A DNA stretch of 64,000 nucleotides from Hahella sp. KA22 (GTDB lineage: Bacteria; Pseudomonadota; Gammaproteobacteria; Pseudomonadales; Oleiphilaceae), in contig NZ_CP035490.1 in the NCBI RefSeq assembly GCF_004135205.1, positions 6,851,001-6,915,000 of the forward strand. The letters are read 5' to 3'. The notes beneath the pieces were generated by a model that was not told where the DNA came from, did not search any database, and saw only the letters and a program-made list of their open reading frames with translations. The translations under genes and the position numbers were made by a program. Positions 1-64,000 of the stretch are shown here, piece after piece; within the stretch, counting starts at the first letter, position 1, and each line of letters starts with the position of its first letter.

Positions 1-2
1 TC

Positions 3-920
3 TCCCCCGACATTATCGCGTCGATTATTGATGGCGCGCGCCGGCGACTGGGCTTCCATGACGACATTGAGATCACGCTGGAAGCCAATCCAGGAACTGT
101 CGACGAGGCTAAGTTTAAAGACCTGTTTCAAGGCGGCGTTAATCGCCTGTCTCTGGGCGTACAGAGCTTCCAGCCTGAGTTACTGACGACGCTTGGCCGC
201 ATACATAACGGCGAGGACGCCATCCGCGCCGTGCACAAAGCCCGCCAGGCGGGATTCGATAACTTTAATCTGGATCTGATGCACGGACTACCGGGACAAT
301 CCCTTCAGCATGCAATGGAGGACCTGGACACAGCGATTAGCCTGAGCCCCACACATCTGTCCTGGTATCAACTGACCATTGAACCGAATACCGAGTTTTA
401 CCGCCATCCGCCCCAATTACCGGAGGACGATACCCTCTGGGAAATCCATGAGAACGGCTGCGAACGTTTAGCTCAAGCTGGTTATAACCAGTATGAAATT
501 TCCGCCTTCGCCCAAACAGGAAAAGAGTCCAGACACAATCTCAATTACTGGCGTTTTGGCGACTACCTGGCCATTGGCGCCGGCGCTCACGGCAAACTGA
601 CAGGAACTTCCGGGGATGTTATCCGCTATTGGAAAACCCGCTTGCCGCAGCATTATCTCAGCCGCATCGACAACTATACGGCGGGGGAAGAGATAACGCC
701 GGCCCATGAGGCTGGCGTGGACTTTCTGATGAATGCGCTAAGATTACGGGAAGGCGTGGAGGAAGAACTCCTGCTGCGACGCACTGGCGTTGGCGTCTCT
801 CTATTGGAGCCGCAACTGAGCGAAGCGCGACAAAAAGGCTGGCTGCAGGCTGACAGACTACAGTGCACAGAATTAGGCTATCGCCACTTAAACGCTGTTT
901 TAACTCATTTTATGGACTAG
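3..920 (+). CDS. hemW: HemW-like radical SAM protein (5' end outside window)
   Basis: C-terminal part of a HemW/YggW protein, a radical-SAM family member related to oxygen-independent coproporphyrinogen III oxidase and thought to act as a heme chaperone. The reading frame is open from base 3 with no start, so the N-terminus carrying the CxxxCxxC iron-sulfur motif lies upstream of the window. Visible family signatures are EANPGT, RLSLGVQSF, a D-L-M-H-G-L-P-G-Q stretch and a C-terminal HemW region with LNYWRFGDYLAIGAGAHG. An internal GTG at 231 is not the real start because conserved HemW sequence continues before it. Family assignment is firm from motifs; heme binding is family knowledge. Confidence 0.93.
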   Translation, partial: SPDIIASIIDGARRRLGFHDDIEITLEANPGTVDEAKFKDLFQGGVNRLSLGVQSFQPELLTTLGRIHNGEDAIRAVHKARQAGFDNFNLDLMHGLPGQSLQHAMEDLDTAISLSPTHLSWYQLTIEPNTEFYRHPPQLPEDDTLWEIHENGCERLAQAGYNQYEISAFAQTGKESRHNLNYWRFGDYLAIGAGAHGKLTGTSGDVIRYWKTRLPQHYLSRIDNYTAGEEITPAHEAGVDFLMNALRLREGVEEELLLRRTGVGVSLLEPQLSEARQKGWLQADRLQCTELGYRHLNAVLTHFMD

Positions 921-979
921 CCCAACTCGACAGCTTTGTTTTACACTGGACACTCCCCGGATAATACAGGTTTCTACCT

Positions 980-1507
980 ATGGACGACCCTCACCCGTCG
1001 CAGAAAAACCGCATTGCTTTCAGTCTCGCCGCCACTGTTCTTTTTGGCGGACTGATTTTCTGGATACACCCTCACCTGCAAAACGACGTCGCGCCCTGGG
1101 GCTTCGTCAGTTTCGAACTGGCCAAAAATCCATTCCGAGCAGAACTCATCCTCAACTCATGGGGTCGTGAGGGACAGTTCTGGGCGACTTGGAGCCTGAT
1201 TCTGGACTTTCCCTTTCTGGTCGCCTACACCGTGCTGCTTTGCGCATTGTCGCGGGGCGCGGACAGCGACCTCAAGCATTTGTTTACAGTGGGCTTTTTG
1301 ATTGCAGGGATGTGCGATGCTGTTGAGAACTTCGCTTTAGGCTTTGTACTGGGTGGCTGGCTCTATCCCCAGCTGACTGCCGCGGCCTATTATTTCGCCA
1401 GCCTGAAGTTTCTTTTGCTGATCACAGGGGTTGGTTTTCTGCTGACTCGCCTGATGCACTTCCTGCGTATCAGAATCAACCGGGAAGCGACGGTGAAATC
1501 CAACTGA
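980..1507 (+). CDS. Hypothetical integral membrane protein, 175 residues
   Basis: I do not recognise a named family. The protein has about four hydrophobic segments (roughly residues 11-31, 70-88, 95-118 and 132-154), a short charged N-terminus and a basic C-terminal tail ending in RLMHFLRIRIN and a short EATVKSN end, so it should sit in the inner membrane with a cytoplasmic tail. It starts at ATG 980, 59 bases after hemW, and may be transcribed with it. It is convergent with trmB. No catalytic motif is visible. Base composition matches the neighbours. Confidence 0.7.
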   Translation: MDDPHPSQKNRIAFSLAATVLFGGLIFWIHPHLQNDVAPWGFVSFELAKNPFRAELILNSWGREGQFWATWSLILDFPFLVAYTVLLCALSRGADSDLKHLFTVGFLIAGMCDAVENFALGFVLGGWLYPQLTAAAYYFASLKFLLLITGVGFLLTRLMHFLRIRINREATVKSN

Positions 1508-1512
1508 AACCA

Positions 1513-1531
1513 GGGGCGCTCGTAACGCCCC
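1513..1531. terminator. Small hairpin between convergent genes
   Basis: GGGGCG (1513-1518) pairs with CGCCCC (1526-1531) across a 7-base loop, in the 34-base gap between the convergent membrane-protein gene and trmB. It has no clear T-run, so it is only a possible bidirectional terminator. Confidence 0.35.
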
Positions 1532-1541
1532 TTGCGCAATG

Positions 1542-2228
1542 TCAGTCGACGCGACGGAACATGAGATCCCAAACGCCGTGTCCCAAGCGCTCGCCACGTT
1601 TCTCAAATTTGGTGACGGGGCGAGTGTCAGGGCGCGGTGAAAACTGCCCCACTCCCGCAATATTCTCCATTCCCGGCGCTTCGCTCATGATCTCCATCAT
1701 GTGCTCAGCATAAGGCTCCCAATCCGTCGCCATATGGAATACGCCTCCGCTCTTCAGCTTGGCGCGAATTCGCTGTACAAACTCCAACTGCACAATCCGG
1801 CGCTTATTGTGACGTTTCTTATGCCAAGGATCGGGAAAGAACAGTTGCACGCGATCAAGCGAAGCGTCCGGCAGGCATTTATCAATCACCTCGTTAGCGT
1901 CATCCCAGAAAATACGGATATTCTCCAGGGACTGTTCCTCCATATGTCGCAATAAGGCGCCGACGCCCGGCTTGTGTACTTCAACGCCAATGAAATCGGC
2001 ATCGGGCTCATTGGCGGCCATTTCCGCCAGCGACCGCCCCATACCGAAACCGATCTCCAGTACTACCGTCGAGCGGCGGCCGAACGCGCTTTCCAAGTCC
2101 AGCAGGCCGTTTTCCACAGCCAGACCTTTTTCCGGCCATAAGCGGTCAAACGCTTTTTGCTGGGAGGTCGTCATACGCCCACCTCGAATAACAAAACTGC
2201 GAATGGGGCGTAAATGTTGATTATCCAT
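1542..2228 (-). CDS. trmB: tRNA (guanine-N7-)-methyltransferase TrmB
   Basis: Methylates N7 of G46 in the variable loop of tRNAs with S-adenosylmethionine; cytosolic. The 228 residues are normal for the family. The SAM-binding motif [11 protein letters not shown] is near residue 55, followed by [10 protein letters not shown] and the family signature [20 protein letters not shown] around residues 128-147. The C-terminus has [10 protein letters not shown] and a [17 protein letters not shown] block typical of TrmB. The start ATG at 2228 has only a weak SD. It is transcribed alone, toward the membrane-protein gene. Confidence 0.95.
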
Positions 2229-2761
2229 AGCTACTCTAAATCGTTACTCTAACTGCTTCAGGAAAGTCTGGTCACACCAATGAGGGAAACGCTATCGCCA
2301 TCATCGGAAAACAGGGGCTGGAATGATAGGCTCCGTATAAAAAACACGCAACGACTTATCGCCTCATTTTTCATGTGCGTCCGCCTCAGCTCAGCACAAA
2401 TAGTCCCGGCAATAACGCACCGAAACCTCCCCTATTCTTGCGCCATCAGGGTACTTCAGCTTCCTTGCCTCACCAGATCGCACCAAAATGGAGCAAAACA
2501 TAAGCGCATTTCATTTCCACTGGATGAGCAACGCACAACTTTGGTCAGGCGCCTCGCAGAAGCCAAAACAAAAGCATTGGTCTTAGCCACCCGAAACCAT
2601 GGGCTTTAAGCTAAGCTTTAAAGATAGATGATCTAACGCTCCATGAACGGCGACCAGATCAAGAGACTCCTTGGCCTTTATATTGCTTGGGCTGGAGATA
2701 GTAACCCCGGCTATTGCAGTACCGGAAACATCAACCATAGAGCTAATAATTAAAATGGAAG
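2229..2761. other. Intergenic region without a convincing gene
   Basis: About 530 bases between divergent trmB and the NIT-like gene. A 109-codon frame at 2280-2609 has Cys/Arg-rich non-protein-like composition, no SD and no recognisable motif, so I do not call it. No tRNA, riboswitch or strong terminator was seen. It presumably holds the two divergent promoters. Confidence 0.5.
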
Positions 2762-3613
2762 ATGAACATATCTATTTCTAAAGTCCGCCAAGCCTATGAA
2801 CGGCACCAAGCCCGGCAGCGCTGCCTGGAGCTATGCCAGCAACTGCTGGAATTGATCACCCATATTCAGCAGCATCGCGGCGCCACGCTGGCCATACTGG
2901 GAGGCGACGATTTCTTCGAAATTCGCCTTGCCGCCATCAAACCCTATGTACTCAAAGACTTACAGGAAGTGCAGCGGCTCCGGGGAGAATTGATCTCCGA
3001 TGAGGGCTGGCAGAGCCTGTGCGCGGAGTGGTTCACGGTGAATTACCACTGGCGTCAGGATAGCGCCTTTCATAATTTCGAGTTGCATACCCACCTGATT
3101 CAGCAGCTATTGAAGCTATACAAGGACTTTCTGAACGGCCCTCTGTTTGAACATCTGGACATGTCCCATCAACCCGTCGCGCGTCTGTCTTTGAATGAAT
3201 TGCCTGAGCTGATGGAAACCGCCGCCCAGATTCGCGGTATCGGCACTCACTGCCTGGCGTCAGGAGCGAAGGAGAAGGCCTTTGTCGACCGGCTTGGCTT
3301 TCTATCGCGCTACTTCACGCAATCCAGCCACCACATCAGCGGCCAGTATGACGTGGACGAGCTGCTGCAGGCTGGACAGCCCTGGTACAAGCTGGGGGAT
3401 ATCTGGCTGGGCATTGAACAGCGCATTACTGACGAGCTGACGCCCGGACGCACAGGAGAGGGACTACTTGCGGATCAGTTCTTCAGCGACAGCAGCCAGC
3501 TCGTATTCCAAACCAAACAATACGTCAAAGCAGGCCTGAAACGCCTGAAAAGCGCCACCGACAGGGAGTTGGAGACATGGATAAACAGCAGTTCCTATCA
3601 TACCGGCACCTGA
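2762..3613 (+). CDS. NIT-domain-like all-helical sensory protein
   Basis: A 283-residue soluble, helix-rich protein. Residues about 25-55 carry LLELITHIQQHRGATLAILGG, which resembles the nitrate/nitrite-sensing NIT domain, where an Arg/Gln/His-rich helix binds the anion. A second conserved helix occurs near 155-165 (ETAAQIRGIGTHCL). Unlike most NIT proteins there is no membrane segment and no attached output domain, so it would be a stand-alone cytosolic sensor. The ATG at 2762 follows a weak purine stretch. It is followed by an intrinsic terminator. The domain call is by pattern only; nitrate binding is inference. Confidence 0.65.
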   Translation: MNISISKVRQAYERHQARQRCLELCQQLLELITHIQQHRGATLAILGGDDFFEIRLAAIKPYVLKDLQEVQRLRGELISDEGWQSLCAEWFTVNYHWRQDSAFHNFELHTHLIQQLLKLYKDFLNGPLFEHLDMSHQPVARLSLNELPELMETAAQIRGIGTHCLASGAKEKAFVDRLGFLSRYFTQSSHHISGQYDVDELLQAGQPWYKLGDIWLGIEQRITDELTPGRTGEGLLADQFFSDSSQLVFQTKQYVKAGLKRLKSATDRELETWINSSSYHTGT

Positions 3614-3811
3614 CCCTCTTCGCCCCCGCAGAAACCGGCCCGAGACGCCTTTTTACGCTCTCAGTTCACAAGCGTTTACATTCCTGGCGCCTTTCCTTTA
3701 TAGATAGACTAGAGCATTTTTTGTACAATTTAATTGACTGGGCCATGCCTATGCACCCAGTCAAGCAAATTCGATCTGAAGCGATCGAAATTGTCTTCCT
3801 AAACCCCATTT

Positions 3812-3837
3812 AGGAGCCCCCTTGGGCTCCTCTTTTT
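3812..3837 (+). terminator. Rho-independent terminator
   Basis: AGGAGCCC (3812-3819) pairs with GGGCTCCT (3824-3831) over a 4-base loop and is followed by a T-rich run ending at 3837. It ends the transcript of the NIT-like gene about 200 bases after the stop; the space between shows no convincing gene. Confidence 0.85.
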
Positions 3838-3921
3838 ATGAGGCTCGCTTATTGGCAGGAAATTCAACCACTTGCCTCCATTTTCCCCACAAAAGCGTTA
3901 ATCTCCCGGAAGCTCCAACGT

Positions 3922-5454
3922 TTAATTCGCCTGCGGCATCTCATTCTGGGGCTCCCTGCGCCGGTCTAAAGCGCGAAAGCTGAGCGACTCTAGTAAGTGC
4001 GCCGCCTGGATATGGGGGGAGCCAGATAAATCAGCGATAGTTCTCGCCACCCGCAGAACCCGGTGGTAGGCTCTAGCGGATAAACCAAGCCTTTGCAGGG
4101 CCCGCTCCAGCAACTGTCGCTCTTTTTCTCCCAACTGACAGTGTTGTTCCAGGGGCTCACCCTGCAGATATTGGTTGGCGCAGCCTGCCCGGGCCAGTTG
4201 CGTCTGTCTGGCGGTGTTTACCCGCGAAGCAATTTGAGCGCTGTTTTCTGACCTGCCGGCGCGTTGCAGCTCGTTGATAGCGACAGCGGGCACCTCGACA
4301 TGCAAGTCAAAACGATCTAACAAAGGGCCGGAAATCTTTTGTCGATAGCGACTTACCTGCACTTCGGTGCACTTGCAGGCCACTTCAGGGTGGCCGGAAT
4401 AGCCACAAGGGCATGGGTTCATCGCAGCGATGAGCTGAAAACGGGCGGGAAAAGTAGTCTGCTGTGCGGCTCGGGAAATCACAATTTCTCCCGACTCCAT
4501 CGGCTCTCGCAATACTTCCAACACTTTTCGATCAAATTCCGGCAATTCGTCGAGAAATAACACACTATTATGCGCCAATGAGATTTCTCCAGGTTTGGGA
4601 TTTGAGCCGCCGCCGACCAGCGCAACCGCAGATGCCGTATGATGCGGAGCCCTGAAACGCCGCTGTCGCCACTGTGTCATATCCAGACTAATGCCCGCCA
4701 CGGAATTAACCGCCGCGGTTTCCAGCGCTTCCATTTCCGTCAGCTCGGGTAAGATGCCCACCAGACGCGACGCCAGCATGGTTTTCCCCGTTCCCGGCGG
4801 GCCGAACATCAACATATTGTGATTGCCCGCTGCGGCAATTTCCAACGCTCGTTTTGCTTGAAACTGGCCCTTGATGTCCGCCATATCTGGCGCTTTGCAC
4901 CTTGGCGCTGCGCGCTCCTGCTGGCGTATCGGCGTCATGCGTTCATGTCCCAGCAGAAAGGCGGCCAACTGCCCCAGGGTGGCGGGCGCATAGACTTCCA
5001 ACGCAGACACCAGACTGGCTTCCTGAGCGTTTTGCGGCGGCAACATAATTTTTGCGCCAGCCTGGGCGCAGCGAAGCGCGGCGGGCAACATACCGGCCAC
5101 TGGCCGTAGTTCTCCAGAAAGCGCCAGTTCACCGTAAAATTCATATCCGGCAAGCGCTTCATCCGGCAATTGCCCTGACGCCGCCAGAACGCCAACGGCG
5201 ATAGCAAGATCATAACGACCTCCCTCTTTAGGAAGATCTGCGGGGGCGAGATTGATTGTGATGCGACGGGCGGGAAATTCAAAACCGCTGTTGAGTAACG
5301 CGCTCCTGACTCGATCTTTACTTTCTTTGACTGCGGCTTCAGGAAGCCCAACGATAGACAGGGCCGGCAAGCCGTTTGACAGGTGGGCTTCGACTTTTAC
5401 CAGCGGCGCTTCCACGCCAAGTTTGGCGCGCGTATTGACGATTGCGAGTGACAT
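3922..5454 (-). CDS. comM: ComM/YifB family Mg-chelatase-like AAA+ helicase
   Basis: 510-residue ComM (YifB), a hexameric branch-migration helicase that extends donor DNA during natural transformation. The N-terminal Lon-protease-like fold domain (about 1-180) begins SLAIVNTRAKLGVEAPLV. The AAA+ domain follows, with Walker A GPPGTGKTMLAS near 218, the Walker B region FLDELPEF near 300 and an internal C-x-C-G-x-x-x-H-x-x-x-x-C-x-C zinc-ribbon-like insert (PCPCGYSGHPEVACKC) near 350-365. The C-terminus is the Mg_chelatase_C domain. The start is backed by a strong AAGGAGGG SD just upstream of 5454. It lies 106 bases downstream of ubiK on the same strand, separated by a terminator hairpin. Confidence 0.95.
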   Translation of the reverse strand: MSLAIVNTRAKLGVEAPLVKVEAHLSNGLPALSIVGLPEAAVKESKDRVRSALLNSGFEFPARRITINLAPADLPKEGGRYDLAIAVGVLAASGQLPDEALAGYEFYGELALSGELRPVAGMLPAALRCAQAGAKIMLPPQNAQEASLVSALEVYAPATLGQLAAFLLGHERMTPIRQQERAAPRCKAPDMADIKGQFQAKRALEIAAAGNHNMLMFGPPGTGKTMLASRLVGILPELTEMEALETAAVNSVAGISLDMTQWRQRRFRAPHHTASAVALVGGGSNPKPGEISLAHNSVLFLDELPEFDRKVLEVLREPMESGEIVISRAAQQTTFPARFQLIAAMNPCPCGYSGHPEVACKCTEVQVSRYRQKISGPLLDRFDLHVEVPAVAINELQRAGRSENSAQIASRVNTARQTQLARAGCANQYLQGEPLEQHCQLGEKERQLLERALQRLGLSARAYHRVLRVARTIADLSGSPHIQAAHLLESLSFRALDRRREPQNEMPQAN

Positions 5455-5518
5455 ACTCCCTCCTTGGATAAATTCAGCCTCGTTCCTGAGGCGCTTAATA
5501 TGTAGGTATTAAAACGAG

Positions 5519-5545
5519 ACCGGCGACAGAATTCTCATCGCCGGT
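5519..5545 (-). terminator. Terminator between ubiK and comM
   Basis: Perfect 8-bp inverted repeat ACCGGCGA (5519-5526) / TCGCCGGT (5538-5545), followed on the minus strand by CTCGTTTT. It should end the ubiK transcript before comM. Confidence 0.65.
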
Positions 5546-5560
5546 TAATAAAAAAGTCCG

Positions 5561-5839
5561 TTAGGCTTGTTCGCCTTGCTCACTCTTGGCTTGCAAAGCC
5601 GCTTCCAGTTCAACCACGCGTTTTTCCAGACTGTCCAGTTTCTCTCTGGTGCGGCGCAATACTTCCAATTGCACGTCGAACTCTTCCCGGGTCACCAGAT
5701 CCAGCTTGGAGATGATGCTGGATAAAGCCGCCTTGGCTTGCTGCTGCACATCTTCATGCGCCGATTTAGCAACATCCGGCAGAAACTGGCCAAAATGCTG
5801 GTTGAACGCGTTAAGCAAATCTACTGGTGATACCGACAT
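5561..5839 (-). CDS. ubiK: Ubiquinone biosynthesis accessory factor UbiK
   Basis: 92-residue UbiK/YqiC (BMFP domain), a small coiled-coil protein that joins UbiJ in the cytosolic lipid-associated ubiquinone assembly complex. The N-terminal half is amphipathic (about residues 8-45, FNQHFGQFLPDVAK). The C-terminal half is a long coiled coil with REEFDVQLEVLRRTREKL and LEKRVVELEAAL, ending in a short acidic tail. Length is normal. A GGAGG SD precedes the ATG at 5839. It is divergent from glnK, and the space between holds the nitrogen-control promoter. Confidence 0.93.
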   Translation of the reverse strand: MSVSPVDLLNAFNQHFGQFLPDVAKSAHEDVQQQAKAALSSIISKLDLVTREEFDVQLEVLRRTREKLDSLEKRVVELEAALQAKSEQGEQA

Positions 5840-5985
5840 GGAAAGTCCTCCGTTTTTCGGAGCGGCGATTGTACCACGGCGTTCCTGGTTTGTTTATGGA
5901 ATCCTCCCCGTTTCCCGCCATTGGCTGTAGAACTGAACAGAATGTGACAGCAAATCCCGTTTATAACGTTCTCTCTCTGCTTTTT

Positions 5986-6002
5986 TGCACGAATTTTGTG
6001 CA
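5986..6002 (+). promoter_or_regulatory. NtrC enhancer site upstream of glnK-amtB
   Basis: TGCAC-N7-GTGCA, a perfect match to the spacing and half-sites of the enterobacterial NtrC (GlnG) enhancer. It lies about 137 bases upstream of the predicted sigma-54 promoter, a usual enhancer distance. Confidence 0.75.
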
Positions 6003-6138
6003 TTTTTTTAAATGCGCACCAGCCACGGGCGCCATTTAACCTCAAACAGGGGCGTGCTGCGCTATAATTGTGCCCTGACTTTTCCACAAGGTAAGAAATA
6101 TTCATCTAGTTAACTGTTTTAAATAAATTTTTTATCAT

Positions 6139-6154
6139 TGGCACAGCAGATGCT
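6139..6154 (+). promoter_or_regulatory. Sigma-54 (-24/-12) promoter of glnK-amtB
   Basis: TGGCACAGCAGATGCT keeps the diagnostic GG (6140-6141) and GC (6152-6153) with exactly 10 bases between, matching the RpoN consensus TGGCAC-N5-TTGCW except for one position. Transcription should start near 6165, giving an 85-base leader before glnK. Confidence 0.75.
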
Positions 6155-6158
6155 ACAT

Positions 6159-6191
6159 CACGCACAAATTCCGCACATATTTTTGTGCGTG
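6159..6191 (+). repeat. 10-bp inverted repeat at the glnK transcription start
   Basis: CACGCACAAA (6159-6168) and TTTGTGCGTG (6182-6191) are perfectly complementary around a 13-base spacer. It overlaps the expected start of the sigma-54 transcript, so it may be a 5'-leader hairpin or a second operator; its GCAC/GTGC cores resemble NtrC half-sites. Confidence 0.5.
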
Positions 6192-6205
6192 GTTGAGCTT
6201 GCTGA

Positions 6206-6589
<384 letters not shown>

Positions 6590-6640
6590 CCAAAACTAAC
6601 AACAACTGGTAACTGACAAGCCTAGTGCGGAGGGCTTTTC

Positions 6641-7912
6641 ATGGAAAACAATGTTTTTCACTTACAATATGCATTAGATACCTTCTATTTTCTTGTGATG
6701 GGCGCATTGGTCATGTGGATGGCCGCCGGTTTCGCCATGTTGGAATCCGGGTTGGTGCGCGCCAAAAACACCACTGAAATTCTTACCAAAAACGTCGCGC
6801 TCTACGCCATCGCCTGCATCATGTATCTGATCTGCGGCTATGAAATCATGTATGGCAGCGGCGGATATTTCCTAAGCGCTATCATGCCCGGCGAGACCTA
6901 TGTCGATGACACCCTGAAGTCATTCGCTGAGCGCGAAGGCGGCTTCACAGGAGGCGCTATCTATTCCGGCGCTTCTGACTTCTTCTTCCAGGTCGTATTT
7001 GTGGCGACCGCCATGTCCATCGTGTCCGGCGCCGTCGCCGAGCGAATGAAACTGTGGGCGTTCCTGGCTTTCGCCGTGGTGATGACTGCATTTATCTATC
7101 CGATGGAAGGTTCTTGGACTTGGGGCGGTAACGCCGTATTTGGTCTGTACAGCCTGGGCGATATGGGCTTCAAAGACTTCGCCGGTTCCGGCATTGTTCA
7201 CTTGGCCGGTGCGGCGGCGGCTCTGGCTGGCGTATTGCTGCTTGGCCCACGTAAAGGCAAATATGGCCCTAACGGACAGGTTAACGCTATTCCTGGCGCC
7301 AACCTGCCTTTGGCGACACTGGGCACTTTCATCCTGTGGATGGGCTGGTTCGGCTTCAACGGCGGCTCCGTACTGAAACTAGGCGATATCGGCAACGCCA
7401 ACTCCGTGGCTATCGTATTCCTGAACACTAACGCGGCAGCGGCTACTGGCGCGATAGCAGCCCTGATCACCGCCCGTCTGCTGTTCGGCAAAGCGGACCT
7501 GACCATGCTTCTCAACGGCGCCCTGGCAGGTCTGGTGGCGATCACTGCTAATCCAGACGCACCCTCTCCCGTCGCCTCATCACTGATTGGCGTAGTGGCT
7601 GGCGTGCTGGTTGTATTCTCCATCGTGACCCTGGACAAACTGAAAATCGACGATCCTGTTGGCGCGATTTCTGTACACGGCGCTTGCGGTCTACTGGGAC
7701 TTCTGGTGGTTCCCTTCACAACTGACGTTAGCTTCATGGCTCAGCTAGCTGGCGCGCTCACCATCTTCGTATGGGTATTCGCAACCAGCTTGGTGGTGTG
7801 GGGCCTGATTAAAGTGATCATGGGCATCCGCGTCAGCGAAGAAGAAGAGTACGAAGGCGTAGATCTGGCGGAATGTGGGATGGAAGCCTATCCTGAATTC
7901 ACCCGCGACTGA
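6641..7912 (+). CDS. amtB: Ammonium transporter AmtB
   Basis: 423-residue inner-membrane ammonium channel of the Amt/Rh family with about 11 transmembrane helices. The two pore histidines are visible at His187 (GIVHLAG) and His346 (SVHGACG), and the family stretch FAMLESGLVRAKN lies near residues 31-43. No cleavable signal peptide is obvious; the first helix starts at about residue 13. It is co-transcribed with glnK, whose product regulates it. A strong terminator follows. The C-terminal tail is short and acidic (EEEEYEGVDLAE), as in channels that bind GlnK. Confidence 0.97.
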   Translation: MENNVFHLQYALDTFYFLVMGALVMWMAAGFAMLESGLVRAKNTTEILTKNVALYAIACIMYLICGYEIMYGSGGYFLSAIMPGETYVDDTLKSFAEREGGFTGGAIYSGASDFFFQVVFVATAMSIVSGAVAERMKLWAFLAFAVVMTAFIYPMEGSWTWGGNAVFGLYSLGDMGFKDFAGSGIVHLAGAAAALAGVLLLGPRKGKYGPNGQVNAIPGANLPLATLGTFILWMGWFGFNGGSVLKLGDIGNANSVAIVFLNTNAAAATGAIAALITARLLFGKADLTMLLNGALAGLVAITANPDAPSPVASSLIGVVAGVLVVFSIVTLDKLKIDDPVGAISVHGACGLLGLLVVPFTTDVSFMAQLAGALTIFVWVFATSLVVWGLIKVIMGIRVSEEEEYEGVDLAECGMEAYPEFTRD

Positions 7913-7934
7913 TCTCTCAAATCGGCTTCAAAGA

Positions 7935-7959
7935 GGGCTGCCATTTGGCGGCCCTTTTT
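7935..7959 (+). terminator. Terminator of glnK-amtB
   Basis: GGGCTGCC (7935-7942) pairs with GGCGGCCC (7947-7954), with one G-U pair and a 4-base loop, followed by five T residues. Confidence 0.88.
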
Positions 7960-8089
7960 CGTGTGAGCAGGATACGGTGTTATTAGAAGTCTGCGCCCCC
8001 ATCCATAACGACGGGGCGTACATATTTTCCCCTAGTTACGCTGCTGGACAGCGTGATTAAAATGCGCGCAATTCTATAGGGTTAATAAG

Positions 8090-8341
8090 ATGTTAGCATC
8101 CATCATCGGCACACTGGCGGCGCTTCTCACCACACTGGCGTTCCTGCCTCAGGTCAGACAAACGTTGAAAACGAAAAACACATCCGGCATCTCGCTCGGC
8201 ATGTATAGCATTTTCACGTTGGGCGTCTTTCTGTGGCTGCTTTATGGGATCATGATGGTAGCGTGGCCGATTATTATCGCTAATACTCTGACATTAGCGC
8301 TGGCGTCCACCGTGTTAGCGTTGAAGCTGAAGCACGGTTAA
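8090..8341 (+). CDS. SemiSWEET-type PQ-loop sugar transporter
   Basis: 83-residue three-helix membrane protein. The PQ-loop signature FLPQVRQTLKTK sits at about residues 19-30, followed by NTSGISLGMYSIFTLGVFLWLLYG, which matches bacterial SemiSWEETs. These form homodimers that move small sugars such as sucrose or glucose across the inner membrane. The three helices lie at about 3-21, 38-58 and 61-79. It ends 15 bases before the convergent L,D-transpeptidase gene. The SD is weak. Substrate is unknown. Confidence 0.9.
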   Translation: MLASIIGTLAALLTTLAFLPQVRQTLKTKNTSGISLGMYSIFTLGVFLWLLYGIMMVAWPIIIANTLTLALASTVLALKLKHG

Positions 8342-8356
8342 TGGCCGTGCGCTGAC

Positions 8357-8893
8357 CTACGGCAGAATTTCAATAGGCGTGCCGTCCGGCACCAAAGACC
8401 AGATCTCATCCATCGCCTGATTGTTGACGGCGATACATCCATCCGTCCAATCAAACTCGTAAAGCCAGATACTGTCACGGTCATGATTGAAACCATTGGG
8501 CCAGCCATGGATCATAATCATCCCGCCCGGCTCGCGCCCCTGGCTCTTCGCGAATTCAACGTCCTGATCATTTGGATAAGAGACGTGAATGGACTTGTGA
8601 AACGCGCTGTTAGGGTTACGCCAATCAAGAGAGTAAGTGCCTTCAGGCGTTCGCTCATCCCCTTCGAACTGTTTATGTCCCAGCGGCTTATCGCCCAAAG
8701 CGATCGGATACACCCGCAAAGGCTTCCCTTCTTTCAATAGAATCAAAAGTCTGGACGCTTTCTTTACCTGAACTTTATCCACCAGGGGAGCCATATATGC
8801 GGATTCAGACAACGCCAGCGAAGTTTGCGCCTGTTCCGCGCCGACACCGCAGGCAAAAAGAACACCCGCCAGAAATAGAGAACCTTTCCGCAT
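8357..8893 (-). CDS. Periplasmic L,D-transpeptidase (YkuD domain)
   Basis: 178 residues with an N-terminal signal peptide (cleavage near residue 19, after GVGA). The YkuD catalytic domain spans about 39-178. The catalytic pair is visible: His129 in MIHGWPNG and Cys153 in WTDGCIAVNN, the TDGC variant common in the single-domain class instead of SxGC. It should cross-link peptidoglycan by 3-3 bonds or attach a lipoprotein in the periplasm. The start has an AAAGGG SD. Exact substrate is not deducible. Confidence 0.88.
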   Translation of the reverse strand: MRKGSLFLAGVLFACGVGAEQAQTSLALSESAYMAPLVDKVQVKKASRLLILLKEGKPLRVYPIALGDKPLGHKQFEGDERTPEGTYSLDWRNPNSAFHKSIHVSYPNDQDVEFAKSQGREPGGMIMIHGWPNGFNHDRDSIWLYEFDWTDGCIAVNNQAMDEIWSLVPDGTPIEILP

Positions 8894-9076
8894 GAGACCC
8901 TTTAGAAATTGAATGGATGACGCTTAACTAACAGCATAGCAAACATAAGCATCCTGCACAGATTCGAACTGTGACCAACATCTTCTATTTGTATCTCTGC
9001 TATGCGCGTGATGTTTTTTACATCACAATCAAGGAGATGCCAACCGGGTTAGATGAAAATACCAGAAAACAGGCAT

Positions 9077-9106
9077 AAAAAAGCCCGCGCCAGGCGCAGG
9101 CTTTTT
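9077..9106 (-). terminator. Terminator downstream of fabB
   Basis: GCCCGCGCC and GGCGCAGGC form a stem with one mismatch, flanked by A-runs on the left and T-runs on the right, so it works in both directions. It should end the fabA-fabB transcript on the minus strand. Confidence 0.8.
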
Positions 9107-9172
9107 ATTCTTTCGCTGTCCCGTCCTGAATATAGTTGAAACCTATTTCAGGACTAGACACGCAGAACTGGA

Positions 9173-10387
9173 TCAGCCTTTGTATTTGCTGAAAGCCAGA
9201 CAGGCGTTGGTGCCACCGAAACCAAAGCTGTTGCTCAGAACGGTATTCAGTTCCGCATCGGTAGGCTCGGTCACGATCGGGAAGCCAGCGGCTCTCTCGT
9301 CCAGCGCCTCAATGTGACGAGATGGCGCGATGAAACCGCCTTCCATCATCAACAAGCAGTAGATTGCTTCGTGTACGCCAGCAACGCCCAAAGAGTGGCC
9401 GGACAGTGATTTAGTAGAACTGATGCGCGGCAGGTTGTCGCCAAAGGCTTCTTTTACCGCTTTCAACTCAATAATATCGCCGACTGGCGTACTGGTGCCG
9501 TGAGTATTGACGTAATCCACTGGCGTGTTTACGGTAGACAGCGCCTGATGGATACAGCGTACAGCGCCTTCTCCAGATGGAGCCACCATGTCTTCGCCAT
9601 CGGAAGTGGCGCCGTAGCCCACCAACTCAGCGTAGATCGGCGCGCCGCGACGCAGCGCATGCTCCAGCTCTTCTACGACGACAACCGCGCCGCCGCCAGC
9701 GATGACAAAGCCATCACGGGTGGAGCAGTATGGACGTGAAGCGCGGGAAGGGTCGTCGTTGTACTTGCTGGACAACGCGCCCATAGCGTCGAATAGAACC
9801 GCCAGGCTCCAATGCTCTTCTTCACCGCCGCCAGCGAATACGACGTCTTGCTTGCCCAACTGAATTTGTTCCCAGGCGTGACCGATACAGTGAGCGGCGG
9901 TCGCGCAAGCGGAAGTAATGGAGTAGTTAACGCCGCGAATTTTGAACGCGGTGGACAAACAGGCGTTTACAGAACTGTTCATGGTGCGGGGTACGCGATA
10001 AGGTCCCACACGCTTGACGCCTTTCTCACGCAGAATATCGACGGATTCGACGACGTTACTGGTGGAGGCTCCGCCAGAGCCCATCACGATGCCGGTGCGA
10101 GTGCTGCTCAACAGCTCTTCGTCTATCTTGGCGTCTGTGATGGCCTGATTCATAGCGATATAGGCGTACGCTGCCGCGTCGCCCATGAAGCGCAGATGCT
10201 TGCGGTCGATGTGTTCAGCGAAATCGATCTGGACGCTGCCACTGACCTGACTTCTCAAGCCCGCTTCTTTGTAGCTTTCGTTAAACCGAATGCCTGAGCG
10301 GCCAGCTTTCAGTGACTCAGCCACCTCCTCTTTGGAGTTGCCCAAGCAGGATACGATTCCCATTCCGGTTATGACGGCGCGTTTCAT
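9173..10387 (-). CDS. fabB: Beta-ketoacyl-ACP synthase I FabB
   Basis: 404-residue condensing enzyme that elongates acyl-ACP with malonyl-ACP and is required for the unsaturated branch of type II fatty acid synthesis. The Cys-His-His triad is visible: Cys161 in the SACATAAHC motif, His296 in NTHGTST and His331 in SGHSLGVAG. The Lys in SSTKSLSG is also present. It lies 31 bases downstream of fabA on the same strand, the usual fabAB operon. An AGAGG SD precedes ATG 10387. Confidence 0.97.
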
Positions 10388-10418
10388 TCAGAAACCTCTT
10401 ACATTTGCAAAGGATAAC

Positions 10419-10970
10419 TTATTTGATTTCCGCACCGCTCATAGCGGCGGGGTCAAACAAGCCCACTCGTAAATCCTTGGCAGTATAAATGGCTTTACCG
10501 TCGACATACACGGTTCCATCAGCCAAGGCCATAATTAACTTACGAGCGATTACTCTTTTGATATCGAGAACATACTCGACGGATTTTGCGGACGGCAACA
10601 CCTGACCGGTGAACTTAACCTCGCCGACCCCCAGCGCCCGGCCCAATCCTTTGTGACCTTTCCACGCCAGGAAAAAGCCTACCAGCTGCCACATGGCGTC
10701 CAGTCCGAGGCAACCTGGCATGACCGGATCGCCGACGAAATGACATTTGAAAAACCACAGATCCGGATTGATATCCAACTGCGCACGCACGACCCCGTGA
10801 CCGTATGCTCCGCCTTCTGCGGAGATTTGAGACACCCGGTCGACCATCAACATCTGGTCTACGGGAAGTTTCGCAGCGCCTTCGCCAAATAACCGTCCCT
10901 GTCCGCAGGCTTGAAGTTCTTCTTTCGTATATGAAGCTTTCACTCCATGGTTTTCTGCTATTGCGTGCAC
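10419..10970 (-). CDS. fabA: 3-hydroxydecanoyl-ACP dehydratase/isomerase FabA
   Basis: Bifunctional dehydratase/isomerase that creates the cis double bond at C10 and commits chains to unsaturated fatty acid synthesis. The catalytic His77 ([12 protein letters not shown]) and Asp91 (GLDAMWQ) are present. I use a GTG start at 10970 because GGAG stands 8 bases before it. This gives 183 residues, about 10 longer than typical; a second GTG at 10943 would give the usual length but has a poorly placed SD. First gene of the fabAB operon. Confidence 0.95.
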
Positions 10971-11191
10971 GCAGTTAACTCCGATTTCTATATCACGTCC
11001 AATAGCCTGCCAACCATATACCGGCTGTATTGCCGTTTCTTGACAGGAGTTATGGTTTGCATGTTAGTGCGCCCGAAAAAAGTACGTCTATTGGACAAAG
11101 GTAGGTTCGCACCCTTTTCGGAAGGCCGGATTCCCTTATGGTATCTGGCCTTAAGCATTAAAATACAGATGTATAGAAATAAACGTTCGGA

Positions 11192-12055
11192 CTAATCTAA
11201 GTCAAGTTCATTCTTCATGAATTCAGGCAGGGCCAAGGCGGCTTTATGCACTTCCGCATTGTAATAGCGAGTGACGAAAGGACGCTCAGCCGCATCTTCT
11301 TCACGGAAGAATTCCAGCTTCTTACCTTTACCCGCCATGGTGCAGCTCCACCAGCCGGTAGGATACACAGGCTGCGGGAACGGCAGCGTTCTGACTCCGT
11401 CAAAACCAGCCTGACGCATATCTTCATGCACTTTCTTGATGATGCTCGACGTGTGCAATAAAGGGGATTCCGTCTGCTGCACGATCATGCCGCCCTCGCG
11501 CAACGCCATGAAACAGTTGCGGTAGAAATCAACGGCGAACAGACCTTCTGCTGGTCCGACCGGGTCGGTGGAGTCGACGATAATCAGGTCGATGGACTCC
11601 AGCGGCGCATCGGCGATCCACTTGATGCCGTCGCCGAAGAAGAAGTTGGCGCGCGGGTCGCTGTTAGCGATGCACAGGTCAGGAAAATACTTCTCTGCGA
11701 CGCGGGTGACGCGCTCGTCAATTTCAACTTGCCAGGCTTCTTCAACGCCAGGGTGTTTGAGCACTTCCTTCAATGTGCCGCAATCGCCGCCGCCAACAAT
11801 TACGACTTTCTTCGGCGCCTGATGAGTAAACAGCGCGGGGTGGGTCATCATTTCGTGGTAGAGGAAATTGTCACGGTCAGTCAACATGACGCAACCGTCC
11901 AACACCATCAGATTACCGAAGGTTTCCGTCTCAAAGATTTCAATCTTTTGATACTGGCTCTGCTCTTCGTGCAGTTTACTTTTTACTTTGAGGGAAAACC
12001 CGGTGCCCTGGTCCTGAAAGATTTCGGTAAACCACCCGGGGATCTGCTCGCTCAT
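11192..12055 (-). CDS. speE: Spermidine synthase SpeE
   Basis: 287-residue aminopropyltransferase that transfers the aminopropyl group of decarboxylated SAM to putrescine. Visible motifs are VVIVGGGDCGTLKEVLKH (nucleotide-binding), HEMMTHPALF near the N-terminus and the acidic substrate-binding motif VDSTDPVGPAEGLF. Length is normal. A GGGAG SD precedes the ATG at 12055. It is divergent from speA, so both steps of polyamine supply are adjacent. No SAM decarboxylase is in the window. Confidence 0.95.
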   Translation of the reverse strand: MSEQIPGWFTEIFQDQGTGFSLKVKSKLHEEQSQYQKIEIFETETFGNLMVLDGCVMLTDRDNFLYHEMMTHPALFTHQAPKKVVIVGGGDCGTLKEVLKHPGVEEAWQVEIDERVTRVAEKYFPDLCIANSDPRANFFFGDGIKWIADAPLESIDLIIVDSTDPVGPAEGLFAVDFYRNCFMALREGGMIVQQTESPLLHTSSIIKKVHEDMRQAGFDGVRTLPFPQPVYPTGWWSCTMAGKGKKLEFFREEDAAERPFVTRYYNAEVHKAALALPEFMKNELDLD

Positions 12056-12310
12056 TATGTTCTCCCAATGATTCTGTTAATTATTGTCGGCGCGATGCGC
12101 CTGCGGCTAAAGCAGCATATTGTAGGCGTAAGGCGCGAAGATCACAGCATTATTTTGGGATTCGCCAGCGTTTCCAGATAGCCAGGAAACGCAGAGCAAT
12201 ACAAAGCCCATAACTTATTAACGCTAAGGATTCCGCTTGCTTTAAAATGCCGGCCCTTGACGATAACCTTAACACTTTATCCGGGGGCATATTGCCGAGG
12301 AGACGCATTG

Positions 12311-14221
12311 ATGGAAGATTGGACCCGCGATCACGCACTGTCCACCTACAACATCCCTTTCTGGGGAGATGGTTATATAGATGTTGACGCCGATGGCGAC
12401 GTTATCATCCGCCCCAAAGGTTCAGAACATAACGCCAGCGTCAGTCTGAAAGCGCTCGCCACACAAGTCCGCGCCGCCAATCTTGGGTTGCCGGTATTGG
12501 TGCGTTTTGCGGATATTCTGCATCACAGGGTCAACCATTTATGCGAGGCGTTTAACCGCGCCGCCGAACAGCTGGCCTATTCAGGTCGCTATACCGCGGT
12601 CTATCCGGTCAAAGTGAACCAGCAACGCCGCGTCATTGAAGAAATCGTCGCTGCGCAACCCGCCGCCGCCAATGGCCAGATCGGCCTGGAAGCTGGCAGC
12701 AAGCCGGAGCTGATCGCCGTCCTGGCCATGAGCAACCCCGGCGCCACTATTGTCTGTAATGGCTACAAAGACCGTGAGTTCATTCGTCTCGCCTTGCTGG
12801 GCCAGCAGATGGGCTACAAGGTCTACATCGTCGTTGAAAAGCTGAACGAACTGACTTACGTGATGGAAGAAAGCCGTAACATGGGCGTAACGCCGCGAAT
12901 TGGCGTACGCGCCCGTCTGGCCTCTATCGGCAAAGGCAACTGGCAGAATACCGGCGGCGAGAAGTCGAAATTCGGCCTGTCTTCCGTGCAGATCCTGCAG
13001 GTGCTGGACACGCTGAAACAGGCCAACGCACTGGAATCTCTACAGTTACTGCACTTCCACCTGGGGTCACAGATCGCCAATATCCGGGATATTCAGACAG
13101 GATTGCGTGAGTGCGCGCGTTTTTATGGCGAGCTTCGCCGCCAGGGCGCTGACGTAAAAATCGTCGACGTCGGCGGTGGTCTGGGCATTGACTATGAAGG
13201 CACCCGCTCCCGCAGCGCCTGTTCGGTTAACTACAGCGTGCATGAGTACGCCTTTCACGTTCTGCGTACGATCAAAGAAGAGTGCGACCGCGAAGGCATC
13301 CCTCATCCCAACGTAATTACCGAGTCAGGTCGCGCCATCACCGCACATCACGCTGTGTTGATTACCGATGTTATCGACAGAGAAAGCGTTGCGCAGCCAG
13401 ATGCGGTCAAACAGCCGACTGCGGACTCTCCGTCTGTGGTCCGCGACTTATGGCAAGACTTAGAGGCGCTGAAGGATCGCAACAACCGCCGTTCCGTCAT
13501 CGAGATTTACCATGACGCGGCGCATGCCCTGCAGGAAGCGCAAACGCTGTTTATCCATGGCGTACTGAGCCTGGACGACCGGGCGCAGGCCGAGACTATT
13601 TATCAGGCGTTGTGCCTGTATATTCGCGAGCATCTGCAGCCTGAAATCCGCGCGCACCGGGAAATTTATGACGAGTTGAACGAGAAGCTGGCGGACAAAC
13701 TGTTCGTGAATTTTTCCCTGTTCCAGTCTCTGCCGGATATCTGGGGCATTGACCAGATCTTCCCGATACTCCCGCTAAGCGGTCTGAACAAGCGTCCAAC
13801 ACGACGCGGGGTCATTCAGGACATTACCTGCGACTCCGACGGACGCATAGACCAATACGTGGACAGCCACGGCATTGAAACCACATTGCCGATTCCTGAG
13901 CCGGAAAAGGATCAACCTTTCCTTCTCGGCTTTTTCCTGGTGGGCGCTTATCAGGAAATTCTTGGCGACATGCACAATTTGTTCGGTGATACCGACTCCG
14001 TAGACGTTTGCCTGGATGAGCAGGGCGACCTGTCTCTGCAACACCCCATCAGCGGAGACACAGTCGACAAAGTGCTGCGCTATGTTAACTTCGAGCCGGA
14101 GCAATTATTGCGCGCCTTCGAAGACAAAATGGCGGCGTCGGATTTGCAGGAGCAGCAGAAGCAGGACTACCTGCAAGAGCTGAAGGCGGGCCTCACCGGC
14201 TACACCTACCTGGAAGAGTAA
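12311..14221 (+). CDS. speA: Biosynthetic arginine decarboxylase SpeA
   Basis: 636-residue PLP-dependent fold-III decarboxylase that converts arginine to agmatine. The PLP-binding lysine lies in VYPVKVNQQR, followed by GLEAGSKPEL, a DVGGGLGIDYEG glycine loop and HFHLGSQI. The C-terminal half has PFLLGFFLVGAYQEILGDMHNLFGD, typical of SpeA. I start at ATG 12311 because GAGGAG stands just upstream; the frame can be read from 12257, but that extension is not conserved. Its divergent partner is speE. Confidence 0.96.
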   Translation: MEDWTRDHALSTYNIPFWGDGYIDVDADGDVIIRPKGSEHNASVSLKALATQVRAANLGLPVLVRFADILHHRVNHLCEAFNRAAEQLAYSGRYTAVYPVKVNQQRRVIEEIVAAQPAAANGQIGLEAGSKPELIAVLAMSNPGATIVCNGYKDREFIRLALLGQQMGYKVYIVVEKLNELTYVMEESRNMGVTPRIGVRARLASIGKGNWQNTGGEKSKFGLSSVQILQVLDTLKQANALESLQLLHFHLGSQIANIRDIQTGLRECARFYGELRRQGADVKIVDVGGGLGIDYEGTRSRSACSVNYSVHEYAFHVLRTIKEECDREGIPHPNVITESGRAITAHHAVLITDVIDRESVAQPDAVKQPTADSPSVVRDLWQDLEALKDRNNRRSVIEIYHDAAHALQEAQTLFIHGVLSLDDRAQAETIYQALCLYIREHLQPEIRAHREIYDELNEKLADKLFVNFSLFQSLPDIWGIDQIFPILPLSGLNKRPTRRGVIQDITCDSDGRIDQYVDSHGIETTLPIPEPEKDQPFLLGFFLVGAYQEILGDMHNLFGDTDSVDVCLDEQGDLSLQHPISGDTVDKVLRYVNFEPEQLLRAFEDKMAASDLQEQQKQDYLQELKAGLTGYTYLEE

Positions 14222-14231
14222 AATCTCTAAT

Positions 14232-14270
14232 GGGTAAACCGGACCGCAATGCGCGCCGGTTTACCCTTTC
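14232..14270 (+). terminator. Terminator of speA
   Basis: Perfect 11-bp stem GGGTAAACCGG (14232-14242) / CCGGTTTACCC (14256-14266) followed by a T-rich tail. It lies between convergent speA and the amylase gene. Confidence 0.85.
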
Positions 14271-14299
14271 CTTTCTGATAAAGATTAAGCCTTTATCGT

Positions 14300-15973
14300 T
14301 TAGAGCGTGGGCGCAGTCACCAGCATAAAGCGCGCACTGTAAGGCCCAACCGGGATACTGTGGTAACCGGACAGAAGTGCGATGTCCTCTGCGCTCATCA
14401 GATCTTTCAAGCTCCCATTACTGCCCACAGTCGTTCCTTCCAGCTCAACAGTGACGGGATCGCCAGTAATATTCAGTAGATATAACACGACTTCACTACC
14501 CGCCTGCTTGCGATCGACATAGACTTTGCCGGACTGGCCATGATTAACAGACTCCCGCGTCCCCGCGTACAGGGCTGGGTGGGCGGCGCGCATCGCCATC
14601 AGGTCGCGAATGTAGTCGCGTATTGCCGTTTGTGTCGCGTCAGCCGCGAATAGCGCGCCCTCTTCCCCGCTAGGCAAACCTTCCACCTTGGCGCTGGAGC
14701 GCGAGACATGATCATCGCACAAACCTGCTTTTGCGCCCGCGCCATTATCGGATTCGCATGCAACGCGATCCGAGAAGCCGGCCACTTCATCGCCTATTTC
14801 GTCTCCGTAGTACAAGGTAATAGGGCCGGTGTAGGCGGCAAGGAAGCTGTAGGCCGCTTTGTGTAGATCGGCATAACGATCCTCCCCTGGGTTGGCGATT
14901 TTGCCCCGTTGCAGCAAGTCGCCAAAACGCACCAGATCATGATTGGTCAGAAAGCCGTTGGGGAGCGCATGCGCCGGATAGACCGCCTGTGTGCCGTATC
15001 CTTCCTTGAGCGTCGAAACGGCGGCGGAGTGATGTCCGCTTTCCTCCACTCCCAACGCCTGGACAAGTCGATAGCGCATAGGGAAGTCAAAAGAAGAGCA
15101 CAAACCAGGTTGTGCTGTAGAGCCGTACGCCTGCGCAGCGATTTCCGCCTCGCCTTTCCAGATTTCTCCCACCATATATCCCAGCGGGTTCACCTGCTCT
15201 CCGTTCATGGTGTAAGTCACGCTTTTGGAGGCGTCTTCCACAGACTTGCGGATCTCTCCCCATGCGCCGGTTGGAACCTGGTAAGCCTGATCCAAGCGCC
15301 ATCCATCAATTTTCAACCCTTTCACCCAATAGGCGGCGACTTCCTTGAAAAAATCCAAATCGTTGGGATAAACCGCTTCTCTCCCCGTACTCGCCTGGGC
15401 GACGCCATTAGCGCTGACCGCAAGTCCCTGTGGTGAAGGGAAGTCGCCGGCATTACTCTTAAAATGCCCGAAGACGCCGTCAAAGAAGACATAAATGCCT
15501 CGCGCGTGCGCCTGCTCCACCAGCTCCCTGGCTTGCGCCATCGTGCCGAAATTAGGATCTATGGAAAAGTAATCGCTGGTGAAATAGCCCGTCGCGTCGA
15601 GGCGGTCCGCCCATTCATCCTGCCCAGAGATGGGAGAGCTGTGAAACACCGGGGTCAACCAGATAGCGTTCATGCCCAGATTTTTGATGTAGTCCAGGGA
15701 GTCGGTAATTCCCTGCAAGTCACCACGATGATGACTGCTTCCATAGCCTGCGCCGTAATTGGCGTTCAGATCGCCGTCAATAAACGACTCCACCATCACC
15801 TGATAGATGCGTAATCCTTTGGCTTGTTCGTAAATTTCCTGATTACAGGCGTATGGCTGATAACTGGGTTCGGCGGGCGTGGAGCCGCCTGGGCTGCTTC
15901 CGCCTCCGCCGCCGCTGCATCCGGCCACTAAAACGCTGAACGACAGTAACGCCGCCGCTTTGTTCAACTGCAT
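14300..15973 (-). CDS. GH13 alpha-amylase-family lipoprotein
   Basis: 557 residues. The N-terminus is a lipoprotein signal peptide ending in the lipobox LVAGC, followed by a Gly/Ser-rich linker, so the enzyme should be anchored in the outer membrane. The GH13 (beta/alpha)8 barrel has region I GMNAIWLTPVFHS, region II GLKIDGWRLDQAYQ (Asp nucleophile), region III MVGEIWKGE (Glu acid/base) and region IV GFLTNHDLVRF. It should hydrolyse or rearrange alpha-glucans, with a C-terminal beta domain from about residue 480. The exact product is unknown. A GGGGAAG SD precedes the start. Transcribed alone. Confidence 0.92.
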   Translation of the reverse strand: MQLNKAAALLSFSVLVAGCSGGGGGSSPGGSTPAEPSYQPYACNQEIYEQAKGLRIYQVMVESFIDGDLNANYGAGYGSSHHRGDLQGITDSLDYIKNLGMNAIWLTPVFHSSPISGQDEWADRLDATGYFTSDYFSIDPNFGTMAQARELVEQAHARGIYVFFDGVFGHFKSNAGDFPSPQGLAVSANGVAQASTGREAVYPNDLDFFKEVAAYWVKGLKIDGWRLDQAYQVPTGAWGEIRKSVEDASKSVTYTMNGEQVNPLGYMVGEIWKGEAEIAAQAYGSTAQPGLCSSFDFPMRYRLVQALGVEESGHHSAAVSTLKEGYGTQAVYPAHALPNGFLTNHDLVRFGDLLQRGKIANPGEDRYADLHKAAYSFLAAYTGPITLYYGDEIGDEVAGFSDRVACESDNGAGAKAGLCDDHVSRSSAKVEGLPSGEEGALFAADATQTAIRDYIRDLMAMRAAHPALYAGTRESVNHGQSGKVYVDRKQAGSEVVLYLLNITGDPVTVELEGTTVGSNGSLKDLMSAEDIALLSGYHSIPVGPYSARFMLVTAPTL

Positions 15974-16176
15974 GAGTGCTTCCCCGTTTTTATTCTCGAC
16001 CTAAGGCGCGGGCTGACGTCCGCCAAAAGTGCTCAGCGCAAGACAGCCGCCCATGATATGGCGTTAAGTAATATCACCTGTCAGACGAAAATTTATCCTT
16101 CCGGGGGGACGAGAATGGGGCGTAGGAAGAGGGAGGGAGGCTCCTCTCACTGGAAGCAGAGAGAGGAGCTGTGCGA

Positions 16177-16644
16177 TCAAACCATGCTGCGCAACATCCA
16201 GGCAGTCTTCTCATGCACGCTCAAGCGATCTGAAAGCAGCGACGCAGAGCTTTCGTCCGTCGCCTCCTGAGCTGCTGGCAACGCCTCGCGGATATTCCGT
16301 GCAATCTGCTCGTGGTCTTTCGCCAGCACCGCCAGCATCTCATTCGCCGCAGGCACGCCGGCCTCTTCCTTCAGCGTCGCCAGCTTCTGGTAGCTGGAGT
16401 AACTACCGGGAGCGTATTCGCCCAATGCGCGAATACGTTCGGCGATAGCGTCAATGGCGGCCGCCAAATCCGTGTAGTGCATTTCCGTCAGGGCATGTAC
16501 TTCCTGAAACCGGGGGCCGGTGACGTTCCAGTGAAAGTTCTGTGTTTTCAGGTACAGGGTGTAGCTGTCCGCCAGCAACCTAGACAATGAGTGCGCGATA
16601 TTCTGACGGGCGTTTTCAGTTAATCCGATATTGATATCCGACAT
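16177..16644 (-). CDS. dps: Dps-family DNA-protecting ferritin
   Basis: 155-residue Dps/DPS-like mini-ferritin. These form dodecamers that oxidise Fe(II) with peroxide at dimer interfaces and protect DNA in stress. The ferroxidase signature NFHWNVTGPRFQEVH and the following MHYTDLAAAIDAIAERIRALG supply the expected His, Asp and Glu ligands. The N-terminus is short with few lysines, so direct DNA binding may be weak. A strong AAGGAG SD precedes ATG 16644. Transcribed alone. Confidence 0.92.
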   Translation of the reverse strand: MSDINIGLTENARQNIAHSLSRLLADSYTLYLKTQNFHWNVTGPRFQEVHALTEMHYTDLAAAIDAIAERIRALGEYAPGSYSSYQKLATLKEEAGVPAANEMLAVLAKDHEQIARNIREALPAAQEATDESSASLLSDRLSVHEKTAWMLRSMV

Positions 16645-16799
16645 GGTCGTCTCCTTCCTGATTACTTAAAGTGGTTAAAAAGATGATAAGCCCAACCCGA
16701 TAAGTAATAAATTTTATTAAAACTAAAATCATGATTGATTCTAGCTATACAACCATTAATTATTCCGTTTACGCCGCCATGTTATAGCCGATCAACGTC

Positions 16800-18164
16800 T
16801 CAACTAACAACCCGCCCGGGCATGATCATTTCAATCGTCACGCCATCGCTGACGCCCGAAGCCAGCTTCAGTTCGCCACGATAGCTTTCCACCAGTTCGC
16901 GCACAACGGACAGCCCAATGCCCTGACCAATCGGGCGGCTATCCAAGCGCACGCCGCGCTGTAGCGCTTTGTCCCAGTCTTGCTCGGGAATACCGGGGCC
17001 ATCATTGCTGATCGATAGCGTCACGAAACCGTCCACTTCGCCAGAACCTTGAATAGACACTTCCGCATCGCCGTATTTAAAAGCGTTATCAATCAGATTC
17101 CCCAGCATCTCCATCAAGTCCGCTTCATCCGCGAGAAACGCCACATCTTCGGGCACGTTGATTTCACAATACATGCCTCGATCAGCATAGACTTTCTGTA
17201 AAACGGAGGTGACGCGATTAACCAGGGGCAGGATAGGCGTCGGTTTATGCCAGACCCCCTCCCCCCCGGCGCTGGCTCGCTTGAGCTGGTAAGTCACGAC
17301 GTCATCCATACGCGCCACCTGCTCACCCAAAGTGCGCCGGCGCTCTTCTTCATTCATCTCAATGGCGCCGCGCAACACCGCCAGCGGCGTCTTCAGACTA
17401 TGCGCCAGATCTCCAAGGCTATTGCGATAACGTTCCCGTTGGCGTCGCTCCACATCCAGGACAGTATTCAGCGCGTGAGTCAGCGCGGCGATTTCTTTGG
17501 GGTAGTTTTCCGACAGCGTATCCATTTCGCCTTTTTCTATCGCCCCCAGTTCTCTGGTCACGTTTTGCAAAGGCCGCAACGCCCAGCCCAGAAACAAAGC
17601 AACGATGGCGCACAAGGCGATGGTGACAATCACCAGTCCGATAGAAAGCGTGGTGGTGAAAGAACGAGATTCCTGTTCCAGCAAAGACGCTTGCTGCCAA
17701 ACCTCAAAAACATAGCGACGAAAGCCGTTTTCAACGAGACCGCTATCCACCGCGAACAACGCGGGCAGTTGCACCTGCAGATAGCCCGGTTTGGCGTCTA
17801 CGCGACGATGGGAAATCCGGCCCGGCTCAGTCTCCGGCGCTAACCAGGGTAAAGTCTGCGGGAGGCCCAGACTGGAGCGGGACTGCCAGACGATAAAGCC
17901 GTCGCTGTTACGCACAACGGCGACCAGACCCGACTGGGCCTGATTAAAGCGACTCTCCTGAAGTTCGTCCGGCAGTTGCAGGCTGTCGCCAGAAGGCTCC
18001 GCCGCCGCCAGTAATAAATAAAGGTGGGCGCTGAGTCGGTCGATATGCGCCCGCTCCAGACTTTCCTGATAAGCGACATAGACCACCCAACCCGCCGATA
18101 CCACAAAAAAGGGAATAACCAGGGTGAGCAGCCAGAAGCGGGTGCGAAGTGAGAGCCGCCGCAC
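16800..18164 (-). CDS. phoQ: PhoQ-like sensor histidine kinase
   Basis: 454-residue membrane histidine kinase. Transmembrane helices lie at about 9-31 and 172-195, enclosing a periplasmic sensor domain of about 140 residues. A HAMP region follows (about 195-250), then a HisKA box with His255 in LGDLAHSLKTPL and an HATPase domain with N (GNLIDNAFKYG), G1 (NDGPGIP) and G2 (GQGIGLSVV) boxes. It starts at GTG 18164, five bases after the phoP stop, so the two are translationally close. Resemblance is to PhoQ; the exact signal (Mg2+, peptides or other) is not deducible. Confidence 0.9.
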   Translation of the reverse strand: MRRLSLRTRFWLLTLVIPFFVVSAGWVVYVAYQESLERAHIDRLSAHLYLLLAAAEPSGDSLQLPDELQESRFNQAQSGLVAVVRNSDGFIVWQSRSSLGLPQTLPWLAPETEPGRISHRRVDAKPGYLQVQLPALFAVDSGLVENGFRRYVFEVWQQASLLEQESRSFTTTLSIGLVIVTIALCAIVALFLGWALRPLQNVTRELGAIEKGEMDTLSENYPKEIAALTHALNTVLDVERRQRERYRNSLGDLAHSLKTPLAVLRGAIEMNEEERRRTLGEQVARMDDVVTYQLKRASAGGEGVWHKPTPILPLVNRVTSVLQKVYADRGMYCEINVPEDVAFLADEADLMEMLGNLIDNAFKYGDAEVSIQGSGEVDGFVTLSISNDGPGIPEQDWDKALQRGVRLDSRPIGQGIGLSVVRELVESYRGELKLASGVSDGVTIEMIMPGRVVS

Positions 18165-18169
18165 AGTGA

Positions 18170-18856
18170 TCAGGCAGTCTTCTGTGGCGACCAGTTAAAC
18201 CGGTAGCCCTGGCCGCGCAAGGTGGTAATCGGTTTGTTGACCCCATCCGGGTCCAGCTTTTTGCGCAAGCGACCGATAAAAACCTCTATGACATTGCTGT
18301 CACGATCAAAATCCTGCGCGTACAAATGCTCCGTCAATTCGGTTTTGGACACGGCCTGACCGGCGCGATGCACCAGATATTCAAGCGTGTTGTATTCATA
18401 GGCGGTCAGCTCCAGAGCGGTGCCGTCGATTTGCACCAGCTTGGCGCGGGTATCCAGGGTCATGGGACCGGCTTGAATCACTGGACTGCTGAACCCGGAA
18501 GAGCGTCTCAGTAAGGCGCCCAGCCGCGCCATCAATTCAGCGACGTGAAAAGGCTTCACCAGATAATCGTCAGCGCCGGCTTCCAGGCCACTGACTTTAT
18601 CCTGCCAGTGACCGCGCGCGGTAAGGATGAGAATGGGGAACTCTTTGCCCATGCCGCGCCACTCCTGGATCACCTCCAGGCCGGTGCGTTTGGGCAAGCC
18701 CAGGTCTACGACGGCAAGGTCATAAGGGTTTTCTTTACCCAGATAAGCGGCGACCTCGCCGTCTTCCGCCGTGTCTACGGCGTAGCCATGTTTAACCAGT
18801 TCGTCCCGTAATTGGCCACGTAACAACGCTTCGTCTTCGACCAATAGTATTCGCAT
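18170..18856 (-). CDS. phoP: PhoP-like OmpR-family response regulator
   Basis: 228 residues. The receiver domain (1-115) has the acidic pocket VEDEA, phospho-acceptor Asp51 in VVDLGLP, the Thr in LTARG and the Lys in VKPFHVAEL. The C-terminal winged helix (about 125-222) has LELTAYEYNTLEYLVHRAG and DRDSNVIEVFIGRLRKKLD, as in PhoP. A GGGAA SD precedes the ATG at 18856. It is third in an operon of glycine-zipper protein, PepSY protein, phoP, phoQ. Confidence 0.92.
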   Translation of the reverse strand: MRILLVEDEALLRGQLRDELVKHGYAVDTAEDGEVAAYLGKENPYDLAVVDLGLPKRTGLEVIQEWRGMGKEFPILILTARGHWQDKVSGLEAGADDYLVKPFHVAELMARLGALLRRSSGFSSPVIQAGPMTLDTRAKLVQIDGTALELTAYEYNTLEYLVHRAGQAVSKTELTEHLYAQDFDRDSNVIEVFIGRLRKKLDPDGVNKPITTLRGQGYRFNWSPQKTA

Positions 18857-18911
18857 GCTTGATTCCCGCTAACTTCCTAAACCCTGTCGCTTTATCGGAG
18901 GCGATGCTCTG

Positions 18912-19193
18912 TCAGCTGACTCTTCCCGAGCTGCGCTCAACTACGTAGGTTTTCACCACTCCGTTAGGAAGCAAAACTTTCACCCGATAGACATCGCCCT
19001 GGGACTCGACCTTCAGCACTCGTCCCCCACTTACCTGACGCACCAGACTGGCGGCGTCCTGCTCACTCACGTCCGCCAGCAACAAGGTGTCCGCTTGCGA
19101 GGGTGAATAACCGAAGGCCGGGGCGGCCAACGCAGCCGGCGTATGTAGCCAGGCTGTCAGTAAAATGGATGTTAAGAGCAATGTTCTGGTCAT
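18912..19193 (-). CDS. Secreted PepSY-like small protein
   Basis: 93 residues with a signal peptide (cleavage near residue 23, after ALA). The mature part has AASLVRQVSGGRVLKVE followed by YRVKVLLPNGVVKTYVVERSSGRV, the two halves of a PepSY fold. Such proteins often sit beside PhoPQ-type systems and may modulate the sensor from the periplasm; that role is inference. It lies 55 bases upstream of phoP and 36 bases after the glycine-zipper gene on the same strand. Confidence 0.82.
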   Translation of the reverse strand: MTRTLLLTSILLTAWLHTPAALAAPAFGYSPSQADTLLLADVSEQDAASLVRQVSGGRVLKVESQGDVYRVKVLLPNGVVKTYVVERSSGRVS

Positions 19194-19229
19194 GGTTCAG
19201 CTTCTCGTAGAGGGCCGCCCGCCAACCAA

Positions 19230-19775
19230 TCAGGCGGGCTCCACAGTCACTCTGATACGAATGCGATCACCCGGGTACTGGTCCATGCGGGTGCGGTATT
19301 CGCGTCCCTGATACTTATAGGTCACCCAGTATCCCATAGTCTCCTGCACATATTCCACGTCGTAGGTGGTTTCACAACGTCTTTCATTGGTGTAGTAAGA
19401 CTCGGAATAAGATGTTGAACCCCGGTTAGATATGTCATGTCCAATGGACGCGCCCAGTATCGCGCCTACTGCGGTTCCGACCTGCTTATTGCGTTTCTTG
19501 TGCCCTACCGCGTTACCGATGGCTCCGCCGATGACGCCGCCAAGAATAGTGCCAGTATATGAGTCGGAGGACTGACGCGGCGCGTCGTGACGCACCTGCT
19601 CAGTCCAGCAGGACTCGCGAGGCGTGCGATGTTCTACGGATTTAGTGATAGGCTCCACGTCCACCACTTTGGCGTAATCGAATTCAGCACCGCCGCGGTG
19701 GTGACGACCGCCGGCGAATGCCGGTGTGGCCAGGGTAACTGAAAGAGCCGCGACGGCCAGTGTTTTGATTTTCAT
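19230..19775 (-). CDS. Glycine-zipper 2TM-domain envelope protein
   Basis: 181 residues with a signal peptide (cleavage near residue 21, AFAGG). The middle holds a glycine-zipper 2TM domain, GTILGGVIGGAIGNAVGHKKRNKQ, followed by VGTAVGAILGASIGHDI (about 80-115), as in the 17-kDa rickettsial antigen and SlyB-type proteins. A Tyr-rich beta region ends the protein. It should be an outer-membrane or periplasmic stress protein; no lipobox cysteine is seen. A strong AAGGAG SD is present. It heads the operon leading to phoPQ. Confidence 0.85.
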   Translation of the reverse strand: MKIKTLAVAALSVTLATPAFAGGRHHRGGAEFDYAKVVDVEPITKSVEHRTPRESCWTEQVRHDAPRQSSDSYTGTILGGVIGGAIGNAVGHKKRNKQVGTAVGAILGASIGHDISNRGSTSYSESYYTNERRCETTYDVEYVQETMGYWVTYKYQGREYRTRMDQYPGDRIRIRVTVEPA

Positions 19776-19795
19776 GAGTGAATCTCCTTGCGCTT

Positions 19796-19842
19796 ATCTG
19801 ATGGGTTCAGATTAATGCAGTCAACCTGAATGCTAACTGAAC
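19796..19842 (-). promoter_or_regulatory. Promoter with an 11-bp-periodic direct repeat ahead of the phoPQ operon
   Basis: On the minus strand TTGACT (19819-19824) and TCAGAT (19796-19801) are spaced 17 bases apart, a plausible sigma-70 promoter. Just upstream GTTCAG and ATTCAG repeat with 5 bases between (19826-19842), the 11-bp period expected for OmpR/PhoP-class regulators. This suggests autoregulation by PhoP, an inference from layout. Confidence 0.5.
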
Positions 19843-19913
19843 TTGCGCCAACAAATTCCACCCGCCGCTTACCCCATGAACAGGCGTTCAATTATTAACC
19901 ACATTAAGCGGCG

Positions 19914-20507
19914 CTATGCCGCCCATCCTCTTACTTCCTGCATCAGGAATTTGAATGCGTTCTCCACCCGACACTGTCTGCTGCAGGTGCGACGCAATGC
20001 AATAAGCCCTTGCGTGACGCTAACCAGATAACAGGCGGCGGCTTCCGCATCAATGTCCCCACGCAAGCCGTTATTATGCTGCGCGCGGATCAAAGCCTGG
20101 GCTAATAACATCTCCAGTTGGCGCAGCCAGTCATCTACTTTTTTCTGCACTAGATCGTCCACGCCTCCCATCTCAGAGCCCGCATTCTGAACATAACAGC
20201 CTACCCGGCCGCCTTCGCTGCAAAGCCCAGCGCTCAACCCCGCCAAATACTCCACAACCGCTTCCAGCTCAGCGTCGTCATGCAATAAGGGCGCAGCGAT
20301 ACGTCGAATAACCGTATTCAAGTAGTGATCGAGCGTTAAATGAAACAGGGCGCGCTTATCGCCAAAGGTGTTGTAAATGCTGAAGCGGTTCAATTCCAGC
20401 TCGTCACATAACTGCTGTAATGAAGTGGCTTCGAAACCCTGCCGCCAGAACAGCTTCATGGCGATATGCAGTTTTTCTTGTGGGTCAAATGCGGTAGGTC
20501 TTCCCAT
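19914..20507 (-). CDS. TetR-family regulator divergent from glutathione transferases
   Basis: 197 residues from the ATG at 20507, chosen because MGRPTAFDPQEKLHIAMKLF is the standard N-terminus and AGAAGAGA stands just before it; an upstream ATG would add 15 unconserved residues. The HTH is TSLQQLCDELELNRFSIYNTFGDK (about 30-53). The C-terminal domain contains RVGCYVQNAGSEMG, like the AcrR/YxaF-type TetR_C found next to oxidoreductases. It is divergent from two GST genes with a palindromic operator between them, so it very likely represses them. Confidence 0.9.
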   Translation of the reverse strand: MGRPTAFDPQEKLHIAMKLFWRQGFEATSLQQLCDELELNRFSIYNTFGDKRALFHLTLDHYLNTVIRRIAAPLLHDDAELEAVVEYLAGLSAGLCSEGGRVGCYVQNAGSEMGGVDDLVQKKVDDWLRQLEMLLAQALIRAQHNNGLRGDIDAEAAACYLVSVTQGLIALRRTCSRQCRVENAFKFLMQEVRGWAA

Positions 20508-20577
20508 TAATCTCTTCTGATTTCTCAGGCTCTTATGCGGATTAGCAAACAAAGGTTGTCTGTATTATAAACAGTTC

Positions 20578-20622
20578 TTGACTGAACATTTAGAAAAAAT
20601 CTATATTTCTAAACGATCAGTC
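20578..20622 (+). promoter_or_regulatory. Promoter and operator of the GST operon
   Basis: TTGACT (20578-20583), 17 bases, CTATAT (20601-20606) form a good sigma-70 promoter pointing to the GST genes. A 16-base inverted repeat, GACTGAACATTTAGAA (20580-20595) and TTCTAAACGATCAGTC (20607-20622), differs at only 2 positions and covers both -35 and -10. The fit to a repressing TetR operator is very good. Confidence 0.75.
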
Positions 20623-20641
20623 AAAAATAAAAGGCGAAACA

Positions 20642-21250
20642 ATGAAAATATATCAGGCACGGATCGCGCCCAATCCTCGTAGAGTAAGAATTTTCCTGGC
20701 GGAAAAAGACATTGCGATGGAGTATGTCGAAGTCGACATTCAGAAAGGAGAGCAGCACAGCCCTGAGTTTAAACAGAAGAATGCCTTGGGATTGCTCCCG
20801 GTACTGGAGCTGGACGACGGTTCCCATTTGTCGGAGTCCATCGCCATCTGCCGCTACTTCGAAGAGATTCAACCTGAGCCGCCGCTGTTTGGGCGAGACG
20901 CGAAAGAAAAAGCGATCGTCGAGATGTGGATCAGGCGCTGCGACTTCTATTTCATGTTTCCCACCGGCATGTGTTTCCAGAACACGTCCGACTATTTCAA
21001 AGGACTCAAGCGTCAGGTTCCCGAATGGGGCGAGCTATGTCGCGAGAAGTCAGGCAAGTTTTTCAATCTGTTGAACAACCATTTTGAGCATAACGCCTAT
21101 CTGGCCGGTGATTACTTCAGCATCGCCGATATCAGCGCATTCTGTACGGTAGACTTCGCCAAAGTGATTCAGCAGCGAATTCAACCGGAGCACACTCATT
21201 TGCAACGCTGGTATGACTCAGTCGCGGCGCGGCCGTCCAGCAAAGCTTAA
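20642..21250 (+). CDS. Glutathione S-transferase-like protein 1
   Basis: 202 residues. The N-terminal thioredoxin-fold domain (1-80) carries the glutathione-binding SESIAICRYFEE motif at about 72-83 with NALGLLPVLELDDGS before it. The all-helical C-terminal domain has LAGDYFSIADISAFCTVDF, the N-capping box of GSTs. It probably conjugates or reduces electrophiles with glutathione in the cytosol. It starts after AAGGCG and is followed 44 bases later by a second GST. Control by the divergent TetR is likely. Confidence 0.9.
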   Translation: MKIYQARIAPNPRRVRIFLAEKDIAMEYVEVDIQKGEQHSPEFKQKNALGLLPVLELDDGSHLSESIAICRYFEEIQPEPPLFGRDAKEKAIVEMWIRRCDFYFMFPTGMCFQNTSDYFKGLKRQVPEWGELCREKSGKFFNLLNNHFEHNAYLAGDYFSIADISAFCTVDFAKVIQQRIQPEHTHLQRWYDSVAARPSSKA

Positions 21251-21293
21251 ATAGCGAACGTCGCCGCGTGAGCGACGCATAAGGAGCAACCTC

Positions 21294-21953
21294 ATGATAG
21301 ACCTGTATACCGCTGCCACCCCTAATGGGCATAAGATCAGCATCGCCCTGGAAGAGATGGCTCTTCCCTACAATGTGATCGCAATAGATTTGAGCTCCGG
21401 CGTGCAGAAACAGCCGGAATACCTGAAGCTGAACCCCAACGGGCGTATCCCTACCATCGTTGACCGGGATAACGATGACTTTGTCGTCTTTGAGTCCGGC
21501 GCCATCCTGGTTTATCTGGGCGAAAAGTCCGGCAAGTTTTACCCTACGGAAGCGAAAAAGCGGTCTCAGGTGCTACAGTGGCTGATGTTTCAGATGGGGG
21601 GCATTGGCCCCATGATGGGACAGGCTAACGTATTCTTCCGCTACTTCCCGGAAAAACTGCAGCCCGCCATTGATCGCTATCAGAATGAAGTAAAGCGTCT
21701 TTTCGGCGTAATGGATGGGCATTTGGCGGAGAACCAATTCCTGGCGGGCGACTACTCCATCGCCGATATCGCCAACTGGGCCTGGGTACGCACGCATAAC
21801 TGGTCTGGCGTAGATATCGCTGACTTTCTCCACCTGACTCGTTGGGTGCAGGAAATAGCCGCGCGACCCGCTGCGCAAAAGGGTATCGAAATTCCCAAGC
21901 GGGCTGAGCCGGAGGATGTGGTAAAAGGCGTCCAATCCATCCTTGTCAGGTGA
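21294..21953 (+). CDS. Glutathione S-transferase-like protein 2 (YfcG/YghU type)
   Basis: 219 residues. The N-terminus [17 protein letters not shown] with [11 protein letters not shown] and [15 protein letters not shown] matches the YfcG group, GSTs with disulfide-bond reductase activity that use two glutathiones. The C-terminal domain has [21 protein letters not shown] and [19 protein letters not shown] strong AAGGAG SD precedes ATG 21294. It ends 6 bases before the convergent WD40 gene. The two GSTs differ clearly, so this is not a recent duplication. Confidence 0.92.
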
Positions 21954-21959
21954 CCCGCC

Positions 21960-22940
21960 TTAGAGCTTAAACCGCTCCAGCATGCCGTCGGACGTTATGG
22001 CGATCACCTCTCCATTAGCGGCGAACGCCATGTCCAACACCGCCCCGCTGCTTGCGGGGCCCCATATCCGCCTTGCCTTGGCGGACCAGTATCCGATTTC
22101 ATTGCCATTCACAGCGTCTACGAGGTAGATATCTCCACGGAAGGTTCCTAGCAACAAGCGACGCCCGTCCGCAGAAAATCGAGCGCTGGTGAAGTTCTCA
22201 TAGCGATAGGACAGCTTGGCTTTGGCGTCGCCGCTGATGGCGTCCCAGATAACGGCGTCCTCTCTCTGCGCCGCGGAGAACGCCAAAGCGCCGTCGTTGG
22301 AAAGCGCGACGGTCTTTACTTGGTTGGAGTGAGAAAAGGTATGCACCAATGCGCCCGTGTCCAATCGCCACAAACGCGCGCTCTGGTCATCCGACCCTGT
22401 TATCGCCCAGCGGTTATCACCGGAAATATCCACCGACGTCACTTCCGCTTTGTGAGGAAACTCATAGCGGGACTGGCCTTTTTGCAGGTCAAAATACACC
22501 GCCTGGTTACTGCGCATGCCAAGTAACGCGTATTTATCGTTCGGGCCAATGGCGATGTTGGAGACTTTATCCGGCGCCCGCCAGAAGTTGAGCGAGTGAC
22601 CATCCGACACATTCCAAACCACCAGATCCGCATCCACAGCAGTAATGGCCAGCTTGGCGTCGTCCGCCATCGCCACCGCACGGATGGTGCTGAACTCTCC
22701 CGATTTATGATTCCAGTTGTAGAGCCGTTCATTCTTGCCCAGCACCCACAAACTGCCGCCATGCTGAACCGAACCGATCAACGCATAGCCTGCGTCAGCC
22801 GAGAGCCCCGCGCTGAGCAGCCCTTGTTGCGCCACCTTCAATGAACTTTCAGGCCCTTTGCCGCCACAGCCGGAAAGCAGCAAACAGACTGATAAAATCA
22901 GCGACAGGGATTTCCACAGGTAAGTCCTAGGGGCGCGCAT
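21960..22940 (-). CDS. WD40-repeat lipoprotein
   Basis: 326 residues. The N-terminus is a lipoprotein signal with lipobox LLSGC at about 20-24. The rest is a series of WD40-like blades, e.g. VTSVDISGDNRWAITGSDDQ then SARLWRLDTGALVHTFSH, and VKTVALSNDGALAFSAAQRE. It probably folds as a beta-propeller in the periplasm and acts as a scaffold; no enzymatic motif is present. Related lipoproteins occur widely in Hahella/Marinobacter-type genomes (family knowledge). SD is weak. Function unknown. Confidence 0.85.
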   Translation of the reverse strand: MRAPRTYLWKSLSLILSVCLLLSGCGGKGPESSLKVAQQGLLSAGLSADAGYALIGSVQHGGSLWVLGKNERLYNWNHKSGEFSTIRAVAMADDAKLAITAVDADLVVWNVSDGHSLNFWRAPDKVSNIAIGPNDKYALLGMRSNQAVYFDLQKGQSRYEFPHKAEVTSVDISGDNRWAITGSDDQSARLWRLDTGALVHTFSHSNQVKTVALSNDGALAFSAAQREDAVIWDAISGDAKAKLSYRYENFTSARFSADGRRLLLGTFRGDIYLVDAVNGNEIGYWSAKARRIWGPASSGAVLDMAFAANGEVIAITSDGMLERFKL

Positions 22941-23042
22941 ACTGAGTCAGATGGTTGAGACTGAATTCAAGGTTGATTAAGGAAGTTTAGACAACCTTAT
23001 GAGATAGGCAAAATTATTTGTGGAAAATTAACAGGTTAGAAC

Positions 23043-23069
23043 AAGCCGACCGCCTGTGGCGACCGGCTT
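23043..23069 (-). terminator. Hairpin terminator downstream of rsd
   Basis: A 12-base stem, 23043-23054 with 23058-23069, closes around the loop TGT, with two G-U pairs when read as minus-strand RNA. The T-tail on the minus strand is weak. Confidence 0.5.
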
Positions 23070-23086
23070 TCATGACTTGGCGCGGA

Positions 23087-23560
23087 TCAGGCGACTTGAT
23101 CAGCGTGCGCGTTATGCAGCTTTTCGATCAGCATATCTTCCAGTTCGAAGCGCTCTTCGAGGCGTTCGCCCAGTTTGGATAGCTCAGGCAACAGCGCATT
23201 CAACTCCGACAATTCTTCCGGCGTTTTATCAAACCGGTCGTTATAGTCCAGCGCCGCTTCAGTGGTGGACTGAATCTTTGGAAACAGCTCCTTCACCAGC
23301 TCCATACCGCCGTCGTTAAACTCGCGGGCTTCTTCGATTAATTGCTCGTACACCTCAAAGTGGCCTGCGGAAACATAATCCAACAGCACCTGACAGAACG
23401 TCTTAAAGTTTTTAACCGCCGATTCCACATCGTCAAACTTGCTCTTGCCGACCAGATCGCAGTAACGCACGATCAGGTCTTGCCTTTCCTTAAGCCAGCG
23501 GTCGATTATTTCACTGACGCCACCCCATCGCTCTTTGGCGTTTTGGCAATTTTCCAGCAT
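23087..23560 (-). CDS. rsd: Rsd/AlgQ anti-sigma-70 factor
   Basis: 157-residue helical protein of the Rsd/AlgQ family. The N-terminus ENCQNAKERWGGVSEIIDRWL is the diagnostic region. In E. coli Rsd binds sigma-70 region 4 in stationary phase; in Pseudomonas AlgQ also influences alginate and siderophore genes. The remaining sequence, including LIVRYCDLVGKSKFDD and FCQVLLDYVSAGHFEVYEQL, fits a five-helix bundle. It neighbours dsbB on the same strand, an arrangement known from pseudomonads. Confidence 0.9.
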   Translation of the reverse strand: MLENCQNAKERWGGVSEIIDRWLKERQDLIVRYCDLVGKSKFDDVESAVKNFKTFCQVLLDYVSAGHFEVYEQLIEEAREFNDGGMELVKELFPKIQSTTEAALDYNDRFDKTPEELSELNALLPELSKLGERLEERFELEDMLIEKLHNAHADQVA

Positions 23561-23700
23561 GACCTCACCCTTATCTCTATCTATCTGTGCTAGCCGTTAG
23601 TGTTATAAGTATTTTTAATAGTGGCTTCCAACTATACGCGATCACTCGTTTGCTAAACAAGCGTACCGAATTCCTTTTTCAATGTTTTACCAAACCGCGA

Positions 23701-24198
23701 TCAGCGCGCTCTGCGCACCCAGGTAAAGCCCCAGGCAGCGGTAAATCCGATGAAGGCGATCAGCGTCCAACCTGGAATGCTCAAGCCCAAAAACGTCCAC
23801 TGCACCTCAGCGCATTCGCCAGTGCCAGTCAGCATCATCGTCAATACTTCCGAGAACGGAAAAGCCTGTAACATATACTCTAAACCGGGCCCGCAAGCAG
23901 GCACCTGATCCGCCGGCAGGCTCTGCAACCATAACTGACGCGTCGCCAACGCCGCGCCGCCCAGCGTCGTCACCCAGCCCAGCAGCGTGTAAACCGTGGC
24001 TCCCATATTTTTGGGGTTATGCAGCGCGGCCGCCAGAAACACCAATCCCGCCAGCACGAACGCGATGCGCTGCGCCATACACAATGGACAAGGCTCGAGA
24101 TCTTCCACGTACTGCAGGTAAAAAGCGAATCCCATTAATCCGGCGATCGCCAGAAAACACAGGAAGTAAATCGTTCGGTTAGTGAGCCATGCGGGCAT
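23701..24198 (-). CDS. dsbB: Disulfide bond formation protein DsbB
   Basis: 165 residues from ATG 24198, chosen for its AGGAG SD; the frame is open further upstream but not conserved. Four transmembrane helices are present. The first periplasmic redox pair is Cys37-Cys40 (EPCPLC), the second is Cys102 and Cys129 (PACGPG and TGECAEV). DsbB reoxidises DsbA in the periplasm and passes electrons to ubiquinone. Length and cysteine layout are normal. It is upstream of rsd on the same strand. Confidence 0.95.
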   Translation of the reverse strand: MPAWLTNRTIYFLCFLAIAGLMGFAFYLQYVEDLEPCPLCMAQRIAFVLAGLVFLAAALHNPKNMGATVYTLLGWVTTLGGAALATRQLWLQSLPADQVPACGPGLEYMLQAFPFSEVLTMMLTGTGECAEVQWTFLGLSIPGWTLIAFIGFTAAWGFTWVRRAR

Positions 24199-24353
24199 GA
24201 GATCTCCTGTTCTCCCGGTAGGGTAGCTTGTCAAAACGGCTTTCGATTTTGCTGAGAATAAACTTTGCTTGCAAGACGCGAAAACCATTTGACGCTCTCC
24301 AAGGCCTTGTCTAGGCTCGAAATAACCAAAGTTTAATCAAGAGGACGCCTTCC

Positions 24354-24782
24354 ATGGTATTTAAGCACGCGTTTCTGCGCGATTTCCGTCTGCTTGCTCT
24401 GCTGGCGATCATCGCCCTGGCGACGGCGTCCGGCGCGTACGCGGAAGGTCAGGATGACCTGGTGCAATATATCGATCTGAAGCCGTCGTTCGTGCTTAAT
24501 TACGACGGTCCCAGCAGTAAACTCAAGTTCGCGAAAATAGACGTGTCCGTACGGGTTAACACTCGCACAGCGGCAACGGCGGTGGAACACCATATGCCAG
24601 CGCTACGCAACCTGCTGGTGTTGATGTTCAGTCGTCAAACGGAAAAGGTGATGGGCTCGAATGATGGCCGGGAACAGTTGCGAGCCGAAGCGTTACAGGC
24701 GCTGCAAGATTTCCTGCAGGAAGAGTCCGGAGGCAAAATGGCGGAGGATCTGCTGTTCACCAACTTCGTAGTGCAACGCTGA
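24354..24782 (+). CDS. FliL-like secreted/periplasmic protein
   Basis: 142 residues with a signal peptide or signal anchor (residues about 10-30, cleavage near AYA). The rest, with YIDLKPSFVLNYDG, SVRVNTRTAATAVEHHMPALRNLLVLMFS and REQLRAEALQAL, matches the flagellar-basal-body FliL domain. No flagellar genes are nearby, so this is a stand-alone FliL-like protein, a class common in pseudomonads. It starts at ATG 24354 after GAGGACG. Role unknown; a cell-envelope stomatin-like function is speculative. Confidence 0.85.
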   Translation: MVFKHAFLRDFRLLALLAIIALATASGAYAEGQDDLVQYIDLKPSFVLNYDGPSSKLKFAKIDVSVRVNTRTAATAVEHHMPALRNLLVLMFSRQTEKVMGSNDGREQLRAEALQALQDFLQEESGGKMAEDLLFTNFVVQR

Positions 24783-24852
24783 TTCGCTTCAACACCGGAC
24801 TCCGACGTCGCCATCACTAGCAACGTCGGCGCAACCCTTCGGATCGACAGGT

Positions 24853-25050
24853 TCAGGCCGTTCTCGCCTTCCCTTTCTTATCGCCGGCTTGGGCGCCGTC
24901 CTCCCAGCCCGCTTCCCAGGCTGCGATAACGACTTCGCCACGGTACGGACATTTCACCCGCTCCATACCCAGGACGCCCGCCATGTATCCTTGCTGATAA
25001 GCCTTGTTAAGCGTTTCCAGATTCCAATTCAGAGATAGATCTGCGGCCAT
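24853..25050 (-). CDS. rmf: Ribosome modulation factor Rmf
   Basis: 65-residue Rmf, which dimerises 70S ribosomes into inactive 100S particles in stationary phase. The family core is clear: AYQQGYMAGVLG, CPYRGEVVIAAWEAGWEDG, corresponding to the GYxAG and CPY..W..GW pattern of E. coli Rmf. The C-terminal tail is slightly longer and lysine-rich. A GGGAGG SD lies 5 bases before ATG 25050. It is close to rsd, another stationary-phase factor, but on an independent transcript. Confidence 0.88.
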   Translation of the reverse strand: MAADLSLNWNLETLNKAYQQGYMAGVLGMERVKCPYRGEVVIAAWEAGWEDGAQAGDKKGKARTA

Positions 25051-25435
25051 ACCGGCCTCCCAATTCGCATGCCAAATTAAGTTGATGGTTCAGATTTGCT
25101 TTTATCGTTATATCGCCGCAAGCGTTGTGGATGACTCATCGAGTTATCCCCACAGCAGGCTGCGAGCTTATTCATTGGCTACTTCGCGACCCAGGATTAG
25201 ACCAATAGGCCTAGTCGCATTACAACAATAATCCAACACACCAATAACAAAAAGCTTCTGATGCCTAAAAAGTGTAGCAAATTGTAAACTTATGTTACAG
25301 CAGGCAAAAAGTAGCACGCCAAAAGGAGTAGAACAAGGTGAATGGCGCGGAATTGTGCGCTGGTTGACGCGATATCTGGTCGGACAATGTCAGCGAGGGT
25401 AAGCAGGAAGCACGGGGCATGGAGAGATCAATCAA
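25051..25435. other. Intergenic region between rmf and gshA
   Basis: About 385 bases preceding the gshA terminator. It should contain the rmf promoter. A 36-codon frame at about 25292 has no SD and is not called. No tRNA or conserved RNA recognised. Confidence 0.4.
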
Positions 25436-25458
25436 GCCGGGACCTTCACGATCCCGGC
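25436..25458 (-). terminator. Hairpin downstream of gshA
   Basis: GCCGGGA (25436-25442) pairs with TCCCGGC (25452-25458) over a 9-base loop. The T-tail is poor (CTTGATTGATC on the minus strand), so termination may be inefficient. Confidence 0.5.
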
Positions 25459-25482
25459 ATGCTTAAAGCAGATCAGAGATAG

Positions 25483-27060
25483 TTAGACGTACGTCAGATA
25501 CTGTTTCAAATAGGCGTCGAAAGGCAGATTGTCCGCTTCCCGCAGCGCTCTTTCATCAGCCCAGGATTGCTCGCCAGCGCGAACATAGTGCTGCATACGC
25601 TCTGGAGTCAACGGATTTGCAGTCAATGTCTGATGATGCGCCTGCGACATCGCCAAGGTCCAGTCAACGTAGCTCTGACCGTTGGATACCGCCGCATAAG
25701 TACGCGCAGATGGCGTCAGGCTGGGGTCATTCACTTTCGCCCTGGCGTCCCGTATGGCCGCGGCGTAGCTATCGCCGCCTTTGATGGCGTCCAGCTCTCT
25801 GGCGCATAACTCAACCTGCTCCAGAATACGCAACGCCCATTCCTGGAGGCCGCCCTGAATGTAATCATTCTGCTGCAAACGCACCAGTTCAACGTCCGTG
25901 TCGCGCCCACGGGAAACCGTGGTCAGGAAGTTTTCTTCAATGATCGAGCACTCTTCATCCACGATCTTGGCGCTGTCAGATAGCAGACAGGTTAACAGGA
26001 AAGCGTCCAGGAAGCGGATTTGCGACTCGCTCACGCCGATAGGCGAGAACGGGTCCAGATCAAGACAGCGCACTTCTATATATTCGATCCCGCGACGCTT
26101 GAGCGCTTGAATCGGTTTCTCACCGCTCTGAGCCACGCGCTTGGGCCGGATAGTGTTGTAATACTCGTTCTCGATCTGTAACAGGTTGGCGTTAAGCTGA
26201 ATGTATTCGCCATCCCGCTGCAAGCCAATCGCCTCGTAACGGGGGAACGGCGTGTGGGTGGCGTCATACAGGGTTTTGACGTAAGTGTTGAGGTGATTAA
26301 AACAGATCTTCAGCGACGACTGCGCATTATTCTGATACCCCAGATCGCTCATCCGCAAAGAGGTCGCATGAGGCAAACCCAAGGTATCCGTTCCGAATTG
26401 ATCGAGCTTATGATCGCGGCCGCTCAGGAAACTGCGGTCCAACGCCGGAGAGGCTCCGAACAGGTACATTAACAGCCAGGACCAGCGGCGGAAATTGCGA
26501 ATCAATGAGAAATAGCTCTCTGATTTGAACTCCTGCAGCGGTGCGCTTTGCGCTAACACCTCTTGGTAAGCGCGCCAGAAATCATCTCCCAGAGAGAAAT
26601 TGAAATGCACGCCGGCGATGCTCTGCATAATGCGGCCGTAGCGATAGGCCAGTCCACGTCGGTAGACGTGCTTGATCTTGCCCAGATTGGATTCGCCGTA
26701 TTCCGCAATACGGATGCTTTCATCCCCATCCAGAAGGCTGGGCATACTGCCCGCCCACAAGGATTCGCCTTCAGGCAGATTAGCATGTACGAACTGATGT
26801 ATTTCCTGCAGAGAGGTCAGCAGTTCATCCACCTCGCGGGTCACTGGAGTGATCAACTCCAGCAACGCTTCGGAATAATCCGTGGTGATACTCGGGTGGG
26901 TCAACGCGGAGCCCAACGCCTGCGGATGGTCGGACTGGGCGATGAAACCCTTGCTGTCGACGCGCAGACCTTCCTTTTCTATACCGCGATAGATATCCGC
27001 CAGCGCTTGGGGGTGACGACGTCTCAACTTTTCCAGTCGCGCCGCTAACTTCTCACTCAT
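25483..27060 (-). CDS. gshA: Glutamate-cysteine ligase GshA
   Basis: 525-residue proteobacterial (type 1) glutamate-cysteine ligase, first step of glutathione synthesis; cytosolic, ATP-dependent. Signatures are RGIEKEGLRVD, HPSITTDYSEALLELITP, GVHFNFSLGDDFW and IEYIEVRCLDLDPF, with ISRGRDT-like sequence (TTVSRGRDTDVE) toward the C-terminus. I start at ATG 27060 because of the AAGGAA SD and because MSEKLAARLEKLRRRHP is the family start; the longer frame to 27159 is Arg-rich and unconserved. Glutathione made here would serve the two GSTs upstream. Confidence 0.96.
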   Translation of the reverse strand: MSEKLAARLEKLRRRHPQALADIYRGIEKEGLRVDSKGFIAQSDHPQALGSALTHPSITTDYSEALLELITPVTREVDELLTSLQEIHQFVHANLPEGESLWAGSMPSLLDGDESIRIAEYGESNLGKIKHVYRRGLAYRYGRIMQSIAGVHFNFSLGDDFWRAYQEVLAQSAPLQEFKSESYFSLIRNFRRWSWLLMYLFGASPALDRSFLSGRDHKLDQFGTDTLGLPHATSLRMSDLGYQNNAQSSLKICFNHLNTYVKTLYDATHTPFPRYEAIGLQRDGEYIQLNANLLQIENEYYNTIRPKRVAQSGEKPIQALKRRGIEYIEVRCLDLDPFSPIGVSESQIRFLDAFLLTCLLSDSAKIVDEECSIIEENFLTTVSRGRDTDVELVRLQQNDYIQGGLQEWALRILEQVELCARELDAIKGGDSYAAAIRDARAKVNDPSLTPSARTYAAVSNGQSYVDWTLAMSQAHHQTLTANPLTPERMQHYVRAGEQSWADERALREADNLPFDAYLKQYLTYV

Positions 27061-27211
27061 GCACGATTCCTTGCTCCAGGAACTAATATTGGAGGAGAGA
27101 ACACTCTCCCCGCCTTCGCCGCCGCGCCGCTCCCGGCGGAATCCGCAGAGAGCGCGCAAAAATCTCCGCAGATGCGACCGTCCCTGGAATCACGGCAGTT
27201 ATATTAAAATA

Positions 27212-29539
27212 CTAGCCTTTCTTTCCTGGTTGCTGCTTCTGCGCTTTCAACAACAAGGCGCCAAACGAGCCCATGCCTCCGGCAGCGGTTTCGTTACCGG
27301 CATTCCTCTTTTGTTTTTGAGGCTGCCTTCCGGCGTCGCGAGCGCCTGCGTTGGCGCCGCTTTGCACTTCGTCGTCCAGACGCATGGTTAAAGCGATACG
27401 CTTACGCGCCGCGTCCACTTCAATCACCTTCACCTTCACTATGTCGCCCGCTTTGACCACTTCCCTGGGGTCTTTGATAAACTTGTGCGACAGTGCGGAG
27501 ATATGCACCAGGCCATCCTGATGCACGCCGATATCCACAAAAGCGCCGAAATTGGTCACGTTGGTGACAGCGCCTTCCAGCACCATACCGGGCTTAAGGT
27601 CCTTAATGTCTTCAACGCCTTCCTGGTATTGCGCGAACTTGAATTCAGGGCGCGGATCGCGCCCCGGCTTATCCAGCTCGGCCAGAATATCTTTGACAGT
27701 GGGAACGCCAAAATGTTCATCCACATAGTCATTCGCTTTCAGGCTGCGTAAGAATGTGGTGTCGCCAACCAGGGATCGCAAGTCCCGGGCGTTTTTTTCT
27801 GCGATTTTATTTACCACCACATAGGCTTCCGGGTGCACCGCCGAGGCGTCCAGCGGGTTGTCGCCGTTCATGATGCGCAGAAAACCGGCTGCCTGCTCGT
27901 AGGTCTTGTCTCCCAAACGGGGCACTTTCAGCAGTTGCTGGCGATTCAGAAACGCGCCCTTGGCGTCGCGATAGGCCACAATATTGCCCGCCAGGGTCTG
28001 ATTCAGACCCGCCACTCGCGCCAACAGCGGCGCAGAAGCGGTATTCACGTCCACGCCCACCGCGTTAACACAGTCCTCCACCACCGCATCCAGCGTCCGC
28101 GCCAGCTGCGTCTGGCTGACGTCATGCTGATATTGGCCCACGCCAATGGATTTTGGATCGATTTTCACCAGTTCGGCCAGCGGGTCCTGCAAGCGGCGCG
28201 CGATCGACACCGCGCCACGGATGGTAACGTCCAAATCGGGGAATTCTTTCGCGGCGTATTCGGAGGCGGAATAAATCGAAGCGCCGGACTCATTGACCAT
28301 AATTTTGGTCAGCTTCAGTTGCGGGAACTGCTTGATCAAGTCAGCAACCAGCTTGTCGGTTTCTCTGGAAGCCGTGCCATTGCCGATACTGACCAGTTCC
28401 ACTTTGTGCTTGGCGCACAGGGCCGCCAGTTGCGCGATGGATTGCGACCACTGATTTTTCGGCGCATGAGGATATATGGTCGCGTGATCAACAAACTTAC
28501 CGGTGGCGTCGATCACCGCCACTTTAACGCCTGTTCGCAGACCGGGGTCCAACCCCATGGTGGCCTTGGCGCCCGCCGGCGCCGCCAGCAGCAGATCCTT
28601 GAGGTTACTGCCGAATACGTTGATGGCCTCTTCTTCCGCACGCTCGCGAATTCTGCCCATCAGGTCTGTCTCCAGCTGCGTCAGCAGCTTGACGCGCCAA
28701 GTCCAGCGCACCACGTCTTTTAACCAGCCGGCGGCGGCGCGGCCTTTGTCACTGATGCGCCAGTGGGCGGCGACGATGTTTTCACAGGGGTGCGGCTCCA
28801 GTCGCGATTCAGGCTCGTCCGGCAGCACGATCTGAAAGCTCAGAACGCCTTCATTGCGGCCCCGGAACACCGCCAGCGCGCGATGGGAGGGAACGCCTTT
28901 CAGCGGCTCCTGGTGTTCAAAGTAATCGCGGAATTTAGCGCCGTCCTGTTCTTTGCCCTCTACGACGGCCACTTTCAGTACGCCCTGCCCCCAAAGGTGT
29001 TCACGCAGGCGACCGATCAATTCGGCGTCTTCCGCAAAGCGCTCCATCAGGATGTAACGTGCGCCTTCCAACGCGGCTTTAACGTCGGCGACGCCTTTGT
29101 CCGCATCGATAAAGCCTTCCGCCAGAGTTTCAGGAACCAGAGAAGGATCAGCCAGCAACTGCTCCGCCAGAGGCTCCAATCCTGCCTCCTTGGCGATCTG
29201 CGCCTTGGTGCGGCGCTTCGGTTTATATGGGAGATACAAATCCTCCAGGCGGTTCTTGGTGTCCGCATCGATGATTTGCGCGCGCAACTCGTCGGAGAGT
29301 TTGCCCTGTTCCTCAATGCTGCTCAGGATGGTCTGCCGCCGATCTTCCATTTCACGCAGGTAGCGTAAGCGATCTTCCAGATGACGCATCTGGGTGTCAT
29401 CAAGACCACCAGTAACTTCCTTACGATAGCGGGAGATAAATGGAACGGTGGCCCCTTCATCTAGCAGCGTGACGGCCGCCGCAACCTGCTCGGTTTTGGC
29501 GTTGAGTTCTTGGGCGATAACGCGATAAATCTTTTCCAT
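27212..29539 (-). CDS. tex: Tex/YhgF RNA-binding transcription accessory protein
   Basis: 775-residue Tex. Domains in order are the N-terminal helical region ([25 protein letters not shown]), a YqgF/RNase-H-like domain near 325-450 with [16 protein letters not shown], a helix-hairpin-helix region near 490-560 and a C-terminal S1 RNA-binding domain near 645-720 with [21 protein letters not shown]. The last 40 residues are a basic, Gln-rich tail. Tex binds nucleic acid and influences transcription in several pathogens; cytosolic. The SD is poor (AGG). Length is normal. Confidence 0.96.
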
Positions 29540-29829
29540 TAAAAACCTGTTTACTCAGTTCTTTGCATAATATCTGCTGAATTTCGCCAGCTCACTCCCC
29601 CATTGTCTGTCGGTGTCGAAGTCTTGCGCAGCCCCGTCCTTTTACTCAAGAAATTCCTTATCAATCAATGGCCGTTGCGGTGACAACAGGCCTTGGGCGA
29701 CGCCTTCGACACAGGGGAAAGGGCCGACGGTCTTATATTCCGGGCGTCCCATTATATAGATCAGGCCTCAAACAAGAAGAGCCAAAACAGACAGGGGGAA
29801 TGCGGTTTGGACAGACCAGCCTTTACTCA

Positions 29830-31602
29830 TTACTGCTTGCGCAGGCGGCGCAGGTCGCCAGCCACTTGCATAAAATCGCAGAATTCATGGAAAGGCAGTG
29901 GTCGCGCGAACCAATAGCCTTGAGCCTGATCGCAATTGTGCTGGCGCAGAAATTCCAACTGCTCAGGCTTCTCTACGCCTTCAGCGACAACGGTCATGGA
30001 GAGGCTATGCGCCAGCGAGATCATGCCACTGACGAGGGTGGCGTCTTCGGCGATCGTGCAGACGTTTTCGATAAAGGACTTATCTATCTTCACGGTGGAA
30101 ATAGGCAGGTTGCGCAAGTTGGTAAACGAGGAATATCCCGTTCCGAAGTCATCCAGCGCGAAGTGTAAGCCCAGATGAGTCAATTCTTTCAGGCATTTGA
30201 GCGTGTAATCCCGATCAAACATCATGGCGGACTCAGTCAGCTCAAACTCGAACTTGGTAGTGTCGATATTGGCGTTATAGATGATGCGAAAGACTGTTTC
30301 CGATAAACGCCGGTCGAAGAACTGGCGAAATGACAGGTTCACCGCACACACCAGATCGTCGTACCCCATGGTCTGCAACATGTTGAGATCCCGGCAGGCG
30401 CGCTCCAGCACCCAGTACCCCATGGGAATAATCAGACTGCTGCGCTCCGCGGCGGCGATAAAGGCCGCCGGGGTCAATACACCCAGGCGCGGGTGAGGCC
30501 AACGCACCAGCGCTTCCATGCCCACCACTTCGCCACTGCGCACATCGATCTTGGGCTGATAATAGAGATCCAGCTTATCGCCCCGCAGCGCCTGACGGAA
30601 TTCAGTTTCCAGCTCCAGACGCATATCCAGTTCCCGGTTCATGCGGTCATTAAAGAAGCGGTAGCTGACGCCATGTTCTTTCTTGGCGTCGAACATCGCC
30701 TGATTGGCGCGACGCAACAGCAAGTCGGCGCTGTCGCCGGACTCCGGGAATACCGCCATACCCATGGAAGCGGTCAAATTCACCGGGTGCTGATTCACCA
30801 CAAAGGCCTGCTCGAACACGTTGGCCATTTTCTTGGCTACATTGATCAGGCTGAAACTTTCCTGACCATCCTCAAGGATCACGGCGAACTCGTCGCCTCC
30901 TACCCTGGCCAGACAATCCGAGCGCCGCAACACCTGCCGCAGGCGCGCCGCCATCATCTTGATCAGAATGTCCCCCGCCCGATACCCCAGGGACTGATTC
31001 ACCGTACGAAACTCATCCACATTCACGAAGATCAGGCCCACCCGATGCTTGACCCGTTCCGCGCGCAGAATCGCCTGATGCAGGCGATCATAAAACCGGG
31101 CGCGGTCCAGGATGCCGGTCAGACTGTCCAGTTGCTCCCGCATCTCAAAATCCAGACGGAACAGCTCGCGATACCAGGCCCTGCGCAGGGCCCGCACCAG
31201 CAAGGGCGCATTCAGGGAGGACTTGCACAGGTAATCCGCAGCGCCTGCGAGAATCAGGCCTCGGGCGTGCCGCTCCTCGGCGAAGGGGCCCAACGCCACC
31301 ACCGGGGCGTCGGCATGGTGGGAAAGAATGCGCAGAAAACTGTCCTTGTCGCCGTCAAACTGGTTTTCCTCCCACAGCACCATATCAAACTTGCGTTTAC
31401 GCAATATATCCATGGCCATGGGGATGCTGTTGCACCAGTGCAGTTGAATATCCGACTCAGCGGCGGTCAGGTGTTGCAGCCAGAGAAAGTCGCAATGCGA
31501 CTTCACCACCGCCAGCACATCCACATTGTCTTCAGTGCAGGAGACAGCCCGAACGCCAGATTGATCCGGATTCATAAGAGATTGTCCGACATGCTCGCTC
31601 AT
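29830..31602 (-). CDS. GGDEF-EAL protein with degenerate receiver domain
   Basis: 590 residues. The N-terminal ~135 residues resemble a receiver domain, but the usual phospho-acceptor position in MVLWEENQFDGD has no Asp, while the Lys of YLCKSS is kept, so it is probably a pseudo-receiver. The GGDEF domain (about 158-320) has intact GGDEF at 235-239. The EAL domain (about 335-585) has EAL at 363-365 plus ELTES, DDFGTGYSS, DKSFI and AEGVE, all expected for an active c-di-GMP phosphodiesterase. Cytosolic. A GAGGGG SD precedes the start. It should adjust c-di-GMP levels; which activity dominates cannot be read from sequence. Confidence 0.93.
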   Translation of the reverse strand: MSEHVGQSLMNPDQSGVRAVSCTEDNVDVLAVVKSHCDFLWLQHLTAAESDIQLHWCNSIPMAMDILRKRKFDMVLWEENQFDGDKDSFLRILSHHADAPVVALGPFAEERHARGLILAGAADYLCKSSLNAPLLVRALRRAWYRELFRLDFEMREQLDSLTGILDRARFYDRLHQAILRAERVKHRVGLIFVNVDEFRTVNQSLGYRAGDILIKMMAARLRQVLRRSDCLARVGGDEFAVILEDGQESFSLINVAKKMANVFEQAFVVNQHPVNLTASMGMAVFPESGDSADLLLRRANQAMFDAKKEHGVSYRFFNDRMNRELDMRLELETEFRQALRGDKLDLYYQPKIDVRSGEVVGMEALVRWPHPRLGVLTPAAFIAAAERSSLIIPMGYWVLERACRDLNMLQTMGYDDLVCAVNLSFRQFFDRRLSETVFRIIYNANIDTTKFEFELTESAMMFDRDYTLKCLKELTHLGLHFALDDFGTGYSSFTNLRNLPISTVKIDKSFIENVCTIAEDATLVSGMISLAHSLSMTVVAEGVEKPEQLEFLRQHNCDQAQGYWFARPLPFHEFCDFMQVAGDLRRLRKQ

Positions 31603-31904
31603 GCAATAAATCCCCTCGACCGCAATTTTACGCAGTGTGGTGACAGAACCTATTCATGGCGGCGGTTAACGTTTGCATCTAACGCCATCTTCTACGGCAA
31701 TTTAGCCATGGCGTTATTGCAGCTTATATAGATTGTTAGAATTTCAGAGACAACACTTAACATTTAGACCATTTTCGTTAATTTTTCCTGTCAGCCTCGG
31801 AAATTATTGTGCGGGCGCGCTTCCCCGTTATAAGCATTCGTTATCAACCGAGCGGTGAATGTCTGATAAAATGCCGCCCAGTTTTTTCCAGCCATGAGCA
31901 AACC

Positions 31905-33923
31905 GTGTCGCAACTCAATCCCCGTCAACGTGAAGCCGTTAAATACATCGACGGCCCCCTACTGGTGCTCGCCGGCGCTGGCAGCGGTAAAACCAGCGTA
32001 ATTACACGAAAAATCGCCTATCTGATTGAAGAATGCGGCGTTAAAGCCAAGCATATTGCAGCGGTGACATTCACCAACAAAGCCGCGCGGGAAATGAAAG
32101 AGCGGGTCAGCGCGCTGGTCTCGGGGCCCGCCGCCAGAGGGTTGACGGTCTCAACCTTCCACAACCTGGGAATGAACATTATTCGCCTGGAACATAAAGC
32201 CGTGGGACTGAAGCCCGGCTTCTCCATTTTCGATCAGCAGGACTGTAAGGCCATTATCAAAGACTTGCTGTTCAAAGAGTTCGAGGAGGCGGAAGAGGAT
32301 GTGGACCAGTTGCAGGCGCACTTCTCCAACTGGAAAAACGACATGTTGACGCCGGCGCAGGCGATCAAGCAGGCGATCACCGCCGAAGATCTCACCGCCG
32401 CGCGCCTGTACGAACGTTACGACCATTATCTGCGCGCCTACAATGCGGTGGACTTCGACGACCTCATCCTGATGCCAGTGATGCTGTTCCGCAACCACCC
32501 GGAAATATTGGCCGCGTGGCGCCTGCGCATCCGCTATCTGCTGGTGGACGAATATCAGGACACCAACCTCAGCCAATACGAGCTGGTGCAGCAACTGGTG
32601 GCGGGGCGGCAGGCCTTCACGGTGGTAGGCGACGACGACCAGTCCATTTACGCCTGGCGCGGCGCCCGGCCGGAAAACCTGGCGCGCCTGCAGAAGGACT
32701 TTCCTACTCTGAAACTGGTCAAACTGGAACAGAACTACCGCTCTACCGCGCGTATCTTGAAAGCCGCCAACGTCCTCATCGCCAATAATCCCCACGTTTA
32801 CGAAAAAGCCCTGTGGAGTCAGTTGGGCATGGGGGACGAAATCCGCATCATCCGGGTGCGTAACGAAGAAGCGGAAGCGGAGCGCATCGCCTCAGAAATC
32901 ATTGATATGCGCCTGAAAAAGCGGGCTCAGTACAAGGACTTCTCTGTGCTGTACCGGGGCAATCACCAGTCCCGCCTGCTGGAACTCAAGCTGCAGGCAT
33001 ACCAGATTCCCTATCGCATCAGCGGCGGCACGTCCTTTTTCTCCCGCAACGAAATCAAGGACGCCATGTCTTATCTGCGTCTGCTGGCCAACCCGGATGA
33101 CGACGCCGCTTTCCTGCGGGTGGTCAACGTACCGCGGCGGGAAATTGGCCCAGTGACCCTGGAAAAACTGTCTGCTTATGCGGAATCCCGCAAGATCAGT
33201 CTGTTTTCCGCCATCTCCGAGTTTGGCTTGGAAAGCGTGCTGACCGGCAAGACACTGGATCACCTGCGCGAGTTCTCGGAGATCATCCTGCACACTGGGC
33301 AGAAGTGCGAAGAGGAACACGACGCCGTCCCTGTGCTGAAGCAGCTTTTCACCCGCATCGATTATGAAGAATGGCTGCTGCAGAACAGCACCTCGCCGCA
33401 ACAGGCGGAGCGACGCATGGCCAACGTGTGGATTCTGCTGGATCAGGTGGCGCGCATGCTGGAGTACGACGCCGCGGCGGACGAGCAGATGACGCTGAAA
33501 GACGCCATTGGCAAACTGCTGTTGCGGGATATCATGGATCAGCAGAAAGAAGAAGAGGACGAAGATAAGGTCCACCTGCTGACTCTGCACGCCTCCAAAG
33601 GTCTGGAGTTCCCTCATGTTTTCATCATGGGACTGGAGGAGGACATCCTGCCTCACCGCAACAGTATCGAGACCAACCAGATCGAGGAAGAGCGCCGCCT
33701 GATGTATGTGGGCATCACCCGCGCTCAACGCACGTTGTGTCTGACCTTCTGCTCCGAGCGCAAGCAGTTCGGCGAAAAAATAGAGACTATCCCCAGTCGC
33801 TTCCTCGACGAAATGCCCCAGGAAGACCTAGTATGGGAAGGCCTGGGCCAGCGCAACGAAGAGCGCAATCAGGCGCGCGGCCGCGCTACCCTGGATGCGC
33901 TATTGCGGGATCTGGGGGATTGA
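31905..33923 (+). CDS. rep: ATP-dependent DNA helicase Rep
   Basis: 672-residue superfamily 1A (UvrD/Rep) 3'-5' helicase that helps replication forks past obstacles. Walker A is AGAGSGKT (residues 23-30), Walker B LLVDEYQDTN, motif III DDQSIYAWRGA, motif IV QNYRST, motif V HASKGLEFPHVF and motif VI YVGITRAQRTL. I use GTG 31905, which gives MSQLNPRQREAV and the E. coli Rep length (673); the longer frame from 31809 is not conserved. The stop is followed directly by the A+T-rich island. Confidence 0.95.
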   Translation: MSQLNPRQREAVKYIDGPLLVLAGAGSGKTSVITRKIAYLIEECGVKAKHIAAVTFTNKAAREMKERVSALVSGPAARGLTVSTFHNLGMNIIRLEHKAVGLKPGFSIFDQQDCKAIIKDLLFKEFEEAEEDVDQLQAHFSNWKNDMLTPAQAIKQAITAEDLTAARLYERYDHYLRAYNAVDFDDLILMPVMLFRNHPEILAAWRLRIRYLLVDEYQDTNLSQYELVQQLVAGRQAFTVVGDDDQSIYAWRGARPENLARLQKDFPTLKLVKLEQNYRSTARILKAANVLIANNPHVYEKALWSQLGMGDEIRIIRVRNEEAEAERIASEIIDMRLKKRAQYKDFSVLYRGNHQSRLLELKLQAYQIPYRISGGTSFFSRNEIKDAMSYLRLLANPDDDAAFLRVVNVPRREIGPVTLEKLSAYAESRKISLFSAISEFGLESVLTGKTLDHLREFSEIILHTGQKCEEEHDAVPVLKQLFTRIDYEEWLLQNSTSPQQAERRMANVWILLDQVARMLEYDAAADEQMTLKDAIGKLLLRDIMDQQKEEEDEDKVHLLTLHASKGLEFPHVFIMGLEEDILPHRNSIETNQIEEERRLMYVGITRAQRTLCLTFCSERKQFGEKIETIPSRFLDEMPQEDLVWEGLGQRNEERNQARGRATLDALLRDLGD

Positions 33924-33971
33924 CAAGTGGTGCCATACAAACACCAATAAATTCAATAAAATGAGGTGGAG

Positions 33972-34055
33972 ATGGGCCTCCCCTCAGAAGAAAGTTTTGC
34001 CAACGATGACATGTTTATCGTAAGACTTTCTATGCATGGTTATTCTATGACTTAA
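33972..34055 (+). CDS. Possible 27-residue leader or gene remnant
   Basis: ATG at 33972 with a good SD (GAGG and GGAG within 10 bases upstream) opens a 27-codon frame rich in Ser, Asp and Met, ending at TAA 34053-34055. It lies at the left edge of the island between rep and the ATPase gene. It could be a leader peptide, a remnant of a lost gene, or chance. No family recognised. Confidence 0.3.
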   Translation: MGLPSEESFANDDMFIVRLSMHGYSMT

Positions 34056-34202
34056 CTGTGCCGAAAACGGTCGCTTCATAAGCATAAAATTTTTACTGGA
34101 GTATGAGAGGTCGAATTTTGTACAAGCTCCAAATTTTCACATACGAACGCCGCTATTGGTCAAATAAGATGAATTCACTCATCAACAGACTTGGAGAAGC
34201 TC

Positions 34203-35186
34203 ATGGCGCAGGCTGATCTTTTAGTGAGACTTCTCAAAACAGCTACTAACAATGATCAAATAGGCTTTCGCAAGACAGCGGAAGAGTTAATAAAAGAGGA
34301 GCGCTCAAAAGGACACCGCTTGCTCGCTGATAGGCTCTCAAAGTCCCTACAACCAGATGTATTTCACAGCTCACGTACACCAGCAATGCGTTCAAATACT
34401 GCAAATGGCTTCCCAAAGGACCTAGTTTATGAGCTTCCTCCTGAAAGAGAACTCTCAAGCATAGTTTTACCTAATAATATATATACTCAGCTCAAAGAGC
34501 TCATTGAAGAGCAGCATAGAGCCGAGTTATTACATGCTCATAATTTGTCTGCTAGAAACCGTATCCTACTGGCCGGCCCTCCCGGCAACGGCAAGACAAC
34601 GTTAGCTGAGGCTGTTGCATGTGAGCTAATGTACCCGCTTTTTGTTGTGCGGTATGAGACACTAGTCGGAAGTTATCTAGGGGAGACATCAAATCGCTTA
34701 AAACAAGTTCTAGACTATGTCCGAACACAACGATGTGTACTTTTTTTTGATGAGTTTGAAACTTTGGGAAAAGAGAGAGGTGATACACATGAAACAGGCG
34801 AGATTAAGAGAGTAGTCAGCTCATTGCTTCTACAAATGGACGCATTACCAGATTATGTTGTTGTAATTGCAGCCAGCAATCATCCAGAGTTACTCGACCG
34901 TGCTGTTTGGAGACGGTTTCAACTACGCATAGAACTCCCAACTCCAACTCGGGACCAGTTAGCTCAGTTTATTGGCTCAATTTGTGATAGGACTAATGTA
35001 AACCTTGGCTACGCACCATCGACATTAGCCAAGAGTCTACTAGGCTCAAATTTTTCGGATGTGGAAGAGTTTTGCCTTGGCATAGTCAGGCGTGCTGTGC
35101 TAGAAAATAAAGTAGGTAATGCAAAGAGCATTACAAATGTCTGGCTCGAACAATGGAAAAAAAGGTTGGCCCCTACAACTACGTAG
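34203..35186 (+). CDS. AAA+ ATPase of a two-gene ATPase-subtilase system
   Basis: 327 residues from ATG 34203, chosen because GGAG stands 6 bases before it; a TTG at 34191 would add 4 residues. An N-terminal helical region (about 1-85) precedes one AAA+ module: Walker A GPPGNGKTT (125-133), a GSYLGET segment like the FtsH/ATAD pore-loop region (156-162), Walker B VLFFDEFE (179-186), sensor-1 Asn226 in AASNHPE, and RAVWRRF (233-239) with possible arginine fingers. C-terminal helices follow. No membrane segment. The DNA is visibly A+T-rich, unlike rep. The downstream S8 protease gene starts 26 bases later on its own SD. The function is unproven; it may sense, load or activate the protease. Confidence 0.88.
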   Translation: MAQADLLVRLLKTATNNDQIGFRKTAEELIKEERSKGHRLLADRLSKSLQPDVFHSSRTPAMRSNTANGFPKDLVYELPPERELSSIVLPNNIYTQLKELIEEQHRAELLHAHNLSARNRILLAGPPGNGKTTLAEAVACELMYPLFVVRYETLVGSYLGETSNRLKQVLDYVRTQRCVLFFDEFETLGKERGDTHETGEIKRVVSSLLLQMDALPDYVVVIAASNHPELLDRAVWRRFQLRIELPTPTRDQLAQFIGSICDRTNVNLGYAPSTLAKSLLGSNFSDVEEFCLGIVRRAVLENKVGNAKSITNVWLEQWKKRLAPTTT

Positions 35187-35212
35187 TCGAAGCAAAACAA
35201 GGAAGATAGAAT

Positions 35213-37807
35213 ATGGCAGGCAATCTCCCGTTACTTGTTTTTCCAAAGGCTAAGAATATTAAGCCTCCAAAAGGTAACGGGTTCCCAATAACCCAGCCGT
35301 CCTTTCCTCCTCACCAAAAACAAGTCCAAAGACTTACCTCTCAATTTACACAGATCCGGAACGATTTCAGCCTTTACAAGGCATCGATGAGTAACGTTGT
35401 CTCAGGCCTTGAGCCAGAGGCAGTGTTAGTAATTGAAATTGCAGGAAAAATAGAAGATTTTAAGCAGGCTATTGAAGCGGCCGGTCTTGAGTGGTTAGGT
35501 GAATGGGACCTTGACGATATAGAGCCAGACGAAGACTTCTATATTCTCGACAAGAATAAGAAGAAGACCGCTAGGATGGTTCCGCGTCGTTTATTTTTGT
35601 CATTAGTAAATGAAGCAGCTCTAAACCGTCTCTTATCGTTATGGACAACTTGGCAATCAAGAGGCACCTTACCAATAGGCCAAACAAAATGGCGGGACGT
35701 TTTTAGCCGCATAATCAATCTACGTAGATGGGGTATAGAGGAAACCTTAAGTGAAACAGGCATGCTGGAAAGATGGGAGCAATATCTCGACATAATATTT
35801 CCTGAGCAAAAAGTTAGTTTCCAAATAGAGTTGTTTTATAGGAAAAATCAAGATCGCAGACGTTTAAACGAAAGAATTATTTCTTCTCTTTTAAAAAAAA
35901 TTGGCGGAGGCCTAATAGCTCCACCTATAGATATCCCTGAAATTTACTTTCACGCTCTAAAAGCAGAAGTTCCAGCCAATCAGATAAAAAAACTACTAGA
36001 AGAAACAAACAGCCCAGACAAACAGGTGGATATAGAGTTATTTATTTTTGCAGGAATAATGTACTTTCGCCCTACAGGACAACAGCTTGCCTCTGTTGAA
36101 AGTGCCGAGGGCATACATGGGAGCATATCTAAATCAAAGTGCAACTTACCTCCTATTTCAGCCATTATAGATGGTGTACCTAACCTCAAGCATGAGGCCC
36201 TATCAGAAAACTTACTCCTTGATGACCCTGATAACTTACAGGCACTCTATCAACCAGGAGAAAGAAAGCATGGCACCTCCATCGCATCGTTGGTTATCTA
36301 TGGTGAACTAGATCAGCCTTCTTCAGAACAGCTACAGCGAAAAGTTCTTTTACACCCAATAATGCAACCCACCCCTGACAGGAGAAGCGAGTACGTTCCT
36401 GAAGATATATTTATCGAAGATAAAATCCATATTGCGGTACGTAGAATGATAGAGGGGATCAACAATGAACCTCCTATATCTCCGGACATAAAAATTATAA
36501 ACTTTTCTATTGGGGACCTTTCACGACCGTTTACACACACACCAAGTCCGTTGGCAAGACTATTTGACTGGCTGGCTTGGAAATATCGGATTTTATTTTG
36601 TATTAGCGCTGGAAATTTTGTTGGTGATATTCCAATTGACATCGAAAGCTTCAATAAGCTTACAACAGAAAAAAAGCAACTAGCCACGCTTAAAGCAATA
36701 GAAACACAGCTTTCAGAGAGACGCTTACTATCACCAGCAGAATCGATAAATGCTCTTACTGTTGGAGCTCTACATTTTGACTACTCTGGTGAGTATGAGC
36801 CTTCTGGGCGGATAGACCTTTTCCCAGACACAATTATAGTTAGCCCAGCTTCGAGATTAGGCCACGGGTTTAGACGATCTATCAAACCAGATGTGTTATT
36901 TCCGGGCGGTAGGCAATTATATATGAGCTCGTATCATGGAAAGCTATCAATTCCCCCTACTCAAAAAGCACCAGGACAAAAGGTAGCCTGGGATAGCAGC
37001 ACTATTGGTGAGACATCAAGATATCTCTATACCTGTGGCACAAGTAATTCAACAGCCTTAGCTACTCGAGGAGGCACTCTTTTATATGAGGTGATTCAAA
37101 GCTTGAAAAGCGATTATGACAATCAAATTAAGGAAGATCTTATATCTGTCTTAATAAAAGCTTTATTAGTTCATGGTGCCTGCCATGACAAGGTATCTAA
37201 GTCATCACTTTTAAAAGCTTATAAAACAAAGTCAAATTCCAGGAAAATTAAAGAAATTATTTCTCGCTACATTGGTTATGGCACAGTAGATATTTTACGA
37301 GTTCTCTCTTGCACGGAGCAAAGAGGCACTGTAATTGGTTGCGGCGAAATAGGAGAGAAAGAGATACATGAATATAGTTTCCCACTTCCCCCTTCTATGG
37401 CGAACAGAAAGGACTGGAGAAGGCTGATCGTGACTCTTGCTTGGTTTTCGCCGATTAATACTAATCACCGTAACTTGAGGGAAGCCAAGTTAGAGCTATC
37501 CCCCGGAAGGACAAACTGGTCAGGAGTTCCTTTAGCAGTATCGCGTCAAGATACGGACCATAACCAAGTACAACGAGGCACTGTACAACATGAAGTTTTA
37601 GAAGGTGAGGAAGTTACGAAAGAATATCACGATGGCGAGAACATTCGCCTCCAAGTATTGTGTAAAGCTGATGCGACTAATTCCCTTGATGAAAAGATTC
37701 CTTACGGGATCGCCGTAACTCTTGAAGTAAAAGAAGGTGTAAATATTCCTATATATCAAGAGCTGAAGGCCAAAATCCGGCCTCGCATAGCGCCAAGAAG
37801 TAACTGA
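35213..37807 (+). CDS. Large cytosolic subtilisin-like (S8) protease of the island
   Basis: 864 residues starting after a GGAAG SD. No signal peptide or transmembrane helix, so it should be cytosolic, unusual for S8 enzymes. The N-terminal ~300 residues are an unrecognised domain. The subtilase domain follows with the intact triad: Asp320 (AIIDG), His353 (RKHGTS), Ser611 (CGTSNSTA), and oxyanion-hole Asn468 (ISAGN). The C-terminal ~190 residues are beta-rich and may be a jelly-roll. A pro-domain typical of secreted subtilases is not obvious. It forms an operon with the AAA+ ATPase and shares its low G+C. Most likely a regulated cytosolic effector protease; the target is unknown. Confidence 0.88.
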   Translation: MAGNLPLLVFPKAKNIKPPKGNGFPITQPSFPPHQKQVQRLTSQFTQIRNDFSLYKASMSNVVSGLEPEAVLVIEIAGKIEDFKQAIEAAGLEWLGEWDLDDIEPDEDFYILDKNKKKTARMVPRRLFLSLVNEAALNRLLSLWTTWQSRGTLPIGQTKWRDVFSRIINLRRWGIEETLSETGMLERWEQYLDIIFPEQKVSFQIELFYRKNQDRRRLNERIISSLLKKIGGGLIAPPIDIPEIYFHALKAEVPANQIKKLLEETNSPDKQVDIELFIFAGIMYFRPTGQQLASVESAEGIHGSISKSKCNLPPISAIIDGVPNLKHEALSENLLLDDPDNLQALYQPGERKHGTSIASLVIYGELDQPSSEQLQRKVLLHPIMQPTPDRRSEYVPEDIFIEDKIHIAVRRMIEGINNEPPISPDIKIINFSIGDLSRPFTHTPSPLARLFDWLAWKYRILFCISAGNFVGDIPIDIESFNKLTTEKKQLATLKAIETQLSERRLLSPAESINALTVGALHFDYSGEYEPSGRIDLFPDTIIVSPASRLGHGFRRSIKPDVLFPGGRQLYMSSYHGKLSIPPTQKAPGQKVAWDSSTIGETSRYLYTCGTSNSTALATRGGTLLYEVIQSLKSDYDNQIKEDLISVLIKALLVHGACHDKVSKSSLLKAYKTKSNSRKIKEIISRYIGYGTVDILRVLSCTEQRGTVIGCGEIGEKEIHEYSFPLPPSMANRKDWRRLIVTLAWFSPINTNHRNLREAKLELSPGRTNWSGVPLAVSRQDTDHNQVQRGTVQHEVLEGEEVTKEYHDGENIRLQVLCKADATNSLDEKIPYGIAVTLEVKEGVNIPIYQELKAKIRPRIAPRSN

Positions 37808-37809
37808 CA

Positions 37810-38430
37810 TCAAACCTCGAAGACCACCGGCGCGTTTTCCGGTTGAAAGCGGTGGTTGGCGATGCTGGCGTTGATATAGGTACAGCCGCCTTTTTCAACA
37901 ACGCCATAGCTTTCATGGATGTGTCCGCACACGTGGAAGCGGGGGCGAATGCGCGTGATGGCGTGGGCCAGTTCCTCGCAGCCCACGCTCAGGCCGCCGA
38001 CGGTCTGATCATGAACGCCGAAGGCCGGGCCGTGGGTAATCAACACATCCGTGTCTGCGTCTATCAGATCCCACTTGGCTTTCAGTTCCCGCCCCCGCTG
38101 CAAGTTAAACGCCCAGTTGTGGAAAAAGGGTTGCCAGGGAGAGCCGTAAAACTTGACGCCATCGATGGTGACCGCCTCGTCCTGCAAATACACTGCATTG
38201 GTCAACAGGGCGCGGCAGGCTTCTTCTTCCCGCGCGAAACACCAGTCATGATTACCTGCAATGACGATTTTCACCCGATGAGGCAAAGCGCCGAGAAAGG
38301 CGTTAAACGCCGAGACTTCTCTTAATTTGCCCTGCCCGAATATATCTCCTGCATGAATCAGCACATCCCCGTCAGGAATGTCGATTTTGTCATACATGCC
38401 ATGGGTATCGCTGATGGCGACGCACTTCAT
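37810..38430 (-). CDS. Calcineurin-like metallophosphoesterase
   Basis: 206 residues from ATG 38430 (AAGGA SD 8 bases upstream; an ATG at 38439 is too close to it). Metallophosphoesterase motifs are in order: SDTHG, LIHAGDIFGQG, IAGNHDWCF, LITHGPAFGVHD and CGHIHESYG, giving a di-metal centre. It belongs to the small cytosolic phosphoesterase group; substrate unknown. It abuts the right edge of the low-G+C island, its stop only 3 bases from the S8 stop, convergent. Confidence 0.9.
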   Translation of the reverse strand: MKCVAISDTHGMYDKIDIPDGDVLIHAGDIFGQGKLREVSAFNAFLGALPHRVKIVIAGNHDWCFAREEEACRALLTNAVYLQDEAVTIDGVKFYGSPWQPFFHNWAFNLQRGRELKAKWDLIDADTDVLITHGPAFGVHDQTVGGLSVGCEELAHAITRIRPRFHVCGHIHESYGVVEKGGCTYINASIANHRFQPENAPVVFEV

Positions 38431-38532
38431 CTGAATCATCCTTCTCCGATTGTAACTGCCAGTCCGGCATCATACCCAAAGACCCAGGATGAAAACGACC
38501 GCTTTGTCGCAGTTCGCGATTCACCCCTGGCG

Positions 38533-39039
38533 TTATAGCGAGGCGGCGGCTCTGGCGGCCTGATCGTAGACGCCGGTCAGGGTGCGCAATACTCGTGCGA
38601 CTTCGCCGATTTCTTCATTGCTGATGCCGGTGGTGAGCAGCGTGTCCACCAGACAGTCATTACGCACTTCCCGGTACTTTAGGCAGAGTTCCGCGCCGCT
38701 TTCCGTGGCGGAGTAAAAGGTTTCCTTGCCGACTTTCTCACTGGTCACCAGACCCATTTTCGCCAGCTTGCGCAGGGAGTAAGACACAGTGTGAGTGTCG
38801 TCGATATGCAGAATGAAACAGATGTCGGCGATGCGCTTGGGACGCTCGCGGTGATACACGTTATGCAGCACCAGGATATCGATGGTGCTGAGCTCTTTAT
38901 TGCCTGCCGCGGACATGCAGTGCACCAACCAGCGTTGGAATGTGTTTTCAGCCATTATCAATGCGTACTCAAACTCGCTGAGCTCAACGCTGCGCTCATT
39001 GAGCAGGTGGCTGGAGGAGACGATTCTTGATTTTGTCAT
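38533..39039 (-). CDS. MarR-type winged-helix regulator of the oxoprolinase operon
   Basis: 168 residues from ATG 39039, chosen because MTKSRIVSSSHLLNERSVEL follows an AAGGAAA SD; the frame extends upstream into oxoprolinase territory without conservation. The winged helix lies at about 57-115: LSTIDILVLHNVYHRERPKR, IADICFILHIDDTHTVSYSLRKLAKMGLV. It is the predicted MarR-like type often found with hydantoinase/oxoprolinase genes (family knowledge). It is 106 bases downstream of the oxoprolinase gene, probably the last gene of the TRAP operon, and may regulate it. Confidence 0.85.
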   Translation of the reverse strand: MTKSRIVSSSHLLNERSVELSEFEYALIMAENTFQRWLVHCMSAAGNKELSTIDILVLHNVYHRERPKRIADICFILHIDDTHTVSYSLRKLAKMGLVTSEKVGKETFYSATESGAELCLKYREVRNDCLVDTLLTTGISNEEIGEVARVLRTLTGVYDQAARAAASL

Positions 39040-39145
39040 GGTGTGTGTTGTTTCCTTCTTGGTCGCGCCAATGTGGGCCAGAGCATACTTTCGGCGCAGG
39101 GCAAAGTCTAATCCCACCGCCGAAAGCCGCTCCGTCAGGCGTTGT

Positions 39146-42100
39146 CTAGTCCTTTTGCGACTCGCCGAAACCACCGCCTCCGGGGGTTTCAATCTGCAGG
39201 CGATCTCCCGCTTCCAGTTGCAGGCTGACCTGGGCTCCCAGAGACTGGACATCGCCACTGCGACGAATCACCCGGTTCACGCCCACTTGTCCGGGCTTGC
39301 CGCCGGATGCGCCATAGGGCGCCACTTCCCGTCGATTGGAAAGAATGCTCACCTGCATGGGCTTGAGGAATCGCAAGCTGCGACATACACCGTCACCGCC
39401 GCGATGCTGGCCATCGCCGCCAGATCCGCGCCGCACCTTGAACTCCTCCAGCAATACCGGGAAACGCCACTCAAGCACTTCCGGGTCAGTCAGACGCGAG
39501 TTGGTCATGTGCGTATGCACCGGCCCTGCGCCATCAGCGCTGGCCGTCGCGCCGTCGCCGCCGCAGATAGTCTCGTAATACTGGAACTCTTCATCGCCCC
39601 AAGTCAGGTTGTTCATCGTGCCCTGGGCAGCGCCTTTCACGCCCAACGCGCCAAACAATGCATCCACCACCAGCTGGGAGACCTCAACATTGCCCGCTAC
39701 GACTGCCGCGGGATAACAAGGATTCAGCATGGAGCCTTCCGGAACAACAATCTGCAATGGCCGCAGGCAGCCTCCGTTGAGCGGAATCTGGTCATTGACC
39801 AGACAGCGGAACACATACAGCACCGCCGCATGCACCACCGCCAGCGGCGCATTGTAATTACGCGGGTGCTGCGGACTGGAGCCGGTGAAATCCACCGTCG
39901 CCGCGCGCTGGTCGCGGTCCACCTGGATTTTCACTTGCACCTTATGACCGTCGTCCATGGCGTATTCGAATTCGCCATCTGACAACACATCAATGACCCG
40001 GCGCACGCACTCTTCCGCATTTTCCTGCACGTGCTTCATGTAAGCCTGAACCACTTCCAGGCCATACTGGGACACCACTTTCTGCAGCGCCTGCACTCCC
40101 GCCTCACACGCCGCCACCTGGGCGCGCAGATCCGCAATCGTGAACTCGATATTGCGCGCGGGATGAGGACCGGACAGGAACAGGTCCCGAGTCACTTTCT
40201 CCTGGAAGACGCCTGCATCCACCAGTTTGACGTTATCCAGCAGAATGCCTTCTTCATCTATATGACTGGAATCCGACGGCATGGAGCCCGGAGCCACGCC
40301 GCCCACATCCGCATGATGTCCCCGTGACGCTACGTAGAAACAGATGTTTTCCCCAGCGCTGTCGAACACAGGCTTGATGACGGTGATATCCGGCAAGTGA
40401 GTGCCGCCGTTATAAGGATCATTCAGCATGAACACGTCGCCGGGACGCATGGTTCCGGCATTGCGCGCCATTACTGTCTTGATGCTGTGGCTCATAGAAC
40501 CCAGATGCACCGGCATGTGCGGCGCATTGGCTACCAGTTCGCCTTCTGAGTCAAAAATCGCGCAGGAGAAATCCAGTCGCTCTTTGATGTTTACCGACAC
40601 CGCGGTGTTTTGCAGCACCAGCCCCATTTGTTCTGCGATGAACATGTACAGGTTATTGAAGATCTCCAGCATCACCGGGTCGGCGTCAGTGCCTATCGAA
40701 TGGCGCTGCGGACGCGCGGCGACGCGCTCCAACACTACGTCATTGCGATCCGTCAGCTGCGCACGCCAGCCTGGCTCCACTACGATCGCGCCGATTTTCT
40801 CCACAATCACCGCAGGGCCATCAATGGCGCGTCCCTGGGGAATATTCTCACGCACATAAAAAGGAGCCTGATACTGCTCGCCGCCCGTCGTCAGCGGCAG
40901 GACTTTATCCGGGGTCAACTCACCGCCCTGACAGGGCGCAGTCGCCGCCACTTGCGCATCGCCGCGCCCGGAGACTTCTACTTGCACCGCCTCCACCATG
41001 AGCGTTTTATCGGCGACGACAAACCCGAAGCGCTTCTCATGCTCAATAGAAAACGCCTGACGTACGGCATCCACTGCGTCCAGCGCCACCAGAATGGAGG
41101 TGTCGGAACCTTGATACTTAATATGCAGCCGCGCGGAGGACTCAATGCGCGCCGCCGGCACTCGTTGTTCCGTTAGCCTGGCGGCGGCGTCCTGGGTCAT
41201 GCGCTCGACCAGGGGCGTCAACTCAGCAATCAACGCGTCCGACAGGGGCTTCTCCACCGTGGTTTCCGCTATTTCCCGCACATCCGCCAGTCCCATGCCG
41301 AAGGCGGATAAAACGCCGGCGTAGGGATGCAGAAATACCCGCTTCATTCCTAAGGCGTCCGCCACCAGACAAGCATGCTGCCCGCCGGCGCCGCCAAAGC
41401 AGCAGAGGGTGTAGTCCTGCACATCATAGCCGCGCTGAGTGGAAATATGCTTGATGGCGTGCGCCATGTTATCCACCGCAATCGCCAGGAAGCCTTCTGC
41501 CACCTGCTCCGGCGTACGCGTATCGCCGGTCTGTTCCTGAATCTGCTGGGCCAGCGCCGCAAATTTTTCCCGTACGCATTCTGCGTCCAGCGACTGATTG
41601 GCTTCAGGACCAAACACTTTCGGGAAATAATCCGCCTGCAGTTTGCCAAGCATGACGTTGCAGTCGGTCACCGTCAGAGGACCGCCATTGCGATAACAGG
41701 CTGGCCCAGGATAAGCGCCGGCGGATTCCGGTCCTACGCGATAACGCGAGCCGTCAAATTTCAGCACCGAGCCGCCGCCCGCCGCCACCGTATGAATCGA
41801 CATCATCGGTGTTTGCAGGCGGAAACCGGCCACTTCCGTTTCGAAGCTGCGCTCATATTCGCCGCGGTAATGGCACACATCCGTGGACGTACCGCCCATA
41901 TCGAAACCGATCAACTGGTCGAAGCCCGCCGCTTCAGCGGTTTTCACCATGCCCACCACGCCGCCGGCGGGACCGGACAAGATAGCGTCTTTGCCATTGA
42001 ATACGCGGGCGTCGGTCAATCCGCCGTTGGACTGCATGAACATCAAGCGTCCCGGCTCGCTGGCCATAGAGCCCAGTTGTCCAGACACCTGATTAACATA

Positions 42101-42790
42101 GCGTTTAAGAATCGGCGACAGATACGCATCCACCACCGTGGTGTCGCCCCGACTGACGATTTTCATCAGTGGACTCAACTCACTGCTCACCGACACCTGG
42201 GTAAAACCGATATCCCGGGCCAGCTGCGCGACTGTGCTTTCATGCTCGCGGAACGCGTAACTGTGCATGAACACAATAGCGCAGGAGCGCAGGCCACGTT
42301 CGTATGCCGCGCGCAACGATTTTTCCGCGCCCGCCACATCAAGCGGAGTCAGCACTTCGCCTTGCGCATTGATGCGTTCATTCACTTCCGCCACTTCGGC
42401 GTAGATCATGTCCGGCAAACGAATATCCAGAGCGAACAGGTCCGGACGCGTTTGATAGCCAATGCGCAGAACGTCGGCGAAGCCTTTGCTCACCACCAGC
42501 AAGGCTGGTTCGCCTTTGTGCTCCAGTAACGCATTGGTGGCCACCGTGGTGCCCATTTTGATTTCTTCGATATCCTGCTCAGGCACTCGCGCGCCACGGG
42601 GCACGCCCATGAGTACGCGCACGCCCTCCAGCACCGCGTCAGGGTATTGCGCCGGGTTCTCGGAAAGCAGTTTATGAGTGATCAATTCTCCCGCCGGATT
42701 CCGCGCCACAATGTCTGTAAACGTGCCGCCCCGGTCCACCCAGAAACGCCATTTACCCGTACCCGCCGTGTTTGTATTCTGTGTTGTCAT
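39146..42790 (-). CDS. 5-oxoprolinase / hydantoinase A-B fusion
   Basis: 1214 residues, a natural fusion of HyuA (about 1-690) and HyuB (about 695-1214), the architecture of ATP-dependent 5-oxoprolinases. HyuA begins with the ATP-binding [13 protein letters not shown] and contains [14 protein letters not shown] and [12 protein letters not shown]. HyuB begins near [14 protein letters not shown] and contains [25 protein letters not shown] and [15 protein letters not shown]. It would hydrolyse 5-oxoproline (or a hydantoin) to an open-chain amino acid using ATP; the exact substrate is not fixed by sequence. I choose ATG 42790 because GAGGTGA stands 8 bases before it. It follows a TRAP transporter in the same operon. 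Confidence 0.93.
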
Positions 42791-42824
42791 TATGTCTGTC
42801 ACCTCAAAAAATCTCTAAACCCGC

Positions 42825-44132
42825 TCAGCCGCGACTGCTCAGCGTCTGCGGCAGCCACAACGCAATTTCCGGATACTTGCTGAGCAGCGCCACCGCCGCC
42901 ACCAGGATCAGGAAAAACGGCGTCGCATAGCGGGCCACTCTGAAAATATCCCTGCCGGTCAGGGATTGGATAACAAACAGATTGAAGCCGACCGGCGGCG
43001 TGATCTGCGACATTTCCACCACCAGCACCAAATAGATGCCGAACCAGACCAAATCGAATCCGGCCTTTTCCGCCAATGGCAGAATGACCGACGTCGTCAG
43101 CACCACGACGGAAATTCCATCGAGAAAGCAGCCGAGCAGAATGAAGAAGAATGTCAGCGCGACGATCAGCAACGCCGGCGACAATTGCAGGCCGCCGATG
43201 AATTCAGCCAGCTCACGTGGAATGCCGGTGAACGCCATAGCGACAGTAAGAAAAGAAGCGCCTGCGAGAATAAAGGTGATCATGCAGGAGGTGCACACCG
43301 CTCCAATCAGGCTGCGTTTGAACATATCCCAACTCAGCGACCCGGTCAGGGCCGTCAACGCCAACGACCCAAGCACGCCGAGAGTAGCCGCTTCCGTGGC
43401 GGTGGCGACGCCCGCGTAGATAGAGCCGATGACGAAGCCGATCAGCAAGGTGACCGGCAGCAATCGCTTCAAGGCGGTCAGCTTGGTTTTCAAATCGGTT
43501 CCGCCTTCCGCCGCCGGTACTTTATCTCGGTTCAACAAAGACCAGATCGCCGTATAGCCCATAAACAGGCAGATGAGCATCAGGCCGGGAATCGCTCCCG
43601 CCATGAACAGGCGGTCAATGGACACTTCCGCCGCGACGCCATACACGATCAAAATAATCGAGGGCGGAATCAACAGTCCCAAAGTGCCAGAGCCGGCCAG
43701 CGTGCCGATGGCCATGGTCTCGTCATAACCGCGCTTTTTCAGTTCCGGCAGACTCATCTTTCCGACCGTGGCGGTGGTGGCGGCAGAGGAACCGGACACC
43801 GCAGCGAAAATGCCGCATCCCAGAATATTCACATGCAACAGTCCGCCAGGCAGACGCCGCAGCCAGGGCGCAAGGCCTTCGAACAGATCCTCCGACAGCC
43901 GGGTTCGGAACAGTATTTCCCCCATCCAGACAAAGAGAGGCAGGGCGGACAATGTCCAATTGGAAGAAGCGCCCCAGGTGGTGTTCGCCATGATGGCGCC
44001 AATCTGCGCGTTGTCGTTAAACAGCATGGCGACAAAAGCCACCGTGAACAGGGTTGCGCCAACCCAGAAGCCAAACGCCAGGAAGGTGAATAACACCCCC
44101 ATCAGCACAAGCGTTAATTGCAAGGTATCCAT
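42825..44132 (-). CDS. dctM: TRAP transporter large permease DctM
   Basis: 435 residues, about 12 transmembrane helices, DctM/TRAP large permease. FVWMGEILFRTRLSEDLFEGL, GCGIFAAVSGSSAATTATVGKM and GTLGLLIPPSIILIVYG are the family blocks. It supplies the sodium- or proton-driven import path. I use ATG 44132, since GGAG (end of dctQ) lies 9 bases before it; the GTG at 44138 would abut the SD. It ends 34 bases before the oxoprolinase gene. Confidence 0.93.
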   Translation of the reverse strand: MDTLQLTLVLMGVLFTFLAFGFWVGATLFTVAFVAMLFNDNAQIGAIMANTTWGASSNWTLSALPLFVWMGEILFRTRLSEDLFEGLAPWLRRLPGGLLHVNILGCGIFAAVSGSSAATTATVGKMSLPELKKRGYDETMAIGTLAGSGTLGLLIPPSIILIVYGVAAEVSIDRLFMAGAIPGLMLICLFMGYTAIWSLLNRDKVPAAEGGTDLKTKLTALKRLLPVTLLIGFVIGSIYAGVATATEAATLGVLGSLALTALTGSLSWDMFKRSLIGAVCTSCMITFILAGASFLTVAMAFTGIPRELAEFIGGLQLSPALLIVALTFFFILLGCFLDGISVVVLTTSVILPLAEKAGFDLVWFGIYLVLVVEMSQITPPVGFNLFVIQSLTGRDIFRVARYATPFFLILVAAVALLSKYPEIALWLPQTLSSRG

Positions 44133-44138
44133 CAACAC

Positions 44139-44669
44139 TTACTCCGCCGCCGCTTCGCCGGCTTCCTGAGCCGCTACGTAGCTGGGTTTACGTTTAAGCA
44201 GGGCGGTGATCCAGTCGTCCAGCACAGCGATAAAAAACAAAGCCAGCCCCGCCAACATCACGCTTTGCGGCATCCATAAAGGAACCGCGATGTAGCCCGA
44301 GCTGACGTCGTTGAATTCATAGGTTTCCAACACAAAGGCGCCGACCGCATAGGTGATGAAGCCGACCAGAATCAGCAACGCGGTCAGGTTAAAAAGCTCC
44401 ACGTAACGTTGCGCGACGCCCTTTACCTGCCGGGTGAGAAAAGTCACGCGGATATGGCTGTTGTGGCGAAAACTGTACGCCAGGGCGAAAAAGGTGGCCG
44501 AGGCCAGGAAGTAACCAACGAAATCTTCAACGGAAGGAACAATCAGACCAAACCAGCGTCCCACTATCTGCATCGTCATCAACAGACAGATCAGCACCAT
44601 ACTGACGGACGCCAGGACGAGGCCGGACTTATACAGGCAGTCGAGCGTATATCTCAGCATTTTCATCAT
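44139..44669 (-). CDS. dctQ: TRAP transporter small permease DctQ
   Basis: 176 residues with four transmembrane helices (about 15-35, 46-66, 87-108, 131-150), DctQ family. YFLASATFFALAYSFRHNSHIRVTFLT is the typical central region. It partners DctM, whose start lies directly after the dctQ stop, indicating translational coupling. The SD is weak; a second ATG three bases on is an alternative start. Confidence 0.9.
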   Translation of the reverse strand: MMKMLRYTLDCLYKSGLVLASVSMVLICLLMTMQIVGRWFGLIVPSVEDFVGYFLASATFFALAYSFRHNSHIRVTFLTRQVKGVAQRYVELFNLTALLILVGFITYAVGAFVLETYEFNDVSSGYIAVPLWMPQSVMLAGLALFFIAVLDDWITALLKRKPSYVAAQEAGEAAAE

Positions 44670-44748
44670 CCACAGCGTTTATGGGTTTTATTTTTATTGG
44701 GTGTGGCGGACTCAGACGAGCCCGCCCAAAGAACAGGCGCTAAAAATG

Positions 44749-45720
44749 TTAGCCGCCATTGAGTCCTTTCACGATTTCAACGCCTTCAGCGCCGACTTCG
44801 TCCTGCCATTCCTTCGCCATGGTCTGACCGACTTTGCTGAACTCACTGATAAACGCCTGCGTGGGTTCAGTCACATTCATGCCATGCTTGGCCAGGTCAG
44901 CCGTTTTCTCAGTGGTTTCCTGCTCCGCCATTTTCCAGCCGCGCTCTTCCGCCACTTTGGCCGCTTGCAGCACTGCATCCTGTTGTTCCTTGCTCAGACG
45001 TTTGAAGGAACGCAGATTCACGAACACCATGTTCTTGGGAATCCAGGCGCGGCTATCCATGTAATAACGGGAAAAATCCCAGGCCTGACTGGAAACGCCA
45101 GTCGTAGGAGAGGTCACCATGGCGTCGATAATGCCGGTGCTGAACGCCTGTGGAATTTCCGGAGTCTGTACGGTGGTGGGCGTCGCGCCCAAAAGCACGG
45201 ACAAGCGCGAAGTGGATGGGCTGTATGCGCGCATTTTCAGACCTTTCAGGTCATCGATAGCGCCCAGTTTATCTTTGGTGTAAATGCCCTGGGGCGGCCA
45301 GGGTACGCTGAAAAGCAGCTTAAGTCCCTGCTTCTCCAGTTTCTTTTCAATATGTGGGCGACTCGCGTCATAGAGTTTCTTGGCGCCGTCGAAGCTGGTC
45401 ACCAGAAATGGAATGTTATCGACTTTATAGATGGGATCGTCATTGCCCAGCAGCCCCATGAAGACTTCGCCTATGGGAGCCTGTCCAGTGCGCACGGCGC
45501 GGAAAATTTCAGGATGTTTAAACAGGGAAGCGCCGGAGTGGACCACGATTTTCAGGTCGCCGCCAGTGGCTTTTTCAATATCCGCCGCAAATTCACGAAT
45601 GTTCTGCGTGTGATGAGTCCCGTCCGCGTAGGGGGTAGGCATGTCCCACTTAGTGGCGGCGAAGCCAGTGGATGCGGACAACGAAAGCAGAAAGGATAAA
45701 CAGAGTCTTCTTATTCTCAT
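44749..45720 (-). CDS. dctP: TRAP substrate-binding protein DctP family
   Basis: 323 residues with a signal peptide (cleavage near residue 22, after GFA). The mature protein has ADGTHHTQNIREFAADIEKATGG, ALFKHPEIFRAVRTGQAPIGEV and GLKMRAYSPSTSRLSVLLGA, with the substrate-contacting Arg of this family in MRAYSP. It binds the solute in the periplasm and hands it to DctQM. First gene of the operon; AAGAGGTG SD. Operon partnership with oxoprolinase suggests 5-oxoproline or a related cyclic amide, an inference. Confidence 0.92.
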   Translation of the reverse strand: MRIRRLCLSFLLSLSASTGFAATKWDMPTPYADGTHHTQNIREFAADIEKATGGDLKIVVHSGASLFKHPEIFRAVRTGQAPIGEVFMGLLGNDDPIYKVDNIPFLVTSFDGAKKLYDASRPHIEKKLEKQGLKLLFSVPWPPQGIYTKDKLGAIDDLKGLKMRAYSPSTSRLSVLLGATPTTVQTPEIPQAFSTGIIDAMVTSPTTGVSSQAWDFSRYYMDSRAWIPKNMVFVNLRSFKRLSKEQQDAVLQAAKVAEERGWKMAEQETTEKTADLAKHGMNVTEPTQAFISEFSKVGQTMAKEWQDEVGAEGVEIVKGLNGG

Positions 45721-45795
45721 TGGGTTTGCACCTCTTGTTGGTTCAGGGAGACCTGAATTGCTATCGAAGGATCATATTTACATAAAAAATCCTTT

Positions 45796-45827
45796 TTGAA
45801 TACATTTTGTATTCATTTTGCATTCAA
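45796..45827 (-). promoter_or_regulatory. Palindromic operator candidate ahead of the TRAP operon
   Basis: GAATACA (45798-45804) TTT TGTATTC (45808-45814) is a perfect 7-bp palindrome, extended by a third half-site GCATTCAA (45820-45827) complementary to TTGAAT at 45796. It lies 76-107 bases upstream of dctP. The binding protein could be the operon's own MarR-like regulator. Confidence 0.5.
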
Positions 45828-45944
45828 TAGAATTTTATCCGCCCAAAGACGAACATTTAACCTATTGATACGAATGGAGTCTCACGCAGAACGCCCATGA
45901 AAATAAAGACGGGCGAATAAAAAGAGGAAACAACAGGCGAAAAA

Positions 45945-45964
45945 AAACCGCCTTGCGGCGGTTT
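45945..45964 (-). terminator. Terminator of cytochrome c5
   Basis: AAACCGCC (45945-45952), loop TTGC, GGCGGTTT (45957-45964). Read on the minus strand it is followed by a run of T residues, directly after the cytochrome c5 stop. Confidence 0.88.
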
Positions 45965-45984
45965 CTTTTGCTACGGAGGAGCGC

Positions 45985-46410
45985 TTACTGGCTTTGGCTC
46001 ACAATAAACTCAACCGTGGCTTTAATCTCATCGTCAGTACAGTCATTACAGGTGCCGCGTGGAGGCATGCTTCTGATGCCGTTGATCGCATGGTTCACCA
46101 GGGTATCGATGCCCTGCTCAATACGTGGAGCCCATGCCGCCACGTCGCCTTTCTTAGGCGCGCCGGCGACGCCAGTGTCGTGACAGGCGAAACATTTACC
46201 GCCGTAGATATCAGCCGGTTCACGTGGGCCGGACGGCGCAGCGGCAGCTACAGCGGACTGAGCGGCTTTACATTCCTGACCTTCAACGCACACTTCTCCG
46301 ACAGGTTTGATGCGTTCTGCAATCTTCTCTTCAGCTGGAGTTAATGACCACACAGTGCCCGCAAACACCATCGCCAACATTGCGGTAATCGCTTTCACGG
46401 TTGTCTTCAC
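45985..46410 (-). CDS. Cytochrome c5-type periplasmic monoheme protein
   Basis: 141 residues with an N-terminal signal peptide (cleavage near residue 22, WSLTPAE). A Pro/Ala-rich linker (about 48-66) leads to the cytochrome domain with heme site CFACH (Cys73, Cys76, His77), likely axial Met115 in RSMPPRG, and the extra pair in CNDC typical of the c5 class. Soluble or tethered periplasmic electron carrier. The start codon is GTG with GAGGATGG ahead. An extra N-terminal pair, Cys41 and Cys47, is also present. Confidence 0.92.
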   Translation of the reverse strand: MKTTVKAITAMLAMVFAGTVWSLTPAEEKIAERIKPVGEVCVEGQECKAAQSAVAAAAPSGPREPADIYGGKCFACHDTGVAGAPKKGDVAAWAPRIEQGIDTLVNHAINGIRSMPPRGTCNDCTDDEIKATVEFIVSQSQ

Positions 46411-46762
46411 GACCCATCCTCATCAGCAGCTTAAAATTATTAATGGCGCATTATAACGGCATCGCCGCAGAAATAAAGCAGAGGCTCCGGGTTATCAAGG
46501 GGCCTGCGGCGCGCATTTTGATCCATGACAGTTCCCGGGCGAAAGCCTGAAAACGCGCCTATCGCCCGCCCCGACGCGCTTTTCTGATTACATTTTACGA
46601 CTCGGGACGAAAAGTGGATTCGCCATGACGGCCCCGCTATAATGCCCGACGCGCTTAACCGGGCGCACTTGTTCGCGCTCACAAGGCTCGAGCCTACCCC
46701 GACGCCAAAAGCGGAGGGGCCGCGCTTATTATCCTCAGCGCAGACTCCAATCCAGCAACGTC
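46411..46762. other. Intergenic region between divergent genes
   Basis: About 350 bases. A TATAAT at 46638-46643 may be the -10 of the downstream membrane gene; its -35 is poor. An 80-codon minus-strand frame here looks like a shadow and is not called. Nothing else was recognised. Confidence 0.4.
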
Positions 46763-47125
46763 ATGGTAACGCTGATGCGCCTCGCTCCTTATAGACGCCA
46801 CCTCATCATCACAGAATTCGTCGCCCTCGCCGCGTTGATCGGCTCTATGTATCTGTTCGCCCAAATGGCGAAACAAGGCGAAGTGGTCTCCCCCGGACTT
46901 TGGCTGATACCTATTATTTCCAGCTTTCTGGTGATTTCAGGTTTTTGCGGCAATCTTTATATCCGCTGGGTGGAGAGCATCGGTCAGACGGAAGAGCAAG
47001 CATCTGGCGGGAAGCCTGTTCAGCGAGTGTTCATATATCTGCTGATAGCCTCTTTATATATCATCTGGTTTATGGCGGTGGTTCAAGCATGGTCCTCTCA
47101 TCAGGCGTTAAGCGCCTCTTCCTAG
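46763..47125 (+). CDS. Small three-helix membrane protein
   Basis: 120 residues with hydrophobic segments at about 15-34, 43-62 and 86-106, so an inner-membrane protein. No recognised family. The start could be ATG 46763 or the ATG at 46775, neither with a strong SD. The 3' end overlaps the next gene by 37 bases in another frame, which suggests translational coupling. Moderate confidence because the composition is protein-like and the hydrophobic pattern regular. Confidence 0.6.
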   Translation: MVTLMRLAPYRRHLIITEFVALAALIGSMYLFAQMAKQGEVVSPGLWLIPIISSFLVISGFCGNLYIRWVESIGQTEEQASGGKPVQRVFIYLLIASLYIIWFMAVVQAWSSHQALSASS

Positions 47126-47391
47126 CACTATTACTTTGTTCTGTGTCCGCTTCCAGCTGGGCGTTGCGATGCGGCAAAGATCTGGTTTCGGAGTCAGATC
47201 TGGATTACGAAGTTCAGGCCAAATGCGGCCAGCCGGACGACATCAGTCTGATCGGTTATGGGCTGACGGACGATAAAACCCGGGAGTTTAAAATTGAGCG
47301 CTGGATTTATCTGCAGCCGAACAAGACGCTGTTCATCCTGCGCTTTGAAGCCGGCAAGCTGGTGGATATTTCCTGGAAACGCGCTCCCTGA
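47089..47391 (+). CDS. Secreted DUF2845-family protein
   Basis: 100 residues with a signal peptide (cleavage near residue 25, after SWA). The mature domain begins LRCGKDLVSESDLDYEVQAKCGQPD and ends IERWIYLQPNKTLFILRFEAGKLVDI, which is the DUF2845 pattern: two conserved cysteines, then a Trp-Tyr strand. Periplasmic; function unknown. I start at ATG 47089 inside the preceding gene because the signal peptide begins there. A strong bidirectional terminator follows. Confidence 0.82.
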   Translation: MVLSSGVKRLFLALLLCSVSASSWALRCGKDLVSESDLDYEVQAKCGQPDDISLIGYGLTDDKTREFKIERWIYLQPNKTLFILRFEAGKLVDISWKRAP

Positions 47392-47420
47392 TCTATTCAG
47401 GACGGGTCACGCATAAAATA

Positions 47421-47452
47421 AAAGGCCGGCGCTCCGAAGAACGCCGGCCTTT
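47421..47452. terminator. Bidirectional terminator
   Basis: Perfect 11-bp stem AAAGGCCGGCG (47421-47431) / CGCCGGCCTTT (47442-47452) with flanking A/T tails, serving both the DUF2845 gene and the convergent phosphomannomutase gene. Confidence 0.9.
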
Positions 47453-47487
47453 TCTGTATCTGACTTTTTACCGCTAGCTCAGCCGAA

Positions 47488-48834
47488 TCAGATACTGTCG
47501 ATTTTCGCCAGCAATTCCGCAGTCTTCGCTTCCATCAACGCCTGATCCCCACGAGATTCCACATTCAAGCGCACCAGAGGCTCGGTGTTGGACATACGCA
47601 GGTTAAAACGCCAGTCATCGAATTCCACGCTCAGGCCATCCACGAAGTTCACGGATTTCGCCTCAGGCGCGTATTCATCTTCGATTGCTTTCAACACTTT
47701 GCCCGCATCTTCCAGGGTACGGTTGATTTCGCCACTGGCCGGATACTTTTTCATGCGATCATCAATCAGGCTGGACAGCGACTTGCCGGTAGCGCTGATC
47801 AGGTCCGCCACCATCAACCAGGGAATCATTCCAGAGTCACAGTAAGCGAAATCACGGAAATAGTGGTGCGCGCTCATCTCGCCGCCGTACACAGCGTCTT
47901 CATCACGCATGCGTTGCTTGATGAAAGCATGGCCGGTTTTGCTCTGAATAGCCTTACCGCCCGCCGCTTCGACCACGTCGATGGTATTCCACACCAGACG
48001 CGGATCGTGGATGATGCCAGCGCCAGGATGCTTGCTCAGCAATTGTTCCGCCAGTAGGCCTACGATGTAGTAACCTTCAATGAAGCGTCCGGTTTCATCA
48101 AACAGGAAGCAGCGGTCATAGTCGCCGTCCCAGGCCACGCCAAAATCAGCGCCGGATTCCAGCAGCGCAGAGCGGGTGCTGTCGCGGTTTTCCATCAACA
48201 GAGGGTTAGGCACCCCATGCGGGAAGTGGCCGTCTGGCTCGTGATGCACTTTGACGAAAGTGAACGGCAGGTGTTTTTCCAGCTCGTCAATCACCAAGCC
48301 CGCACCGCCGTTGCCCGCGTTGACCACGACCTTCATTGGCTTCAACGCGGAAGCGTCGACATAGGTCAGCAGATGCTGGATATAGGCTTCCAGGGTGTCT
48401 AGTTTGTGATAGGAACCTGGCTTCTCGGCGTCTTTGAATTCGCCCGGCACTTTGCCTTTGATATCCAGCAGGCCGGTATCAGAGCTGATTGGGCGGGAGT
48501 CCACGCCAACCAGCTTCATGCCATTGTAATCCTGAGGGTTGTGGCTGGCGGTAACCATGATGCCGCCGTCCATTTTGTGATAGAAAGTCGCGAAGTACAC
48601 CTGCTCTGTACCGCACAGCCCGATGTCGTAAACATCGGCGCCGGCCGCCATCAACCCCTTGCTCAGGGCTTCAGCCATCGCGGGGCTGGACAGGCGGATG
48701 TCATAGCCAACCACTACTTTCTTAGCTCCGGTCACCTCAACATAGGCGCGGCCAATCCGTTCCGCGATATCGTTATTCAGCTGGTCAGGCACGCGGCCTC
48801 TGATGTCATAGGCTTTGAAACAGCTAAGATCCAT
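47488..48834 (-). CDS. Phosphomannomutase (ManB/CpsG type)
   Basis: 448-residue alpha-D-phosphohexomutase. The N-terminus [14 protein letters not shown] is close to E. coli CpsG. The phosphoserine is Ser97 in [11 protein letters not shown], the metal loop is WDGDYDRC, the sugar-binding loop [10 protein letters not shown] and the C-terminal phosphate loop [12 protein letters not shown]. It interconverts mannose-6-P and mannose-1-P for GDP-mannose and polysaccharide synthesis in the cytosol. I start at ATG 48834 with GGAG upstream; a longer frame to 48972 is not conserved. Confidence 0.93.
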
Positions 48835-48964
48835 GAATGCGTTACTCCAGTATGTGTCTGTAAATATGGACTGCAATGAATATAAGTCGATTGTAAAGTG
48901 GATATCGGGCCGTTGCACTGCGCCAAAAGGAATATATTTCCGCCGAGGAAATACTCCATAAACC

Positions 48965-49647
48965 TCATTCATGCAGGCATTCGAAGCGTTGCGTGCAGTC
49001 GCCGCCGCAGTAGGTCAGGATAAGGTCGATACAGCTGTTGGCGGCGGCGCGTACACTCTCCGCGGCCATGTCGGCATGCCCCTGAAAAATCAATAACATC
49101 CTACGGCTCGACGGCTGTAGACAAGTCTCCCTGGATTGTCGGCAATCCATCCTGCACAGCACCCGGTCAGCAGCGTCCAGGTAGGCAAACTCCCCTACTG
49201 GCGTTCGCGCCTGATCCTCACTCCCCAAGGGAGCGAACATCTCTATACCCCGGGTGATATCCAGGCGCACGTCGCCATCCAGCCTGTCGATATCATGAGC
49301 GCCAATGGAAATTCTTCGCTCCAAAGACATCAGGTTGTAGATATCCACCACAGGGCTGATTAACGGAATATCGCCATTGCGCCGCAGGGTTCCGATCAGG
49401 TTTTCCACAGAGACCGGGAAGCGTTTCCAGGATCGCGCCACCGACTCCTTTAACCGACGATAGCCGCCAATATGGGGGTCAGAGTCCAGATCACAACCCC
49501 GATACATCGCCAGCGCCTGCGCCAATTTCACTTTTCTTAGCGCATGCAGATAAGGCGTGTAGTCCCTGTTTTCACATCCTCTAACGCCACAGCGACCACC
49601 TGCAAACCTAAGTGCGCGGCGGCGCGGGTCATCTGAAAATCAACCAT
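48965..49647 (-). pseudogene. B3/B4 tRNA-binding-domain protein, apparently frameshifted
   Basis: Two overlapping frames together look like one B3/B4-domain protein (the domain of the PheRS beta subunit, also found alone in small cytosolic proteins). The first frame starts at ATG 49647 with a strong AAGGAG SD, reads MVDFQMTRAAAHLGLQVVAV and stops at 49537. The second frame, shifted by one base, is open from about 49636 and carries RDYTPYLHALRKVKLAQ, DPHIGGYRRLKESVARSW, SPVVDIYNLMSLERRI and so on to 48965. The ORF beginning at GTG 49531 lacks the N-terminus. A one-base indel near 49560-49590 would explain it; a sequencing error or recoding are alternatives. Confidence 0.65.
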
Positions 49648-49702
49648 CCCTAGACTCCTTGTTGCTGGGCGTGGGTCAACGCGACGGTTGACTGGCGCAG
49701 GC

Positions 49703-49738
49703 TAAAAAAAGGCAGGGGAAAACAAGCCCGCCCTGCCT
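49703..49738 (-). terminator. Terminator of the 59-residue membrane protein gene
   Basis: GGCAGGG (49711-49717) pairs with CCCTGCC (49731-49737); read on the minus strand the stem is followed by seven T residues. It starts 8 bases after the stop of the small gene. Confidence 0.85.
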
Positions 49739-49745
49739 GATCGCT

Positions 49746-49925
49746 TCAATCGTCCCGGCGTTTGATATAGACTTTTTTCTGCGCGAGCCTTGTGGAGGCG
49801 ACACGCAGCGCCGCATATACCATCGCTCCTAACGCCAAAGCTGCGAGGATGGAGGCGTCGGGGCTATCGGCAAAGATGAAAGAGGCCGTTGCGTCTTGCC
49901 AAGTACTAACCAGACCTGATTGCAT
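49746..49925 (-). CDS. Small single-pass membrane protein, 59 residues
   Basis: ATG at 49925 follows an AGGAG SD with 6-base spacing. The product starts MQSGLVSTWQDATASFIFA, has one hydrophobic helix at about 24-42 (ASILAALALGAMVYAALRVA) and a basic tail with KKVYIKRRDD. It is directly followed by a strong terminator, so it is a complete monocistronic gene. No family recognised. A single-pass inner-membrane protein with a cytoplasmic basic tail is the simplest reading. Confidence 0.72.
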   Translation of the reverse strand: MQSGLVSTWQDATASFIFADSPDASILAALALGAMVYAALRVASTRLAQKKVYIKRRDD

Positions 49926-50378
49926 TGTCCACTCCTACTATTACGGTAGTGTTTTAAGCTCAGTAAAAAGCACCCATCCCTCAGCGCGCCGATCCACAGC
50001 ATCAATGACAGGCTTCTATAATCGTTCAGCATAAAATATGCCACGCCCTAAACTGCTGATTTAACGTAAGAACCATCAGCCTGATAAGTCACGGGCATCG
50101 TTGTTGACGCCCTTATTCGCGCCACTCAAGCGTCTGACCATTATCAAAGTGGTGCATAAATACGCATAAATAAAAGAAGGGGGTGATCTACAACCAGATC
50201 CAACGGCCATAACAACGCATGGCCAGAATCTTCGCCATGGATCGGAATAAAAGAAGAGAAATCAAGAAAAATCGCGTCAAACGCGATTCAGACATAGACA
50301 GAAAACGACAATCTACCTATCATATGCACCCTGTTTTGTTGAGTCTCGAAGGGACTCCACATTACAACCTGCCCTAAA
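49926..50378. other. Intergenic region before tRNA-Arg
   Basis: About 450 bases with no convincing gene. It should contain the small gene's promoter (minus) and the tRNA promoter (plus). A 6-bp inverted repeat GGCCAT...ATGGCC near 50206-50225 is the only symmetry seen. Confidence 0.4.
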
Positions 50379-50455
<77 letters not shown>

Positions 50456-50512
50456 TTTTCTCCTCCTCTTTTATTAAACGTCTGTACTGACTCCATCACC
50501 GCATTTCTTATC

Positions 50513-51130
50513 TCAGATGCGCTCTTGCGTCTGCCCTGGCGCTCGCAACATGCTGTACAAAGTGAGTTCATTTTTTATTTTTGCTTCCTTAAACACCCGA
50601 AAGCCAAACCGGAGATAAAAGCTGATCGTCTCTTTTGAGCACTCAAGATATGCCGATATGCCCTGTTGATCGCAATGCTGCAAAACCGGCTGTATCAATC
50701 CCGTCGCAAGCCCCCTTCCTTGCACGGCGGGTTTAGCGCCAACCATAAAAAGGTACCAGTGCGCATACTTGGGGCGATTTTTTTGCTGTACGAAGTGGAG
50801 CTGGACGATTCGCTTAGCCGCGGGCGCTAAACGATAGAGTAAGGTCGCGCAAAGTAATTCCTGATAGAAAATACTTTGCCAGCTAACGCGGGGCTGTTGC
50901 CATAGACAAACGCTCTGATGAGTATGATCCGCGTACATGGTTCGCTGTTGAATGATGACCTTCGTGATCACGGAAATAAGGGTTTGCAGTCGCGACATTC
51001 GCTTCTCATGGTCAGGAAACAAATAGACCATCGTCGGATCAGCGTAAAATGCCTCTGCTAAGCTTCCAATAATTTTCTCAGAAGCTATATGGGGTGATTG
51101 TCTGTTTTGAGCGGCCCCAGGAGGTTCCAT
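50513..51130 (-). CDS. GNAT-family N-acetyltransferase
   Basis: 205 residues. The acetyl-CoA binding motif A is VGAKPAVQGRGLATGLIQPVLQHC (about 132-155; Q/R-x-x-G-x-G/A pattern), followed by YLECSKETISFYLRFGFRVF, the typical end of GNAT domains. The N-terminal part (AEAFYADPTMVYLFPDHEKR) matches the subgroup with LAFxxDP..W.FP. Acyl acceptor unknown. No clear SD at ATG 51130, and it begins 3 bases after the kinase fragment stop. Confidence 0.8.
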   Translation of the reverse strand: MEPPGAAQNRQSPHIASEKIIGSLAEAFYADPTMVYLFPDHEKRMSRLQTLISVITKVIIQQRTMYADHTHQSVCLWQQPRVSWQSIFYQELLCATLLYRLAPAAKRIVQLHFVQQKNRPKYAHWYLFMVGAKPAVQGRGLATGLIQPVLQHCDQQGISAYLECSKETISFYLRFGFRVFKEAKIKNELTLYSMLRAPGQTQERI

Positions 51131-51133
51131 TTT

Positions 51134-51850
51134 CTAAACAGCTTGTTTTGAGCTGGCCGGAGTCGCCCTGAATATATGCAAAAGGTTCAGGCGCAGTTCG
51201 GCGGGTTTTAATGGTTTATGCAGTAACTTATATCCGCTCTGCGCAGCCTCGCTGAGATGCTCCGGGGCGGTGATCAGAAGTCCTGGAATTTCACCATTCA
51301 GTAAGGCTCGAATGCTGTTGATGGCGTCAATTCCAGTAAGATTTTCCCGTAGTCGAAGGTCCGCGATAATCAGGTCAGGAATAACTCCCTTGCACAGTTC
51401 AAGCGCCTCCATCTTGGATTGGCAGCTTGATACATCGCACCCCCAGGCTGATAGCGCTTTGGTCATCGCATGTCTGATATCCGCCTCGTTATCAATGAGC
51501 AGAATCTGCTTGCCGGATAAATTCTGATTGGGGAAATAATCGATGCAAGTTTCTTGCTTCACCAAGTTCGGGTCACCCAATGGCAAACTGAATGTAAACG
51601 TAGCCCCCTGTTTCAACTGAGAGTCCACGCTTATTTCAGATCCAATTAATTGCGTCAGCCGCTTCACGATAGAGAGTCCTAGACCAAGTCCTTTAGTACG
51701 ATCCCGCTCCGGATTATTGAGCTGGTAGAACTCATCAAAAATACTTTCAATTTTACCAGCAGGTATTCCCGCTCCCCTATCCGTGACGTGACGTGACGTG
51801 ACGTGAATCGTTACCTCTGTTTCGTCATTGCTTTCCAGCAAAAGCTTCAC
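51134..51850 (-). pseudogene. Headless hybrid histidine kinase fragment (HATPase + receiver)
   Basis: The frame encodes the second half of an HATPase domain, DRGAGIPAGKIESIFDEFYQL then GLGLGLSIVKRL, a C-terminal receiver domain (QILLIDNEADIRHAM, LIIADLRLRE with the Asp, HKPLKPAELR with the Lys), and nothing before it. The sensor, HisKA histidine and N-box are missing, and an in-frame stop lies five codons upstream of the GTG at 51850. A typical hybrid kinase would be at least twice as long. It is therefore a remnant, although the receiver could still fold. Contains a pentanucleotide tandem repeat. Confidence 0.75.
51782..51806 (+). repeat. Five tandem copies of CGTGA
   Basis: Five perfect CGTGA units span 25 bases inside the HATPase coding region of the kinase fragment. 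In the protein they give HVTSRHVTDRG, where other kinases have one V-x-D-x-G; three extra units equal 15 bases, a 5-residue in-frame insertion. Confidence 0.9.
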
Positions 51851-51940
51851 TTCGCCTGCGAGTTATAACTGAATCTGGTGTTCGGCAAGTTTGAAAAGAA
51901 GCGGCGTATCTGGTTGATTTGTTGTCGCCAAACAAGTCAA

Positions 51941-52189
51941 TCAACACATAAGACCGCTATGAACAAAAATACTGTTGTCGAGTTTTCCCGTCGAGATGAA
52001 ACGAGCGATCCGTGTAGAAGTTTCAGCATTTTGAAGATCACCAATTCTTGATTCAAACCGCAGATCTTTGATTTTACTGAGATCGGAACCTCTGCGATGA
52101 ATGACGACAATTTCATGACCTCTCGACAACAATGCCGCCCCCGTATGATGCCCCAGCATTCCCGTAGCGCCGATAATACCCACTTTCAT
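51941..52189 (-). pseudogene. Truncated NAD(P)-binding epimerase/reductase N-terminus
   Basis: 82 residues starting MKVGIIGATGMLGHHTGAAL, the Rossmann GxxGxxG of NAD-dependent epimerases, then GHEIVVIHRRGSDL. It stops after about one quarter of the usual 300-340 residues, so catalytic residues are absent. It adjoins the headless kinase fragment, and the two look like sides of a deletion. Confidence 0.7.
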
Positions 52190-52224
52190 CGTATATCCTC
52201 CTCTGTCATGTCAGGTCGTGTCCG

Positions 52225-53052
52225 TCACAAGCCTGCGTGTTGGCGAATCATCCCTAATCTCTTCTCTTCCGGAAGGCTTCGATGCAATTCAAACCCCTGT
52301 TCTGCGTCGGGTCCTGCGAGATACATGACTTTGCCTGTCTCATCAGTCGCTGCCGTGTATATAACCTCGGCAATTGTCTCAGGTGTGGAATAGTTACCGC
52401 GACGCTCACTCATTGCTGTTAGCGCTTTAGTAAGATTGGCGCTATAGGGGTTCTCTCCGTCACCGAAAGTTCGCGCCATGGAGCGACCGGCAAAATCGGT
52501 GGCCACGCCACCTGGCGCAATGGTCTTGGCGCGGATACCAAATGCAGCGAGCTCATAGGACAAAGCTTCGGTAAATCCAACCACGGCGAATTTAGTCGCG
52601 TTATAAAGAGAGAAAAAAGGAAGAGGGATAATCCCGCCTAGCGAAGCAACATTGATAATGGCGCCACTCCCCTGATTTCGCATTGTCGGCAAAACCGCCC
52701 GCGTGACTGTGAAAATGCCATCGACATTGGTCGCGAACTGGCGGCGGATTTGTTCATCACTGGCGGTTTCAAATGGTCCGAATAATCCGTAACCGGCATT
52801 ATTGATGAGCGCATCAATACGTCCGAATTGATTGAGGGTTTCGGCCACAGCGGCCTCCACCGAGGCAGGGTCGGTGACATCAAGCGAAAGCACTTTAATG
52901 TTTGGATTTTGAGTCAGCTCTCCGCCATCTGCCGGTTTACGCATGGTCGCAACAACATTCCAGCCCCGTTCAGCGAACAAAACAGCGGACGCATGCCCGA
53001 TTCCGCTTGAGGCGCCGGTGATCAGAACAACAGGGTTAGTTTCAGTCATCAT
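52225..53052 (-). CDS. Short-chain dehydrogenase/reductase
   Basis: 275-residue classical SDR. The cofactor motif TGASSGIG spans residues 12-19, NNAG is near 84, and the catalytic Ser137, Tyr150 and Lys154 (SLYNATKFAVVGF) are present. The basic residues after strand 2 (MRKPADGG) suggest NADPH. It should oxidise or reduce a small carbonyl/alcohol. An AGAGGAAA SD stands before the ATG pair at 53052. A palindrome 17 bases upstream, shared with the adjacent tetR, indicates repression by that regulator. Confidence 0.92.
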   Translation of the reverse strand: MMTETNPVVLITGASSGIGHASAVLFAERGWNVVATMRKPADGGELTQNPNIKVLSLDVTDPASVEAAVAETLNQFGRIDALINNAGYGLFGPFETASDEQIRRQFATNVDGIFTVTRAVLPTMRNQGSGAIINVASLGGIIPLPFFSLYNATKFAVVGFTEALSYELAAFGIRAKTIAPGGVATDFAGRSMARTFGDGENPYSANLTKALTAMSERRGNYSTPETIAEVIYTAATDETGKVMYLAGPDAEQGFELHRSLPEEKRLGMIRQHAGL

Positions 53053-53068
53053 AATATTTCCTCTTTGT

Positions 53069-53082
53069 CGAATATATATTCG
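53069..53082 (-). promoter_or_regulatory. TetR operator upstream of the SDR gene
   Basis: CGAATATATATTCG, a perfect 14-bp palindrome between the tetR stop and the SDR start, identical to the core upstream of tetR. Confidence 0.75.
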
Positions 53083-53102
53083 GTTATAAGTTAAAAAAAT
53101 AC

Positions 53103-53675
53103 CTAGGATCGTATGCCATCCCAGCAGAGCTGGAAGGCAATCTCACGGGCTTCTTCGGTATCAGTGATCGAACTGGCGCGAATAAGGCGCGCAGTTTCGC
53201 GGATCGACCCGAAAAATAGCGAGCTAATAAAAAGAATCGGAATCGGTTTTAGGATTTCCTCTTTCTGCCCTTCTACAACAATCTGTATCAGTCCTTCACC
53301 ATGTCGTTCGACAAAGGCGCGGCTTTCATCGCTCATGAAGGATGAACCGACAAACTGTTCCATAAAGGTCACCTTATCAAAGCGTTGCAGGCGGTGATCG
53401 AGTATCTTATTCCATACATTGCGCACTTTGCTTTTTAGCGGCAGGGTTTGGTCAATGCCAGTGGAGTAGAAGTCCAGAGCCTCTCTCTTGGCCTGACGAT
53501 AGACTTCATTGAACAACGTTTCTTTGTCTGGGAAATAAACATAAAGCGTACTGGTGCCAATGCCAGCTTCTTTGGCAATCTGAGCCAGGGTCAAGCCGAA
53601 GAGTCCGCGTTCTGTCGCCAAGCGGCAGGTGGCGGTAATCACGGCTTCAAGTTTTCTCTCATCTTTAGGTTTCAT
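53103..53675 (-). CDS. TetR-family repressor of the SDR operon
   Basis: 190 residues from ATG 53675, giving MKPKDERKLEAVITATCRL; a longer frame from 53711 would run over the operator. The HTH is [25 protein letters not shown] (about 28-52). The C-terminal ligand domain is unclassified. It sits just upstream of the SDR gene on the same strand, with a matching palindrome before each gene, so it probably represses both. Confidence 0.9.
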   Translation of the reverse strand: MKPKDERKLEAVITATCRLATERGLFGLTLAQIAKEAGIGTSTLYVYFPDKETLFNEVYRQAKREALDFYSTGIDQTLPLKSKVRNVWNKILDHRLQRFDKVTFMEQFVGSSFMSDESRAFVERHGEGLIQIVVEGQKEEILKPIPILFISSLFFGSIRETARLIRASSITDTEEAREIAFQLCWDGIRS

Positions 53676-53689
53676 AAGAGTCACTTTAG

Positions 53690-53705
53690 CCGAATATATA
53701 TTCGG
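53690..53705 (-). promoter_or_regulatory. TetR operator upstream of tetR
   Basis: CCGAATATATATTCGG, a perfect 16-bp palindrome 15 bases before the tetR start; the core is identical to the site at 53069-53082. Confidence 0.78.
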
Positions 53706-53765
53706 CATCAAGAAAAAAATGTATCCCTCGGGATTTGAGCTTACTCAAACCTGCTGATAGCGTCA

Positions 53766-53948
53766 TCAGAAATGGATTTGCTGAAGTCCTTTTACTCCCA
53801 GCGTATCGCGTAGGTGGCGCAGGACTGGGTTATGGTCATCGCCGTGTTCATCCCAAACTTTCAATAGCGCCTCTTTCCAGTGTTCACCGTTTTTCAACTG
53901 CATCGCGATTAAGGCGTCCATTTGAATGAGCGACAGTGGGGCTGGCAT
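53766..53948 (-). CDS. Hypothetical 60-residue protein
   Basis: A perfect AGGAGG SD precedes ATG 53948. The product, beginning MPAPLSLIQMDALIAMQLKN, is soluble and helical, with WKEALLKVWDEHGDDHN in the middle. I do not recognise the family. It is upstream of tetR on the same strand but 60 bases before its operator, so probably a separate transcript. Confidence 0.65.
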   Translation of the reverse strand: MPAPLSLIQMDALIAMQLKNGEHWKEALLKVWDEHGDDHNPVLRHLRDTLGVKGLQQIHF

Positions 53949-54152
53949 AAAACCTCCTGAATAATTCGTATCTCAGCGACTGTATACATCCAGTCACCGG
54001 TTTTAGTTTCAGCTTTCATCATGGACGCATCCTGCGCCCTTGTCGGTACGATAACGTACAGGCGTCAGTTCGCTCGAAAACCGTGCTCATAGCTGTGTTC
54101 GTCGGCGCACAGACAGGCGCGCGCATTGGCGTAGCATCTATGGGGAAATGAT

Positions 54153-54236
54153 GGCGCTGGGAGAATCGCAATGAGCGGTTGTAGGGCGCAATATTGTCGT
54201 GGCCAAACAGCCGCAGACAGGAACACTCCCAGCGCC
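54153..54236. ncRNA. Nested inverted repeat, possible structured RNA
   Basis: GGCGCTGGGAG (54153-54163) and CTCCCAGCGCC (54226-54236) are perfectly complementary and enclose a second stem, GCGGTTG (54175-54181) with CAGCCGC (54208-54214). No reading frame was found in this stretch of about 370 bases between divergent genes. It could be a small RNA, a 5' leader of the BON lipoprotein, or a mobile-element end. Confidence 0.4.
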
Positions 54237-54319
54237 AGGTTGAGTCTGAGCGTAATGAACCATCTTTTTAGCCGCTGACATTAAACAACGTCAGCCCTAC
54301 TTATCGGGAGCTTCTGAAC

Positions 54320-54631
54320 ATGACATCTAAAAAACGCTTTACCATCTATTTACTGGCTATGACGTTGGCCTTTTGGGTGGGTTGTTCTACAACCTCAAAC
54401 CAGGAAAGCACTGGCGAATATATCGACGACAGCGTGTTGACCGCGAAGGTAATTATGGCGGTCTTCAATGAGCCTTCGTTGAAGAGCTCGGAAATCAATG
54501 TTGAAACCTACAAAGGCATAGTCCAACTCAGCGGTTTTGTTAACTCCCAGGCGGATATCGACAAGGCCATCAAAGTTTCGGGGAATGTGGACGGGGTTAA
54601 ATCTGTCAACGCGGCGATGAAACTGAAGTGA
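54320..54631 (+). CDS. BON-domain lipoprotein 1
   Basis: 103 residues. The lipobox FWVGC ends the signal peptide near residue 22. The BON domain (about 36-103) has DDSVLTAKVIMAVFNEPSLKS, VETYKGIVQLSGFVNSQAD and GNVDGVKSVNAAMKLK. BON proteins of the OsmY/DolP type bind membranes and help outer-membrane stability. Start at ATG 54320 with GGGAG upstream. Confidence 0.88.
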   Translation: MTSKKRFTIYLLAMTLAFWVGCSTTSNQESTGEYIDDSVLTAKVIMAVFNEPSLKSSEINVETYKGIVQLSGFVNSQADIDKAIKVSGNVDGVKSVNAAMKLK

Positions 54632-54782
54632 TCGAATATGAGCCATTGTCTCCAGCCGGGGCTCAAGCGCTACTTTATTATTAACATGGCAATGATATTG
54701 GCATATTAATCATCAGGCGCATGGATGCGCCTGCGCGGAGGCACAGAGCCCCAACCGATAGACTTAATCCACTTCGGCGCGA

Positions 54783-55088
54783 TTATTCCCACATGATGGC
54801 GGCGTTGTCGTCTTCGGCCGCCTTTAGCAGTTCAATGAGCGGCAGAGCCCGGTTTCTCAAACTCACTGTCGGCTCATCATCGTCATCATTTGCGGCCTCC
54901 GCGGATGGTTGTGAGAACTGCTCGCTTGCTATCGCCCTGGAAAGCCGATCTAGCGCCGCCGGTACTTCGGCGGCTGAAAGTGATCCTGGTACGGTCCCGC
55001 TATGTCCCATTATCTTGAGGAAGGTTTGTGCAATATTCCCGAATAAATTCACATTGGAATAGGCGTCTGTTTTAAAAGTTACCAGCAT
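54783..55088 (-). CDS. DUF1840 protein
   Basis: 101 residues from ATG 55088 (GAGGA SD 8 bases upstream). MLVTFKTDAYSNVNLFGNIA and LKIMGHSGTVPGSLSAAEVP are the DUF1840 signature, with a later VSLRNRALPLIELLKAA. An acidic Asp cluster (DDDDE) sits mid-protein. Cytosolic; function unknown in the family. Confidence 0.88.
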   Translation of the reverse strand: MLVTFKTDAYSNVNLFGNIAQTFLKIMGHSGTVPGSLSAAEVPAALDRLSRAIASEQFSQPSAEAANDDDDEPTVSLRNRALPLIELLKAAEDDNAAIMWE

Positions 55089-55409
55089 AAGAGGCGTCCT
55101 CACTGTTTTAATGCGCGCACTGCCAAAGAGATACTCCCCTTTTTCGCGCCGTGATGTTTCATGTAGATGTTAACTGACCTGCACAATGGCCAGCCCGCAG
55201 GTCGTCAGACTTATTTCACCCGCCTCGCCATTTCATTAAGCGGTCTTGAAGAGATGTACGCCACCGTACAGACGACAGGTCAGGGTCTGGTTAATCTGAC
55301 ATCCATCTCCACCAATATGAAATAGCGGCCACAGAACGGCTGAACGTCTGATAGACATCGCCCTTTAGGTGAAGCTGTTTCAATTGTGCTCACTGCGTTG
55401 AGGTCTCCT
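55089..55409. other. Intergenic region, possible small ORF
   Basis: About 320 bases. A 52-codon frame at 55167-55325 (starts MLTDLHNGQPAGRQTYFTRL) has protein-like composition but no SD, so I leave it uncalled. Otherwise nothing recognised. Confidence 0.3.
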
Positions 55410-55997
55410 ATGAATATACTTAGATTGGAACACAGCAAAACTGCCTACGCCGCCGACTTTGTTCTCTATTTCCTTACCTTCGTTGCACTGGGAATCGCAC
55501 TGACATCAGTAAGCCCACGACCGCAACGCCCCGAGCTGGCGATGCTTATATTTGTTGGCCTGATGGGATGGACGCTCATTGAGTACCTGCTGCATCGTTT
55601 TGTCCTCCATGGCATGCCGCTGTTTCGCACCTGGCATGCTGAACATCATCGTCGCCCAAGGGCGCTGATCTGCGCGCCCACCATATTGAGCGCCTCTCTG
55701 ATCTTCGTGCTGATCTTTCTTCCCGCCTGGATCATCAGTGATCGGTGGGGAGCCTGCGCTTTAACGTTCGGCATTGTAACCGGTTACCTCGCCTACTCTG
55801 TCACCCATCACGCCATCCACCACTGGCGTGCGAACGGGCCTTGGCTGAGACGTCGCAAACATTTACATGCAATGCACCACCAATCTGATGGCAAGTCGGT
55901 GTTTTTCGGCGTAACCAGTGTATTCTGGGATCTGGTGTTCGGCAGTGTTCCATCACGTAAACAACCTGATATGGATGCGGACGCCGGACGTCGCTGA
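55410..55997 (+). CDS. Fatty-acid hydroxylase / sterol desaturase family membrane enzyme
   Basis: 195 residues from ATG 55410, preferred over an upstream GTG at 55386 because GAGG stands 6-7 bases before it. Four transmembrane helices alternate with histidine clusters HRFVLH, HAEHHRR, HHAIHHW and HLHAMHH, the di-iron site of the fatty acid hydroxylase superfamily. It probably hydroxylates a lipid or carotenoid-like substrate in the inner membrane; substrate unknown. Confidence 0.85.
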   Translation: MNILRLEHSKTAYAADFVLYFLTFVALGIALTSVSPRPQRPELAMLIFVGLMGWTLIEYLLHRFVLHGMPLFRTWHAEHHRRPRALICAPTILSASLIFVLIFLPAWIISDRWGACALTFGIVTGYLAYSVTHHAIHHWRANGPWLRRRKHLHAMHHQSDGKSVFFGVTSVFWDLVFGSVPSRKQPDMDADAGRR

Positions 55998-56051
55998 CGT
56001 CGCAACCATCAAGCTGGCGATGGCGCGCCCAGACAACAAGCGCGCGCCAGG

Positions 56052-57497
56052 CTATTGCCCAAGGTCCTCGGGATTCACAATCAGCACTTCCACCCGACGA
56101 TTGCTGGCCCTGCCCTGAGCGGTCTCATTACTGGCGACAGGCTGCTGCTCACCATATCCCTGCGCCGAGATTTTCTGGGCGGGTATGCGTCCGATTTCAG
56201 CCAGAATACGCGCAACGACTTCCGCACGCTGACCAGACAACAGCTGATTCATATCCGTACTACCCCGGTCATCTGTATGGCCCGTCACCACAATGGCGGC
56301 TCCCGGAAATTCACGAATCGCTTCGATGATTTTATTCACCAGGATATAGTTTTCACCTTGAATCTCGCTCTCACCGGAAGGGAAATTAAAGCCGTATGCC
56401 CGTATTAACACGTTATCCAACTGCCTATACACTTCCGCCTCTTTTTGACTGAAAAGCGACTGAATAGCGATGAACTTTTCCTTAATCGCCTGATCCCGTT
56501 GCGCCGCTTTCTTTTGCTCAGTGAGGATATCCTTTTTTTCTGAGGCCATGGTCTGCGCTCTATCATTAGCTCTCTCCAATGCAACCTCTGATGAAGCATT
56601 TTTACTTAAAATACCCGCTAATTGCGCATTTAAATCTTTTACCAACTCTTTATTAGACAGATCAAATGAGGCGTCGCTCACCACGGGTGCGACGATGTTG
56701 GCTACCTGTTGTTGATACCAAATCACTTTGTCTTCCTCATTGAAATCCGATTCTTCGAAGTGAGTGATCATATCTGCGATATGCTCAGCCCGCAGCGTGT
56801 TCCAAAGCGCCTTTTGCGCGTGAACCTGCGCTCTTTCCGTATCCGTTCTATCCGCATCCAGAGTCTTTAGGGCAAGTTGATATTCTTCTTGCGCCAACGC
56901 CATGGTCTTAGGCGCCAGGTTATCAACATCTCTGCGCTTGGCGGCGGTGATGGCGTCACGGGCCTGATCCACGATATTGCCTTTCAAAGCGGCCAACTCC
57001 GCTTTCGAGTACAGCCTGGCTATATCTGCGCGCCCAGCTTTGGCTTCTTCCAGATTACCTTTTTCGATCAGCCCAGTGAGCTTGACCATGCCGCTTTCAG
57101 CCTGGCGAAAGATGTCCGGGGTCACTTTATCTGCATTAGCCGTTAAGGCTTTCTTGCGTGCGGCAAACACCTCATCCAGATGATAGGCCGCAAGTTGCGC
57201 GTTTTCCCTGGCTGAGCCCAGCGCCGCCAGTCCCTGCCTGGCGATACTGTCCGCTTTGGAATCGCCTGCTTTTCCCCGATCAAGAGCGTCCTGATAAGAC
57301 TTGGACGCCATACTAAAACGCTGCGGAGACAATACGTTCAAATCGTCAGTTCGCCCTTGCGTCAACTGTGCGTTTAGTTCAGGTAGAACGGGATATTGTT
57401 GGTATGCGGCTTGGTCGCTGAGCAGTGTACGGCTTGCGCAGCTCGCCAGTCCTATGGTTAATGTGGTCACAGAAAGAAATGCAGTTACTCTTTTCAT
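56052..57497 (-). CDS. OmpA-family lipoprotein with DUF4398-type helical region
   Basis: 481 residues. Signal peptide with lipobox GLASC near residue 20. The middle (about 50-330) is a long helical, coiled-coil-rich region with QRFSMASKSYQDALDRGKAG and TMALAQEEYQLALKTLD, the DUF4398 pattern. The C-terminal OmpA domain (about 370-478) has VTGHTDDRGS, NQLLSGQRAEVV, GYGEQQPVASN and RASNRRVEVLI and should bind peptidoglycan. An outer-membrane/peptidoglycan tether; function beyond anchoring unknown. Confidence 0.9.
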   Translation of the reverse strand: MKRVTAFLSVTTLTIGLASCASRTLLSDQAAYQQYPVLPELNAQLTQGRTDDLNVLSPQRFSMASKSYQDALDRGKAGDSKADSIARQGLAALGSARENAQLAAYHLDEVFAARKKALTANADKVTPDIFRQAESGMVKLTGLIEKGNLEEAKAGRADIARLYSKAELAALKGNIVDQARDAITAAKRRDVDNLAPKTMALAQEEYQLALKTLDADRTDTERAQVHAQKALWNTLRAEHIADMITHFEESDFNEEDKVIWYQQQVANIVAPVVSDASFDLSNKELVKDLNAQLAGILSKNASSEVALERANDRAQTMASEKKDILTEQKKAAQRDQAIKEKFIAIQSLFSQKEAEVYRQLDNVLIRAYGFNFPSGESEIQGENYILVNKIIEAIREFPGAAIVVTGHTDDRGSTDMNQLLSGQRAEVVARILAEIGRIPAQKISAQGYGEQQPVASNETAQGRASNRRVEVLIVNPEDLGQ

Positions 57498-57751
57498 GTC
57501 AGAGTCTCCATTTTAAGGGTGGGGGCGACTGCCTTGCGCCTCGTACATAATCGCTATTCGATAAGCATGCTTCTTATGTCGGCGTCAGGTTTGGTTTGCC
57601 GTCAGCATCTTGTTTAGTCACAGACAAAAAAGCGCAGGTTCCTACAGAACGCCGCCAGAGTTCAGTGCTGAGAGGTAACCGCCTGCGTTCTGGAAAGCGT
57701 TCCTTGAACAGGGTGGGAGGAGCAGAGTTTTCTTGCCCAGGTATTCGGCAT

Positions 57752-58072
57752 CTAATGTCTCATGACGACATCGGGATCAAAGGTCAGGCCTTTCGTCTCT
57801 ACCTTTTTTACCCCGCGCACGCTCTTGGCGGCTTTCACTGCTGCTATTTGTTCACCGGCGCTGTGCAAGTGGCCGGTTAACGTCACCACACTGTCTTTAG
57901 TGCACACTCCGACGCTGAGTCCGGGCGACTTTTTGTCGAGAAACAACGAGGATTTAACCTTCATGGTTATCCAGCTGTCTTTAATGAAGCTGTTAGCCTC
58001 TTTTGTCGAGCTTTCTGAGTTTGCGGCCGCCGTTGGCGAAGCGTCTTCGGCCTCAACTTTATTTTTGTCCAT
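57752..58072 (-). CDS. BON-domain protein 2
   Basis: 106 residues from ATG 58072, chosen for its AGGAGG SD 8 bases upstream. It starts MDKNKVEAEDASPTAAANSE, a disordered N-terminus with no signal peptide, then one BON domain (about 31-100): IKDSWITMKVKSSLFLDKK, VVTLTGHLHSAGEQIAAVKA, VRGVKKVETKGL. Lack of a signal suggests a cytosolic location, unlike the other BON protein here. Confidence 0.85.
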   Translation of the reverse strand: MDKNKVEAEDASPTAAANSESSTKEANSFIKDSWITMKVKSSLFLDKKSPGLSVGVCTKDSVVTLTGHLHSAGEQIAAVKAAKSVRGVKKVETKGLTFDPDVVMRH

Positions 58073-58167
58073 GTCTGCACCTCCTGTTACCTGTTTCACA
58101 TTGGAAAGACGAGCATATACTCGAGAATGACGGTAGTCGGTGCGCTACCGCACTGACCTGTATGTGA

Positions 58168-58229
58168 GACAGGGCCTGACATGTGCAGGCCCTGTCGTTG
58201 CAGGCAAATAGAAGGATGCTATTTGCCTG
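58168..58229. repeat. Twin perfect hairpins, 11-bp stems with 7-base loops
   Basis: GACAGGGCCTG (58168-58178) / CAGGCCCTGTC (58186-58196), then after a 4-base linker CAGGCAAATAG (58201-58211) / CTATTTGCCTG (58219-58229). Both stems are perfect, equal in size, with 7-base loops. No T-run follows on either strand, so they are not ordinary terminators. Confidence 0.7.
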
Positions 58230-58330
58230 CCGGATTAATATACTGCGGTTTCACCGCCCCTCGTCCGCAACGACGGCTGGCGCCCGATTCTGACGATCTC
58301 ACCTCACCACACAGGATGGCGTATTTCGGT

Positions 58331-59185
58331 ATGAAGCGATACAAGATCGGGCATGAGACAACCTATTCCTTCTCCGGCTTGGTACAGTTGTACCCGCATA
58401 CACTGCGGCTGCGCCCCAGAGAGGGTCATGAATTGCGGATTGAGTCCTCCAGGCTGGATATATCCCCTCCTGCGACCCTGCGCTGGCATCGTGACGTGGA
58501 GGGAAATTCCGTTTCCGTCGCCAGTTTTATCGACAAAGTGAAACGGTTGAGAATATACAGCGAAGTCCTCATACAGAAATACGATCTCGCTCCCCTTGAT
58601 TTCCTGGTGGCGGACTACGCCGTCGACTATCCATTTCACTATTTGGATGAAGACAGAGCGGTGCTCGCCCCCTACATCGATGACGCGTGCGGCGCTGATA
58701 ACGTTGGGCTGTCCGACTGGATCAACAAGCTGTGGCGGCATGGCGAAACAGTTCAGACCATCAGTCTGCTACTGCGATTAAACCACCACATTTTCCAGAC
58801 TATCGCCTACCGAAAACGCGAGGAGGAAGGCGTTCAGAGCGCGGAACGCACCCTCTATCTTGGCTCAGGATCCTGTCGGGATTCCGCCAACCTTTTTATG
58901 GCCTCCGCCCGACGGCTGGGCTTCGCCGCCAGATTCGTCAGCGGTTACATCTATGTCAACGGCATGTCGATGCAAGTGGGCTCCACGCACGCCTGGGCGG
59001 AGGTGTTCATTCCCGGCGCCGGCTGGAAAGGCTTTGACCCCACCCGGGGAACGATTGTCGGAGCTGAGCACATCGCTGTCGCTGTCGCCAGATTGCCAGA
59101 ATCGATCCCTCCTATCGCGGGCGACTTTTTTGGCGTTCCTGGTTCATCAATGGAGGTGAATGTCCGGGTAACGGACATCACTTAA
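58331..59185 (+). CDS. Transglutaminase-like protein 1 (with N-terminal Bact_transglu_N domain)
   Basis: 284 residues if started at ATG 58331, matching the family start MKRYKIGHETTYSFSGLV; an ATG at 58316 is the alternative. Residues 1-90 are the N-terminal domain of bacterial transglutaminase-like proteins (LYPHTLRLRPREGHEL). The catalytic domain has the triad Cys182 (GSGSCRDSANLF), His220 (STHAWAEVFI) and Asp236 (WKGFDPTRG). No signal peptide, so cytosolic. Probably an amidase or protease-like enzyme rather than a cross-linker. The next gene, 24 bases later, is a second such enzyme. Confidence 0.9.
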   Translation: MKRYKIGHETTYSFSGLVQLYPHTLRLRPREGHELRIESSRLDISPPATLRWHRDVEGNSVSVASFIDKVKRLRIYSEVLIQKYDLAPLDFLVADYAVDYPFHYLDEDRAVLAPYIDDACGADNVGLSDWINKLWRHGETVQTISLLLRLNHHIFQTIAYRKREEEGVQSAERTLYLGSGSCRDSANLFMASARRLGFAARFVSGYIYVNGMSMQVGSTHAWAEVFIPGAGWKGFDPTRGTIVGAEHIAVAVARLPESIPPIAGDFFGVPGSSMEVNVRVTDIT

Positions 59186-59209
59186 GCCTCCTTCCCGGAG
59201 ACCTCGCCA

Positions 59210-59992
59210 ATGTGGTTAAAAACAAGCTGTGAACTCCTATTCGACATCGCAGTTCCCACGCCATTTATCTTAATGTTGCGCCCACGAAGCGGCGCGCAAC
59301 AGTGGATCGCCTCCGAAGAATACTTACTCTTCCCAAGCGTTCCCGTTTTCGAATTTACAGACGACTACGGCAATCTTTGTCAGAGACTGGTGGCGCCGCC
59401 TGGGACGTTTAAAATCCATACTTCCGCCAGAATCATGACTTCCGATCATGTTGACGAGGAGCCCGGAGGCGCCTTTATCGACGTCCAACGCCTGCCCGAC
59501 AATGTCCTGAAGTACTTGTTGCCCAGCCGATACTGCGAGTCTGACTGTTTTAATGACATGGCGCGTGAAATTACCTTGAATCAGGACCCCGGCTACGATC
59601 AGGTGGCGGAAATTGAAAGCTGGCTACGTAGAACCATTAAATTTCAACCAGGAAGCAGCTTAACGCCGCTGTCAGCGATTGAAGTGAATCAAAAACAGAT
59701 TGGCGTATGCAGAGACCTTGCTCACCTGGGCGTCGCCCTTTGCCGCAGCCTGAGCATTCCCGCCCGCATGGTGGTGGGGTATTTACACGCCTTGCGCCCT
59801 ATGGAGTTACACGCCTGGTTTGAAGCCTTCGTTGCCGGACGCTGGTATACCTTCGACGCAACTCAGATGTCTAAACGAGGCGGCTATGTGGCGATTGGCT
59901 ATGGCAGGGACGCAGCCGATGTGGCGATCTATAACCAGTTTGGCCCAGCCGTATTTCCTATTGAGCAAAAAGTGTGCGTTGCGCTGGCGTAA
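59210..59992 (+). CDS. Transglutaminase-like protein 2
   Basis: 260 residues. The N-terminal domain (1-110) has [19 protein letters not shown] and the sequence [15 protein letters not shown]. The catalytic triad is Cys167 ([11 protein letters not shown]), His201 ([10 protein letters not shown]) and Asp216 (YTFDATQ). It belongs to the same superfamily as the preceding protein but is clearly diverged, so not a recent tandem copy. Cytosolic, no signal peptide. Probably co-transcribed. Substrate unknown. Confidence 0.9.
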
Positions 59993-60119
59993 AACAAAAT
60001 TAGATTCTGTTCCGCACCGTACAGACAACACGCGCCGCTTATCTTCAGACTGATGACAAGGCTGCCGGAGCCTATCCATTCTCCTCTGTGGCCCTTGCTC
60101 ATAAACTGAGGATCCTCCC

Positions 60120-60905
60120 ATGTCCACCACAACAGGCGTCGCCCACAATCACTTGCTACAGCATCTTCCTGGCAGGGAGCGCAATAAAATTATCGAACAG
60201 GGTGAACTTATGAAGTTCACGTTAGGCTCCGAACTTTGCGACCCTGGCCAGAATTACCGTTACGTATATTTTCCCTTTACCGGCTTGATTTCCCTGATGG
60301 CCAAAGTAAAAGAGCAAAAGTCTTTGATCATAGGTTTGGTGGGTAACGAAGGCATGTTTGGCGCGACACTGGCGTTAGGGATCGCCACTGCGCCGACTCA
60401 GGCCATTGTATGTCGCGCCGGCATCGGATTGCGCTTGCGCGCCAGCAAGTTTCGCAGACTATTACAGGACACTCCCTGCCTGAGACGCACGCTGAACCAT
60501 TACCTTTACATGCTGATCGTACAGTTGTCTCAGGAAGCCGCCTGCGTTCACTTCCATAAAGTAGAAGCCCGTTTGGCTCGCTGGCTCCTGATCGCACTTG
60601 ACCATACACAGGAAAACCATTTTCACCTTACCCATGAGTTTCTGGCGATGATGCTGGGCGTGCGTAGAAGCAGCATCAGCATCGCCGCCAAAGCGTTGCA
60701 ATGCAATGAGTTGATTCGTTATACACGCGGTGAAATATCCATACTGGATCGCCACAGACTTGAAGCCGCCGCCTGTAGCTGCTATCAGACTCTGACGGCG
60801 GAGAATTCAGCGTATTGGAATAAAGGCTTTTGGTGCGCTAACGCACCGACTACAGGTTGGAGCAATCTCTATTATGGCTGTCACACCGGCAAGTCGTCGG
60901 AATAA
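60120..60905 (+). CDS. Crp/Fnr-type regulator 1
   Basis: 261 residues. The N-terminal cyclic-nucleotide-binding-like fold (about 20-150) has YRYVYFPFTGLISLMAKV and IIGLVGNEGMFGATLAL. The C-terminal Crp-type HTH has LTHEFLAMMLGVRRSSISIAA. The tail holds a Cys-x-Cys (AAACSCYQTL). cAMP-binding residues of true Crp are not evident. It is followed by a CsbD-like gene. A GAGG SD stands upstream. Probably a stress or redox regulator; ligand unknown. Confidence 0.88.
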   Translation: MSTTTGVAHNHLLQHLPGRERNKIIEQGELMKFTLGSELCDPGQNYRYVYFPFTGLISLMAKVKEQKSLIIGLVGNEGMFGATLALGIATAPTQAIVCRAGIGLRLRASKFRRLLQDTPCLRRTLNHYLYMLIVQLSQEAACVHFHKVEARLARWLLIALDHTQENHFHLTHEFLAMMLGVRRSSISIAAKALQCNELIRYTRGEISILDRHRLEAAACSCYQTLTAENSAYWNKGFWCANAPTTGWSNLYYGCHTGKSSE

Positions 60906-60917
60906 ATGGAGATTAAT

Positions 60918-61298
60918 ATGAACAAGCCAAGCGATCAAAATACAAGTAAAGGCGCCGCCAGGGATGATGACAAGAAAACATCTCCGCAAGCGGGACAATC
61001 ATCCCCCCAGGGTCAATCTCAAAAAAATGCGCAAGGGTCGCAACAACACCCCCAGCAGGCGAAACAGATGACGCCGCAACAACAGACACAATCCGCCAGC
61101 ATTGACGCTATTAAGGGAAAGTGGAATCAACATGTCGGGGCCGCAAAAGTCGCCTGGGGCAAGTTGACTGAAGATGAGATATTGAAGTCGGAAGGGAATG
61201 CGCAGAAATTGGCGGGACTGGTGCAGGAACGCTACGCGCTTACCCGCGACGAAGCGGATGAGCAGGTTAAAGGCTTTTTAGATAAGTGTAAGTCTTAA
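60918..61298 (+). CDS. CsbD-like stress protein with Gln/Pro-rich N-terminus
   Basis: 126 residues from ATG 60918 (GGAG 6 bases before; an ATG at 60906 is too close). The first ~60 residues are Gln-, Ser- and Pro-rich and look disordered. The CsbD domain follows: SIDAIKGKWNQHVGAAKVAWG, LTEDEILKSEGNAQKLAGLVQERYALTRDEADEQVKGFL. CsbD-like proteins accumulate under general stress. It directly follows the Crp-type regulator, 12 bases after its stop, and a terminator hairpin follows. Confidence 0.85.
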   Translation: MNKPSDQNTSKGAARDDDKKTSPQAGQSSPQGQSQKNAQGSQQHPQQAKQMTPQQQTQSASIDAIKGKWNQHVGAAKVAWGKLTEDEILKSEGNAQKLAGLVQERYALTRDEADEQVKGFLDKCKS

Positions 61299-61335
61299 TC
61301 GTCGCCTGATTTAGCGCTTTGATTTCAAGTCAGTA

Positions 61336-61360
61336 AGGAGGGGTCTGAAGCTCCCCTCCT
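61336..61360 (+). terminator. Hairpin after the CsbD-like gene
   Basis: AGGAGGGG (61336-61343) pairs with CCCCTCCT (61353-61360) around a 9-base loop. The T-tail is weak. The rest of 61361-61644 shows no gene. Confidence 0.6.
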
Positions 61361-61644
61361 CTTGCGCTGTCTTTGCCAGCGCGGAAATAAGCCCTGGAGG
61401 CGTTTCAGCTTTGACAAAAAGCAAACAGGGTCTGTCTCTATGGGGCGGCGCCCGATGAGATTTTCAGAGTTCGCCTGATTATCCATAGATCATTAATGGC
61501 TTAGCATGAAGGCCACTGTTAATGAAAAAGCTTTCGCAATGATCCAGACCATAGCTTCAAAGTCTCCCGCACAATAATAAGCAACGAAATGTACAATATA
61601 AGAATCAGTATTCGCCGCCCCCTATATTCGATCGACGCCAATGG

Positions 61645-62400
61645 ATGAAAATGGATGAGTATATGTTTCCCAGATTACAACAGAACCACCTCTTAGCCGC
61701 CCTCCCCACCCACATCCTTAACCGACTTCGCCCCCATCTTGAGTTGATTGACCTGCCGCTCGGCGCAGTGCTCTATGAATCCGGCGCCGCCATGCGTCAC
61801 ATCTATTTTCCAACCGACTCCATCGTCTCGCTGCTCTACGTCATGGAGAACGGCGCGTCGGCGGAGATTTCCGTAGTGGGCAATGAAGGGCTTATCGGCA
61901 TCGCCGTTTTCATGGGCGGCGAAAGCACGCCCAGCCGTGCGATCGTACAAAGCGCCGGTTCCGCCTATCGCATGCCGGGACCAAGGATCATGGAAGAGTT
62001 CAATCGCCACAGCGAACTATTGCAACTGATGCTGCGCTATACGCAGGCGCTCATTACGCAGATGGCGCAAACCGCCGTCTGTAACCGGCATCATTCAATA
62101 GATCAGCAGCTATGCCGCTGGTTGCTGCTGTCCCTGGACCGTCTCTCAGACAACAAGTTGACCATGACTCAGGAACTCATCGCAAATATGCTGGGGGTGC
62201 GTCGCGAAGGGGTGACAGAGGCCGCCGGCAAGCTGCAAAAGCAAGGCATTATTGAATACCACCGCGGTCATATCACCGTCCTCAACCGAGCGGAGCTTGA
62301 GAAACAATGCTGTGAATGCTATGCCGTGGTAAAAAAAGAGACCGATCGCTTACTCACGCATAGCCTTCCCAATAATGCGGTTGATTTAGGCGTTGCCTGA
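61645..62400 (+). CDS. Crp/Fnr-type regulator 2
   Basis: 251 residues, paralogous to regulator 1: YFPTDSIVSLLYVMENGAS and ISVVGNEGLIGIAVFMGGE match its effector domain, and TMTQELIANMLGVRREGVTEAAGKL its HTH. The tail has KQCCECYAVVKKE, the cysteine-rich end common to this subgroup. Three close in-frame ATG codons (61645, 61651, 61666) and a weak SD leave the exact start uncertain. The ligand is unknown; the cysteines could sense redox state. Confidence 0.88.
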   Translation: MKMDEYMFPRLQQNHLLAALPTHILNRLRPHLELIDLPLGAVLYESGAAMRHIYFPTDSIVSLLYVMENGASAEISVVGNEGLIGIAVFMGGESTPSRAIVQSAGSAYRMPGPRIMEEFNRHSELLQLMLRYTQALITQMAQTAVCNRHHSIDQQLCRWLLLSLDRLSDNKLTMTQELIANMLGVRREGVTEAAGKLQKQGIIEYHRGHITVLNRAELEKQCCECYAVVKKETDRLLTHSLPNNAVDLGVA

Positions 62401-62555
62401 CTTAATCACCGGCACGTTGATATGAGTATTATTTTAGCCATCTGCATAGCGTTGAACGACAGTCACACCGCCTCTCTCTGAAACGCGCCCGGAGCAAGCC
62501 AGTTCAACGCGCAGTCACTGGGTTAACCAAACCAGGAAGCACACAGGAGAGCGAT

Positions 62556-63605
62556 ATGTCTTTTCCAGTGCAGTCAGAATTGCCCCAAGATGGCTCAGTG
62601 CTACCAGAACACAGCGCAGACATTCGGGTGGGAAAGGATCTGCTTATCGCCACACAACCCTTCGCTCGGGAAGTCCCTTCGACGAGTTGGAAGCATGTCA
62701 GTACGACCTTTATCTTGTTGTTCGTTGTGTTGACCTGCGCAGGTCTGGCGCCCTGGTGGCCGTTGCAAGGGATCTTGTCGCTGCTGGGAGCATTGCTGAT
62801 GGTCAGGACCTTCATCACCTATCACGATTATATGCATGGCGCCATACTACAGAATTCCCGTCTGGCCTGGCTTATGTTTCACGTCTACGCGGCGTTCGCC
62901 CTTACCCCCACTCGTTCCTGGAAAAAAAGCCACAACTATCATCACGGCCATGTGGGCATGATTAATGCGACCAGCGCAGGGGCATTTCCGCTTATGACGA
63001 CGGAAATGTGGCGAGCCGCCTCGAAGCTGGAGCGACTTAAATACCGTATCGAGCGCCACCCATTGTCAATACTGGCGGGCTACCTCACTGTATTTGCTTT
63101 CAGTATCTGTTTGCTGCCATTACTTCGTTACCCCATGCAGCATTGGGACTCGCTGCTGTCGATATCAGTCCACACCGGTCTGATTGCAGCTCTGTGTTGG
63201 TTCGCCAGTTTCAATGCCGCTTTTTTCGTGGTCATACTCCCCATGACGGTCGCCTGTGCGCTGGGCTCCTATCTTTTCTTCGCCCAGCACAGTTTCAAAC
63301 GCATGCATATTATTTCACCCGAAGCATGGTCTTTTTATCGGGCGGCGATGGAATCCTCAAGTTATATGAAGCTCAATAAAGTTATGCAGTGGTTCACCGG
63401 CAACATTGGCTACCATCACATTCATCATCTCAACGTCAGGATTCCTTTCTACCGCCTTCCTGAGGCCATGGCGGCCATTCCGGAACTCCAATCGCCAGTA
63501 ACCACCTCACTTGCTCCAAAAGACATTGCCGAGTGCTTTAAAGCGAGCCTTTGGGATGAACACTTGCAGCACATGGTGTCCTTTCAGGAAGTGAAGTCCC
63601 CCTGA
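62556..63605 (+). CDS. Membrane fatty acid desaturase
   Basis: 349 residues. Di-iron histidine boxes in order: YHDYMHG (HxxxH), HNYHHGH (HxxHH) and YHHIHHLN (HxxHH), with hydrophobic segments between them. This is the FA_desaturase superfamily; it should insert a double bond into an acyl chain at the inner membrane. The start has AGGAGAG. Aerobic desaturation here complements the anaerobic FabA-FabB route seen earlier in the window. The gene lies downstream of Crp-like regulator 2, with 155 bases between. Confidence 0.92.
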   Translation: MSFPVQSELPQDGSVLPEHSADIRVGKDLLIATQPFAREVPSTSWKHVSTTFILLFVVLTCAGLAPWWPLQGILSLLGALLMVRTFITYHDYMHGAILQNSRLAWLMFHVYAAFALTPTRSWKKSHNYHHGHVGMINATSAGAFPLMTTEMWRAASKLERLKYRIERHPLSILAGYLTVFAFSICLLPLLRYPMQHWDSLLSISVHTGLIAALCWFASFNAAFFVVILPMTVACALGSYLFFAQHSFKRMHIISPEAWSFYRAAMESSSYMKLNKVMQWFTGNIGYHHIHHLNVRIPFYRLPEAMAAIPELQSPVTTSLAPKDIAECFKASLWDEHLQHMVSFQEVKSP

Positions 63606-63827
63606 TGCTTACCCGCAAGCCTGCTCCTGGTTCGCCATCAAAGCGACGCCGCCTATTTTCTTCATTTAATGACGTCCAAATGTTCGCTAGCAAACCGATG
63701 CGCAGGCAATAATCCGCCAGTATGGGGCTAGAGCCAGTCGTTAATAGCGCTCAAGCCGCCACCCAGACATCAGGTTTTGACGTGGCGCCCTACCAGCACA
63801 CAGGACTATGTCCGTATAGGTAACAAT

Positions 63828-63956
63828 ATGAACCCCCAACCAAATCAACCGAAAAAGGATCACCCGCAGCAGCCCAAAGCGCAGCCGCAACGTCCTCAGC
63901 AACCGGTGAACCCTCAGGGAAGCAAGCCCGCTAAAGATGCGGACAAGCAACGCTGA
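63828..63956 (+). CDS. Possible 42-residue Pro/Gln-rich basic protein
   Basis: ATG 63828 after AGG opens a 42-codon frame, MNPQPNQPKKDHPQQPKAQP and onward, ending in TGA at 63954. It is very hydrophilic and disordered, similar in style to the N-terminal half of the CsbD-like protein. It could be a small stress protein. Confidence 0.5.
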   Translation: MNPQPNQPKKDHPQQPKAQPQRPQQPVNPQGSKPAKDADKQR

Positions 63957-64000
63957 CTCATTGTGGAGCAAGCTCCATTATGGTTGCTGGATCGAGGCCA

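What the first reader, a model, noticed from the sequence alone, without database searches (positions are those of the whole stretch)
58168..58229. Matched pair of perfect hairpins without T-tails
Two 11-bp stems with 7-base loops and a 4-base linker are a very regular structure between the BON gene and the transglutaminase genes. They lack terminator tails on either strand. They could be a protein-binding RNA element, an attenuator, or a REP/BIME-like unit.
Basis: seen in the sequence. Interest (0 to 1): 0.52.

Follow-up and report, generated by a model that had tools for sequence, protein, structure and literature searches.

The report
Truncated copy of a mobile hairpin repeat
The two neat hairpins are the surviving half of a small non-coding jumping element, present in about a hundred copies in this bacterium and apparently moved by an ordinary IS630-type transposase; they are not a special control element of the neighbouring genes.

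Summary
In detail: two perfect hairpins (11 and 12 bp stems, 7-base loops, 3-base linker, no T-tails) at window 58168-58230. They are the right-hand 75 bp (58166-58240) of a dispersed element whose usual full form is 148 bp with five hairpins. This genome holds 101 right ends and 89 left ends (0 for the control patterns); 81 pair as full elements, 74 of them exactly 148 bp. In seven clean comparisons with a genus mate, the empty site is exactly one TA, so insertion duplicates a TA. Both ends carry TATTAA-N3-GGCA, which is also the end of a 1,102-bp IS630-family insertion sequence in the same genome. That sequence was found only in the three of seven genus genomes with 47-198 copies. The window thing is therefore a truncated, old copy of an IS630-derived MITE, of the kind of RUP in pneumococcus. 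At this locus it diverges slightly faster than its flanks and is absent upstream of the same transglutaminase gene in two relatives, which speaks against a local RNA-control role. A REP/BIME reading is right in spirit (dispersed, mostly intergenic palindromes) but fails REP membership: no GTAG tag, no RAYT link. New member of a known kind, ordinary.

The parts
58166..58240 (+). right-hand half (positions 74-148 of 148) of the IS630-derived MITE; the finding itself
   Evidence: 94.7% identical to the family consensus over 75 of 75 positions; family copies
58168..58196 (.). hairpin 4 of the element: 11-bp stem, 7-base loop
58200..58230 (.). hairpin 5 of the element: 12-bp stem, 7-base loop; G-C at consensus pair 112/134 where most copies have A-T
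   Evidence: pair counts
58228..58240 (-). right terminal sequence TATTAATCCGGCA (read on the - strand), identical to 13 bp of the IS630 right end; 58239-58240 TA is the target-site dinucleotide
   Evidence: IS ends; TA empty sites at other copies
54679..54743 (+). second, independent fragment of the same element in the window: left 65 bp (hairpins 1-2 and part of 3)
   Evidence: 92.3% identity to positions 1-65; listed as a left end; not found in the matching stretch of G006
57752..58099 (-). BON-domain protein gene, divergent neighbour
   Evidence: PF04972, 47.1 bits
58331..59185 (+). transglutaminase-like protein gene, divergent neighbour; starts 90 bp after the element
   Evidence: PF08379, PF01841

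Best explanation
The hairpin pair is the surviving right half of an old copy of a non-autonomous miniature element (MITE). The full element is 148 bp including a TA at each end. It folds into five separate hairpins and has short imperfect terminal repeats TATTAA-N3-GGCA. Shown: about 100 copies in this genome, insertion at TA with TA duplication, ends shared with a 1,102-bp IS630-family insertion sequence in the same genomes, and insertion differences between close relatives. Inferred: the IS630 transposase binds the ends and moves the element in trans by Tc1/mariner-type cut-and-paste. Inferred: at this locus the left half was lost by deletion before the three species that share the copy split, leaving a fossil that can no longer move (one end missing). 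Any effect on the two divergent genes is incidental: an inert spacer, or a stable structure in the 5' leader if transcription crosses it.
For: Dispersion: 40 places scored of 124 first-look candidates; 49+52 right ends against 0+0 for the control; 45+44 left ends against 0+0; 81 of 89 left ends pair with a right end, 74 of the 81 exactly 148 bp (100 of the 101 right ends entered). Recent movement: 12 of 58 extracted full copies are identical at 12 different places. TA insertion: of 30 copies whose right flank was sought in G001, 20 matched and 18 were examined; 7 show exactly TA at the empty site. IS link: 6 DDE_3 transposases in G000, 5 of one IS family; its ends match both MITE ends (84.6% over 26 bases at L169, right end 12-13 bp exact); transposase is IS630 by NF033545, 235.5 bits against cut-off 100. 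Outside the shared TATTAA, the left ends match at 14 of 20 (P 3e-5 at fixed register). Co-occurrence: IS in G000, G001, G006 and none of G002-G005; right ends 101, 198, 47 against 1, 0, 16, 0.
Against: The MITE and IS share only about 20-26 bp per end, and no internal sequence match was seen, so the MITE is not a simple internal deletion of this IS; another IS630 could have been the original mover. G004 has 16 right ends without this IS, which needs later loss of the IS or another mover. Nine of the 18 examined flanks gave no clean TA (2 gave a 2-bp gap reading AA, 7 were too diverged), one showed a shortened element and one an element in the opposite orientation. Movement by the transposase was not tested. 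That the left half was deleted is inferred: no relative with a full copy at this locus was found.
Confidence: 0.9

Rival explanations
1. A REP/BIME unit in the strict sense: short palindromes moved as single-stranded DNA by a RAYT (Y1, HUH) transposase.
For: High-copy palindromic repeats, mostly outside ORFs; the genome has 4 Y1_Tnp/RAYT-like genes.
Against: No significant element match in the four RAYT loci (best E 0.62); no GTAG tetranucleotide within the window copy or seen in the full copies printed; TA target duplication and ends shared with a DDE-type IS630.
Confidence: 0.03
2. A locus-specific cis-acting RNA element or attenuator in the leader of the transglutaminase (or BON) gene.
For: Very stable, perfect hairpins 90 bp upstream of the transglutaminase start; copy shared by G000, G001 and G006; the hairpin 5 pair 112/134 is G-C here, a change on both sides from the common A-T; the + strand still folds in G006 (-26.5 kcal/mol).
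Against: The element is less conserved than its flanks between G000 and G006 (64/75 against 81/90, 52/60 and 777/855); no element beside the same gene in G004 and G002; about 100 copies stand at other loci; no Rfam family reaches its gathering score; no T-tail.
Confidence: 0.07
3. A bidirectional terminator repeat dispersed at gene ends.
For: GC-rich stems; mostly intergenic placement.
Against: No T-run on either strand; sits between divergent genes here; across copies with a callable gene on both sides, placement is not biased to convergent genes (9 convergent, 8 divergent, 22 tandem with ORFs of 100 aa or more).
Confidence: 0.05

Closest known systems
RUP (repeat unit of pneumococcus) with IS630-Spn1
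   Same: About 107 bp, about 108-110 copies, insertion at TA, ends like an IS630 in the same genome (passages of PMC2229807, and PMC3049150).
   Different: PMC3049150 describes RUP as tightly folded with its terminal repeats paired to each other; here the fold is a row of five separate hairpins and the terminal repeats do not pair with each other. No sequence comparison with RUP was made.
Correia/NEMIS elements of Neisseria
   Same: Small TA-flanked repeats of about 107-155 bp, stem-loop RNA (passages of PMC2229807); called IS630-derived in a passage of PMC2817692.
   Different: Terminal repeats of 24 bp there; here an imperfect TATTAA-N3-GGCA. No sequence comparison was made.
REP/BIME with RAYT (GTAG repeats)
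   Same: High-copy palindromic repeats outside genes.
   Different: No GTAG tag, no RAYT link, five-hairpin 148-bp unit, TA duplication.

Membership tests
IS630-derived MITE (RUP-like) | many near-identical short copies dispersed in one genome | tested here: met
IS630-derived MITE (RUP-like) | TA target-site duplication shown by empty sites | tested here: met
   7 of 18 examined sites show exactly TA; 2 others a 2-bp gap reading AA; the other 9 unresolved or different
IS630-derived MITE (RUP-like) | termini shared with an IS630-family element in the same genome | tested here: met
   transposase family
IS630-derived MITE (RUP-like) | long terminal inverted repeats pairing with each other (seen in some MITEs, not defining for all: repeats of 7-9 bp are listed for ERIC and RUP) | tested here: not met
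   only imperfect TATTAA-N3-GGCA; the fold is five separate hairpins
IS630-derived MITE (RUP-like) | mobilised in trans by the IS transposase | not testable with these tools
   only co-occurrence across seven genomes
REP/RAYT repeat | GTAG tag at the foot of the hairpin | tested here: not met
   GTAG/CTAC in 58101-58300 only at 58133 and 58145, outside the element; none seen in the full copies printed
REP/RAYT repeat | copies flank a RAYT gene | tested here: not met
   no significant match in the 4 RAYT loci
intrinsic terminator | T-run after the stem | tested here: not met
known structured RNA family (Rfam) | match above a family's gathering score | tested here: not met
   best overlap 26.5 bits against 42 needed

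The most novel reading that the evidence does not exclude
The five-hairpin design is itself maintained. Master copies keep their stems by compensatory change because the folded strand helps the element (for example by protecting it, by guiding transposase synapsis, or by making a stable RNA when transcribed), so this would be a MITE selected as a folded single strand although its mover is a double-strand DDE transposase.
Probability: 0.15. Interest if true: 0.45.

Novelty: new member of a known kind. Interest (0 to 1): 0.2.

Why it matters
It explains a striking structure as a mobile-element fossil and removes a false lead for RNA control at the BON/transglutaminase locus. The family is clean: about 100-200 copies with empty sites in a close relative and an intact candidate transposase. 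That makes it a usable case for asking how IS630-type MITEs spread, and a likely source of mis-annotated gene starts and spurious RNA candidates in this genus.

Tried and rejected
RAYT/REP origin: four Y1_Tnp genes exist but have no element nearby. Search for terminator and sigma-70-like promoter sites: nothing at the element. Rfam: only sub-threshold chance matches. The idea that the two half copies in the window (54679-54743 and 58166-58240, same strand) are one element split by a 3.4-kb insert: rejected as unsupported, because G001 and G006 hold the right half without the left half, and G006 lacks the left half in the matching stretch. Structure maintenance: over 56 distinct 75-base rows (103 of 121 extracted rows had length 75 and a score of 60 or more; 18 dropped), 94.3% of cells pair against 93.2% in column shuffles, and 6 of 23 pairs show a change on both sides against 1.7 in shuffles (0 of 500 reach it). 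Slid controls, however, reach 2-8 such pairs, though with far less pairing, so compensation is suggestive, not proven. Spread beyond the genus: 390 genomes of the order, 3 with a match, namely G000 itself and two 22-26-base GC-rich pieces judged chance; only 2 candidates per genome were scored. Plasmids and phages: no match. Genome contigs exact pattern: none, but near relatives may be left out there. Papers: Hahella chejuensis + miniature inverted-repeat 0; Hahella + insertion sequence + repeat 11, none on this repeat by title and abstract start; Hahella + MITE 1, off topic by title; Hahella + IS630 0 (search listings only). The genus name Hahella is my recall from genome size and contig length of a genus mate and comes from no call, so these paper searches rest on that guess.

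Full report
What is there. The two hairpins exist as described, with small corrections: stems of 11 and 12 bp, loops of 7 bases, linker of 3 bases, at 58168-58196 and 58200-58230. They fold far better than shuffled sequence (RNA z -6.95; DNA z -8.89) and have no terminator tail. They lie between a BON-domain gene on the - strand and a transglutaminase-like gene on the + strand, so upstream of both.

It is a repeat. A search of the window's own genome (6.96 Mb, one contig) with 121 bases around the pair gave 40 places scored of 124 first-look candidates; the 39 others are 91-96% identical over about 75-88 bases. Lining up 30 copies showed that the pair is only the right half of a longer unit. 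A directional pattern for the right end gives 49+52 places with 0+0 for the reversed control; a left-end pattern gives 45+44 with 0+0. Of 89 left ends, 81 pair with one of the 100 right ends entered, and 74 of these elements are exactly 148 bp (41 on -, 40 on +). The full element folds as five separate hairpins. Of 58 full copies extracted, 12 are letter-for-letter identical, which points to recent spread.

The window copy. Positions 58166-58240 match positions 74-148 of the unit at 94.7%; a different fragment, positions 1-65, lies at 54679-54743. The right half is present at the same place in G001 and G006 (82.7% to the consensus in G006), also without a left half, so it is an old truncated copy. 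Between G000 and G006 it is 64/75 identical, against 81/90 and 52/60 in the flanking intergenic DNA and 777/855 in the transglutaminase gene: no sign of local constraint. G004 and G002 have the transglutaminase gene (78% and 64% identical) but no element beside it.

How it inserts. I sought the right flanks of 30 copies in G001; 20 matched. I examined 18 of these (two, L154 and L160, were left out because their flanks were rearranged). Seven sites in G001 are empty with exactly TA between the flanks. Two have a 2-bp gap reading AA. One carries an element shortened by internal deletion and one carries an element in the opposite orientation. Seven were too diverged to read. Insertion thus duplicates TA, the habit of IS630/Tc1-mariner elements (named from established knowledge; RUP likewise, PMC2229807 passages). 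Target flanks lean to A/T-rich, roughly palindromic sequence.

What moves it. The genome has six DDE_3 (IS630-type) transposase places; five belong to one IS family. Its complete form is 1,102 bp and seven such copies were read in three genomes. Its ends and the element's ends share TATTAA-N3-GGCA, with exceptions in single copies. The left ends agree at 20 of 26 positions for L167 (14 of 20 outside TATTAA, P 3e-5 at fixed register) and at 84.6% of 26 for L169; the right ends share 13 bp exactly in L167. The protein is IS630 family by NCBIfam and Pfam. In the genus sample of seven genomes the IS is found in G000, G001 and G006 and in none of G002-G005, and right-end counts are 101, 198 and 47 in the first three and 1, 0, 16 and 0 in G002, G003, G004 and G005. 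G004's 16 copies without the IS fit a relic population but are not explained directly. The IS relatives outside the genus are at most 71% identical over most of the protein in the collection searched (74% for one partial match), where near relatives may be left out.

Function here. In a rough ORF test, 11 of 58 full copies (ORFs of 150 aa or more) or 17 of 58 (100 aa or more) lie inside an ORF, against 66% or 74% of all TA sites in the same stretches; placement between genes shows no excess of convergent pairs. The window copy lacks one end and so should be immobile (inference). A passive influence on the leader of the transglutaminase mRNA is possible and untested.

Do the stems evolve as stems? 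There are paired changes: A-T to T-A and G-C at pair 112/134 (for A-T and T-A; the window has G-C), and the stem variant of L137. The overall count exceeds column shuffles, but slid controls reach similar numbers of double changes. I therefore leave structural selection as an open, lesser possibility.

Comparison. It works like, and by the tested features belongs with, IS630-derived MITEs such as RUP. It differs in fold, a row of hairpins and not one long duplex (fold of RUP from a passage of PMC3049150). It is not a REP in the RAYT sense. In the library searched I found no paper on this family, on the recalled assumption that the genus is Hahella.

Noticed in passing
54679-54743: A second fragment of the same element in the window: the left 65 bp, downstream of another BON-domain gene; missing in the matching stretch of G006.
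   Followed up: yes
L155 (G001:C1:3170025-3170109 and flanks): At the TA site where G000 (L009) carries the element, G001 carries an element in the opposite orientation: either two insertions at one TA or an inversion of the element.
   Followed up: partly
G000:C1:3157905-3157940 (L140); G001:C1:2845602-2845637 and 6214765-6214815: Copies whose hairpin 5 loop is reverse-complemented, and a 51-bp palindrome with a right end on both sides, suggesting flips or template switches at the hairpin.
   Followed up: no
L136 (G000:C1:4288014) and L147 (G001:C1:418625): Shorter derivatives of about 75-85 bp that keep both ends but lack hairpins 4 and 5.
   Followed up: partly
58181-59185: The longest ORF for the transglutaminase starts at ATG 58181, inside the loop of hairpin 4; the Pfam match fits a start at 58331, so automatic annotation may start the gene inside the mobile-element remnant.
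   Followed up: partly
L048-L050 (G000:C1:5929391-5937118): Three Y1_Tnp/RAYT-like genes within 8 kb, not linked to this repeat; their own palindromes were not studied beyond a repeat scan.
   Followed up: no
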